Part shown: in pieces, positions 1 to 64,000 of the stretch
Layout of the letters: the number at the start of each line of letters is the position of its first letter
Numbering within the stretch: position 1 is the stretch's first letter
DNA from: Dillenia suffruticosa
Lineage: Eukaryota; Streptophyta; Magnoliopsida; Dilleniales; Dilleniaceae
NCBI GenBank assembly: GCA_033439265.1
Contig: JAVTVX010000012.1
Location: 16,998,501 to 17,062,500 of the forward strand
Length of the DNA stretch: 64,000 bases
Reading direction: 5' to 3'
The notes under the pieces: model-generated
What the model was told of the DNA's origin: nothing
Seen by the model: the letters and a program-made list of their open reading frames with translations, nothing else
The model's database searches: none
Made by a program: the position numbers and the translations under genes

Positions 1-1250
1 CTCGGGGTCGGACTTGACATGTGTCAGATCATGGGTCGGAGTGGGCCAAGCCCTGACCCGGTCCGACTCCCTAGCCACCTCACGCGCCTTGCGCGCGCGT
101 GAGATGCACGTGCCTACTGGTTGTTGTTGGATGCTCCTTTCTGCGCATGTCTTGCATGCGCCCGTGGGTTTGGGTCTTTTTTCCTCACCCGATGGGCCTA
201 CAACCAAGTTTTCCGACCCGATTTCTAAAAACTCATTTCCAGCCTGTTTTTCACGGTGATTCCAACCGGAAAATAATTTTAGACAATACAAAAATATCTT
301 AGACTCGATTTTTGAGTTATTTGCGCTCTAAACTCGACGAAATAAATTTCTAAAATTTTGACCCTCCGCGACCTCTCCGGAAAACCTAGTTTTCGGCGAC
401 AGCAAGTCACAAAATTCATGCCAAAATGTAGATCACCACACGTGGAATATAAATATGCCATTTTTTCAAATCAATCATCCCCCTATATGGACAGATAGAT
501 TTTTAGTTTCGGGCACCCTTAGGGCCGAAAACTTTGGCTTCAATTTTAATGGGTAAAACATGCTCCAAAAATTACGAAAAAAATATTTCTGTGATCTACA
601 GAACATGCGTAACATCATGGTATAATCGGATTCACGAAACTCTTCCGTGATCCGAACCCCAAAATTTTAAACCCATATTTTTATACTGAAAAAATTCTAA
701 AAATTATTTTAATAATACCAACATGCACTCTAATACCAATATTAGAATTTTTAATACACATACACGCAGCCGAAGCACAATAGAATTTTTCGGAATAATA
801 AAGACGACTAAAATACGGGACGTTTCTCGGTGATTAAATACGCAAATTTTGGGAACCTTGATACTTTATTCGTCGATCTCGCAGTCGAGATGATAACCAC
901 GTTACGTGGACTATCACCACACAGTCACGACGTCTCAACCCGCAGTCTGATGATACAAAATTACCCTTCTCGGAATTTTGTAAACCCTCAAATATATGTT
1001 TTTCTCTCACAGAAAAAAATGACTCTTACCAATTCAATGTTCTCTTCACACTGTAATTCTCCCAAAAACCAATAATATTAAGAATAGTTATTCATCCCTT
1101 CACGTAGGGTCACGTGGGAATAAAACAAAAAGATTATTTTGGGAAAGAGAGAGATTATTGGGATTTAACCACCCAATATTCTCTAAGTAAAAAATTCAAA
1201 TTTTTTACTTTTTGTGGTTAAATGCCCCAAGTTTGCACCCCAAACCAACA
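1..1250 (-). mobile_element. Ty1/copia fossil, leader plus 5' LTR, cut by window edge
   Basis: A tRNA-Met-type primer-binding-site complement (728-739, near TCTAATACCA) is followed at 740 by sequence alignable by eye with the LTR of the copia element at 1581-8635, ending near 1247-1250. Positions 1-727 resemble the leader of that second element (7290-8117), including the GC-rich start and the stretch about a cytosine-poor 'gattcacgaa...cgtgatcc' block. The element therefore lies on the minus strand and its body runs off the left edge. It is old and shows no coding capacity here. The outer LTR boundary is uncertain by some tens of bases. Confidence 0.55.
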
Positions 1251-1580
1251 CCAGCCTTTCTAAGAGTTGAGGAAGATGGAGATGTGTTGTTTTTTCGCAT
1301 GAGAGGGTGAGGATTTTGACATAATGGATTGAACCACGTGTCAAGATTGTTTATCCATCTCTATCAATCTGTAACCTCTAAGAGTGCCCACTCAAATGGG
1401 TCGTGCTTGGCACCAAGCTAAATTTGGCATAGTTTTCTGACTCGCATGATGGACCCATGGTTACAAAAGTAGGTTAGTCATGTTACATTTTGACACGACG
1501 GAAAGAAAGCGATGTTGCAACAAAACCATGTGGTAGTGATAGTTTCTGGAGGAGAAGAATTATAGTGAATATAATACAGG
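1251..1580. other. intergenic spacer between two copia copies
   Basis: No gene, RNA or repeat is recognised. It separates the presumed LTR end of the left copia copy from the LTR start at 1581. Confidence 0.4.
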
Positions 1581-2089
1581 TGTTGTAGATTTATTCTGTA
1601 CATGCGTAAACGGAATCGTGTAAATTAAAAAATCAGAATTTTTGGATAAATGTCTCGATTTGTAAGTCTCCAAAAATCAACTGAACCACAAAGTGCAAAA
1701 TCTCTCGAACAAAATTCTCTGTCTAGATATTAATCACAAAATCAAACTATCATCATAACTTCACAATGTATCAACCCAAAATTTAGTAAAGCACAACGAT
1801 AGAAAAAATTTTCTACTCGAAATTTTCTCATAACTTTTTGTTTTTTTTTTCTCTAGAAAAATAATCTCACTCTCAATATCACTCACTATGTCTACAATGT
1901 ATAAAGTATTTTCATATGTTCTCTTAAGCTCTCAAAATTATAGAAAATTAACTAATGTAGTCTTTTTTAAAGAGATGAGAGATTATTTAGAAATATATGG
2001 ATAATGGATAACTACTCCTTATCTCATAATTTAAATTTTAAATTAACTTTAACCTCCAATAAAATGCCCATACATGGACTTATTTACCA
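1581..2089 (-). repeat. copia 3' LTR
   Basis: Starts TGTTGTAGATTTATTC and ends TTATTTACCA (plus-strand reading), giving TG...CA ends. It aligns along its length with 8129-8635, for example over 'aaaaataatctcactctcaa'. A pyrimidine-rich stretch follows on the internal side, where the polypurine-tract complement is expected. Confidence 0.75.
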
Positions 2090-5000
2090 ACGTCTCTCAT
2101 TTACACACAATGGCATTTTACATCTGTCACAAGATCATAATTCATACGATCTCTCACATCATCCTACTAGACTTTCATATAGAATTGTGGGTCGTGCGAC
2201 CGGCGAGTATACTTGCAAATAAAGATTTCTCGATACGCCTATTAGGATAACCGAAAATCATTGTTAGTACCAAAAAAAGCCATTGTATCCCAAACTCAAT
2301 GCAGTTACATTTATAGAGCCACTTTCCTTATCGAAAGTGGTTTTTAATTATTACTCGACTTTATATTCACTATTATATTTAAATCTCAACATAGATAAAC
2401 ATAATAGTGTCGCCAATGGATACTACACCATGATGTAATATTAATTAGTTTTTCTTTTCCAAATTTGAATCTATCAGTCTCGATTCAATTGTTTTCCTAA
2501 ACCTATCATTTAGATTTCAATTATCTTATGGGCCAAAGGTAAACTAATTAAAGTAGCAAACACTAAATCAAGATTTCTAGAAACAACCGAAAATAATAAG
2601 AGTACAAAAGATCCCACACAATAGATCTCGGATATCACACAGTGGGAACAAGAATCATGATTATACTATCGTCTCAAATAATGACTTCCACTATCTTACT
2701 AACTGGCATATCTTTTATTACAACACATTAAAGAATATATCATAACAAATAAATGTAATAAATAAACTTGTGACGAGATAATATACATATGTCATATATA
2801 TCAATAAGTATAAAAAAATTCAACATAATACAAATGAGAAATATCAAAATACATGTAAACTGAATGATTCTCTGTCTCAAAAAGAAATCTCTTGTAATGA
2901 GTTTGTTGAAGGGATCAGCCATCATATTATTTATAAAAGTGTACTTAATCGTCACTTTATCATTCTCGATGATATTTCTTACAAAATGATATTTAGTATC
3001 AATATATTTAGTCTTGCTGTGATACTTAGAGTCTCAGATATAGACAATGACGATAGGATTATCATCACCTCACTATCTACCACAATTCTTAAGTCATCCA
3101 GAAATCTCTGAAATCAAACACTCTCTTGAACTGCCCTGAGTATGTCACAAACTCAGTCGCTATCATAAATAAAGATACATAGGTTTGTTTCTTACTTCTC
3201 CAATATATGGTACCGACATTGAGCAAGATAATAAAACCTTATGTCGATTTACATTTATTCAGATCAGCACCCTAGTTGACATCTAAATACCAAATGAAAC
3301 ACAAATCACCTCTTCCCTTGAGATATCTCAGAATCATTTTCATTACTCTCCAGTGACCCGTTTCAGGATTCGATTAATACCTACTTAGTAAACTAACTAC
3401 AAAAACAACTATTTGGTCATGTACATATCATTGCGTACATCAGACTACCCACTGTACTGACATAATGGATTCTACTCATCTCTCTTATTTATTCTCAAGT
3501 TTTATAACATACGTCAAAACTCAGACACTTACCTTTAGCGATGAAGTATTTATGGGGTTGCAATTGTTCATTCTGAAGTGAACGAGAACCTTCTTGATGT
3601 AGGACTCTTGTAAAAGAGCCAACATTCATTTCAAACGATCCCTCTGGATCTTAACTCTAAGAATGAACTAAGTTTCACCCATATCTGTTTTATCAAAATT
3701 CGATAATAACCATATTTTAATGGTCATGAAATACTCTTTATTGTTCTCGACTAACAAAATATTACCCACATATAAGAATATGATCACAAAGCAATCAGTA
3801 AAACGTATTAGATACATGCAATGATCCTCTCCGATCATCACGAACCCATAAGATATCATCTCTTCATGAAATCTCAGGTACCACTGCCTAAATGATTACT
3901 TAAAGTCGTATATCGACTTCCGAAATAACAAGCTTAATCCTCCTGACCTTTTAAAATGAATCTAGAGGGTTGTTCCATATAGATCTCATTATCCAAACTT
4001 CCGTTAAGAAATACAGTTTTTTCATCCATCTAGTGTAACACCATATTTATGTTTGCAACAATCGCTAAAAGTAAACGGATCAAGTTAAATTTGAGTATCG
4101 GGGAGAAAGTCTACATATAGTTCACGTCCTTAGTCTGAGTGTAACCCTTGGTTATCAGACAGAACTTATACATCTCTACTAATTCGTCAACCTTTCTCTT
4201 GACGTTGAAAACCCACTTGTTCCCGATGGTCTTTCTACCCTCAGGCCAACTAACTAGGTCCTAAACCATATTGATTCTTATTAATTTCTTCTTTTCATCA
4301 ATGGTCATCAACTAATGGTCTTTTGCAGGATCCTCGAGAGCTTCTTGGGTCGTTTTAGGTTACTTATCATCCTTAAGAGTCACAATGAATGTCTCATCTC
4401 AATCAGGAAATGACATTTGAATACATGTCATCGACCACTTATACAAGGAGGAAGAATCTCTTCACCTCTAGATGAATCGCTCCCATTAGGACCAATATCG
4501 TAATGGGTCATTGGATCCCACTACTAGGCTCAGCTGAGCCACTAGATTAATCAATCTCATAGAAGGTAAAGTCCCAAGCGGTTTTACATCTCTTAAGTAA
4601 ATCATTCTCAAGAAATGTGGATCACGAGACTCAATTCAGTGATAGTGTCATCCATATACTCACCTAGAAACACATACCTCTTGGAGTGTTCTGAGTATCT
4701 TATAAAGATAGATTCCTTTCCTCATGAGCCTAACTTGTCACATGGATGTGAGGAATCATGAGCATACACGGCACAAGCCCCTGGCTTCAAGGGGCTAAGG
4801 TCAGACTATCTCTCTATCCAAAATTCATATGGGGTACTGATTGCGGACTTTGACGGGACACCGTTGATGACAAAAGCTGCAGTCAATAAAGCATCTCCCC
4901 ATTGGGAGGTAAACAAATTAGTATGCGCTATCATAGATCTCATCATCTCCAACAAAATCCTTTTCCTCTTCTCGGCTACTCTATTATGTTGAGAAATAAT

Positions 5001-8000
5001 TGAAATAGTCAACTGTCCCATAATACTTTTTTTGAAACAGAACTCTCTAAATTGTTTTGAATAATACTCGCGTGCCCGATTAGTTCTGAGAGTTTTCACT
5101 CTCAAATGTAATTGATTCTCAATCTCACTAATAAAATTCATGAAACATTCCAATGCCTTAGACTTATGTGAGATCAGATAGATATAACTGAAACGCATGC
5201 AATTGTCAATGAATGAAATAAAAGACAGCTCTATTTTGGGCTCTTATGCTCATAGGGTCACAAATATCAAAGTAAACCAACTACAATAGAGTTTTATCTC
5301 TCATTGCATTGCCAAATGATTTTCTTGTATCTTTCCCTCCTGGACAAAACTCACATACTAACAACTCGAATTTGATTAACGGGTACAATAAACCACTTGC
5401 TGCTAACTAGTTCATCCTCTCCTACCCTATATGTCCAAGTCTATTATGCTATACATTTATATCATCATCATCTACACAATCAGATTTAAAGACAACAGAA
5501 AAATAGTAAGAAATACCATTAAAAGAAACAATATTCAGCACAAACAGTCTATCATGGACAAAACCAGAACAAATGAAAAAGCTGTCTTAACTAATAGAAA
5601 TAATATAGTTTTCAAAGGACAAAGTATATCGTAGGCAATCTAAACAAAATACTGAAATCAAGTTCTGTCAAATATCCGAAATGTAAAGAATATCATTTAG
5701 ATATAGATCTCACTACTTTACAACTCCAACTTACAAGTGTCAATTCTTCTAATGACAAAAAATACTTCATTTGTTACATAAATCTTTCTAACCTGATAAC
5801 TCACTCGGCAGAATTTCACGTACATGCTCTTATGCTCTTGTCTTGAGTCATATGGTCGATGGCTCCTGACTCTACAATCCATAAAGGAAAGAAATCAGTG
5901 AATATCACATTATGTGAGACAAAACTCAAATCACATAAAAAATGAGGACATTTTTTCTACTCGTCACACTTATAAATGAAATGACCAAACCTACCAAAGA
6001 TGTAACACTCCGCTTTGCTCTTATCAACTCTAACTTGCAAATGTCAATCCCTCTAATGACAAGAAATGCTCCATTCATCACATAAATCCTCTTAACTTGA
6101 GAACTTACTTGACGGATTTCATATACACGCTCTTGTCTTGAGTTACGTGGTCGGTGGCTCCTGACTCTACAATCCACAAAGAAGAGAAATCAGTGAGTAT
6201 CATAGTATATGAGACAAAACTCAAACCATATAAAAAAGGACATTTTTTCCACCCATCACACTTACGAACGAAATGACCAAACCTACCAAAGACGTAACAC
6301 TTCGCTTTGGTTTTATCAAACTCTATCTTCTTATACTTTTGTACCTTGTTATCGGATTTCTTGGATGGCTTCTTCTTGCCTGGGCCTCAGGTCTTCTTCT
6401 AATGCTTGGTGCCTTAGGAGCCTTTGGTCGACTCTGCTACATAAACATAACCCAAGAGTGGCCTACTCGTCTCTAGGTGCTCCTTTTAGAGTTCACAATA
6501 CCCATTTACATTAGCGAAAGTATGAACACTCTCGTCGTATGTGAGATAAGTTTCATGATCTCCCATGAATCAGGTAAAAACTGGATCACACCCAATACCT
6601 GAAACTCATCTGAAATGGGCTCACCCGCATTTAACAGTTCAATAATCATACTTGACATTTGTATCAAATATTATTTCGTCATATAATCAACCCTTTTCTT
6701 ATAAGTGATAAACTTATAAGTCAACATTCTCACCTTAAGAGCTGAAAAAGTATCATAATGCTCTTTTAGGGTGAGCCAAACCAACATAGCCGTAGGATGT
6801 TGCTTGTAGACCGAAATCATGTTATCGTGAATGCTACTAATCAGGATTGTTCTAACGTGGCTATCATTGCTTTTCCATATACGATAGACTTTCTTATCCC
6901 GTCTACCCTAAAGTGTGGTACCCTCCTCAGAGTCCACCATCTTGTACCTTAGAACTTTAGATAGATTTTGTTTCTCAAGAATAAACTAAATCTTTCGGTA
7001 TAAACTCTCGTAGTTGTCACCATTCAATTTATCCTCTTTCAAAGATCTAATCTGACAGTTTTCGAAATAGTTCTAGAGACATTAGTGACTTGTTGATACT
7101 TATTCTCATATTTTGTGACTCATTCGATTCAACAAATCCTAAATAATTCGAGTATAGATACCAAAACGAACATATGAGTCAACGGACACCATAACCATAA
7201 TCCAGAATCGCATCTTATAATTTAGACTTGAATTCGACTCACAAAAACCCACAAAACGTCACATTTAATGGTATGAGACCTTCAAAAAGTGAAAATTTTC
7301 ATTCCAGAAAGGCCTAACGTGCCGCCGGAGGGACCCACATGCCGTCACGTGCCTACACGCACCGCCAACGCTCTGGCACACGTGCCGAATGCACAGTACA
7401 TGGGTCACGAACCGGATCAGGACATGATTAGACACAGATCCAGGTTAGAACCGACACGAATTGTTCGACCCTATTCCCCCGCCTCATCATACGCGAACCT
7501 TACACGCCTAAAACCGCATGCGTCATGTGCCTCATCCTGGGTGAATGCCGCATGCCCATGTGTTGAGGTCGGATCATCTTCGCCCACCTCCTTATAACCG
7601 AGCCTGCACAACCTAGCTATCGGAAAACACATTTTCGATTGGATTTTGGCATGGATTTCAACTGTAATTCGAAATTGGATTTCCTTCAACCATCTTAAAC
7701 TCGATTTTTTAAGGATTCAAACCTTAAAATTTGCAGATCAAACTACCTCTGTCACGGCCCTTTGCAACCAATTTGGAAATCCCAATTTCTGCCAACAATA
7801 GTTGCAATTGGTCACTCAAATCGATAGATCTGAATGTGAAGGACACATCTAGATCATTTGCATGCATCAATTTGTCTTCTAATTCGATAGATCTAAGATT
7901 TTGTGGTCGATACGATCGAAATTTTCGATCGAACTTTTCATGGTTTAAACATACTCAAAATTTAACAAATTTTATTTTTATGATCCTTGTGCCATAGGTA

Positions 8001-8128
8001 TTCTCGTGGTATTCTTGAATTCACGAAATACATCCGTGATCCAAATCCTAGATTTCATACCGTACACATTTTCTATCAAAAAAATTCTGAAATTTTTTTT
8101 AATAAATCTAACTATACTTTGATACTAA

Positions 8129-8635
8129 TGTTAAATTTATTCTCTACGTATGTATGCAGAAGCATGTAAATTAAAATATTAGAATTTTCGAGTAAATATA
8201 TCGATTTATTAGTTTCCAAAAATAAACCGAACTATAAAGTACGAAATCTCTTGATCAAAACTTTCGATTGGGATGGTGATCACAAAATCGAATCATCATC
8301 ATAGATCCACGATATTTCAATCCAAACTCTGATGAATTGTAAAGATGGAGAAAATTTCCTATTCAAAACTTCTCATAGTCTTTTGTATTTTTCTCTATAG
8401 AAAAATAATCTCACTCTCAATATCACTCACCATGTCTACAATGTGTAGAGAATTTTCGTATGTTCTCTTAAACTCTCAAAATTGTGGAATATTAACTCAC
8501 GTAGTCATTTCTCAGAGAGATAGAAAGATTATTTGCGGAGATGGGGATAACAGGTAACCACCAATTATCCCACAATTTAAATTTTAAATTAACTTTAGTC
8601 TCAGATAAAATGCCTTTATGCGGGCATACTTACCA
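8129..8635 (-). repeat. copia 5' LTR
   Basis: Starts TGTTAAATTTATTCTC directly after the primer-binding-site complement (8117-8128) and ends ATACTTACCA. It is about 507 bp, matching the 509 bp of the left partner. Both carry the same block around TCACTCACCATGTCTACAAT. Confidence 0.75.
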
Positions 8636-8640
8636 ATAGG

Positions 8641-9250
8641 TGTAATTCTCAATAATATCATCGGTATTGATTTTTAAGACATTTGTGATTCTTAACTTGT
8701 TATTCAACAATGGTAACCAGTAGATTGTGATTATACCATTACAAATTTCATGATCATCCATACTCACAAAAATTTTAAAAAGTTCCTAATATGACAATAG
8801 AGAGATGTTAGATTTAATCCAACCCCAAACACATAAAATTGAAAACTATTTTGAGGTTATTGGGGTTTATTGGTGTCTGCTAAGGTTCAAAATAATTTTG
8901 GATGGAACTAACCTTTTTTTTTGTTTTATAAACCACGGGTCAAGTTGAGTTAAATTTTTAAGAGACAAAATTCTTCCGACACCCTATTTTATTTATACAC
9001 AAAGACTCAAATTCAAAATTTTACTAGGCAACGGTGTTCAATTATTGTACTAACTAGACGTTAGTTGATTGAATTAACCATAAAGTATTAGCAAGTGGTC
9101 TTGGTTAAGTATTTGTAAGTGGGTAATTTTAGAGTCCATTATTTGGAGAAATGAGGGTGCACACATCATTTTGTGTGAATTTGAGAATGATTTGATCATA
9201 AGAGTGATAGCAACAAATGATATTAGTAATTATATTCGTGGATATAAGTA
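8641..9250. other. AT-rich spacer without recognised feature
   Basis: No open frame with recognisable protein, RNA gene or repeat was seen. Confidence 0.4.
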
Positions 9251-9492
9251 TACTAGACTATCTGTATTAAATTTGTTTATTGTGTATTTGAAAGGCTTTG
9301 TTGCACCAACATTTGGTTGTTTAGTGCATGTCCGGGTTCAACTTGTCATGGGAATATAAAAAATCACGTTGGGAGATCTCTCCCCGAAAGCGGGCCTGAC
9401 TCCCACTCCTACTCCCACTGAGCCAACCAAACGTTGGTGCAACAAAGCCTTTCAAATACACAATAAATAGTTTTAATACAAATAGTCTAGTA
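9251..9492. repeat. inverted repeat (69-bp arms) around a SINE-like spacer
   Basis: The left arm (9251-9319) and right arm (9424-9492) are reverse complements with about five mismatches, sharing the core TTGAAAGGCTTTGTTGCACC. The 104-bp spacer resembles the middle of the SINE at 9493-9686: both hold GTTCAACTT followed by a TTGGGAGA...CCC...GGCC(C/T)GAC block. The transcript could fold into a long hairpin. The outer end of the right arm is exactly the SINE target duplication. Confidence 0.8.
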
Positions 9493-9686
9493 ACCAACAC
9501 TTGTTGGCGTAAGTGAAGAGCACATTCGTCCCTTAATCAGATCGGAAGTTCAACTTCCACTGGGTACAGAAAAAATAATATTGGGAGACCTCCCCCTCAA
9601 ATGAGGCCCGACAGTCAGGTTGATTCCGAATTAGTCGGGTTGAAGCTTTAGATACCGGAAGATCCAGGTACCAAAAAAAAAAAAAT
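9493..9686 (+). mobile_element. tRNA-derived SINE with intact target duplication
   Basis: About 194 bp ending in a 13-base A run (9673-9685). It is flanked by a perfect 16-bp duplication, TACAAATAGTCTAGTA, at 9477-9492 and 9687-9702. A pol III B-box-like motif (AGTTCAACTTCC) lies about 60 bp in. The 3' half carries the TTAGTCGG and GATACCGG motifs that I recall from plant SINE consensus sequences. The perfect duplication suggests a fairly recent insertion. Confidence 0.75.
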
Positions 9687-9702
9687 TACAAATAGTCTAG
9701 TA

Positions 9703-11122
9703 TAACTTTTGATACTAGGCAATGGTAAGCCAGGGATTAAAAAAAAAGAAAGGCGTTGTTGCTCATCCATGTTGATTGTTCTGGCCAACCTTGGACTTCA
9801 CCTCTTGGGCTAGCCATGCTCACCAGGCCCACGCCAGCTTCGGCACTGACCTCCAAGGCTAACCACGCCTACTGAGTTGGAGAAACAGCCACAACTACAG
9901 TTGGGCCAACAAATAGTGCTGGGCATCATTGGGCCATCGGGTAGCATACCACCTGACGAGGGACCAAGCACTCCTGTAATGTTCCACGATATTAAGAGGG
10001 AAATAAAAGGAATTGTACCAAAAAAAAAAGAGGGAAATAAAAGGAAGTTATAAAGAAAAGTTTAAACTATGATAAAAGACCATTTTAGAAGACACTCAAA
10101 TGGTTCCAAAACTTCTCGAACGTGAGCAGGAAATTAGTAGAGCAACTAACAAAAGGAAAATCATTTCACCCGACAAAAAAAAAGCGAAAGGAAAATCATT
10201 TTATATAAATAACTACCGATGCTTTGTTGACCAAATAATTATTGTTGACCAAATAATTAAATACTAATATCTATTAAATAAAATTTCAGATTCAAGAATT
10301 TTATTGTTTAAGGGTCTAATCCACTCAAACCAGATTTAACCGATACTTTATAAAATATATATCTACACACAATATCTTTCGCACTAAAATAAAATAAAAT
10401 CGTAATATATATAAATATATATAATTTCAAAATATATCATTATTACCAAAGGAAAATAAAGCAAGGCCATTAGATAATCTCGCTTACAAATACCTTACCG
10501 GTCTCTGATGGAGAAAAAAGATTTGAAAAAATCAATCTCTTAATAGGTATCACAATGTTTGGACCGAATGGTCCAATTCCAATATATATATAAAAGAAAA
10601 CCCTTGCCTGTCTCTAATGACACCATCATAGTCTTCCCTTGCTTTGTAGGAACTTAGAACCCAAAGACCATCTCACTTTTGAGCTGAATCTTAACAAGAT
10701 GAGCATCAACAACATTGATGTAGCTAGTAGATAAGGCGAGAGAGAGACATATAGGCGGGAGGCCGGAGATCTGCAAAGTGAATAGCGTTGAGACCCTAGG
10801 AGCTAGCAGTGGCTTTGGTGCAATGCAGTAAAATGGAAGAGGATGAGGGGTGTACGACACAGCAAAAGAGTTTCGGAAGTCACAGTGACGGATGAACTCA
10901 AAAAATCAGCTGCAGCTACACCTTGTGTACGACCAAAACACCAAAAGGCACCTTAGAATGCTCCGATGTTAATGCATGATACTTTGATCAAAAAGTTATG
11001 CATTTAAACCCTTAATGTTAGCCACCGACATAATCAGCGAACAATACACAAGGTAAGATCTCATCTCTTTTACAACAATCAACACACCTACTTAGTTTGA
11101 ACATCCCCTCCTTCCCCCACAA
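9703..11122. other. intergenic region downstream of the TOL gene
   Basis: It contains the 3' flank of the minus-strand TOL gene (its 3' UTR should occupy roughly the last 200-300 bp before 11203; no clear poly(A) signal could be fixed). Otherwise there are AT-rich stretches and short A runs at about 10020 and 10170. A 68-codon minus-strand frame at 10654-10860 has no recognisable similarity and is not called. Confidence 0.4.
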
Positions 11123-11147
11123 CCCCCCCCCCCCGGGGCGGCCCCCC
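11123..11147. repeat. poly-C / G-C homopolymer block
   Basis: A run of 12 C then GGGG, CGG and CCCCCC in otherwise AT-rich sequence, just downstream of the TOL stop. Similar blocks lie at 17317-17335 and 19453-19461 in TOL introns. This may be genuine or an assembly or polishing artefact. Confidence 0.6.
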
Positions 11148-11202
11148 AAGAAAATCCCACATATACCCAGATGAACAACAATCAAAATAAACTTCTAACT
11201 AA

Positions 11203-14200
11203 TCAATCACTGGAGTCCAAGCTTCCACTATGCGAGCTACTGGTGTTTCGACTGTGTAAAGAAAGGCCCCTCATGTGGCCAGCCACAGCAGTACCATCCA
11301 GCCGCTTTTCCTGAAAAAACTTTTCCCTCTCAACATGTTTTGCAGGGGGAGGTGGAATTGAAACCACTGGAGAGAGAGCACTGGGTTCCCGTGATGGCTC
11401 TAAAGCTAATGGCCGTATTAGGGGACGATTCATTATTTCCCCAGGAATGGGAGATCCAAGCAATCTGAGAGGTCGCTCTCCCAAATGCCCTTCGTCTTCA
11501 GGCCTTGCACAAGCTTTCCCCTTTCGCATCCTGTCAAGTTTCAGAGCATTCATGATAAAATACCATCACATGATCAAAAAGAACAATATCAATGGGACAT
11601 AATTCCTCACATCACAATCCACAAAACTTCTAGACAATCATTGTCCAAAACTGAACAGGAAGTAAGTGTCACTAGATGTTGGGCATGTGATAAATCAGCA
11701 TACCTGTGGAAGAGTTGCTCGGCCTCCTCCTCTTCCAATTCTTCATGTTCACTATGATTTGCGATTAAGGTAGGTCTATTGCCTGAGAGAAGTGCATCAT
11801 GTCTTTCCAGTACTGCCTGTAGCTTTTCATTCAACTCAATTGCCTGAGAGACAACCTCCTCATCTCTGGAAAAATTGAGACGAGCTTCTTTAATATTGAG
11901 ACAGTCAAATTGTTGCAAAACACATACATCCGCAGAAAAGTGCAACGTAGTCGGAGACTACCATGATTTTCAAAAAATAATAATAAAAAGGCAACTTGCT
12001 CAAAATGAACGTCCAAGAGAAAGCTGTTGGATAAGCAAAATACTATACATCATTGGCATTTTTGAGTTGAGTGATTTTGATCTATATGATAAAGCACGGT
12101 CATTGATTGAAAAACACCGATTCTTGAACAAGGAGAAGAAACCACCAAATAAGCATTACTGGCATTAATCATATCCAGATCCCCACCATGTCTTCTCGTA
12201 GTACAGTATATTCTTCCAGCATCGCTTGATATCATGTGCTACACACACATGAAGACATGATAATATTGAAACTGACATGACAAAGAAACATGAGGGGCCA
12301 GATATATTACACCTTTATCGAAGCTTCCACTACTATTACATCTTTACCGAACCCCAACCTTGTTACAACATTAATTCGATAAAGAAACAACACCAGATAA
12401 GAAAGAAATTACAGACCTGGCTTCAATTATTATTTATTAATTTATTTATTTTTTGGCATTAAGATATATTAGATTTATTGTATGCATGGGAGAGAGAAAT
12501 GTATTTTCAGTCACAGGTTCCCGAAACCAACCTTCCTGCTCATAGATTGCACACACACCCTGTAAGCACCATTGCTCCTTTTTTTTCCCCTTTTCATTTT
12601 TTTTATGTGTAATTATTTTGTTAACTCAAAAAAAAAAAAAAAGATTACAATTTAAAAATTAAAAAAAAATTAAAATTAAAAGAGATAGAATTTTATCCCA
12701 AAAATCATAGAGAAAGAGAGTTGAATTTAAGAGATAAATTGGATTTGAGTTAAAGAGATAAATTTAAAACTCTTTCAAATCCTTCTAATCTCTAAAATTT
12801 CTCTTAGATTTGAGTTAAAAAGAGTTGTTGAATTTTTTTTTTTCATGTTCCAATTGGAGTTAAATTGAGGGAGGAGAGAGAGAGAGAAAAGAGAAGATAG
12901 AGATTGAGAGTCTAGAGCAAGAAATTTAAAAAATTGGGAGCAATTCTTGAAGGATTCTTGTTCCTAAAATTGTTTTAGAAAGATTTAAAAATTCAACCTC
13001 TCATTGTTTTGGACAATTTCAAAATAAGATTTTTGGGTTTCGATTTCTCTCTCTATAGTGAATATTTTCTTTTGAAATTTTTGAACCATTGTAAAGTTGA
13101 TACTTAGTAGATTAATTGACCTTTGGAAAACTAGACCTGAAACTCTCAAAATCATGGAGAAAAATACGCTCGAAAACCCCAATCGCACACCGGAATAATC
13201 CAGATTTTTAATTCTGCTTTGAGTAACCAACTTTAACAGCTCATAACTTTCTCGTCTGAACTTCTTTTCCTGTGATTACCATTTTAACAATTATACTTCA
13301 TAGAATAATTCATCTTTAGAAAACAAACTTAGAATCCAATCAAATCTAGGTCAAAAATCTTATCAAATACCCCATGTTAGCCATATGAAAACTAGAAAAT
13401 AGACTTAGAGCACACCTTCAACTTGATTTTCTGATGACCTGGAGTTGCCATCGGAGACTCTAATCGACCCAAAGATAATGCCCACATTTCCTACTTTTAA
13501 CCCCAGGTGTGGTCACGTCTTTCCGGCATTGGACCACCATGAAAAACGATGGTCAAACTAACTAAAAAAACTATTTTGAAAATCTTAAATCTCACATTAG
13601 ATAAGAGTTTCCATTAGAACCTGTATATATACCAGCTTCTCTAACTCCATGTCATAGCCTTGGTTACACGTGGACCAGTTGACTTTTTGACTTGAACCCA
13701 AGACCAATGCCATTTGTAATCCACATGGTAGAGACCGATCAACCACAGAGGGACATGTGGTGATAGTTGACCACGTGGGTGGTAACTCCACCCAAACCAA
13801 CCATTTAGAAGGTGCCACGTAGCAGAGTATGCCATGTGACACTATATTGAACAGCTGTGTAGTACATGTGACTGAAACTACACACTTGGACCAATCAGAT
13901 GTTGACACATGGCATAAGCAGCCATGTGGCAAGATATGCTTCTTTATAGAAAAACCTTATTTTTTTGTGTTGTTTTCTATCTTTTTGTTAAGGGTTTTTG
14001 AGCCTGATCGTGTAGAGGACCAGGCAAGGCCGAGCCACACACAAACGTTTTCAATCAACCATGAGTTTTATCTTGATCACAGCTTTTATAAATTATTTTT
14101 ATGAAAATGTTTTCAAAACCTGAAATGCTTGAAAATGATTGATTAAAATTGCTGTTTTATTTACTGTTCATACTTTAACGAGATTTGATTCATAATTTAT

Positions 14201-17200
14201 TTATTTATACACATGTTTTAAAAAATATAATAATAATTGTCAATTGTCAACGGGATAGTACCTTATCTTTTTATGATGTGTGGAATCTTGAAATCGCTCG
14301 TGGGTGACATTACATATGCTCTAATCTTGTTTGGGAGTCTTGTATCGTCTAGGAGTATAAGTTAAGAATCTTTTGATTGTACAAATGGTTTTATGGTTTA
14401 GGTTTGGATATTGGAAGAGCTGAATGCAGGTCCACCTATGTGTTTCCCGATGGACCGTGCATTTTGTCTCATGTTATTTTCTTGCATTTCCCGATGAGTA
14501 TTAGTTCACAGTTTACACTCTTTTTTTATCGTTTATCCGGTCAACGTTGAGTTCAAGTGGGATAGAGTTTAGATCTCCATGGAGTCTAAGACCAATTTAT
14601 TCAATTCAACATTTTGCTTTATTACTTTAGTTATATTGAATTGGAATTTGAGAAAACTCGACTTGGTCTATTCATTTAATTTGGTTAAGCTTTTGTTTAT
14701 AAAGTATTCTTTTTTTCTACTATTTGTTACATTATTTGTTTATATTCTAAAGTGTCTAATTAGGCTAGTGAGGGTGTTGGCCGGTTCAGTAGCCCATCGA
14801 TGCCTTCAAGCCAATAGCAGCTTGGGATTTAAGAAAACTTGACTTAATCTATTCATTTAATTCGGTCAAACTTTTGTTTTATGAAGTATTTTTTCTGCTA
14901 TTTGTTATGTTATTTGTTTATATTCTAAGGTGTCTAATTAGGCTAGTGATGGTATTGGTCGATTCAATAACCCGCCAATGCCTTCACACCAGTAACACCC
15001 TTGGGTAGGTGTTACACACCCCCCAACCAAAAAAAATAATCCAAAGGGAAAAATTGGAGTTAGCACCATCCAGTCAAACACATTGTGTATGAAACCAACC
15101 AAACAAAAGGGAAATGGGGAAACGGAGCCCTCAGAAAGATAAGACTGCAGCAATGACTAAAAAACATCAGAAGGCATTTAAATAAGAAATTATCAAACTA
15201 TAGCACGAATAAAGTCTAATGAGTCATACCGTGAAGTCATCACCAGATGCATCACTCGCTGCTTCTGGAAGGAACATTGTTCCACTAGATCGAGCGTAAA
15301 CTCATCCTTTGCAGCCTAAGAAAAAAAAAATATGAAAGAAAAAGAATGGCACTAATTTGACTACTACATATCATGAACAAATCCAGACAATAATCAATAA
15401 ACAAATCAGGCCTAACTGAATTACAATAACATTCTATGCAAACAATACAGAGTGAACCATGAAATTCAAGAAAGGGGACGACACAGTTAATTTAGACCCA
15501 GGTTACAAGGGCCTGGGGGGACAAGGTTGAAACATTGATTAACACTAGCAAATACAAAACAAGACATGATCCATCACCGGACCATGATGCAGGATACTGA
15601 GTATAGGGCTACCTACAACTAGTCACATTGTGAGAAAGTATTGTGAACAAGGCCATAGAATTGGTTTTAGAGAAAGTGATGAAAACAAAGACTTGAGGCA
15701 CTTGTGGTTAAAAGGCGATTGTAGACGCTTAGATTCAAAGAATATCATTTAGAGTGAAAATTTTATAATGAGATTGTAGGTACTTTCGGACAGCAAGTCT
15801 GCAATTAATTAGATGATTATAAAAATATCCTTCAACACAATCAACCAAATGATAAATTTTTAATTATCAATCAATGACGCATAACTGATAGAATAACCTA
15901 GAAACAATCTAAAATTTCTAAAATGTGCCCGATCATATAATAAGACATGCCACAAAAATAAAACATTTCGAGAGTTTTATAGCAAAAGAAAAGCACATAC
16001 AGACACATTATATTTGACTCTAACAAAGATCTAGGTTAAATACGAACCACAAGATAGAGATTGAAACCCTTGCAAAGTTTATTTCCAGTGAAACCCTAAC
16101 AAGTTTGAAAATTATGAAAACACAAATTATCATTTCTAATCTTAAACATGCACTCGTATGCTAAAAGTTAGGACATGCAGAATGTCGATCACATCACCAA
16201 AAGCAACATATAGTTTCACATAAAAAAGACAGCATGTGAAATCTAGGTACCTCAGAATTTTGAATATTGACAGCATCAAGGACTTCTTTTAGCACATCCA
16301 GCGCAGCCGTAGCCTTCTGTATAATACTGCACCACAAAGGTAGACCTGAGAAAAGGTTTTGCATCACAGGAAAAAGGACATTTTTCATACGAGACACTTC
16401 TAAATACTGTGTACCATACAGAAGGCATAATTGCAGACCATTCCATGTTTTTAGATTCATTCTTTGGGGGTTTTCAGGCAAGGAATACCTACAGAAAATA
16501 GGTTGCTGCCAAAATTTTATCATCATACGCATGCCTTTTGGCAACAGCTCGCTAGTACTTTTTTGTTAATCAACAAATAAGCAAAAAACTAAGCATCCAA
16601 ATCAAACAATGATACAAAACATCAACACCAGCTTAAATATGAGCCAAGAATGAATTTTAAATAGAATTCCACAAGGCCAATATGAACAACATTCGACTCA
16701 TTGCTGGCACATAATTTGGTCTGGGGATATTGATATAATATCAGCAACTATACCTGGACTCTGCAACATGGTGATCCACCTGCTGCAAAGCTCCATCATG
16801 TTGGGAAGTTGGAACTTCATGATGACGTGAATCATTTTTGTTTGCTTTTGATGGAGGATTGTTTGAGGGCATTGAATGAGTCCTTTGAGGGAACTGCACA
16901 CCTGCACTCTGAGAAAGTCCAAGCCACATCAGGAAACATGTTAGCTGAAGCTTGAAACAAACCAACAATTTAAAGTCAATACTTCCATAGGAACACTCTT
17001 CACAAAATGAAGCACCATTTAGAATAGATTGCTTGAAGTTACTTTAGAAGAGTTAAAGTCACAAACAATGTACCAAACAAGCTGAGAAAGAGATCCTTCT
17101 TTAGAATAGATTTCTTGTTAAAGGTAAAATGATTCAAAGAACAATGTTATAGAGTCAGTAGCACGTCTGCAACAAGATAGAATAGAATCAAGCATTATGA

Positions 17201-20200
17201 GATGAGTCAAACCTACAGAGATGATCTCACAATTCTTGACTAACACATAAGAAAGAACGAAATAGGATACAAAAGGAATATTCATATATTCATTTTCATG
17301 ATTCATTTCCATGTATCCCCCCCAGCCCCCCCGGGGATTTCCATGAAGAACTAATTATGACCAATCAGCAATGCCTTGACTTTCTACATCTCTAAACTAT
17401 TCCAACATAGCTCCTTCTCTTCAATCAAATTCATCTTATTACGTTGAAGCTAGCTGTTACCAAATACATTTGGTTTAATTGTGCTCTAGCTACACCCAGC
17501 AACCTCTAGGGCTTTTTGGCACATCCATGGCAACACCATATTTTTCAGGGTTGAGAAGTAAATGTGGAGGCATAGAACTCAATCTGATGTTAGGCCACTC
17601 ATAGCAGGCTTGCCGAAAAACTCTGGATTGTAGTGACAACAGCATCTTAAAAATCAGCTGTGTGAGCATTCTGTGACTATCTATTTGTAACATTTTGTAT
17701 ACAAAACTCAGGCACGCAATCAATGGACAAACCACATTCAAACAACAAAATAGAACAAAAGATTGCCACTTCTGCCGTGTGTACCAACCACCAGATCATA
17801 ATAAGCAGAGTAATATTCTGGAAACCTTCCAGAAGCACCTCCAAGAGATGTCTGTGTAGCATCAAGAAGAAGAAATATCTTCTCCCTTACCGGTAGATCT
17901 GACTGCAAGGCAAAACAAAAAAAAAATCAGATATAAGAAACATGAATCAACAGCCAGTCTGCACATAGAAACAACTGAAATCTAATACCTTCTTCTTTAC
18001 CATCTTTACAAGTATAGGAATAGTCCCTGTATCAATCACCTGCCTATGTATACTCTCCCCAATGTTATTCATCAGCATCTCCAATAACTGCCATATGAAT
18101 CAATAGTGGAAAGAGAAGACAGCAGAACAGCATCAGCATTCCCAATAAACAAGCCAAATCCAAAATGTGTCCTACACATCTCAATGTATCACTCACCATA
18201 ACGGCAAACAGCTGAGTGTTAGGATTTTTACTCCCCAAGCGCTTTTTTATAGCTTTAATGACATCTCTTGCCTGCCTGCAACTCAGTAAACAAAGACCAT
18301 TGTACAAATCTGAGGAAGGAATTAAAAAAAAGGGAAAAATCTAAAGCTAGCTTATGTAGAGAAATGCAAAACAATATGATCAATATTTCAAGAGCAAGAC
18401 TCAGCACAACGAAGCTACAAGTTGTATCAACCATTTCTACCGGGAATTTACAAATACCAAATTTCAGCATAGAATTGAAGGATTACACAGGCTTGAGACT
18501 ATGCTCAACTAGCATTTCAGAATTAAGCCTGAGAAAGCAAATTGAATTTCCATCAAATAACCTAACTAACAATTCAAAATAGAATACTTCACCTAAAACA
18601 CTTGGCATAACAAAGGATATCATAACAGCACATCATCATATAAATTTAGAACTATAACTCAAGTAATTAGTGAATCAGCCCTAAGGATTCTTGCTTTGTT
18701 CTGCTGCTCATTTGTGCTTTCTCCAAGTTCCTTTCCATTTCTTCGTTCTCTTTTCTTTCTCTTTCCTTACATTTTCCCATTAATAATCCCATGATCATAT
18801 GCATGTCAACAATTCACAAGGTACAAAAAGAGATACCACTTAGGAGCTACGCGTCCATCAGCTTACTGCATCCAGTGCATTATCATGAGGCACAAACCAC
18901 ACGGATAACAATATAGATGGACGAGACAGTAATAGTGAGGGAAACTAAGAGTAATTCAGTTCAGTCTACACAATAATATTCCTTGTATTGTCACCAATTA
19001 GTTTATTTGAGTCCGAAGCAGTCAAAAGTTCATAAAGGGTTTCATTATCTACTAAGCATAGACATGCCATAAAACACCACAAATTACGGATCGAATTGTA
19101 GGACAAACTTCAATGATTGTTGGCTGAATAGTTCATCAAAAGAAAACGTGCTAGTGTGAGCGCACACAAAAAAGAGAGAGAGTGTGAACCTTCTACAACT
19201 GAAGGCTCTTAAAGATTATATAGCCTAGAGGACAAAAACCACCCTCCTTTAATGTAAATGCAATTTTCGCATAATCATTTTTTTTCTTCGGAAGCCTACT
19301 GTACCTCCTTGTATCCCTTCATTCTGCATAGTATCTTACTTTTCTGTCATTTATAGAGTCAAGAGCATAAGATGTGAAACAGTTACCTGGATCATGTACA
19401 CTATGGAATGTGAGACAGGTGGCATGCTCATTTCTACAATATGGGGTAAAATCCCCCGGGGAGGTCTTTGGATCGCTATTTTCAGGTGGTGGTATGATTA
19501 GAAGTTATAGTATGGGTCATTCATAAATGCCTAAAAGAGAGTCCTTTTCAAACTCAATAGGAATGCCTTATTTCTCACTGCTAATTAATACTAGAAAAAT
19601 CAAGCTATTAATGTTGTGTGACATTCTATGACATGTACCATAACTCTTAGTGATTTATACTAATTAATAAAGTCAAAGAACTGAAAATAGAAATTCAAAT
19701 TTCTAGGCATCGGTAACAACAATTTGGGTCGAGAACACCCTGGATTGGGTCGCATAACCCAGATCGCCATTCCAAGGTGGTGGCTGACCCAAATCGCAAC
19801 GTGAATTGGGTTGCATGACTCAGATTGCAATTCATCTACAGCAGCATAGTGTGGTTAAATCTCGGCATACCTCTCTCATTATCATGCTTCTTTTTTCATC
19901 AAACAGAGCCCCCCAAACCAGACCCCACCCCTCTCTATAAATAGCCCATGACAATCTCATCACCACGACCGCCACCACCAATGGCTAACCACCTCTGTCA
20001 ATGCACCTGGGTGGATCTTGATTTAATATTTTAATTATTTAAATAATACTTAATCTTTTATAGATATTACATTCAATAATTTTCTAAGGAATTTTATTTT
20101 TATTTTCAATAATGTGGAAATTCCATGTCAACATTTTTAATAAGGTGGAAATGTCACATCGGCACTTAATGGCCACAAGGGCTTGATGGATGGTCAGCCT

Positions 20201-21750
20201 AATGTTGGTACCAAAAATGACAACCTTTTGATAAGATAGTACCTTAAGAACCATTTTGAAAGGTAAGGCATCAGAGGTGGTTTTGGACCATACTGAACGT
20301 GCCAAAAGAGCACTTTGCCAAAATATAAATAAATGAGTAAATAACAGTAGACGCATAATATTGTGCATAAACTTCCATGAAATCATGTTCATTACTTGTT
20401 AATGTTACCATGCCATTGTCACTCATTTGCACTCTAAGCTAAATTAAATGCTTTGCATAGGTCACCCTAATGCTTTCCCCTACTAAATGTCCCCTAACTG
20501 GGTGCCATTAACACCATTTGGAAACCACAGCCTCCAGAGGTTGAAGTTACTAATAGCACAATCTCAAACTAAGCTTGATGATTCATCAGTTCTAATACCA
20601 TGGGTTCCCTACTATTTTATATTATCCACTGATACTAAATTAATCAAATCAAATTAAATTTGACAGCACAAGAAATTGGCCATATTTAATTCAGCCCAAT
20701 TTCATTGTATTCATGTAAAAATGTAACAAGAAGCAACCTTTTGACCCTTTTCAAAGGAAAAATAGTAAATAATATTGAAATAGGCAAGAAAAATAATAAA
20801 CTACTTTACCGTCAAAATATTTGATTTTCTAATATAGTGACTCAACAGTTGTAGACATGTCATTTCTGTCTGGAATAACATCCTCCATCAGCTGAAAGTA
20901 CAAGTCAAACTGAAGATTTGGTGCCAAGGGAAATCACATAGAAATATACAGACTTCTTGGTAAAATTGTGGAGGGAGGAAATATACCAATGGCTATCATC
21001 ACCACTACTACAACAGTGACAACTTTTTCCTCTCACCGGCAAATGCTTAATGACTCTCCTTTTTTTTTTATCCTCTTCTTTATTGGTAATTGTTCAAAGC
21101 ATTTGTTTGACATTTCCAGTTTAGTAGGGGTGTAGAGCATATGCAAAAGATGCAACATAAATATTATGTGGCATGTACAAGCAGCATGGAAAACACTTAA
21201 TAACTAAATACCGTAAATAGGATAAACATCGAATCTAACAAAGCTAGGCACATGGGAATCATTAGCTGGGTACAAGAGACATTTCATTTTTGACACATAA
21301 CATGTAAGCACCGTGGCCCAATCTGCATAGCTAAAGTTAATACTTCCATATATTGCGTATATTGCTTTAAATAGGATAACACAAAAGGTTAAAATCCAAT
21401 CCATAAGAATTACACTAATTTATATATTTAATTACATTTCTTTCAAAGCGATCCTCTGTTTAAGAGCTTCATTGGTCTCCCTTTAGGACTCTCTGTTATA
21501 GTTCCATATATACTCTTTTCTATAGTGGAGAACATCAAAAACAAGAAATTGTTTTTTGTGGTCTGGTCATTGTTGGTACCAAAATCTACAATGTTTGTTA
21601 ACAGTATCGAACTGATCTTTATACAATATAGCAGGACAATGAGCTATACCTCTGATCACATGCAACTGACTCACAGATTTCGATGTTCTTCATCCAATCA
21701 GTTTCTGTCAGTTTCTCACTTGTTGCAGAAATAACAAGCTCCGCCGCCAT
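11203..21750 (-). CDS. TOL: TOM1-like (TOL) VHS-GAT protein, 399 aa, nine coding exons
   Basis: Coding exons, in transcript order: 21650-21750, 18197-18275, 17989-18087, 17789-17902, 16754-16908, 16251-16326, 15230-15315, 11704-11865, 11203-11530. They sum to 1200 nt, all junctions are GT-AG and the frame stays open. The protein starts [18 protein letters not shown] domain covers residues ~1-135 ([58 protein letters not shown]). A polar linker follows, then a GAT domain (~185-275; [44 protein letters not shown]), and an acidic, Pro/Ser-rich tail ending [11 protein letters not shown] proteins bind ubiquitinated plasma-membrane cargo and pass it to ESCRT for vacuolar sorting (family knowledge). 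The closest remembered relatives are Arabidopsis TOL5-type proteins (~450 aa); the exact paralogue is not settled. Introns 1 and 7 (~3.4 kb each) hold repeats. It appears intact. Confidence 0.93.
13430..14000. other. intron 7 segment with clustered CACRTG-type motifs
   Basis: Within TOL intron 7, about 13660-13940 holds roughly ten (C)ACGTG, ACATG or CATGTG motifs spaced tens of bases apart, including ACACGTGGACC, GACCACGTGGGT and GCCACGTAGC. This is unlike the flanking AT-rich intron and looks like an inserted repeat (an LTR or other transposon scrap) rather than intron sequence proper. No ends could be fixed. Confidence 0.35.
14641..15004. repeat. tandem duplication of ~180 bp in TOL intron 7
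   Basis: Two adjacent copies, about 14641-14820 and 14821-15004, align over their length. Shared blocks include TTGGTCTATTCATTTAAT-like starts, ATTTGTTTATATTCTAA, GTGTCTAATTAGGCTAGTGA and GATGCCTTCA/AATGCCTTCA ends. Divergence is perhaps 15%, so the duplication is not recent. Confidence 0.75.
19720..20000 (+). promoter_or_regulatory. promoter-like segment in TOL intron 1 (antisense)
   Basis: A strong TATA match, TCTATAAATAGCCC (19934-19947), lies on the plus strand, opposite to TOL, followed about 30 bp on by a CA-rich stretch and an ATGGCTAACC start context (19980). Just upstream (19740-19830) are short repeats of ATTGGGTYGCATRAC/CCCAGAT type. No long open frame follows. It may be an old transposon end or a captured promoter. 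Function is not supported. Confidence 0.3.
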
Positions 21751-21761
21751 TATTATACAGT

Positions 21762-23778
21762 TCTGAACTCAAGGAGCAAATTCATGAAGACAATAAGCAT
21801 GGACATTTTTAGTCAAAAGATAGAAGAAAGAAGTTAATAGTAGATTACTGTTCCAAAGTTTTAATGATACCCAGAATAAAAATATTCAATAACTACAGAT
21901 AAGCTTTAATAAATGATGCTGGAATGAAGACAACGAGCTAAAAAACTTACAAATCTTTTCTGGCAACTTAAGAGAGAATCTGATTTGAAAAACATAATGA
22001 CACTTTAAAGGAGAGTTAAAAGATATATATTTCATTCCTACAATGTGTGGGTCAGCACTCAGTGTGCCAAAACCGACCTCACTCATATGCCCGCTACCAA
22101 TTATGAGCATGGTTTTCAGTGAAGAGTATACGGACCATTTCTTTACAGATATTCATCATCCCATTTGCTAGCCTTTTTCCAATCTAAGAAATAAAAAGGG
22201 GGCTTATGGTTATTATCGAGCACAAAATTAATGGTGATAAATAAGGCACCTTCATGTTAAGCATGTCCTTCACAAGGTAGGTTAAACACACCTCAAATTG
22301 ATAAGTTCGGTTCAGCCTGCCAAATGATCATCTGACTGGTGTCCTGATCCTAACCTCAATGATAGGCCCAAGCTGGATGCATCTGGTGCTCAAGGCCAAG
22401 TAAAATCACTTAGCATCTCACCAGATCTACCCTGATGTGATAAGCAAGATCAGTTCCTAGGTAAGGCCTCCAATCCACTTGGCCGGGGCTTATGCGGGTA
22501 ACAGATCCAAGTAACTAACTGAAACGTGTCATCCCCATAATCCCTCATATGTAAAGGGCACAATGGCTTGCAACTCTATATGTGGAATGAGGCTGTAAAG
22601 GAAGGAAGTGATTCTTTATTTTGCAATGTTTGGGAGCAATTCACGGTTGGAGGAGAGAGGGGGTGGAAGGAAAAAGAAAGAAACAAAAATTAGGGGGGAA
22701 ATAGTGGACAAAGAGGAAGACAAGTTTCCTCTCCTCAGATATATATATGGGAAGTAGAGAAACTATTACTTCAACCAATTTGGAGGAAATTGAATATGGG
22801 ACAACAAGGGAAAACTTCCCCTCTGCTTCCTTATCTCTTTATTTCTTATCCTCCTTCCAAAAGGGGAAAACTATTTTCCCTGCTATCCCAGAAAGAGAAT
22901 TGGCCATCTTTAATGCTCATTTCTCTATTTCTAAATCTAACATATGCTCTGGAATGTTAGTGCTGGCAAAGCCAGTTTCGCCAATCCTCTCTCTTGTTTA
23001 GAATGCCCTAAGGGAAAAGCGCAGCAAGGACGTTAAATGGCACAACTCTTTCCCCAAGCATAAGAGAGCCCTTTTTTTTCATTTTTCTCTTTTATGTTCT
23101 AAGCACGTTGTAATCAGACATAATGAGCATTCATTAATCCTAATAAAACCCCTCAAAAGCAGGAACACATTTTCTGTCTTTGGTATGAGAACCACTGACT
23201 TCACCAGTGACACAGGTTCGCACTTTGGTTTCATCGGTAAAATTATAAGACACAAAGAAACAAAATATATAACTACCAACCCCTGCCAAAATAAGGATTT
23301 GTTCCTTAATTATCCATACAATCACTAAAAACAGTTGTATTTCATAGGAAAACAATGTTGGATCGCTTATCTGTCAATGGGGTTCTCAGAAAATACGTAT
23401 ATTTCATGCAAGTAGTTCACAATAAATTCAACAAAAATAATATAATCCTCCCATAAGAAATTAACTAAGCCCCTTGCCCAAATGCCAAAACCAAGCATTA
23501 TGACAGAAAGTTCCAGCAGTTTGAAGGTGCTTTGCAGGATTTAACTCCAGCATTGCCCATTAAGCCTACAAGTTTAGCTAACAAGCCTCCAAAAAACATG
23601 GATTCAGTATGCACAATTTCAATCAATTCAAACTCAAACTTGAGTTAGTGTATTAGTAACTGTCAACTTCAGCAAGAAGACTACAGATCTGAACTAAAAA
23701 CCACCAAATCAGAATCAATTAAACCATAAAGCAAGTAATGAACAATTGAAGTTCAAAACCAAGCAATCAACAATTACC
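21762..23778 (-). other. 5'-UTR intron of the TOL gene
   Basis: An acceptor (TTCAG before 21762, 11 bp upstream of the ATG at 21750) and a donor (ACAG|GTAATT at 23778/23777) support an intron of 21763-23777 between an upstream non-coding exon and the start-codon exon. The interval 22240-22560 is less AT-rich than its surroundings, but no gene or repeat family was recognised in it. Confidence 0.6.
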
Positions 23779-23819
<41 letters not shown>

Positions 23820-23975
23820 CAATTGCGAAGTGGATCCAATCCAATGATAGCAAAAGGAGATGATAAAACCCTCCGCTCAGAGATGGGAAAAAGAAGAAAA
23901 AGCCCAATGCTTCCGCATTTCGAGATCGAGAAGAGAGAGAGAGAGAAACAGAATACAAAAGGCAAAGAATCAAAC
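23778..23975 (-). other. TOL 5'-UTR exon (non-coding)
   Basis: Predicted from the donor at 23778 back to about 30 bp below the TATA box. It is rich in GA/CT repeats, including a pure dinucleotide run at 23782-23817, as is common in plant leader exons. No in-frame start precedes the intron in the TOL frame. Confidence 0.5.
23782..23817. repeat. (GA)n microsatellite in the TOL leader
   Basis: A pure GA run of about 18 units immediately upstream (transcript sense) of the 5'-UTR splice donor. Shorter GA runs occur at 23934-23946 and 24080-24102. Confidence 0.9.
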
Positions 23976-24005
23976 CCCCCAAAGTCTCTCTCTCTCTCGA
24001 TACTT

Positions 24006-24013
24006 TTTATATA
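24006..24013 (-). promoter_or_regulatory. TATA box of the TOL promoter
   Basis: The minus strand reads TTTTATATAAAAAG at 24003-24016. It lies about 30 bp upstream of a CT-rich region suited to transcription start. The promoter proper runs to about 24.4 kb. Confidence 0.5.
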
Positions 24014-24109
24014 AAAAAAAAGTTTGGTTGGATTGGGATGAAGACAGAGTGAGAGAGAAACCCCGATGAGTAGAGATTTTATAGAGAGAGAGAGAGAGAG
24101 AGGTGAGTG

Positions 24110-25290
24110 TTTGTTAATAAGTAAATACTAAATAAGAAGAGCTTTGTGATTGTGAGCTAGCAAATCTGCATCTTCTTCTGCTTCATTCAGTTAAAAGAAA
24201 AGGAACGGTAGGAAGAGACACCGACTGACGTAGGCACCGCCCTTTGCCTTTTGCGTCTCACTTCTCAATTTCCAATTCTCACTTCCCCCCCGCCGCCCCC
24301 ATACAGCTGTCAATACCCCAGTGGGCGAGTCCCAATTACTATAAACAACAGGCACGTGAGAGAGACAGAGCATTGGTTTGGACCAGGACCGCGACTACTA
24401 CAGGATTCTTCCTTGTTCATAACTTTAGTAAATTAAAATTAAATAAATAAAATTTTTCATTTCATTTTGCATATGCAAAAATTGAGAAAATTTTTTATAA
24501 TTCCAAATTTGCATATTTTTTACTAAAACCCATAATTTTTTTTATAATCATAGGATTAGCAATTGTGATAGATGTGACTGTCTTTTCTCATACTATGAAC
24601 TTTTGTTTGCGATTGTTAATGTCATTTGCATAACTTTGAGAAAGGGGAGTGAAAGGTTTTGAAATCCACTTATTCTCAATGGTTTCATTCAGTCATGTCA
24701 AAATCTAAATCTCTCTTGAGGTTAGAGAAGATAACACTCACACTCCTGGGTTAGGTAGGAGGTTCATCTTACAAAACAATATCATTGCAACTAAAGTTAT
24801 AACAATATCGTTTACATAAAAGAAACATGGCCTCATCAACAAAGCCAGCCTTGTAAAATCATCTCACTCTTCTTAAAACAAAAGTGTCATACCTCAACAG
24901 CATTTCAAGTAAACAAGGATCCATTTGACAACTTACCAAAGTTCCATTCCCCATATATAGGCTCAAAACTCACAATGCATGCGCTATCTTAGGTCATACA
25001 AACCATAGCATACATAGGATTGTCAACCATTGAAGTGAAAAATGGAACCCTAGACATGTTTTCAAGTTGGTCTTTTGCTTTAGGTGATTGCTCTTTTGAG
25101 AGTTTAAAATGACTTTTTAATAGAGTGCTAGCAGCTCTAGCATCTTACATATCGCTAACCATAGCAATAACCTTTTGTTGTGGTGTTCTTGAAATGGTAT
25201 CCTCCCAATCCCAACTCACCACCTTTGTCAGATTGCAAACATTTCACTTTAACACTAGATTTATTTTCAACCTAGACTTTACACTTCTTA
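24110..25290. other. TOL upstream region and intergenic DNA, no gene seen
   Basis: 24180-24420 is GC-richer (promoter-proximal); 24430-25290 is AT-rich. Short open frames here show no recognisable protein. The L1 at 25305 interrupts this sequence. Confidence 0.4.
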
Positions 25291-25319
25291 AAGGTAGCAA
25301 AAACTGTCGATGAAGAGGA

Positions 25320-26500
25320 AATTAGAGCTGCTCTCTTTTCCATGAAGGGTCTTAAGGCGCCAGCCCTAATGGCATCCAAGCAATTTTTCTTCAGCAACAA
25401 TGGAACACAGTGAGGACTTCCATGTGCAAGTTTGTGAGGAAAGCCTTCAACGATGGTTACTTCTGGCCAGAGCTTGCCAATGCACTCTTAGTTCTCATTC
25501 CCAAACAGCTTAATCCGGAATGTATGAATGATTTCAGACCTATAAGTCTTCTCAACACGTCATACAAAGTTTTGTCTAAAGTTATTGTTCATTGACTGTT
25601 GCTAAAGAACATAGTAGGAGACCACCAATGCAGTTTCCTTGAGGGTAAGGGAACCTTAGACAACATTGTGATTGTGCAAGAAGTCATCCACTTCCTACAA
25701 AAGTCCAAGAGCAAGACCCCTGCCATGATCCTCAAAGTGGATCTCAAGAAAGCCTACGATAGCATTAGCTGGGATTATCTAGGCAAAGTGCTGATTGATT
25801 TCAACCTACCGCATGATCTAGTCAGACTTATCATGTTTACTGTCACTTCGGGAAACATCTCAGTGTTATGGAATGGTGAATCTCTGCAGCCTTTCAAGCC
25901 TGATCATGGCCTTTGGCAGGGGGACCCGCTATCCCCTTATCTCTTCATCCTGGTAATGGAACAGTTGGCTTACATGATCCAAGATAGAGTCAGCATGGGG
26001 TCTTGACAATCCATTAAGATCAGTAGACGGGGGCCTTCCATCTCTCACCTCTTCTATGCAGATGACCTCCTCTTATTCTCAAAGGCAGACCAACTTGGCT
26101 TGAACAACATCCTTAGCTGCCTGAAGGAATTCACTTTGGAAAGTGGCCTTAACATCAACCCCAGTAAGTCCAAATTGTGGTTCTCTGCTAAAGTCCCGTG
26201 AACTCTCAAAGACTCTCGGTGGCCATAAGCAAGTTCTCTATAACTTCAAACCTTGGGAAATACCTTGGCACCTCTATGATCACAAAAGAGTGAACAAACA
26301 AACTTTTGGTTTCTTAGTGGACATGGTGCAGAACAAATTGGAAGGATGGAAGGCCAAAACTTTCAGCATGGCCGGTAGAAAAGTGCTTATCCATGCTATG
26401 AATGCGGCCATCCCCACCTATGTAATCAAGCTGCTTGGCTTCCTGAGATAGTGTGCAAGTAGTTAGACCAAATCAATAGGGACTTCCTTTGGGGTTAGAA
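25320..26500 (+). pseudogene. L1 reverse transcriptase (truncated, disrupted)
   Basis: Conserved RT blocks appear in order: KGLKAP, LIPKQLNPECMNDFRPISLL (25498-25557), FLEGKGTLDNIVIVQEVIHF, MILKVDLKKAYDSISWDYL with the first catalytic Asp (25725-25781), GDPLSPYLFILVMEQL (25921-25968) and the FYADDLLLFSKA box (about 26053-26088). Stops at 25593-25595 (where Arg is usual) and 26004-26006, plus frame changes after 26150, show it is dead. In living elements the enzyme copies the element RNA at nicked DNA. Confidence 0.9.
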
Positions 26501-27569
26501 TGGAGTTCGCAAAAGAATTCATCTTGTCAACTGGGAGTAGGTCTGCAAACCAAAGAGGGAAGGTGGTCTGGGTCTTAGACAAACAAGAGATTCAAACATT
26601 GCCCTTATGGCCAAATTGGGATGGATACTTTTAATGGGTGAGGACACTTTGTGGTGCAGACTGATTAGGAATAAATACCTCAAAGATGGAGACTTATTAA
26701 GCCATAGATACAAGCCCAGTGGGTCAGTAGTCTGGAAAGGGATCATCAAAAGTAGAGAGCTTATAGCTAAAGGTATAAGGTGGAAGGTTGGAGATGGATC
26801 CAAAATCAGGTTTTGGGCTGACCTGTGGATCGGAGAAAATCCTCTGATCTATAGCTCTCTTGCCTCTCCCACAAATCGGTTTTCTGAAATCAAAGTCAAA
26901 CACTTCTTAAACAGCAGAAAAGATTGGAAGATTCAACAGCAAAAGTTGAAGAGATAAGAGGGATGATGGTTCCTAGAAATATCAGGGCTACAAATGAATT
27001 CTACTAGGCTGGTAGTGGGGATGGGACCTTCTCAACTGCTTCAGCCTACAAGCTCCATATTTCCTTAAGATGTCATGGAATCTAGGAAGAGGAGGATCGG
27101 AGGTAGATTTGGAAATTGGTGGGTCCTGAACGAGTCAAAATTTTCCTTTGGCTCATAGTAAATAACAGGATTATGACAAATGTAGAGAGGAGGAAAAGGC
27201 ATTTCACTTTAGAGGACGATTGCTCCCATTGCAGATCTTCGAAAGAAACAACCCTGCATTGCCTAAGAGACTACTTTGTAGCTAAAGATGTTTAGAGAAT
27301 GGTACTCCCTGGGGTAGAGAGAGAGGACAATTTATGGACTGAAGATGCCATTAGTTGGTTTAAGATTGGTTTCAGAGGCTTCAACTCTGCAACTTTTCAC
27401 ATAGACAGAAGTAAATTTGTGGCCACTGTATGGACCATTTGGAAGGCTCGATGTAAACACATTTATCGGAGGGACTTTATGCCTACTATGGTTATTGCTA
27501 GATAGGCTATGAACTACAGTAGAGAAATCAACATTGCTGGGCCTAAGGAGCAAAAGAGAAATGCTCTTA

Positions 27570-28060
27570 GGAAGGTTTGGATAAGTTGGACCCCTCCTAC
27601 TAATGGAAGAATTAAACTCAATACTGACGGGTCTGTTAGGACTGATGGCCATGCTGCAGCAGGAGGTATCCTGAGGAACGATAAGTGTGGATGGTTGGCA
27701 GGGTTTACAATCAATGTGAGTACCCATTCTATCATCTCTGTAGAGCTGTGGGGTGTCAGAGAGGGCTTGTACCTTGCTAAGAAAAGAAGAATGGAGAACA
27801 TAGAATTGGAAGTAGAGCCCTAGACTATTATTAACCTCCTTAGTGAGGGCAACAGATCAGATCATCCTCTCGAAGGTATTATCAAAAAGTGTTGGGAGTT
27901 GATGATCGAGCTGAAAGTTACTGAGTTTCGGTACATTTTAAGGGAGGGTAATAAGCGTGCTGATCACCTCGCAGCCATAGGGCATGGGCGCAGTCCAGGT
28001 CTCCATGAATTTGAGCTTCCTCCTGCTCTACGAGCACCCTGCTCTACAAAGACTTTATGG
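27570..28060 (+). pseudogene. L1 RNase H domain remnant
   Basis: The frame reads KLNTDGSVRTDGHAAAGGIL with the first catalytic Asp, then SVELWGVREGLYLA with the Glu. The second Asp region reads ELEVEP followed by a stop (27821-27823), so the usual Asp is replaced by Glu. It ends REGNKRADHLAAIG, the conserved N-x-x-A-D block. A C-terminal RNase H is typical of a subset of plant L1 elements. Confidence 0.88.
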
Positions 28061-28181
28061 GTTTTGTATCTCTTAGGAATAGAAGCAGACTTAGGTCTGG
28101 TTCTCCTAGAGGGTTGGGCTTGGGCCGTAGGCCTCTTTTGTTTTTCCCTTTCTTTCTCACCAAAAAAAAGGTAGCAAAAAC

Positions 28182-28995
28182 ATCAGAATTACTCTTTAAA
28201 AAGGAAACTCAATAGCTTTCGAGTGGAGACATAGAAGAGTGATCCAACAAGGGATAATAGCGGTGCAGGGCCATGCATGTGTCTACTTCTACAAGCTCCA
28301 ATAGCTGTGATTTGGATGTCTCGATGCATTGACTATTTTTTTTATACTGAAAATGCAATATTCACAAAAGCCAATATCCAATTTTGCCATTTATTGTAAA
28401 TATCTTTATCAATTTACCACTCGTTTTTGTATATATTTTTTATTCTCGAAGTCATATTCTAAATAATCTAATTTAAATATGTACAAATTCATATTTATTG
28501 TACAGAAATTTACCATTGTTGCATGGTATCCTTTGAATTTTTGGTAACACAAAAGGTTCCAATTTCAGTGCCACATCCTATAGCCACAACATCTATTGTA
28601 ATTCTCCATGACCGGCTGGAAAATCCAATTAAAAGCATTATTTTTTGACCCCTAACAGAATTTTCTAAAACGAGTTTTTAAGAGACTTCATGTGAGATGC
28701 GACGTGAGAAAGGGTTCATGCACACAAAAAAAGAAAATATGAAAGTTAATGTGAAATTGTTAAATTAGGCCTTGAGCAGTTTAATACAAATTAATTATAA
28801 AACCCAAATTGGAAAAACATAACCTCATATTAATCAAGTTAACAATTTTTTTTTAATTTTAATTTTTGATACACCTATTAACAAATTATTATGAAACTTG
28901 AAAGTTAATATCTTCGCTCTATTGTTTCACATGTCAAATGATATTTTTAATAAATTTTTAGTATATCTTTCTATACTAATTAAATATTAAAATGC
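28182..28995. other. AT-rich spacer between L1 and copia
   Basis: Nothing recognisable. It continues the sequence interrupted by the L1, up to the copia target duplication at 28996-29000. Confidence 0.4.
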
Positions 28996-29000
28996 TAATC

Positions 29001-29549
29001 TGTTGGATTATTAATTCAACGTTGAGCTTATACGTAAAATAATTGTATAATATATACTGTCATTTAAGATAAACACATATGAAAGTGATCTACTAACTTT
29101 GAAAATTTGGTATTTTAGGTTTAATGAATTCCATAGAATATAAAAATAAATAAATGTATAAATACCAATAGAAATTTACTATTTATGATAGTTTAAATAG
29201 GAAATGTCGAAAGATGATTTAAGAACAACTGGTGTAAACTAAACAAAAATATTTGAAAGGTAAAAGTTACCACACAGCTATAAAAGAGTTATGATTCCCA
29301 GATCAATACATCACTCCAATCTCTAATACTCTCATCATACAAAAAAATTTTCTAAGGGTATATTTGACCAGAAATACTAGATTCAAAACTCTGCCCGAAC
29401 CAAAATCTCATTTGATTCAATTTTTTGGCTATAAAATCAGGTACTTTTCAATCTGATTTGAGTTTTCAATTTCAATAATTAAGTTTTTAATTTTTGTGAT
29501 TTAACATGATATTTGATATGATTTTGTATTAAATTTAATTTTCCCAACA
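29001..29549 (+). repeat. copia 5' LTR
   Basis: Begins TGTTGGATTATTAATTC and ends TTTTCCCAACA, a TG...CA structure with short inverted ends (TGTTGG/CCAACA). The TATA-like and downstream blocks are shared with the 3' copy. Confidence 0.9.
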
Positions 29550-31051
29550 AGTGGTATCAGAGTCACTCCTACTTGAATTTTTTTTGTATATTTTGTGATT
29601 AAGTTTTTTGTTAATATATATGGTCCTGGGATTATGTAAATTTTTTGGAATATGAATACAATTTTTTCTTATATGTAAATGTTTCAATTTTATAAAAAAT
29701 TATTCAAGATTTTTTTTCGTGGATTTATAATAAAAAAATCAAAAAATTTTCATTAAAGTCGAACTTCAATTTTCATCAAAGTCAACATCCGATATTTCAA
29801 TAAAAAAAAAAATGAGAAGATTTCATCAAAGTTGACATTTAGTTTTTCATCAAAGTAGATTTTAAGTTTTCATCAAAATCGAATTCCACTTTTTATCAAA
29901 GACGATATCCGGAGTTCCAAAAAAAGGGAAGTATAAGATCTCCTCTTGAGATCCCCAGTAGCAAGGCATTTTTCCGGTGAAATAATATGGGAGACAGAGT
30001 TTTTTTGGCTATTTTTATACTCTTTGTTTTAATGAAAGTTAACTTCTTTTCTTTTTGAAAAGAATTCTTTGAATCTTTTTTATAGCAAACATATTTTTAG
30101 AGAAATTCCAATTTCAAAGAATATTTTTAACAATTTGGTTTTCTTTTAAGAAACTTCCAAATTTAAATATATATATATATATATATTTTTTTTGGAACTT
30201 CCAATTTCAGATTATCTTTTGGAATTTGGTTTCTTTCAAAAAATTTTAGATTTTGAAAAAAGGAAAACTTTCATATTTCAATATTTTTCTTTTTTTTAAG
30301 GTCTGACTTTCTAATTTTAGAAAAAAATTTTCTAATAAAATATTTTTTAAAGAAAATTTCCAATTTTGGGAAACAAAAAAAAAGAAATTTCCATATTTCA
30401 ATTTCCTTTTTCAAGCTTTGACTTTCCAATTTCAAAAGAAAACTTTCCGCATTCCAACAAAATAAGACACATTTTTTTATTCCCTTATTTTTTTATTACA
30501 ATTCACCCTATAAAAAAATCATTTTTTTTAAATAAAGGCTTTACATTTTGAGACCAAACGACCCGATAGTGGGTGTAAAGGTTTTGAAACTCATTGAACT
30601 CAATTGAATCCATTTTTCATCCTTATCACTCTTCATTATCTCTTTTATGTTTAAAATTGGTCATTCTTTTAGTATGCGATAGTATAGTATGTTTAGAAAA
30701 ATTCTATTAAAAAGATGGGGATAAGTCTAAATCTAACTGATTTTTAAACTGTTCTAAATAAACTCACCACACATCTGAAAACTTTTTTGATACTTCCTGC
30801 TATAAAATGGGGATTAGCCAAATTTTGGATCAGTGGTCGGCAAAAAGTAAAGACTTTGGTTTTATGTCGATACCGAAAAGTAGGGATGAAAAAAAAAAGA
30901 TAAAGGAGACAAATTCGATAAAATTGGGCTTTTGTTGGCCCAATTTAAAGTTTATAAGATTGAAATTTAAATAACCTAATTTTCAAGAAATTGAGTTTAT
31001 CAAAATAAGATTTAAAATTTTCAATTACAAATATGATCAAATATGAGTATT

Positions 31052-31608
31052 ATTTTGTATATATTTTTAGATTAATTAATTGAAATAACATATCACAAAA
31101 GTGATCTCTATTGTGAAAATTAAATTTTTTTTTGAATATAAAAAGTCGTGCATGCAATTCATATGAGTATCAATTGGACTAAAAAAATGTTCATACTTGA
31201 CAAAATTATATGTACACCCTGTGGTAATAAATACGTGACAATATTTTGATTTTACATGTGACATCGGCCCAAAGGAAGATAATTGGTTGACATATTCTTA
31301 TTATCAGCGTTTGATTATTATGCTTATGATTTTGTATATATTTCGAATAATTTAATTGAAATAATATGTCACTAAAGTGACCTCTATCATGAAAATTAAT
31401 TTATTTTGGATATAAAAAATTGTGTGTATGCAATTCTTGTGAGTACCGATCGGCCCAAAGGAAGATTTGTATTTGACAAAATTGCATGTATGCTTTATGG
31501 TAATAAATACATGACAATTATTTGGTTTTATATATGACTAATTCATCGGTCTAACGGAAGATAATTTGTTGATATGTTCTTATTGTCAGCATTTGATTAT
31601 TACATCAA
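31052..31608. repeat. ~275-bp tandem duplication in the copia leader
   Basis: Copies at about 31052-31321 and 31332-31608 share GTATATATTT, TAATTGAAATAA, GGTAATAAATAC, GGAAGATAATT and CAGCRTTTGATTATTA. They differ at perhaps 15-20% of sites. The repeat lies in untranslated or gag-proximal sequence. Confidence 0.75.
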
Positions 31609-34600
31609 CATACCACTTATAAGTTAATTATTTTGTTCAAAAATAAAAAATTAATGGAGTGTCTGGTATCTTGTGATGGAAATTAGTCATATTTGAATAT
31701 GTTTGGTTTTAAAATTACATGTGAATATATATTGATTATTGTTTTTTATTTGACAATTAATACTATTCCTACTAATATTAATGTCCAACTCATTTTGATT
31801 TTTAAATTGAATGGCTCAAATTTCGAATTATGGATTTAAATCTTGCGTTAAAAATTGATTCTCCCTATCACTTATAGATAAGAGTACCTTTGAAAAGAGG
31901 AAAAAAGAAAGGTAAGAGATGTTGAATCACATGTGTGATAAAGTGGGCTATTCCAAAAACATTTAGGTGCACTATATCTAAATCGGTTATCACAGTTAAA
32001 TATTTCCTTGTGAATATTGAGAGACAGTTTGTTAAGAATGAAAAGAATAAAATTGGTACACTCTTGATATATATTATCTCAAAATGGTATAAGGGTCGAA
32101 AACACTTGATCACTAAAAACAATAAAGGAAAGAAAAGGAAAAGGAAAAGGAAAAGAATGTTACTATATTTCTTAGTTTGGTTTATCTTGATGTTAATTTA
32201 ATTTCAATGCCAGAACATACTTGGTAGTAAGATTCCGCTACAATCACTCACACCGGTGTGCCTACACAGTTTGCCTAAATTGTCAAACTGCCAAATGATT
32301 GTTAAAGATATATCTATGTAAGTGATGGCAATAAAGTTCTAATAAAAACAATTGAAACATTTAGATTATTGCTAAAGATCGGATTCTATTTGGATTTACA
32401 TGAAATATTTGTTGTATTATCTTTAAACAAAACATGAATTCTATTTCTGCATTGGATAAATTCAATTTTACTTGTTTTTTCGGAAATAAAAAATTTAGTT
32501 TGTTTCTTAAAATTTGGTTTTGTTCTTTCAAAAATAGAAAATTTAGTTCGTTTCTTAAATGCAAATTAGTTGGTTTTGATTCTTTATCAAGATCTGATAA
32601 TATTTATGTTATAAATACTGTTATTTCATTTAGTGAATTCCTATAAACTAATACTTGAAAGATAAAACGTAAATTAACTAATGAGAATTCTTTTTCGTTG
32701 TGGTATAAGAGATTAAATTATATTTTCAGATGGAAAATAGAGAGGCTTATATCAAAAGGAATTTTTAACTCCATTGATTTCACAAATTTTGATATTTGTG
32801 TAAATTATATAAAGAAAAACAAATCAATAAAAGGGGATATAAAGTCAATAAGACTTCAAACGTCTTAGACCGATATATACAGATATCTATGAATCATTTT
32901 CTTTGGTTCTTGAAATAGTCGAAGATGTTTTATTATGTTTATAGACAATTATTCATGATATGGGTCAATCAAGATTGCAGCACACATTTTGAACAAGGTT
33001 TACCACTAAAACAACTACCGAAACCCTTTACAAATATTGGATAGGAAGATGTTCTAGTCTAAAATATCTGCAAATTTGGGTTTGTCCAGTTGAGATTAGA
33101 TCTATTAGGCCTAATGAAAGAAAACTAGACGTCGGGACAATTAGTTGTTATTTTGTAGGGTACTCTAAAAAGTTTAAGCGATATAAATTTTATGATTTCA
33201 CAAATATTTTGGTTGGGAAATGGTCGATTCTTTGAGGATATTGAGTTTACAGTGGGAGATATAGTTAGAGATATTGTCTTCTAAGAGAAACATGTTCCCA
33301 TAGGTGTTTTGGATTTGATTGAGTTTATATTCATGATATTGTTCAAAACACAACAAAATCGAACAATGTTAGAGAATCTTTATTCCGGAAGAATAAATTC
33401 TACCACCTCTAGAACTTATGCTATTAAGGAGATCTGTAAAAGTTAAAACATCCCAACAGTGGTATTTTACAATTCACCAACTCATCATCTCGTTAGTTTT
33501 TGAGATGAGTTTGATTAGTGATTGTGTTCCATAAGTTATATGGGAGTATGTATTTTTTCCTGATTTTACATATCAAAAGGATACTTAAAAGATATGATAT
33601 TCGGGATTATAAATGTGGAGACACGACTATGGCTACGAGAGACAAGTTTAGTCTCAAATAGTATCTCAAAAGTAATATTGAGAAATGAAAAATATAGACG
33701 ATTCCCTATGCATCAGTACTGAGGAGTATGATATATGTTCAGATATATACGCATCCAGATACTGCTTATATTACAGGAATGTTGGGTAGAAATTTAAGTA
33801 AGTTAGAAATAGACAATTGGAAAGAATCAAACAGGTTTTGCGGTATTTATAGGGAACAAAAGAACATATACTCATATAATTGAATTCAGATTAATTTGAA
33901 ATCATTCGGTATACTAACTTTGACTTTGGGGATGCCAAGATAGCATGAAATCTACATCAGCTTACATTTACATGCTAACAGAAGAAGCCATTTCTTAGAA
34001 CAATGCTAAATAATCTCTTATAGTCTCTTCCACTATAGCTGCGAAATTTATAGCATGTCAAAAGACATCCAACCATAGAATACGGTTACGAAACTTTGTC
34101 ACGAGACTATAGATAATTGATGGCATTGACAGACCACCTAGATTATTTGATGATAATAAATCGGTGGATCTCTATTCTAATAACAATAGGAGCTCAACGA
34201 TATCAAAATATATTAACATCAAGTTCTTGGTTATTAAGTAACGGATTCAAAATGGACAGTTGTCTATAAAATATGTTAGCACAAACTCCATGATTGGGTG
34301 CTTACTAATGGATTGTCACCCAAAAAGATTTATGAGTATACTACTCATATGGGTGTCATGTTATTTCAAAATATTTAGTTTCAGTGGAAATTTGTGATTT
34401 TAGATATTCATTTAATATAGATATTTTTTTCAGTTATTTTAGTATAAGATATTTTCCACTAAAATAAAAGTTCAATTTTGGATCACACTCTAACATTAAG
34501 AACGGTATGACTTTACCAAAGAGGACCAGTTGGAACTATACATGTTAAAGGGTACATTGCATAACATTTCCATACTACACATCCATGTTATGATTCATGT

Positions 34601-34804
34601 CATATAGTTATATCAATTTACGTGATCATTAATGGGTTGAGTTACGAAAGAAATGTAACAAAAGCGGCCTTGATTCTAAGTTGATATAATCGATAGACGA
34701 GATTGGTTGGAGATACATTTTAGTACTGATAAAAAAGTTAAGATCATTCGGTTATACCGTAATTACATAATTATAAGGTTTTACTTATAGTCTAAGTGGG
34801 AGAT

Positions 34805-35274
34805 TATTGGATCATTAATCAAATGTTGGATTTATATGTAAAATAATTATGTAATACATATTATCATTTAAGATAAAACTATATGAAAGTGATATGCTAA
34901 ATTTGAAAATTTGGTATTTTGGATTTGTTAAATAGGGAATACCAAATGATGATTCAGGACAGTTGGCATAAACTAAACAAACATATTTGGAAGGTAAGAG
35001 TCACCCTACAGCTATAAAAGGGTTATGGTTTTCGGGTCAATGCATTACTCCAATATCTGATACCCCATCATATAAAAAGATTTTGTGATAATACATTTGA
35101 CTTGGAGACCAAATCTAGGACTTTGTCCAGATCTCATTTGATTTAATTTTTCGCTATAGAATCAAGTTCTCTTCGATCTGATTTGAGTTTTCAATTTCAA
35201 TAATTAAAATTTTAATTACGGTGATTTAACATGATATTTGGCATAATTTTGCATTAAAGTTAATTTTCCCAACA
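34805..35274 (+). repeat. copia 3' LTR
   Basis: Begins TATTGGATCATTAATC and ends TTTTCCCAACA. It aligns along its length with 29001-29549 but is about 80 bp shorter. Shared blocks include AGCTATAAAA and AATTTTGCATTAAA-like ends. Confidence 0.9.
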
Positions 35275-35279
35275 TAATC

Positions 35280-35593
35280 TTCTTTCCTATTGTTCTAAAG
35301 ATTGATTTTGTTGAGCTTGTAGAAATTCTTGCCTCCCTCTCATCCTGTATTCCATGTCATTCGGGCATGTGTGCAACTTATTCACTGGTCTTTCCTTCAT
35401 CTAGTGGTGTTTATCCTTAGAGGGGGGAATAGTTGTGCTAACAACCTTGCTAGATTAGGATAGACAGTCCCGTCGGGATTTTTGAATTATTATTTTCTCC
35501 TACTGAGATTTGCTATTCTTTGAAGCGTGATATCAAGGATATAGTTTCATTTAAATATTAGTTTTTCTCTTTAGGTGTACTACTAAAAAAAAA
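35280..35593 (+). mobile_element. 5'-truncated LINE, RNase H end and poly(A)
   Basis: A frame reads HVIRACVQLIHWSFLHL...ILRGGNSCANNLARLG, matching the last RNase H block (N-x-x-A-x-x-L-A) of plant L1 elements, and ends in an A run (35585-35593). Only the extreme 3' end was inserted. CTAATCTT occurs just before the copy (28995-29000 plus 35280-35281, split by the copia insertion) and again at 35599-35606; this may be its target duplication. Confidence 0.65.
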
Positions 35594-35606
35594 TGGAACT
35601 AATCTT

Positions 35607-37486
35607 GAAAATTGATAGAAATATATTAATTTCAATAGTTATGGAAATTGGGTTTCCATCAAATATTATAGTATCAATATTATTAATAACTAACTAAAAT
35701 CACTGAATGCCACAAATTCAGTTGTAGTTGGTTTTACGAAACCATTTTTTAACATTTGAATTTATTAATACATCATAACTATATTAAATGTCATGTTTTT
35801 GTCGACAATTTCATCTCCATTTCAATTTTTTTTCCTTTTTAATATTTGAGTCTTCTTTAGCTTCCATGCTTTTACTTTATATTATTGTAGCCATTAAAAG
35901 ACCTCTTTTGAGAAGGATAAAAATCACATATATTTTCGTTATTACTTACTATTAAGTTTACTCTTAACTTCACCATATTTTACTTTATTTTAAACTCTTC
36001 AAATTCTGTATCAATTTTGATTTATCAGTTTTATTTCTTATATATAAAAACTTTTCAATATTAATATTCTTTTTTTTTATTATTTTTGAAATGTTTTAAT
36101 ATGTTAAATAATTCACTAATATTTAGCATTTTTGACATTTGAACATAAGTAACATTTTTCATATTTAATGAATTATTTGCTTATTTAATTATAATTTTTA
36201 TTTTTATGATATTTTTATGATTGATGATTATATATTGATTATTTTAGATTTTAATTATAAAATATAATTATTCTATTAGTTTCATAAAATAATTAATATT
36301 TATATAAAAATCTATATATTTTGTATACTTATATATTTTCTCACGTTTTCGATTCCTTTATCTTTACAAAATGACGTTTCCCTATATCATTTCAGATTCG
36401 TTTTGTTGTCCATTTTCTATTTCCATTTCCATACAATCTAGATTTTCATAATATTCATTTTTGTACTTGACTCTTGCAAGAAACTATCATAGATCCACAA
36501 TATCAGTTACTGATAATGTGTGATATCGAACATCATCTTAATATATGTGATAGCTATTTGAAAAACTCAATTTCTTATAAATTTATTTACACGTGTCAAA
36601 AAATCTGATTTTAATATCGATTTTAATATCACTTGCGAACTTTTCAAGAAGTTAAACCCATCACATGTATCTCTAGTGTATGTGTGTGTGTGTTTACATA
36701 TATCAATCACTCATGTGAACGAAATTTGGACTTAATTTTCACACATAGTCACATAATTTGGTCAAGAGAGTTTATTCGGGTACATTAGCGGCATATAAGA
36801 TAATCAAGTCTATTTGATCAAAAGTAATTTGAAAACAAGTTGATACGATAGTGAAATGAGCGAACAAACTCCTTCATTTAGAAAATGGAAATTACTTTTA
36901 CTTTTAACACCATAATTAAAATTTTTTATTTACATCCAAATAAAAACATAAAAAATTAAACCAACAAACAATCGATCTAGTGGATAAATATACTAGCTCC
37001 CTCAAACAAGTCTCGTATTCTAAACTTAAAAATGAAAAAAATTACGTTAAAAGAACTTTTCGTTAAATTATACCCGACACCCTTTAGTTTAATCTAATTA
37101 GAGTGTGACTCCAAATACCAATTAATTTTTTTTCTTTAATTGAGGTTAGAAGTAATAAAGATTCAACTATTTCCTTTTATATCAAATCATATACAAAGTA
37201 TGTGCAAATTTTACACCGTAAAATTTTTCTCTTTTTGTAAAACTTCGAGATTCACCTAAAGAAACATAGAAAATGCTTTTAGAAATAGATTCTTTTTCAA
37301 AATTTTCCACATATTTGGAATTGTTCAAAAGTTTTCGTAAGGTTTACTTTGAGAATACCAAAACTGTGCTTAACTAATAACATTCAGATTTTTATCTTCA
37401 TAATCTTTCAAAACTATACTCAAATGCATCGAACACCATGTTCACCATGTTCATAATGCAAATCTCAATTTACATGTTTATTATGC
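35607..37486. other. very AT-rich intergenic DNA
   Basis: No gene or repeat family recognised. A short (TG)n run lies near 36680. The last ten bases (37477-37486) are the target duplication of the MULE that follows. Confidence 0.5.
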
Positions 37487-37638
37487 CGATTATTTACCTA
37501 AGTATTGTGAATTTTAAATAAAATTATTTAAACATCATGTTTTTTTGTTATTCCCAAAATGTTGATTTTGCACTTTGAGAGTGCGAAATCAGGCTTTATA
37601 ATGTTAATTTTTTTTTAAAGTAGTTTTGCACTTTGAGT
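37487..37638 (+). repeat. MULE left terminal inverted repeat
   Basis: Matches the reverse complement of 59922-60073, for example TATTGTGAATTTTAAATAAA and ATTCCCAAAAT. The first bases differ (CGATTATTTAC against GGGTTATTTAC). Motifs GTGCGAAA and GCACTTTG recur here and to about 37673, possible transposase-binding repeats. Confidence 0.9.
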
Positions 37639-37889
37639 GCGTGAAACGGGTTTCGCACTCCCAAAGTGCGAAACCATTAGGCTAAATACCTACTCTCAAA
37701 ACGCGAAATTCATTTCTTTCCTCCATCACCTCCTTTCCTTCTCTGCAAGCTGTGACGTTCCTTTATGACTCTCAGACTGCAAGCGATGAAAGGCGAGCTT
37801 TCTCTTTCTTCGACAGTGTGAAGATCATCTGTCCAAGATAAATCATTGTCCATATGCCTCGTTTGTTGGTTTTGTTACCCGAGTAGAAG

Positions 37890-39023
37890 ATGTCTAAGTA
37901 AGTGAAATTAGGGTTTGGAGATTTTTGCATTTCTTTTTCTGAGTTGTTTATATTTTTAGGGTTTGATTTAATTTATGTAATGTGCATACATGTTTCCTGA
38001 GATTATGGTTTTCAAATTGAGGTTAGGCTTTTGAAATTAGGGTGTTTTAAATTGAAATTAGAGTTTTGAAATTAGGGTTTTAAAATTGAAATTAGGATTT
38101 TAAAACTAAAATTAGAGTTTTAAAAGTGAAATTAGGGTTTTGAAATTGAAATTATGGTTTTTAAAATTGAAATTAGGGTTTTGAAATTAGGGTTTTGAAG
38201 TTAAAATTAGAGTTTTAAAATTGAAATTAAACTTTTGAAATTAGGTTTTTTAAAATTGAAATTAGAGTTTTGAAATTAGAGTATTAAAAGTGAAATTAGG
38301 GTTTTGAAATTAAAATTAAGATTTTGAAATTAGGGTTTTAAAATTGAAATTAGAGTTTTAAAATTGAAATTAGAGTTTTGAAATTGAAATTAGAGTTTTG
38401 AAATTGAAATTAGGATTTGAAAATAGGGTTTTAAAATTGAAATTTGGTTTTTAAATTTGATATTAGGGTTTTGAAATTAGGGTTTTAAATTTGAAATTAG
38501 ATTTTGAAAATTGAAATTAAGGTTTTTAAAATTGAAATTAGGATTTTGAAATTGAAATTATGAAATTACGATTTTAAAATTGAAATTAGGGTTACAAAAT
38601 TGAAATTAGGGTTTTAAAAGTAAAATTAGGGTTTTAAAAGTAAAATTAGGGTTTTAAAATTAAAATTAGGATTTTAAAAGTGAAAATAGGGTTTTGAAAT
38701 GGAAGGATTATGGTAATATTAATCATAATATGGTAATATTAATTATCATGTATGATGAAATTATGGTAGTATTAATCATCATGTATACTAAAATTATGAT
38801 AATATTAATTATTATGTATGCTGAAATTATGTTTTTCAAATTAAGATTAAGCTATTAATTATTTATTTGACGAAATCGTTTATATATGTTCATAAGATTG
38901 TAAATTGTCTCTCCATCATGGTTGATATATGTTCTTGGGTTTTATTTTTGTACTATTAGAAAAGTTCTTGGGTCTTGTTCATTGAATGTTATTATATAAT
39001 TATACTTTGTTATTGTTGTTGTA
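37890..39023 (+). other. MULE leader intron with telo-box-like repeat array
   Basis: A start context ATGTCTAA|GTAAGT at about 37891-37903 and an acceptor near 39023-39029 (TTGTAG) suggest an intron early in the transposase gene. About 38020-38700 is a degenerate array of a ~18-bp unit (GAAATTAGGGTTTTAAAATT-like). By my count the motif TAGGGTTT (reverse complement of the plant telo-box AAACCCTA) occurs about 15 times between 37920 and 38700. No coding sequence was seen. Confidence 0.65.
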
Positions 39024-40139
39024 GATAGAAAAAGGAAATATCGGTGACGATCGTGTGTGATTGGTACTTTATTAGAGTGGTTTAATTGGTGGCGTTAAAA
39101 ATGAGTATCAATATAGTATTAGTCCAAAAATGAGTGTTGTGATTGATAGTACTATTAGATGGTATGAGTTTATTAAAATCTTGTATCGTAAAAGTGGGTT
39201 TGATTGTAGGCAATTCAAACTGAATGTTGCATGTAGATATCTTATCTGATCTTGTCAATTTCTTTCTTATTATATATTACCCGTGGAGAACGATGAATTT
39301 TTATCGGAGGTGTTGTCACTTCCAAAATATATTCGGAGTTTGACGGCAGTTGAATTATTTTTAGAGTAAAAAACAATTATATCTCGGCCTGTTGACCCAC
39401 CCATGGTGGGTTGCTCAAGTTGGGGTAGAAAAAATATAGAAGACATCCCGGATAGTTTTGGTAGGATTGAAAATAATTCTGACGTGATGGGTGATATTGG
39501 TAGTGAGAGAAATTTTGGTTATTATATAGACTATTGAGAAGTGAGAATATTGGACAGTACGGTACATTTATTTCAGATAATGTTAATTTGGAGGCTAGTA
39601 CGAGTAGACCTTATGAGAGACAGGAGGTAGATCCGGTAGATACATTTGTTGTTGAGGAATCAGAGGGTGAAAGGGATAATGAGTAGAATGTTGATAATGA
39701 AGAAAATGAAGTTGTTGAAGAGGAAGAAAATCGAGCTGTTGAAGAGGAAGAAGAAATACCATACCTACACACTATGGAGGAAGGGGCCATGAGGGTTGAT
39801 AAGTATAGTGACTATGATCGTCTAATGTGGGATTATGATCAGGTATTAGAGTTAAAGGTTGGGATGGTCTTCGGTTCGAAAGAGAAAGTTCAACATGCTA
39901 TTAAGTGTTGGTCGATACGAGAGCACAGGTACTTTAAAATCTATGAAAGTTCTCCAAATATATGATTTGTGATGTGTTCTTTGTACCGTGAGAATAACTG
40001 TTTGTGGCATATTCGGGCTAAGCTAAAAAAGAATCAACAGTTCTGGGAAATTATGAAGTTTAACGCCAAGCACACTTGTTTTTCTCAATTGTCTTTGAGG
40101 GAACATTCGAATGTAGACTCGAATATGGTTGGTCGTTTG

Positions 40140-43100
40140 TGTCACGCCCCGAACCGCGGTCGTGAGTAGCCACCCGTTACCCTGGATGCCGGCTGTATTT
40201 TTACAAAAAATAGGGCAGAACCTCCCCATTTTCGAAGGTATCCCAAGTACAATTTGACCTGTATAATTTACAACCATCCTGTCAATCAAATAAAAGGGTC
40301 AACCCGACCTCAAGACAATGAACCAAACTACAATAGACAATCAGAACAACCAAGGCTTTTTAATACTAGCAGTCCTAGCCACAGAGCTCTACTATTATAC
40401 CCAACTAGAGCATGAGCAGCCGTCACACCGAGCGGGCTTAAAGTTTATACAATGTACAACAATTTCCCAAGTAAAAATTTTTAAATGTTACAGGTGCCTC
40501 AATGCAAGTAAAATGTGAGAGTTTTCCAAACAATATCCATAATTTATACAATCATCCCATATAAATATACACGGCTAATTACGGACCTCAATATCATGAT
40601 CTCGCAGGGTCGAAATAAAATAAAGACTTCAAATTTTTATTTGAATTAAATCTCATCATCGTGAATACCGAATCCACCAATATGCTACGAAAACCTCTAG
40701 AGCCTGTAACGTCGTTCTATCACAATAATCTTGTCTGAGGTAGGTAAGGAGAGGGGTGAGTATCATGGAAGATACCCGGTACGTGAGGGGATTAATATCA
40801 AGCATAAATAGTGTGGGTGAACCATTTGAGTATCAAACAATATTATTCGTAACAATAATTTACATTTCACAGTAAAACATGATATGTTTAGCAATTTGAA
40901 TTCATTTAACCAATCACACGATGTCAAGCATATATGCATCCATTCAAAATCAAGTATTGTAAGAGCAAGAAAAAATGATCCTGGCAAAGGTCAACCATGA
41001 CCAAGGGTAGGCGGATCGGGGGTTTTATTATGCATGAAGTTCAAAAGTTGCTCTTTATCCCGACGTTGGCCATGAGTTCCCTCGGGTTAGCTCATCATCG
41101 TGTATAGAACCTTGCCCGGTGCTAGACGGTGGTGTCACACACGTCCTTCCCCTTACGTGGGTTCAACCGGCCGTGCCTATAGCAATTAGACATATGACGT
41201 TTACGGATACCTCCTGCAGAAGCATATCTAGGCAACCCGGTACCTCTACAAACGCCCTTCGTAGCTATGGGATTTATCAAAGAACATCATCTCATCACAA
41301 GTGGGCACCCAGCCCATATAGATCATCTCATCACAAATGGGCACCCGGCCCATACAGATCATCAAAACATTTTAAATCTGTGTGCCAATACAATCATCAA
41401 ATCATTTCAAATCTATGCCAATGTGACTGTAGAATAGAAAACATATCTGGTTCTCAAATAATGACACAATATCATTTTATTTCAAACCATGGATGTATAG
41501 TCATCGGAAATATAATTTACGACACTCCAAATATCACAAAACAAGTTTTGAAATTTAATATCATACGTCGAGTCCATGCATATCAAAAACATGTTTTATG
41601 GAAAACACGACAGAAATAAGTTTTACTATTTCATGCAAGAGATTAGAGTTCCACTCACATTTTAGGAAGGGTAGTCACTCCCTAGTTCCAAAATCAAACC
41701 AAATCGACTTCTCGAATCTCCAAGAAAGTCAACCTAATCAGATTATCACAATTGTCATCAAATTTCCAATTATTCTTAGGGTTTATCATTTACTCTAAGT
41801 TTGTATAAATCTTAATTCCTCAATTTATAAATATACACCAATATCATCAATTTCATTCCATTTATAAGTAAATAACCAAATCAAAATCAAGCTAAATTCA
41901 AAGCTAAAACCGTTCAAAATCGAAAACAAGTTTAAAATACATAAATTTCCTACAAGTTAGAAAAATCTTTGAAAATCATACACTTTTCAATTCTCTTCCG
42001 ATTTCTTCAAACTATATGTCATTTTAAAGGTATTGAAACCTATTTTCATATTACGGAAATTGTATTTCGATTTCCTATATGCAAGACAACTTAAAATGAA
42101 AAAGATTGTACCAATCCCTAAACTCAGATCCAATCTCCGACTATTTTCATGCATACGTCAAATTAAACTCTAAAAGAACTATTCAAATCAAGTCAGCCTG
42201 ATTCTATCATATGAAATACATTCTTACTCTAATTTACCCTAAATTTATGCTAAATGCATTCAATTAATTGAATCTGTAAGAAATCCCTCACCTAGGGTTT
42301 TCTAGACTCGTAAATCTAGTCTCCGTTCGCCATTCGGTTCAGTCTAAAACCTGCGTAGGAGATGAGTGCAGACCCGGCCTAGGGTTTTGAAGTTCGGTTA
42401 ACGACTGCCGATTTGGGGCTTTGCAAGAGTGGCAGAAGGTGTGCAAGCGTGCGAGCAGGGAAAGAGTGTTGCAGTCGCACGCGCAAGGAGAGAGAGAGAG
42501 AGACTCACGATAGTGAGGAAGAAACAGAGTCGCGAGAAATAGAGAGGGAAAGGGAGAGAGAAAACCGAGAGGGAAATGAAGGGAGAGATGATAGTGGTTC
42601 ACGGTGGTTGTGGGTGGCGGTGAAGGAGTGGTTAGCGGCGGAGAATCGCAGCGGAGTGGAAGAAATCGCCGCGGGAGAGGAAGGGATTGAGAGAGAGATC
42701 GATAGAGAGAGAGAGTGAGACCGAGGGAAAGAGGGAGCGATAGTGAGAGAGTGAGAAATGGTGGAACACGGCGGCGGTGGGTGGCGATCGGTTGCGGTGG
42801 CGGCGGAGGAGAAAGAAGATGAGGTGGCCGCGGGAAGAAGGTGAAGAGGCGGAGAGAGAAAGAGAAGGAGAGAGAAAGAGAATTAGGGCTTTAAGCCCAA
42901 ATTCGATATATATAATATATATATATATTATATATTATATATTATTATTATTATTATTATTATTACTATATACATTTTTATTTAGATAAATTGATTTATA
43001 AATAAATAATTGAGTATATAATTAAATTAATAAATGAAAAATATATTCTTCACATCACGAATTGAAATACGGATACTTTGAATATACAAAAAAATTTAAA

Positions 43101-43225
43101 TTAAAAACCCCAAAATCGAAAATCAATGAAATTAAAATTTCTCTCTATATATATAAATTGAGGAATATTTTATTTAATTTAGGAACGGGAGTACAAAAGT
43201 ACGGCACCACAGAGCTGGCTTTACA
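40140..43225 (-). repeat. gypsy 3' LTR (3.1 kb)
   Basis: Starts TGTCACGCCCCGAACC and ends GCTTTACA. It aligns over its full length with 48343-51444. It contains a ~36-bp tandem repeat (about 41285-41360, CATCTCATCACAA...GGGCACCC), a GA-rich block (42480-42880) and an AT/ATT microsatellite (42907-42966). Confidence 0.95.
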
Positions 43226-46200
43226 TTTTCTAACCCCCAAAAACAAGTTTCATCCTCAAAACTAAAAGTAAACTATACAGCAAACAAATTGGGGTACTGT
43301 CTCTTAATAGTCTCCTCGGGCTCCTAGGATTCTTTCTCAACTTGATCACTCCTCCACAAAACTCTGACCAAAGAAACGCTCTTGCTTTGCAACTTTCTGA
43401 CCTACAGATCTAGAATAGCCACGGGTTGAACCAGAAGACTAAGGTTCTCTCGAAACTCAATAGGTGGAGGCTGAAGTACATGAAAAGAATCGGGCAAGTA
43501 CTTCCTGAATACTGAGACATGGAAGACATCGTGAATACGGGATAGTTTATCTGGTAGCTCCAATCTGTATGTCATACTCCCGACTCTCTCAAGGATACGG
43601 AAGGGCCCAATATATCTGAGACTCAACTTACCCTGCTGCTTGAACCGTATAACTCTCTTCCAAGGAGATATCCTCAAGAAAACCATATCTCAAGTGGCAA
43701 ACTCAAGAGGTCGCCGCCTACGATCGGCATATGCCTTCTGTCTGTCTTGGGCGGCTTTCATCCGCTCACGAATGACCTTAACTTTATCTTTCGTTTCCTC
43801 AATTAACTCGACATTGCTAAGACTCCGCTCTCCGACCTCATCCCAGCATATCAGGATGCGGCACTTCCTACCATACAGTACCTCATACGGGGGCATCCCT
43901 ATACTGGTTTGATAGCTATTATTATATGCAAATTCGACCAGTGGAAAGTGCCGGTCCTAACTACCCCGGAAATCCATCACACATGCTCTCAGCATGTCCT
44001 CAAGGGTCTGAATGGTCCTCTCTGACTGACCATATGTCTGCGGATGATAAACGGTACTAAAGTTCAGCCTTATGTCCATTGCCTCCTGTAACTTGGGCCA
44101 AAACCTAGAAGTGAACCCCGGGTCCCTGTCTGATGCTATGGACACAGGAACACCATCAGCTTGACTATTGTATCAATGTAAAAACGTGCCAAGGTCTCCA
44201 AAGGATAGTCGTTGTGAATAGGAAGAAAATGTGCGGACTTGGTGAGTCGATCTACAATCACCCAAATGGCATCATGCCATAATGAAGTACGCGGTAGCCC
44301 TATCACAAAATCCATAATAATGTGATCCTACTTCCACTCAGGAATGGGTAAGGGCTGTAATGTACCAGCCGGTCGCTGATGCTCAGCCTTCACCTGCTGG
44401 CAAACTAAACACCTAGCCACAAAATCCACGATTTCCTGTTTCATGCCAGGCTATCAATAACTATCCCGAATGATTCGATACATCTTGGTACCACCCGGAT
44501 GCAATGCATGGAGTGTGCCTTCTCAAGTATGGCCTTGTGGAGATCTGAATCAGCGGGAATACAAACCCGTTTCCTGAACACTATCAAACTATCTCCTCGG
44601 ATCCTGAAGTTTCCACCCTCAGCTCTGCGGACTCTATCTGCAATACTCTGAAGCTCCTCATCTATACTCTAGAGCTCTCGGATACGGTCGAACAAAGCCG
44701 GTTTGATCTCAAATCTGGCTAGTAAGCCTCCCTGATCATCACTAGTCAAACTGACTCCCAAGACTCGAAGTCCCACTAAACAAGAAAGGTAGGCTTTCTC
44801 TGTCAACTGTGAAGATGATGCTGACTTTCGACTCAAGGCATCTGTTACAATATTCGTCTTGCCTGGATGATAGTCAATAATAATGAGGTCATAATCTTTG
44901 AGAAACTCTAACCATTTTCTCTGTCTCAAATTCAGCTTCTTTTGGGTAAATAGATATTTCAAACTCCTGTGATCTGTAAATATCTTGCAGGTCACCCCAT
45001 AAAGATAATGACGTCATATCTTCAATGCGAAAACTATGGCTGCCAACTCCAAATCATGTGTTAGGTAATTAACCTCGTGTTTCTTCAGTTATCGCGAGGT
45101 ATACTCAATAACCCGACTATCCTACATCAGAACACAACCCAATCCCTATCGGCTAGCATAACTGTACACTGTATACTCCCAATTACTAGTAGGAAGGGCT
45201 AAAACAGGAGCAGATATCAACCGTTATTTGAGCTCCTGAAAGCTCGCCTCACAACGATCATCCCAAACAAACTTGACCCCCTTACGGGTCAATTTAGACA
45301 ACGGAGCAGCTATCCGGGAGAATTTTTCTACAAATCGATGATGATACCTGGCTAAACCGAGAAAACTACGGATTTCGGTAACTGTTTGTGGTTGCTCCCA
45401 CTTTAATATAGTCTCAACCTTTCGCGGATCAACATAAATACCTTTCGTGGAGATAATGTGCCCCAAAAATCCTATCTGTCTCAGTCAAAATTCACATTTC
45501 AAGAATTTGGCATATACCTGCTTCTCACGGAGTATCTGTAGTACCACTTGAAGGTGCTGAACATGATCTTCATCACTCTGTGAATACACCAATATGTCAT
45601 CGATGAATATGATGATAAACCGATCCAAGAAATCATGGAAGACTCGGTTCATCAAATCCATAAAAGTAGCTGGGGCATTAGTTAACCCAAACGGCATGAC
45701 TAAAAACTCATAGTGGTCGTATCGGGTGTGAAAAACTGTCTTGGGCATATCTCCGATCCGAACCCTCAATTGATGATAACCCGAATGGAGATCAATTTTC
45801 AAGAAAACCGTAACTCCCTGCAGCCGATCAAACAAATCATCTATACGTGGCAGTGAATATCTGTTTTTTATGGTGGCTTTGTTCAACTGTCTGCAATCTA
45901 CACAAAACCGAAGTGTACCATTTTTTTTCTTTACGAATAACACGGAGCACCCCATGGTGAAGTGCTCGGGCGAATGAACCTCTTGTCTAGTAGTTCCTGC
46001 AACTGAATCTTAAGCTCTTTTAGTTTCGCAGGCACCATTCTATTCGGCGGAATAAAAATAGGATTGGTCCTCAGTATTAGATCAATCTCGAAATCGAACT
46101 CCAGAATTAGTGGTAATCCTGGAAGCTCCTCGGGGAATACATTTGGAAACTCCTGCACCACAGGGACATCTTCAAGTCTCGGTCTCTCAATAGTGGTGTC

Positions 46201-48342
46201 GACAACATAAGCCAGATAAGTCGCACTACCACGGCATACCAAGCGTGTGACCTTCATAATAGATATAATATAGCGGAACAATACTCGTCTCTCGTCCCGG
46301 AATACTAACGGTGGCTGTCCGGACCTTCGAAACTCAACCTCCTTCGTGAAACAATCCATGAAATCCCGGTGTAAACTCAGCCAATCCATCCCTAGAATGG
46401 CATCAAAATCCGTGATAGGGAGCGTAATCAGATCTGCCTCTAAGACCGCCTCCCCAATACCGACCTCACAACCCCTATAGACTGTATCTCGTATGATATG
46501 CTTGTTAAGAGGAGTGACTACCATAATCTCCTCATCAAGTGGCAAGAGAGGTCTATCAGAATGGCGAGCGAACGTGTCGCTCACATATGAAAAATTCGAC
46601 CCGGTTTCTATACCGGCGTCGATACCAAATATTCGCATGGTACCCATAATAACATCAGAGTTTGCTTGTGTGTCCTCCTGTGTCATCGCAAACACACAAG
46701 GCTGGGCCCTAAGCTGCTGTCGTGACGATCTTGGCACTGTATTACTCTCGGCTGCAGTCCGAGGAGTTGTAAGAGTTGATTGCGCAGGTGCCTCCTGCTG
46801 GCCTGTGCTAGAAGTACCAGTACGACCCCGTAAAGTCTGTCCTTGACTCAAATCTGGGCAGGCACTCTTAAAGTGACCTTGCTTCCTATACTGGTAGCAC
46901 GTAACCAGTACTGTACATGCCCCATATGCATGGTGGCTACTGCATCTATGGCAGAAAGGTTGTTTCTGTATAATAGACTGTGAAGAGACACTAGAGGCTG
47001 GTGCCCCAAAACCCTGTGGTCGAGGCCCCTGTCCCGGTCCTGTTGGTCTAAAGATAGAAAAACCTCCGGGATGTCCAAAACCCCTACCCCTCTTCGAAAA
47101 CTGTCCACCTTATGATCCAGTCTTCCTCTTCTAGTGACTCTCTCTCTGTTTAGCCTCAGCTTGGACAATCTCCTCTGCCCGATACGCTGAATCAATCACC
47201 TCTGATAGTGTAAAAGAGGGAGTCACCATCATATACTTCCTGATACTCAATTGGAGGCCATCTTCAAACTTGAATCTCATCTGAGTTGATGTAACCATGT
47301 CGGGGACAAAGGCTACTAGTCGTCTGAGCTTAGTCTCGTACTTTGGGACTGATCTAGTCCCCTGGCATAAGTGCAGAAACTCCGTCCTCATATAGTTCTG
47401 CTGGAACGGAGTGAAGTACCTGCGGTTGAACTCGCGTAGAAAGTCCTCCCACCACAGGGTCTGTATAGCACTATCACGAATAACCTCCCACAACGAGAAG
47501 GCATCTCCGTCGAGGAGTCTCTCAGCAACTCTCAACCGGATCTCCTATGTCAATCCCAGATCAGTAAGGATCCTGCGAGTCCTATTGATCTAGTGCTTTG
47601 CCACTCCGGCATCACTAGATTCTGAAAAATCTATTCATCCGAGCTGCCGAGACTCTTTCACCAATTGAGTAAGCTCATGGATGTGCCTCAAAGTAACCGA
47701 TGTCTCATCGGTCGGAGTAGAAACAGAAGAACCGGCCACCGGAGGAGGAATCGGTGCCGTAGGAACAGGAACGACCGCAGGTGCGGTCGCTGGAGCTGGT
47801 GGTGGAGGTGGCGACATCTGTACCCCATATCACTGTACCACTCCTGCCACTGCCTCAAGGCGTCGATTGGTGGTGGAGAAATCTCGGCTGTAACAGCCGA
47901 TGGAGGTGCTGGGGGTGGCACCGGTGAAGGTGCGTGAGTAGAGGAAGAATCCTCTAGTACTCGTGGAGCCTCAAGTACCCTAGAAGGTTCAGGCTCTGAG
48001 GGACTCTCAGGTGGTGCACCGTGCCTACCATGTTTAGGCGGCATAGTTTTGCAAGGAGAGCACCGTTTCATTAGATAAAAGCAATGATTAGGGTTAGTTA
48101 GTAACTAACCCCCTAAAAAATAAATTAAGTTACGGATCAAGACATGTGAATGCGAAATAGTGGGATAGATACATCATATATCTTACCCTCTATAATAGAT
48201 GAACTTATATGCCTATGGCCATGTATGAGACTTTAAATGACAGTATGAAACTCTCTATTGCATTGAGAACTTTTAATGTACTTTGGGAAGACTTTTTGTT
48301 ACTATCATTTCTCTAACCTAGACGCTCTGATACCAATAGAAT

Positions 48343-51113
48343 TGTCACACCCCGAACCGAGATTGTGAGTAACCGCCCCATTACCCTAGATGCCGGCTAT
48401 ATTTTTGTAGAAAATCAAACAAAATCTTCTCATATTTTAGAGGTCTTCGAAATACAATTTGACCTGTATAATTCACAATTATCCTGTCAATCAAATAAAA
48501 GGGACATCCCGGCCTTAAGACAATGAACCAAACCACAGCAAACAATCAGGACAACGCAAGGCTTTTTAATACTAGTAGTCATAGTCACAGACCTCTACTG
48601 TCATGCCCAACTAGAGTATGAGCAGCTGCCACACTGAGCGAGCCTAAAGTTTATACAATGTACAACAATTTACCAAGTAAAAATTTTTAAATGCTTACAG
48701 GTGCCTCAATGCAAGTAAAATGTGAAAGTTTCCCAAACAATATCCATAATTTATACAGTCATCCCATATAAATGTACACGGCCAACTACGGATCTCAATA
48801 TCATGATCTCGCATGGTTGAAATAAAATAAAGACTTCAAATTTTTATTTGAATTAAATCTCATCGTCGTGAATACCGAATCTATCAATATGCTATGAACA
48901 TCTCTAGAGCATGTAACGTCCCTCTATCACAGTAATTCTGTCTAAGGAAGGTAAAGAGAGAAGTGAGTATCAGAGAAGATATCCAGTGAGTGAGGGGATT
49001 AATATCAAGCATAAATAGTGTGGGTGAACCATTGGAATGTCAAATAATATTATTCGTAACAATAATTTACATTTCACAGTAAAACATGATATGTTTAGCA
49101 ATTTAAATTCATTTAACTAATCACACAATATTAAGCATATATGCATCCATTCAAAGTCAAGTATTATTAGAGCAAATAAAAAATGATCCTGGCAGAGGTC
49201 AACCATGACCAAAGACAGGCGTATCGGGGGTTTTATTATGCATAAAGTTCAAAAGTTGCTCTCTACCCCGACGTTGGCCATGAGTTCGCTGGGGCTAGCT
49301 CATTATCGTGTATAGGACCCTGCCCGATACTAGACGGTGGCGTCACACACGTCCTCCCCCTTACGTGGGATCAACCGACCGCGCCTATAGCCATTAGACA
49401 TATGACGTTTGTGGATACCTCCTGTAGAAGTGTATCCGGGCAACCCGGTGCCTCTACAAACGCCCTTCGTAGCTATGGGATTTATCAAAGAACATTATCT
49501 CATCACAAGTAGGCACCCGACCCATACAGATCATCTCATCTCAAATGGGCATCCGACCCATACAGATCATCAAAGCATTTTAAATCCGTGTGCCAATACA
49601 ATCATCAAATCATTTCAAATCCATGCCAATGCGACGGTAGAAAAGAAAACATATCTGGTTCTCAAATAATGGCACAATATCATTTCATTTCAAACCATGA
49701 ATGCATAGTCATTGGAAATATAATTTACGACACTCCAAATGTTACAAAACAAGTTTTGAAATTTAATATTATACGTCGAGTCCATGCATATCGAAAACAT
49801 GTTTTATGGAAAACACGGCACAAACAAGTTTTACTATGTCATGAAAAAGATTAGAGTTCTACTCACATTCTAGGAAGGGTAGTCACTCCAAATTTCCAAA
49901 ATCAAACTAAATCGACTCCTCGAATCTCTAAGAAAGTTAACCTAATCAGATTATCACAATTGTTATCAAATTTCTATGTATTCTTAGGGTTTATCATCTT
50001 CCCTAGGTTTGTATAAATCTTAATTCCTCAATTTATAAATATACACCAATGTCATCAATTTCATTCCATTTATAAGTAAATAACCAAATCCAAATCAAGC
50101 TAAATTCAAACCTAAAACCGTTCAAAATCGAAAATAAGTCTAAAATACATAAATTTTCTACAAGTTAAAAAAATCTTTAAAAATCATACACTTTTCAATT
50201 CTCCTCCGATTTCTTCAAGCCATATGTCATTTTAAAGGTATTAAAACCTATTTTCATATTACGGAAATTGTATTTCGATTTCCTATATGCAAGACAACTT
50301 AAAATGAAAAAGATTGTACCAATCCCTAAACTTAGATCCAATCTCCGATTATTTTCATGCATACGTCAAATTAAACTCTAAAAGAACTATTCAAATCAAG
50401 TCAGCCTGATTATATCATATGAAATACATTCTTACTCTAATTTACCCTAAATTTACCCTAAATGCATTCAATTAATTGAATTTGTCAGGAATCCCTCACC
50501 TAGGGTTTTCTCGACTCGTAAATCTAGTCTTTGTTCGCCATTCGGTTCAGTCTAAAACTTACGCAGAAGATGAGTGCAGACCTAGCCTAGGGTTTCAAAG
50601 TTCGGTTAACGACTGCCGATTTGGGGCTCTACAAGAGTAGCAGAAGGCACACGAGCGTGGGAGCAGGGAAGGAGCGCTGCAGTCGCGCGTGCAAGGAGAG
50701 AGAGAGAGACTTGCGATAGTAAGGAAGAAATAGAGTCGCAAGAAATAGAGAGGGAAAGGGAGAGAGAAAACCAAGAGGGAAATGAAGGGAGAGATGATAG
50801 TGGTTCACGGTGGCTGTAGGTGGAGGTGAAGGAGCGGTTAGCGGTGGAGTGGAAGAAATCACAGCGGGAGAGAAGGGATTGAGAGAGAGATCAATAGAGA
50901 GAGAGAGTAAGACCGAGGGAAAGAGGGAGTGACAGTGAGAGAGTGAGAAATTATGGAACACGACGGCGGTGGGTGGCGATCGGTTGCGGCGGCGGCGGAG
51001 AAGGAAGAAGATGAGGTGGCCGCGGGAAGAAGGTGAAGAGGCGGAGAGAGAAAGAGAAGGAGAGAGAGGAAGAATTAGGGCTTTAAGGCCTAATTCGATA
51101 TATATATATACTA

Positions 51114-51192
<79 letters not shown>

Positions 51193-51444
51193 ATATATTT
51201 TTATTTAGATAAATAGATTTATAAATAAATAATTGAGTAAATAATTAAATTAATAAATGAAAAATATATTTTTCATATCACGAATTGGAATACGGATACT
51301 TTGAATATACAAAAAAAATTTGAATACCCCAAAATCGAAAATCAATAAAATTAAAATTTCTCTCTATGTATATAAACCGAGAAATATTTTATTTAATTTA
51401 GAAACGGGAGTACAAAAGTATGACACCACAGAGTCGGCGTTACA
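48343..51444 (-). repeat. gypsy 5' LTR (3.1 kb)
   Basis: Starts TGTCACACCCCGAACC and ends GGCGTTACA. It has the same internal layout as the other LTR. Differences are densest in the first 200 bp and sparse later. Its ATT microsatellite (51116-51188) is about three times longer than the partner's. Confidence 0.95.
51116..51188. repeat. (ATT)n microsatellite in the gypsy 5' LTR
   Basis: About 24 ATT units, against about 8-9 at the same LTR position in the partner (42940-42966). Confidence 0.9.
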
Positions 51445-51559
51445 GTTTGATTAGAAGTCACATAAAAGAGAATGTCGATTACAAAGTCTGTGACGTGGTT
51501 GAGGATTGAGATCGTATGAGGTAAACTTATCGTACAAAAAGGGTTGGATGGGTTGTCGA

Positions 51560-54500
51560 TAGTGAAGTAACCGGGCCGGTTTGGGCCCGAAAACCGGCCC
51601 GGGTAAAGCCTGGAACCGGAACCGGCCCATACTACAGTAAACCGGCCCGTCCCGGAACCGTTTCCTGTAGCGGGCCGGGCCGGTTCCAAAAAAATTTGAA
51701 TCGGGAACCGGCCCGGTTTGGAAAACTGGCCCGGACCGGAACCAGCCCGGAACCGGAACCGGAACCGGCACGGAACCGGAACCGGCCCGGGCTCGGAACC
51801 GGGCCTGAACCGGCTGGAACCGCTGGTTCATGCCCGGAACCGGCCCGGCCTGTTCCGGTTCAAATTTTCCCCCTTTTTTTTGAATTTTGAGAATTTTCCA
51901 ATTATACCCCTCCCAACAGCTATAAAACGGCTACTTTTGAGGTTATTTTGGTCCATAGGGTCAAAAAATTTTCCTATAAATACCTTATACCCCATTTCCA
52001 AAATCTCCACAACAAAATCTCTCTTTCTCTCTTTCTCTCTTTCTCTCTCACATCTACATTCTCAATATTACTACATTCTCTCATTATTATTTCCTTTGTA
52101 TTATCATTTTTTATATCATTTCCATCATTTTCTACACTATTACCTATACCATTTCTATCAATTTTTATACCATTTCATCACCTTATACACCATTTTCATT
52201 TTCTCCATTATCTACATTTCCACAATTATTTACATTTTCACCAATTTCTACACCATTTCTATTCTCTTATACCACATTACCTACACCATTTTTTATACCA
52301 TTTTCATCAAATTTTACACCATTTCCATCAAAATTTACACAATTTCATCACCTTATACCCCATTATCTACATTAATCAAGATTTGAGAAGATTTCAAGGT
52401 TGGGAGCTCATTCAAGATTTTGCGAAAAACAACTGCGATATTCGTCAAATCGGTACATTTAAATTTTTTGCATATTTATTTTTTTGCATTTGCATTACAT
52501 TTGCATTATCTTTTTAAAAAATTTAATCTTAAATTTCCTTTAAAAAATTTTATCGTATATATTATTTTAAAAATTTTAATCTTAATTTTTTTTTATAAAA
52601 TGGCCGGAACACACTCTTCACAATCTTCTCAACAATCTCCTCTTCCTCCATTTTTTGAAATTCCCGATCATATAGATATTGAAACTTTTTTGAAAGAAAT
52701 TGAACCTAGTAACACTGAATCTAACACAACACAAACTAAAAAAAATGATTTTAATATATGGATATTTTTTGAAAGAAAAAATGATGAACAAAAAGCAATT
52801 TGTAAAATTTGTTATTAAAAATATAAATTTTTAAAAGGTTGGGGGGTAGGCACACTTAAGAGACACTTAATTAATAATCATCCAGATAAATTAACACAAA
52901 CAAAACAAACACAAATTTCTACATGGGGGTAATATAACTGGTACATTTAAATATAATTCGGATAAAGAAAAAATTGAACAAATAGAATGGCTAGCAAGAA
53001 AAGAATTACCACTTAATATAGTTGCATGTCCTGTATTTGAAGAATATGTACAAAAATATTTACAATCCGATTATAAAAAAAATAGTAAAAAATCCGGTAG
53101 TTGGAAAAGTGGTATACTTACAGAATTTATGACTAGTCAATGTAAATTTTCATTAACTTCGGATAGTTGAAAAAGTGAGCATAAAAAAGAATATTATATT
53201 GTAGTAACATGTCATTGGATAAATAATTCATGGTCTTTACAAAAAAAAATTTTTAGCTTTTCAACGTTGGGAATTTCCACATTCCGGTGCACATATAGTT
53301 AGAATAATTTCAAATGTTGTTTATGATTATGAAATAAGTGATAGAATTTTTTCTATTTCCTTTGATAATGATTCGACTAATACTAATGCGGTTAATAGTT
53401 TAAAAAATTCTTTAAAAATAATTTTAAATAAAACTTTTTTTCATATTAGATGTGCATGTCATATAATTAATTTATGTGTTAAGGATGGTTTAGCAATTGG
53501 AGAACTATTTTTACAACCTATTCGCGATTTAATTCATCAAATAAGAAATTCTGCTGTAAAAACTCAAGAAATGAGACAATTATGTATTTTACATAACAAA
53601 AAATATAAAAAATTTAAAATGGAATGTGACACTAGGTGGAATTCAACATATGACATGTTACAAGGTGTTCTTCCTTTTCAAAATATTTTAATTGAATTTG
53701 CAAATTCAAATTACGAATATAGTTTTATTGATAATATCGCTTTTGAATTTGCGTCTACACTTACAAAATTATTGGAAATTTTTTATTTATGTACAAATTT
53801 ATTTTCTGGATATTATTATCCAACTACTCATTTAATGCTATCAAATCTTTGTAAAATTATTTATGTATTTAATGAATTTGAAAATGAATAAAGATTTGGT
53901 GAAATTGTTCTTTCAATGAAAACAAAATTTTTAAAATATTATGAAAAAATTCCAATTTTATATTTAGTTGCAAGTGCATTAGATCCACGTGTTAAGGTTG
54001 AAGGTGCTGAAATGTTAATAAATTGTTTTGCACAAGCTTTTCCATCAGAAATGTCTATTAACCCACATTTTTTAAAACAACAAATATTTCATACTTTACA
54101 ATCAATATTTGAATTATATGAAAAGGAAATTAATAATTTAAATACTAATAATATAGCTAGTAGTAGAGTAATAGTATTCAATCATCTTCATTTTCATTTA
54201 ATCCCTTACACATGTTAGGAAAAAAACAAATAACTTCATCATCATCATTTAATAAATTACTTTTATATAAACAAACACCTAGATTAAAAGGTTTTTATGA
54301 TATAGATTTATATGATATATCAGATTGGTGGAAAAATAATGTATCGTATCATCCAATTTTGGCCCAAGTGGCTAAAAATGTACTAACCCCTCCGGTATCT
54401 ACAGTACCATCCGAAAGTGCTTTTAGTACAGGTTGTCGAGTGTTAACCGAAAAACGTACAAATTTAGCGGACGACACTTTAAAAGTTTTAATATGCATTA

Positions 54501-55095
54501 AAGATTGGAAGGATGCAGAAAAAAGAATGTAATGAATTATCAAAGTCTCGGAAGATGATGAACAAGAAGTTGAAGAAAAAGAAGAATAATAATAATAATA
54601 ATAATAATAATATTTTTCTTTTGTTTAAAAGTCATTTTAAATAGAAAAAAAAATCAAAATGATGTAATTATCAAAATAATGTAAAAAAAAATAGTGGATT
54701 TAAAAATCCAAGTGATGAGCTTGGTAGTGGACGTACACCGAATTCGGTGGAACCACTCTAAAAATCTTGTGTTTTTAATTTTTAATTACAAGTGAATTAT
54801 CAAAAGTTAATTAAAAAAAAAACAAAGTTAAAAAAAATGGAGTTATAAAATTAAAATGGAATTAAAAAATAGATTTACAAAAAAAATTTAGAAAAACGCA
54901 ATAGAAAAAAAAAAAAAAAAAAAAACCGGGCCCGTCCCGGCCCGGAACCGCCGGTTCCGGTTCAGCGGGCCGGGCCGGTTCCACAAGAAAAAAATTGGGA
55001 ACCGGCCCAGCACGGCCCGGACTGGCCTAGGAACCGCTGCCGGCCCGACACGCGATTCCTCAAACCGACCTTGAACCGGCCCGGTTACTTCACTA
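51560..55095 (+). mobile_element. hAT DNA transposon with transposase and GC-rich ends
   Basis: Perfect 22-bp terminal inverted repeats beginning TAGTGAAGTAACCGGGCCGG (51560-51581 and complement 55074-55095) lie inside a perfect 8-bp duplication GTTGTCGA (51552-51559, 55096-55103). Subterminal regions (51575-51870 and 54925-55090) are arrays of CCGGAACC/GGCCCGG motifs, sharply GC-rich against an AT-rich interior. A pyrimidine-rich leader (52010-52380) precedes the transposase. It inserted into the MULE transposase gene. Confidence 0.95.
52600..54532 (+). pseudogene. hAT transposase (BED finger, RNase H-like core, hATC), lightly disrupted
   Basis: Start chosen at 52600 (MAGTHSSQSSQQSPLPPFFE). 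A BED zinc finger follows (CKIC...GTLKRHLINNH, about 52801-52880), then the hAT RNase H-like core with DTRWNSTYDML (53627-53660) and ALDPRVK (53971-53990), and the C-terminal dimerisation domain (WWKNNVSYHPILAQVAKNVL, VPSESAFSTG). Full span ~640 codons, normal for Ac-like hATs. Visible damage: a stop at 52816-52818 inside the finger, frame loss around 52925 and 53250, a stop at 53889-53891 and one near 54216. The modest number suggests younger decay than the surrounding MULE genes. Confidence 0.92.
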
Positions 55096-56646
55096 GTTGT
55101 CGAAAATCTATTGAAATTGTATATGGTAATTGGGAAACTTCTTACACATTGTTGGCATAATTTCTAAATGCTATATAGATGAGTAATCCAGGAATAGTGG
55201 TTAATTGGAGGTTTACTGAATTATCAGGGGCTAATAAGAGGGTATTTCACTCGATATTCTAGGTTTTCAAGTCATGTATTGAAACATTTAGACATTGCAA
55301 GCTAGTGATTAGTATTGATGGCACATTTTAGTATGAGAGATATAAGGAGAAAATTTTAATTGCCATTGGAACGGATGCAGCTAACCATATTCTTTCTCTG
55401 TGTTTAGCTATTGTCGATGAGGAGTCCATTGTGATTTGAGATTAGTTTTTGGAGAATTTAAGAGTACATATTATTGGTGATCGACATTGAGTGTGTTTGA
55501 TATCAAATAGAACGCTTGGTATAATGCGAACCATAAAGAGGAATGGTAATCAGCAACTAGCAACCAGCACTTATGTATCATAGACTTTGTTTGCGTCATG
55601 TGGAGGGTAATTTTATCCTGCGATTCAAAAACAAACCGCTAACAGAGTTGAAGCAAAAGGCAGCCGAGAAAAAACAAATCATAAAATTTTATACTGTGAT
55701 GAACAAGATTAAAGAGCTTAGCGAGCCGGCGTATAGGTGGTTGATGGAGATTTCGCTCGAGAAATGGACTTCGTTTTATGATGGGAGACATAAATGGGGC
55801 AACATGACCATGAATTGATTTGAATCATTCAATGGTGTGCTTAAATGTGTAAGAAAACTGTCAATAACTGCATATGTATGGGTGACATTTTACCACATGG
55901 TTCTATTCTTAAATAAGAGTCGAGAATAAGCAGCTAACAATATCAGAGAATACAATATGTGGCCAATAATTGTTATGGAAAATTGGTTAAAATTAAGCAG
56001 AAAGCGAAATTCTATTGCATCATTGCATTTGACAGGTCTAGGGGTGAGTATGAGGTCATAACAGGATTTTATGGTGGAAGAGGCGAAAACAACCACATGA
56101 TACTGTTAGATGTTCCATCATGTGCATGTGGAAAATTTACTATATTTAAACTTCTTTACTCACATATGTGGAGAGTTTGTGCAGATATGGGTTTAGGGTT
56201 TGGAATTTTGTAGACAAACTCCATAGTTGTCAATTTATGGAGTTTACATATGGTGGGAGATTCATCATCCTCCACACAAGGACTATTGGCCCCCTTCTTC
56301 TTTCCGTTTATTACACAATGTTTTACAGTTTAATAACCAATCAGGTAGATCTTGAAGTACGCGGATTCATAATGAAACGGATAGAAAAAGAACTCAGAGT
56401 TACAAGACATGTGGTGAATACGAGTATAATCGTCATCATTGCCCGAATATGGCTTGTTTACAAGCGAGGGCGAGAAAATGCCGACAATTTTGTCATCGTT
56501 ACCTTATTGTTTCATATTGTGTAATCGACATTCAATTATTATGGATATTCAGTATTTTTATGACTTATTATTTAATGTATTCATTTGTTACTTGCTTTCA
56601 CTACTTAGAAATTTTATTCTTCTTTATTTTTCTTGTCATCATAGTT

Positions 56647-59282
56647 ATGGATTACACTAGTTCAGACTAAGGCTGCTATGATACTCGGGTAGTATCACGG
56701 GTACTCGTGACACTACCCGATCAAAGCTTGAGCTCGAGCTTGGGCTCGGGTAGCTCGGTATCGAGCTCGAGCTCGAGCCCAACTGTATCGAGCTCGAAGG
56801 CTCGACGAGCTATCCGAGAAATATTAATTTTTTTTAAAAAAATATTTTTTATATATAATATATTTTTTAAAAATAATTTTTATATGTAAAATTACATTTT
56901 TAGGTATATTTTTTAAATATTTTATTTACACTACCCAACGACACTACCTGATAATACCTAATGACACTTCGAGCTCGAGTTCAAACTCAAAAAATACAAT
57001 CTCGACGAGCTCGAGATTGCCTAAAGTACATCGAGCTCGAGCTCGAGCTTGGTATTGTAATGCCTGAGCTTGACCCGGGTTTCATAACACCCCTGGTTCA
57101 GACTTTACTTCAGATCCCTGGGATCCTAGTGCCTTAACCTTATAAGTCACACACCGGTCTCAGTCTATATGGGAGACCGAGAGTGATACCCCACTAGAGG
57201 TGCGTCGTTCAGACCATGGGTTTTGGGCTGCTCGACCACTTGATATTATGGTACATGAGATTTTGTTGCGGGTTGGGATTTATGATCTGTATATGTGTGG
57301 TCACATTTAGCATGATCATGCTCTTATTACCGTGTTTGTTGAACGGTGGAGACATGATATCCATACTTTTCACTTACCTGTTGATGAGATCACAATTATG
57401 TTACAGGATGTTTCGGTGCTACTCGGGTTGCCTTTCGATGGAGATGCATTTATTGGAATAAATTACTCTTGTTCTATTACTGAGTGACAGGACGTTTGTC
57501 ATAGTCTGTTAGGTTTCTATCCTGCACTAGAGGATTTTTTTGATGACCGTCTTAAGATACAGACTATCATGGATTTTCTTACTTCACATCCTCTAGAGTC
57601 GAACTCAGATGCGACACAAGTGGAGTTCCACGCACGCGGTCGCATTATGTAGCTGCTGGGTACTCTTTTCGGGGATCAGTCGGGATTTAGGGTTAAGATT
57701 TGTTATTTGCAACTTCTACGAGATCTAGAGTGCGCGGGACAACATAGTTGGGGCAGTGCTATCTTGGTGACATTTTACAGAGCCATGTATCGGGCTTATG
57801 TAGATAGTGTTTGATAGATTTGTGATCCGATTTCATTTATACAGGTATTTTATCTCTATTTGATTTTTGAATTTTTGTTTAACAATACTTTATATAAAAA
57901 TTATATCATTTATTCAATATATTTTCTGTTTTGAACTTTGAGTATAGGAGAGAGTACCCATATTTACCCTTATTAGACGTCATCATATTGATCCAATGTC
58001 CTCTGTTGTACACTTACCCATAGATCATAAAGGATCACTGTACGTAATTTTCATTTAATTTATTTGTATTTTATTTCTATTCTCTTCACTTTGGTATATT
58101 TAATGTTGACATTGTCTTATTTGTAAGTAGTTGTGATGTTCCTCGTAGCCTTGTACATATAGGACAATTTGTTTTTAGAACGTACATGGACCAGTTGGAT
58201 CATATGGGAGATACATGGGTGAGTATAATTTCCTTTTATTTGTACTGTCTTCAATTTCTATAGTTTTTACTAACACATTATTTTTTTTTTCAGTTCATTT
58301 AGATGCCATATTTGCATGCTGACTTGTTGGCGTTGTTTGCCTATTGTCTCGTCTGCAACGAGATATGGCGGGCCGAGATTTTCTTGATTTGTTTTGAGGT
58401 TGTCTGGTATCATTACCCTCAGAGGGTAATGAGACAGTTCGGGCTCCTACAGTATGTTCCTTTGCTAGTATCTATAGATCCGGAGTTGTACTGGACTAAT
58501 CGACATGGGAGGCAGGGACGCAATTGGACGAGGACACATGTCGTACCTTTGCAAGTGTAGGAAAACCGTACATATCACATTGTATAGGGTGATGACACTT
58601 TCGATGAGTTGAGGAGTACACCTGACTATATGTGGTGGTATCGTTAAATCACTCATTCATATATTATGTGTCCAGCCCATCGTTATCAATACGGATACTA
58701 ACTCACAGCGACACAAATAGAGTATCATGTAAGTCAAGATATGATTACCATTAAATATTTTTTATAGTTTATGTAATATTTTTTTTCTTTCCTTTTTTGC
58801 AGTGCTATGAGCTAGAAAACATGTATTTACTGGCGTCGGATGTACTTGCTGAGGAAGGAGTGGATCCAAGATTTGGAGAGTTCAGAGATGCATCATGGTG
58901 TGCCCTTTAGTTTGTCGAGTATGTGCCATTTGACGAGAACCGTCCTTCGACATCTGCACATAAACCTACTGCACAGATGGATATACCTTTGATCTCGGGT
59001 GTTGCAAATGATGATGATGAAGCGACGAAGCTAGTTCCATCATCTTCCTACCCTACTCCGATTCTGGTATGTACGGACGATATCAATGAGCCTCCACGAC
59101 TTAGTGTTTACGAGCAGAGACGTCGTTGTGCTCGACATTCAGTTGATATTCCTACTCCAGTTGCATTTCCCGAGGTTGATGAGGGTGTACTTTTATATGA
59201 TATACCTCAACCTGCATCTGATAAGCCAGCGCGCATTCCCATGAGATGTCAGTCGCGACGCCATACTGGACGACTCTTTACG
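56647..59282 (+). pseudogene. plant mobile domain (PMD, MAIN-like) gene carried by the MULE
   Basis: Begins MDYTSSD at 56647, then the MITE (56668-57095) interrupts. Likely exons: 56647-57844 (minus the MITE), 57948-58043, 58131-58218, 58294-58728, 58803-59282, with GT-AG borders such as ACAG|GTATTT and TTTGCAG|TG. PMD hallmarks: DHALITVFVERWRHDIHTFH and LQDVSVLLGLPFDGDAFIG, then VKICYLQLLRDLE, SWGSAILVTFYRAMYRA, WRAEIFLICFEVVWYHYPQR and VMRQFGL. PMD proteins such as Arabidopsis MAIN and MAIL1 act in silencing and genome stability, and their PMD-C relatives are known from transposons. Roughly ten stops interrupt it. It follows the transposase by about 120 bp on the same strand, as a second element gene. 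Confidence 0.87.
56668..57095. mobile_element. hAT-type MITE (428 bp) inside the PMD gene
   Basis: An 8-bp duplication GTTCAGAC (56660-56667, 57096-57103) flanks imperfect inverted ends (TAAGGCTGCTATG against CAGGGGTGTTATG). Both subterminal parts carry GAGCTCGAGCTCGAG repeats (56735-56815 and 56965-57050) around an AT-only centre. There is no coding capacity. It sits 21 nt into the PMD reading frame. Confidence 0.88.
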
Positions 59283-59921
59283 GTATTTAGATTTCATTTC
59301 TTATTTTATATGTATTATATTTAAATTTCGTAAATATTAATTTCATTTTTTTATAAAATAATTTTCGTTACTATCGTTTTTTTCTCATATCGTTCTTATG
59401 TTAGTTCAACGTTTATAATTACTTATAGTTATGTTAATTTCTTATTACTTTCTTTGAATATCCTATATTTTGATTTACATTAGTGGTGATCATAATTGAA
59501 TTAGTTGTGTTATTAGTTGGTGGCATTTCTATTCACTGTATTTGGTTATGTGTGATTGTGTTTGTCTACTACTGTAGAGTATGGATGATAATATTCACAG
59601 TACCGATTGGGTGGTGTTTCAAGATAGTTTTATTTGTATTCGGTATAAAATACAGTGATAATGTTTTGAGTATTGTGGTGGATGTCTTTAGTGTTTCGTT
59701 TGTCATGAAAAGTGGGTAGAAGTTACAGATGCCGGAATGGATATATTATGTTTGCCTTCGTCATGAGCAATGCAGGGGCGGCACATAAACACCGCTCGCG
59801 ACTCGCATTGGGCATACATGCTGTGGCATAAATAACCCCCGTGCAATGCACAGGCAATGCTTGCCCACCAGAAGGGCACCGCATGGAGAGTGGGATTAGA
59901 GTGTAGGATATTTTTATAGTT

Positions 59922-60073
59922 TGAGAGCAAAATTACTTTTTTTTTTAAAAAAAAAATTATCGTTATAAATACTAATTTCACATTGTGAGTGCGAAATCAA
60001 TATTTTGGGAATAAAAAAAACACGATATTTAAATAATTTTATTTAAAATTCACAATAATTAAGTAAATAACCC
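59922..60073 (-). repeat. MULE right terminal inverted repeat
   Basis: The partner of 37487-37638. It includes GAGTGCGAAATCAATATTTT and the AT-only run at 59937-59958 that corresponds to the T-rich run on the left. Confidence 0.9.
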
Positions 60074-60083
60074 TTTATTATGC

Positions 60084-60515
60084 TTCTCAGACATTTCTCT
60101 CACTCCTAATTCACTAGAATATGCCGAACAAAATCAGAATTTCAGCTTCCCCCATCCATCACTTGCATTACAGCAACCATGTCCTCTCTCTCCTACAACA
60201 ATCAGGAAAGCAAAAGCCTCCAGCTAAAAACAACCACCATGTTCCAAATTTCGCTTCCTTCTGTATCAAGAGCTAATCTCCCGCACATCTATAATACAGG
60301 GACGGGTGCTAAAACTGGATTAACTCTTGCACTGAGATACCTCTGACAAATGAACCATGTTACACACTTCAGATGAATGAACAACAGATGTGATCAAGGG
60401 ATTCTGGAACTTCTGAATGGAACCGAGTTCAACTTCTATGTGACTTCAGAGGGTTTCGAGATTCAAACAAACTGAATTGTGCAATCAGTATAACACAGTC
60501 TGCAATAACTAAAAA
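60084..60515. other. 3' flank of the second host gene
   Basis: Balanced-composition sequence between the MULE target duplication and the last predicted exon; it should contain the 3' UTR of the minus-strand gene. No other feature was seen. Confidence 0.35.
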
Positions 60516-62836
60516 TCAAGGGCTCCTCCCAGAACAACTCCCGGATGTGGCATATGAAGTCCCACTTGCACCATCCACTGGAGCTTGATTCAGACATTCT
60601 AATGTCAAGTACCCACGCTTTTGTAGCTTGATGGAAAATGTTGTAGCTTCCAAAATTACAGGCACCTGCTGACAACATCAAACAATGGTGCTCAAAAAAG
60701 GGTAGTAATCAAAATCGTATTGATCAAACACCAACTGGAGTGGCATTGGTAAACCCACCCCCCCAAAAAAAAAGTACACACACATACATGTATAATCTGG
60801 TAATTTTCGAAGATGTGCAGTAACAAAATACTCTAAAGCTCAAAAATAAATAAATAAACCCAAAAAAAAAGTATAATACTGGAACGTACTGGTGACACTA
60901 ATGGTTTCTTCCATTGGAATACAAACAGTAGAATCAATTGGAGAGGGTTAATAAGATCAATAACCACATGAAAAGGGTGTGAATCACAACTGGGGGTATT
61001 CAAAGGAAAGGATTTATGAGGTACAGAGAGCCACATTTGATACATTGGCAGAGATTTCGAAGAACCAGGATCCAAATGATGTAAACTGAAAAATACAAAT
61101 TTGGTTCACAGAAAAAAAAAAAATTTATAACTTCAATATAGGCATGGCCCTGCCTATGAATCTCTTTCTCCCCATTGGTGTATGCAAACACCCACATCAC
61201 GCAAATGTAACATACTACCTAGGGCAACATCAGTCTAAGGCAAATTCCTCAAGTACCTGTGTTGGCCCTAGCAACTTTGTGCACATTTAGAAAACCCACC
61301 ATGTCCTGGTAACCAGTTAGAAGTTTTGCCAACTCCTTGTCCTCATCTGAAACATGTCTCAGGCATGGTTATCTACAATAAAGAACCATTACAAGCTTAA
61401 GTAAGCAAAACTTGAATATGTACCTTGGATTGCTTTAACTGAAAGCAATATGTCTGACAAATGTTGCCATCTCTTGCAAAAGGCTGGCAAAAGAAGGGAA
61501 GGTGAAAAGCTTATAACAGCAACTGCATTTGAAGACCGTATCATTATCCCAGTCCTACATGATAAAATGTTATCAAAAGAACAGAAAAGAAGGTAATGGA
61601 CCAGCTTGTTGTAATTAGTTACACAAAAATATTAGTTATAGTATAAGTCATTAAAGAAGCATGAAAGGTCAATGAAGGGGCCTAAAATGGAAGTAAGAAG
61701 CAATTTTGAAACAGCACAATTATTCAACATGTTGAATTTGACTAAGCTTATTAGGGATCAACCCACTAACCATATCGGACTATCCACATTGTGGAGCACA
61801 TAATGACTGAATGGCAATTCGACCAATGCAAGAAGTGCTGCTATCATTTCTGTTAACCAGATTAAAAGGTTGTCAGAACAATATGCACAACTATAAATTT
61901 GGACCACCAAGAGTTGCCTCAAAGCAAACCTCCAAGTTAAGAAATAAAAATTTCCATTGAAATAAAAGATATTTGAAGCTTCAATTTCTCTTTGTGAAGA
62001 AGCAAGAAGATCATCGACGAAATAAAGAAAAGCAGACCAAATAAATCTGATGGCATAAGAAGATAATATTCAGTCATCAGAACACAGCTAAGATGGTGAA
62101 ATTGATAACTAAAGAATCTCAGAGGACAATTGAGAATCTTGGTTAGATATGAACATAATCCATGTTCCTGTGATAAAGCTCTAACAAAATGGTAAGAGGG
62201 AAAGAGAAAAAGGAATGCATTCTAATCAACTCTGAAAGTTAAAAAAAAAAAAAAAAAGAAAAAAAAAATCCACCATCACAAAATATGTATAACTTCCTAC
62301 AGCTCCCTCAAATCGTTTTCTATGAGAGACTAATCAAGAATCACATGCAAAGTTGCTGCCCACAAAACAAATATCATTTTGCTCATCTGTTCAATTTATA
62401 GCATGGAGTCAATAAAACTCCATTCAACTGTCTGTACAAGGAGAAAGCTCATATTGCACAAGCCTGTGCAGCCATTAATCAAATGAAGATGACAGCTTGA
62501 AAGATTAGAAAGTTGTAAAGCCATATGGAAGCACACTGAAAATCATTTGAAGTACAACCAAATGAAACTAAAAATTTGTAACAAGAAAAGGATGTGATGA
62601 ACCACAAGGATGCCCGCATGCTAATGCTAGCCACACTTCACTTGATCTCTTGCTAATGAGCAAACAAGTTATTGAATGAAGAAGGAAGTAATGGTCACAG
62701 CAGCTAAGGAAAGAGAAACTAATCACCCAGTACATGATCTGTGTATGATCCTTTTCACAAATAAAACCTGATATGACTTGAATATTTGACAATGAACATG
62801 AGAAGAACACTACAAACATACAACACACATACACGC

Positions 62837-62893
<57 letters not shown>

Positions 62894-63078
62894 TATGTAT
62901 ACCTTCAGAGCCATAAAATACCTTTGCATTTGATTTAGAAATGCGGAACAATGTCCACGGAAAGAAGTGAGATTGACGAGATCTTGAATGCTAACACAAC
63001 TAATTTGCTGTCTACTCAGAAAGTGCCTCTCTAGTGGTTTCCGCAGGTCAAAGTCACTGCAATATTCATGTTTACTAT
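60516..63078 (-). CDS. partial host gene, C-terminal exons (possibly Integrator subunit 7-like)
   Basis: Candidate exons in transcript order: 62903-63078 ([20 protein letters not shown]...[12 protein letters not shown]), 61771-61849 ([20 protein letters not shown]), 61424-61554 ([20 protein letters not shown]), 61257-61346 ([20 protein letters not shown]), 60890-61085 ([20 protein letters not shown]) and 60516-60665 ([20 protein letters not shown], ending in a stop). Each has AG/GT borders. Phase is continuous from the second to the fourth exon and from the fifth to the sixth. Two junctions (first-second, fourth-fifth) are one base out, so a small exon is missed or a boundary differs. The helical, Leu-rich character and C-terminal motif recall ARM-type INTS7 proteins, but this is memory only. 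The 5' part lies beyond the window. Confidence 0.5.
62839..62890. repeat. (AG)n microsatellite
   Basis: A pure AG run of about 26 units, read as CT in the gene's sense, starting about 12 bp past the splice donor at 62902. Confidence 0.95.
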
Positions 63079-63300
63079 CTGCATAATGCAACAAAATTAC
63101 CTCTTTCAGAAATTATCTGAATAATACATCCAGTAATAACTTCAGAAGAATTCAAGGTGAGATATATGCTGATGCAAATATCACAACCAAATGTAAATTA
63201 ACACAAGGTGTAGGCTTCATGGGCTACAAAGGCACTATAACCAGTTTTATCGTTGTGAACAATATGTGCGGCTAACAGAACATGGTTATCTGACGACCAC

Positions 63301-63510
63301 TATATTCTCGCCAACTTAACACAATGTTGCATTTTTTGGGAGGTTTGGAAAGAGAAGAATAGGAGGGCATTTGAAGATTTATCCATGGATTTTGAAAATT
63401 TTAAGGTTTGATGGATACAAAACTTAGTTTTTCGGTATACTACAGATGCATGTGATGGGTTGACTTTAGTGAATTTTTTTGGACATGATAGCTTGTAATT
63501 AGAAAGAGAT
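63301..63510 (+). mobile_element. LINE scrap (zf-RVT/linker-like region)
   Basis: The plus frame reads CCIFWEVWKEKNRRAFEDLS, the W-x-x-R/K-N-R-R-x-F-E pattern seen after the zinc-binding reverse-transcriptase region of plant L1 elements. Interrupted, with no ends visible. Confidence 0.5.
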
Positions 63511-63879
63511 TGGTACTTGTTCCCTAACAAGCCTCTCACCACACTTTTTTAGAAGAAATTAGTCTTGCCTTTTTATTGATCATACCCCATTTAAATAGCG
63601 GAAACTAGAGATTACAATAAAATAGAAGTTTTACTAAAAACATATCCCAATAACCATTTCTAATATGAAAGCTACTATTTTAAAAAAGATCTTCCAACAA
63701 TAAGACAACTATTAATTTTTAAAGTAACTACTAATTTTTAAGATAACTACTAATTAAAAAGATTGTTATCAATTAAAATAAAAAAACTGCTATTTTTCTA
63801 AAATATTTTCTTTTTACTAATTTTTAAATATTTTTCTAATAAATCTTTTTTCAATGATATGCATTTTCTAAAGTAATTC

Positions 63880-64000
63880 TTTCTAACAATATCCAAGTAC
63901 ATATCATTGCTCCCCTCCTGGACAAAGAGCTTGTCCTCAAGCTCGAATTCAGAAAGGGTCTTCTCAAGTCTTCAAGAACTCCCAATAAGTCTTCTCCTTC
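63880..64000 (-). mobile_element. Ty3/gypsy pol 3'-end fragment (fossil)
   Basis: The minus strand reads EFELEDKLFVQEGSND, resembling the last residues of plant gypsy polyproteins, where an L-E-D-K-x-x-x-x-E-G tail is frequent. It is cut by the window edge. The AT-rich 63560-63880 next to it may be the rest of the element's end. Confidence 0.4.

Follow-up and report, generated by a model that had tools for sequence, protein, structure and literature searches.

A Mutator-like element family of Dillenia suffruticosa in which a transposase is paired with a plant mobile domain gene, probably as a two-gene lineage

Introduction

Does a plant mobile domain (PMD) gene that lies immediately behind a transposase belong to the transposon, or is it host DNA carried along by chance? 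This question is raised by a 64,000-nucleotide stretch of the Dillenia suffruticosa genome (hereafter the window, to which plain coordinates refer). A sequence-only reading of it had identified a multi-exon PMD gene directly 3' of mudrA, on the same strand and inside the terminal repeats of a Mutator-like element (MULE), an arrangement that is borne out by a PF10536 match and by homology with relatives elsewhere in the genome.

The first description of the PMD concerned a rice MULE (Babu et al. 2006, as cited in PMC5418596). According to Ikeda et al. (2017, PMC5418596), MULEs took up PMD-C on two occasions, one in grasses and one in Amborella, and encode it within fusion proteins. In eudicots, mainly genic PMD-C is found (Nicolau et al. 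2020, PMC7156037), and in tea 175 phased-siRNA loci are located at PMD genes (PMC10673657).

Results and discussion

Structure of the element in the window

The MULE spans 37487-60073 and is at present 22.6 kb long (Table 1). Comparison of the window with itself gives an inverted match between 37490-37632 and 60070-59924, corresponding to TIRs of about 145 bp (143 and 147 bp, with 84.6% identity over the best 130). Both long TIRs and a 10-bp target duplication are thus present, as features of MULE membership; MULE target-site duplications are typically about 8-11 bp. The interval given in the sequence-only reading is 56647-59282, and the TIRs lie far outside it.

Table 1. Features of the MULE in the window and the position of the intact gene L037
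Feature	Coordinates	Strand	Basis or remark
Target-site duplication TTTATTATGC, left and right copies	37477..37486, 60074..60083		10/10 identical
5' TIR of MULE	37487..37632	+	inverted match to 59924-60070
Decayed mudrA-type transposase, 5' part (N-terminal region)	39040..40139	+	DNA search and L037 protein similarity
Nested LTR retrotransposon	40140..51444	-	3.1-kb LTRs with 89.6% identity; GTTTG repeated on either side
Nested hAT element	51560..55095	+	8-bp flanking repeat GTTGTCGA; Dimer_Tnp_hAT
Decayed mudrA-type transposase, 3' part	55104..56484	+	DNA homology to L030
Splice-acceptor-like site CATAG, 5' of PMD start	56640..56644	+	AG in 19/20 aligned rows; predicted
PMD exon 1, ATG 56647, interrupted by insert 56669-57095	56647..57844	+	homology
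Small insert in PMD exon 1	56669..57095	none	between two copies of GTTCAGACT
PMD exon 2	57936..58039	+	homology to L037 exon 2
PMD exon 3	58131..58218	+	homology
PMD exon 4	58294..58728	+	direct PF10536 match
PMD exon 5, taken as last	58803..59290	+	stop at this place in 19/21 relatives
3' TIR of MULE	59924..60073	-	inverted match to 37490-37632
L037 intact gene	G000:C11:19836964-19838898 (L037 465-2399)		mudrA N-terminal region and MULE-type PMD

Three nested inserts, each with short flanking direct repeats, make up most of the 22.6 kb. On the minus strand, the LTR retrotransposon carries fragments of gag, protease and RT; the small insert starts 22 nt past the PMD ATG and is missing from the other 19 aligned rows. 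Assignment of the PMD to the neighbouring retrotransposon was considered and ruled out, as the PMD lies within the MULE ends and has a mudrA part ahead of it in 19 of 20 relatives. Internal to the 5' TIR, an extended array of GAAATTAGGGTTTT-like units occupies 37998-38714; one relative, L024, likewise has units similar to GAAATTAGGGTTTT internal to its own TIR.

The transposase is preserved in two decayed parts, the first of which is protein-similar, at 39040-39456, to the N-terminus of the intact gene L037 described below. The window's three broken mudrA pieces gave no MULE or PMD match in a Pfam search. A MULE transposase domain and a SWIM finger are assigned to the window element by way of DNA homology with the relative L030, whose frames match PF10551 (E 1.2e-10) and PF04434 (E 1.2e-4). 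The place of 56482-56484 is a stop codon in most relatives; of the 17 aligned copies retaining it, 14 have TGA, and the window reads CGA. Between this TGA place and the PMD ATG there are 162 bp in the window; the spacing of ~120 bp given earlier was taken from a frame that is not mudrA.

In the PMD gene, PF10536 matches 58303-58560, in exon 4 (E 2.2e-9; 37.4 bits, cut-off 34.9). The relatives L034, L039 and L002 also exceed this cut-off; no PMD match was returned by the Pfam search for the window pieces 57198-57461 and 58911-59324. The exon borders are predictions derived from homology with intact L037 and DNA identity with 21 other copies. At the 3' end, the suggestion that 59282 is a splice site does not hold: GC stands at 59283-59284 in 14 of 22 copies and GT in three, and TAG or TAA follows a few bases past 59282 in 19 of 21 relatives. 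By eye, the window lacks one base near 59282 that is present in all 21.

Fourteen in-frame stops occur in the 618 codons of the window PMD that were examined, and each of the 22 old-family PMD copies (the window's own family, window included) carries 6-21. The window copy of the MULE is dead. Splice-site conservation was tried as a sign of function and discarded, with donors retained in 17/22 and acceptors in 17-19/22 copies (introns 1-4) and no excess over a background majority of 0.80. The position of intron 1 is common, by eye, to L037 and the host-type genes L038 and L042.

Linkage of transposase and PMD in the old family

A whole-genome DNA search with the PMD yielded 290 candidates, and 40 places were scored, the window among them; the others are 75-82% identical. 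Twenty of the other 39 places were taken with 9.9 kb each, and L039 was added with 7.4 kb. The mudrA 3' region lies at least partly ahead of the PMD in 19 of the 20 relatives, although L027 is without the mudrA 5' part and L023 has about 1.4 kb between mudrA and PMD. Two short copies of about 4 kb retain TIRs and PMD; mudrA is reduced to 121 bp in one (L024) and absent from the other (L031).

Both TIRs are found in order in 12 of the 20 relatives, and the other eight show a single end, or ends out of order (L036). From TIR to TIR, eight relatives measure 7.1-7.8 kb and L020, with an insert, 8.5 kb; L024, L027 and L031 have large deletions and retain 3.8-4.9 kb. Perfect 10-bp target duplications flank L021, L022 and L030, and L029 has one matching at 10 of 11 positions; measured against 300 random pairings, these four lie beyond the 99th percentile. 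In 8 of the 12 two-ended relatives, the target duplication is within the range of random pairings. The order TIR-mudrA-PMD-TIR is seen in most relatives that retain both ends.

Relatives found by their PMD are uninformative on PMD-less copies, and the linkage test therefore starts from the transposase. With the mudrA 3' part as query (40 places scored of 237 candidates, window included), a listed PMD lies downstream at at least 32 of the 40 places, mostly at a distance of about 170-280 bp, with extremes of 11 and 1608. The sequence of five of the remaining eight was inspected, and a PMD is present in all five (in L046 with an internal deletion); at the last three, the PMD 3' flank follows 2.2-2.4 kb on, a distance fitting a PMD gene. 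The outcome that would have spoken against the sequence-only reading, a PMD confined to this copy or generally lacking from MULEs of this type, is thus not what is seen. With a mudrA 5' query (38900-40139; 40 places scored, itself included), at least 26 places have a PMD within 5 kb and two have one further off, including the insert-laden window; six have only the 3' flank near, two have the flank far away, and four have neither PMD nor flank listed.

Some TIR-sharing elements have no PMD listed. At least 16 of 40 scored TIR places (162 candidates) have a mudrA, PMD or 3' flank listed at a distance of up to about 5 kb; among the matches listed, the other 24 have none of the three in that range. 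Eight of these 24 form four inverted pairs, about 1.1-2.0 kb in size, with neither gene listed between them, as expected of non-autonomous derivatives. A further decayed MULE-type PMD was encountered at G000:C12:17072124-17072741, about 9.6 kb past the window's end.

MULEs are known to take up gene fragments (PMC5418596 and PMC8616336), and all old copies examined are decayed. It might thus be supposed that some copies carry a piece of a host PMD gene by chance, without function, in the manner of a Pack-MULE. The traits of a Pack-MULE (a captured fragment, no transposase, erratic presence) were not what was found among the transposases examined, nearly all of which have an adjoining PMD. Constraint between subfamilies and a second family with the same layout (both below) also argue against chance capture, which we consider highly improbable. 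The pairing of transposase and PMD looks like a family trait, a lasting partnership rather than a chance pick-up.

Selection on both genes

Raw variability among PMD copies is 0.227, 0.183 and 0.218 at codon positions 1, 2 and 3, and 0.166 in introns. Decay after insertion dominates such values, which cannot show selection; the comparison was therefore based on net divergence between subfamilies. Subfamily B (L019, L029, L033, L035 and L039) was compared with the other 17 copies, a grouping that comes from a tree of the same PMD region. The net divergence of the PMD is 0.0105, 0.0097 and 0.0460 at positions 1, 2 and 3 and 0.068 in introns, which are the most diverged, and positions 1+2 relative to position 3 give a ratio of 0.22 [0.12-0.36]. 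With three other splits the ratio is 0.22-0.23, and when a single subfamily is split at random, in two trials, the net divergences lie between -0.007 and 0.002.

For mudrA, in which 19 of 22 copies are alignable with L030 as reference, the ratios are 0.23 [0.09-0.43] and 0.25 [0.11-0.46]; a third split, at 0.21 [-0.14-0.95], is too weak to judge. The ratios are alike in both genes, and the PMD was therefore constrained like the transposase while the element multiplied. To judge from these sequence comparisons, both genes were under constraint while mobile. The low dN/dS foreseen in the sequence-only reading is thus supported in the form of net divergence by codon position, which was used here rather than a codon model.

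One protein or two

It is possible that the PMD is instead the C-terminal domain of a transposase fusion, spliced over the stop, with a part in target-site choice or complex assembly. MULE PMDs of several grasses and Amborella are described as fusion proteins (PMC5418596). The junction was aligned in 20 rows, which do not include L023 and L031, and of which L022, L024 and L028 are without the mudrA stop place. Among aligned copies, 130-165 bp (141-165 bp in the 14 rows with TGA) separate the mudrA stop from the PMD ATG, which is retained in 18 of 20 rows, and an AG acceptor stands just ahead of it in 19 of 20. Subfamily B has a donor-like GT in four of five copies (L029, L033, L035 and L039), and a splice from this old-family donor (CAAG|GT) to the acceptor before the ATG would keep the frame.

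Against such a fusion, subfamily A has GC at the donor place in 8 of the 12 copies retaining it and GT in none. In the young family described below, the transposase of one copy ends ACAAATTAA and an acceptor-like CAG abuts the PMD ATG; no codon starting with GT occurs among its last 20 transposase codons (one copy, by eye), so that no in-frame donor is available there. A fusion thus appears unlikely, and a separate PMD gene with a putative intron in its leader is favoured.

A young MULE-PMD family

The PF10536 matches best represented in the genome belong to a second family, of which L002-L008 were compared; these are 97.9-100% identical over about 4 kb, and L006, L007 and L008 are identical over 4077 bp. 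The C-terminus of its transposase is open for 363 aa and contains a SWIM match (E 5.9e-8) and zinc knuckles; the MULE domain is only partly inside this piece and falls below its cut-off (E 0.03). The transposase stop lies 229 bp ahead of the PMD frame, which runs uninterrupted for 438 codons from its ATG and is accompanied by a further 180-codon frame without a Pfam match. Genome-wide, a PF10536 search finds a 490-codon PMD frame without a listed stop at 14 places. Open frames of 870 aa are listed for 16 young transposase places and are not relied on, one of them also listing a stop.

The layout recurs: a PMD lies within 4 kb of at least 68 of 112 young transposase places, including 41 of the best 45, and the two of the 44 unmatched places whose sequence was inspected (sister group) both contain one. 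Conversely, 68 of 117 PF10536 places in the genome have a young-type transposase upstream. Between old and young transposases, identity is 39% in a stretch of 145 residues and 27.5% in one of 120. The MULE transposase just upstream ruled out two other classifications, that of L002-L008 as gypsy PMDs and that of L043 as a host gene. The young family has likely been active recently.

PMD phylogeny and a probable intact derivative

A tree of PMD exon 1, confined to this genome, was built from ten old-family rows, four young or sister rows, L037, four host-type rows and L001. The old-family PMDs and L037 form one clade (bootstrap 99-100), separate from the genome's MAIN/MAIL-like genes, and this much can be said in answer to the earlier proposal of a tree with MAIN/MAIL proteins. 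Each MULE-PMD family is strongly supported, and L042 is the nearest host-type gene, with the branching order of the three unsettled. One joint MULE-PMD clade is not rejected by an AU test (p 0.149), and one capture and two captures are therefore indistinguishable.

L037 is a stop-free gene of four predicted exons and 540 aa (its open frame is 378 in the sequence, against 647 as listed). In 17 of 22 family sequences, window included, the mudrA N-terminal region matches L037 residues 1-148 (E 1e-33 to 4e-12), and the remainder of L037 is a PMD. No family TIR was found in the 4 kb around L037 (best E 0.046). Among the matches listed from this genome, no other spans the full length of L037. Those scoring best contain stops and have 62-63% identity in the PMD part; identity is up to 66% in shorter matches, and a few short matches are free of stops. 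After correction for decay, the distance from L037 to the family is 0.23, 0.16 and 0.44 at positions 1, 2 and 3 (388 codons), a ratio of 0.44 [0.38-0.51] in which position 3 may be near saturation. L037 is likely a domesticated host gene that arose from such an element when the transposase core was lost.

A wider arms-race cycle is conceivable but rather doubtful. A host gene of silencing type would have been captured, selected as the second gene through at least two families (one dead in the copies examined, one young) and then retaken as L037, which may now control the elements.

Possible role of the PMD and comparison with known systems

The reading that we find reasonably probable is that of a two-gene MULE lineage in which a MAIN/MAIL-like PMD, introns included, serves as a second gene that helps the element, the window copy being a dead member. 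A host PMD gene of this type would have been captured with its introns by a MULE lineage, and translation from the ATG 130-165 bp past the transposase stop would yield the PMD as a separate protein. The most likely way in which it could help the element is as a competitor or mimic of the host MAIN/MAIL1-PP7L silencing complex, which would let the element be transcribed; this anti-silencing step, taken alone, is put forward tentatively. Copies would then decay, many of the stops resembling C-to-T or G-to-A changes by eye, and receive later inserts. The layout of L024 and L031, with TIRs and PMD and almost no mudrA, would also fit a PMD-centred element.

In MuDR, the second gene is a helper in transposition. 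The two-gene layout and the similar constraint on transposase and PMD would be equally compatible with a PMD that assists transposition itself and has no silencing role. The argument against this is an indirect one, from the host relatives MAIN and MAIL1, which function in gene expression and silencing (PMC5418596 and PMC7156037), and we regard a purely transpositional helper as possible but on the unlikely side.

VANC, with which a comparison is natural, is a different protein from the PMD. VANDAL21/VANC21 (PMC8616336) is nonetheless similar in being a DNA transposon with a gene acting on silencing, and serves as the proposed functional parallel. The MULE PMD-C elements of Ikeda et al. likewise combine a transposase and a PMD thought to be host-derived in one element (PMC5418596). 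Unlike those fusions, two frames are present here, parted by a stop and a spacer of 130-165 bp in the old family and 229 bp in the young one, and constraint, copy age and a derived gene are examined in addition. The Ty3/gypsy PMD-A elements described in the same paper also encode a PMD in a transposon; those are LTR retrotransposons, whereas the neighbour here is a MULE transposase. With host MAIN/MAIL (PMD-C), the old-family gene shares the PMD domain and the position of intron 1, although the old-family PMDs and L037 form a clade of their own that excludes the MAIN/MAIL-like genes L038, L040, L041 and L042.

Conclusions

A literature search, with most subscription journals outside it, found among the entries listed no title or abstract opening on the two-gene family, a selection test of this kind or an L037-type gene. 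The two-gene layout with its selection test, the range from dead to young families and the likely domesticated derivative are apparently new. An anti-silencing use of MULE PMDs has been suggested as speculation (PMC5418596 and PMC8616336), and counter-silencing by transposon PMDs has been published speculation since 2017. The occurrence in one genome of dead, old and near-identical young elements, together with signs that the PMD was retained by selection and an intact derivative, makes this question open to experiment.
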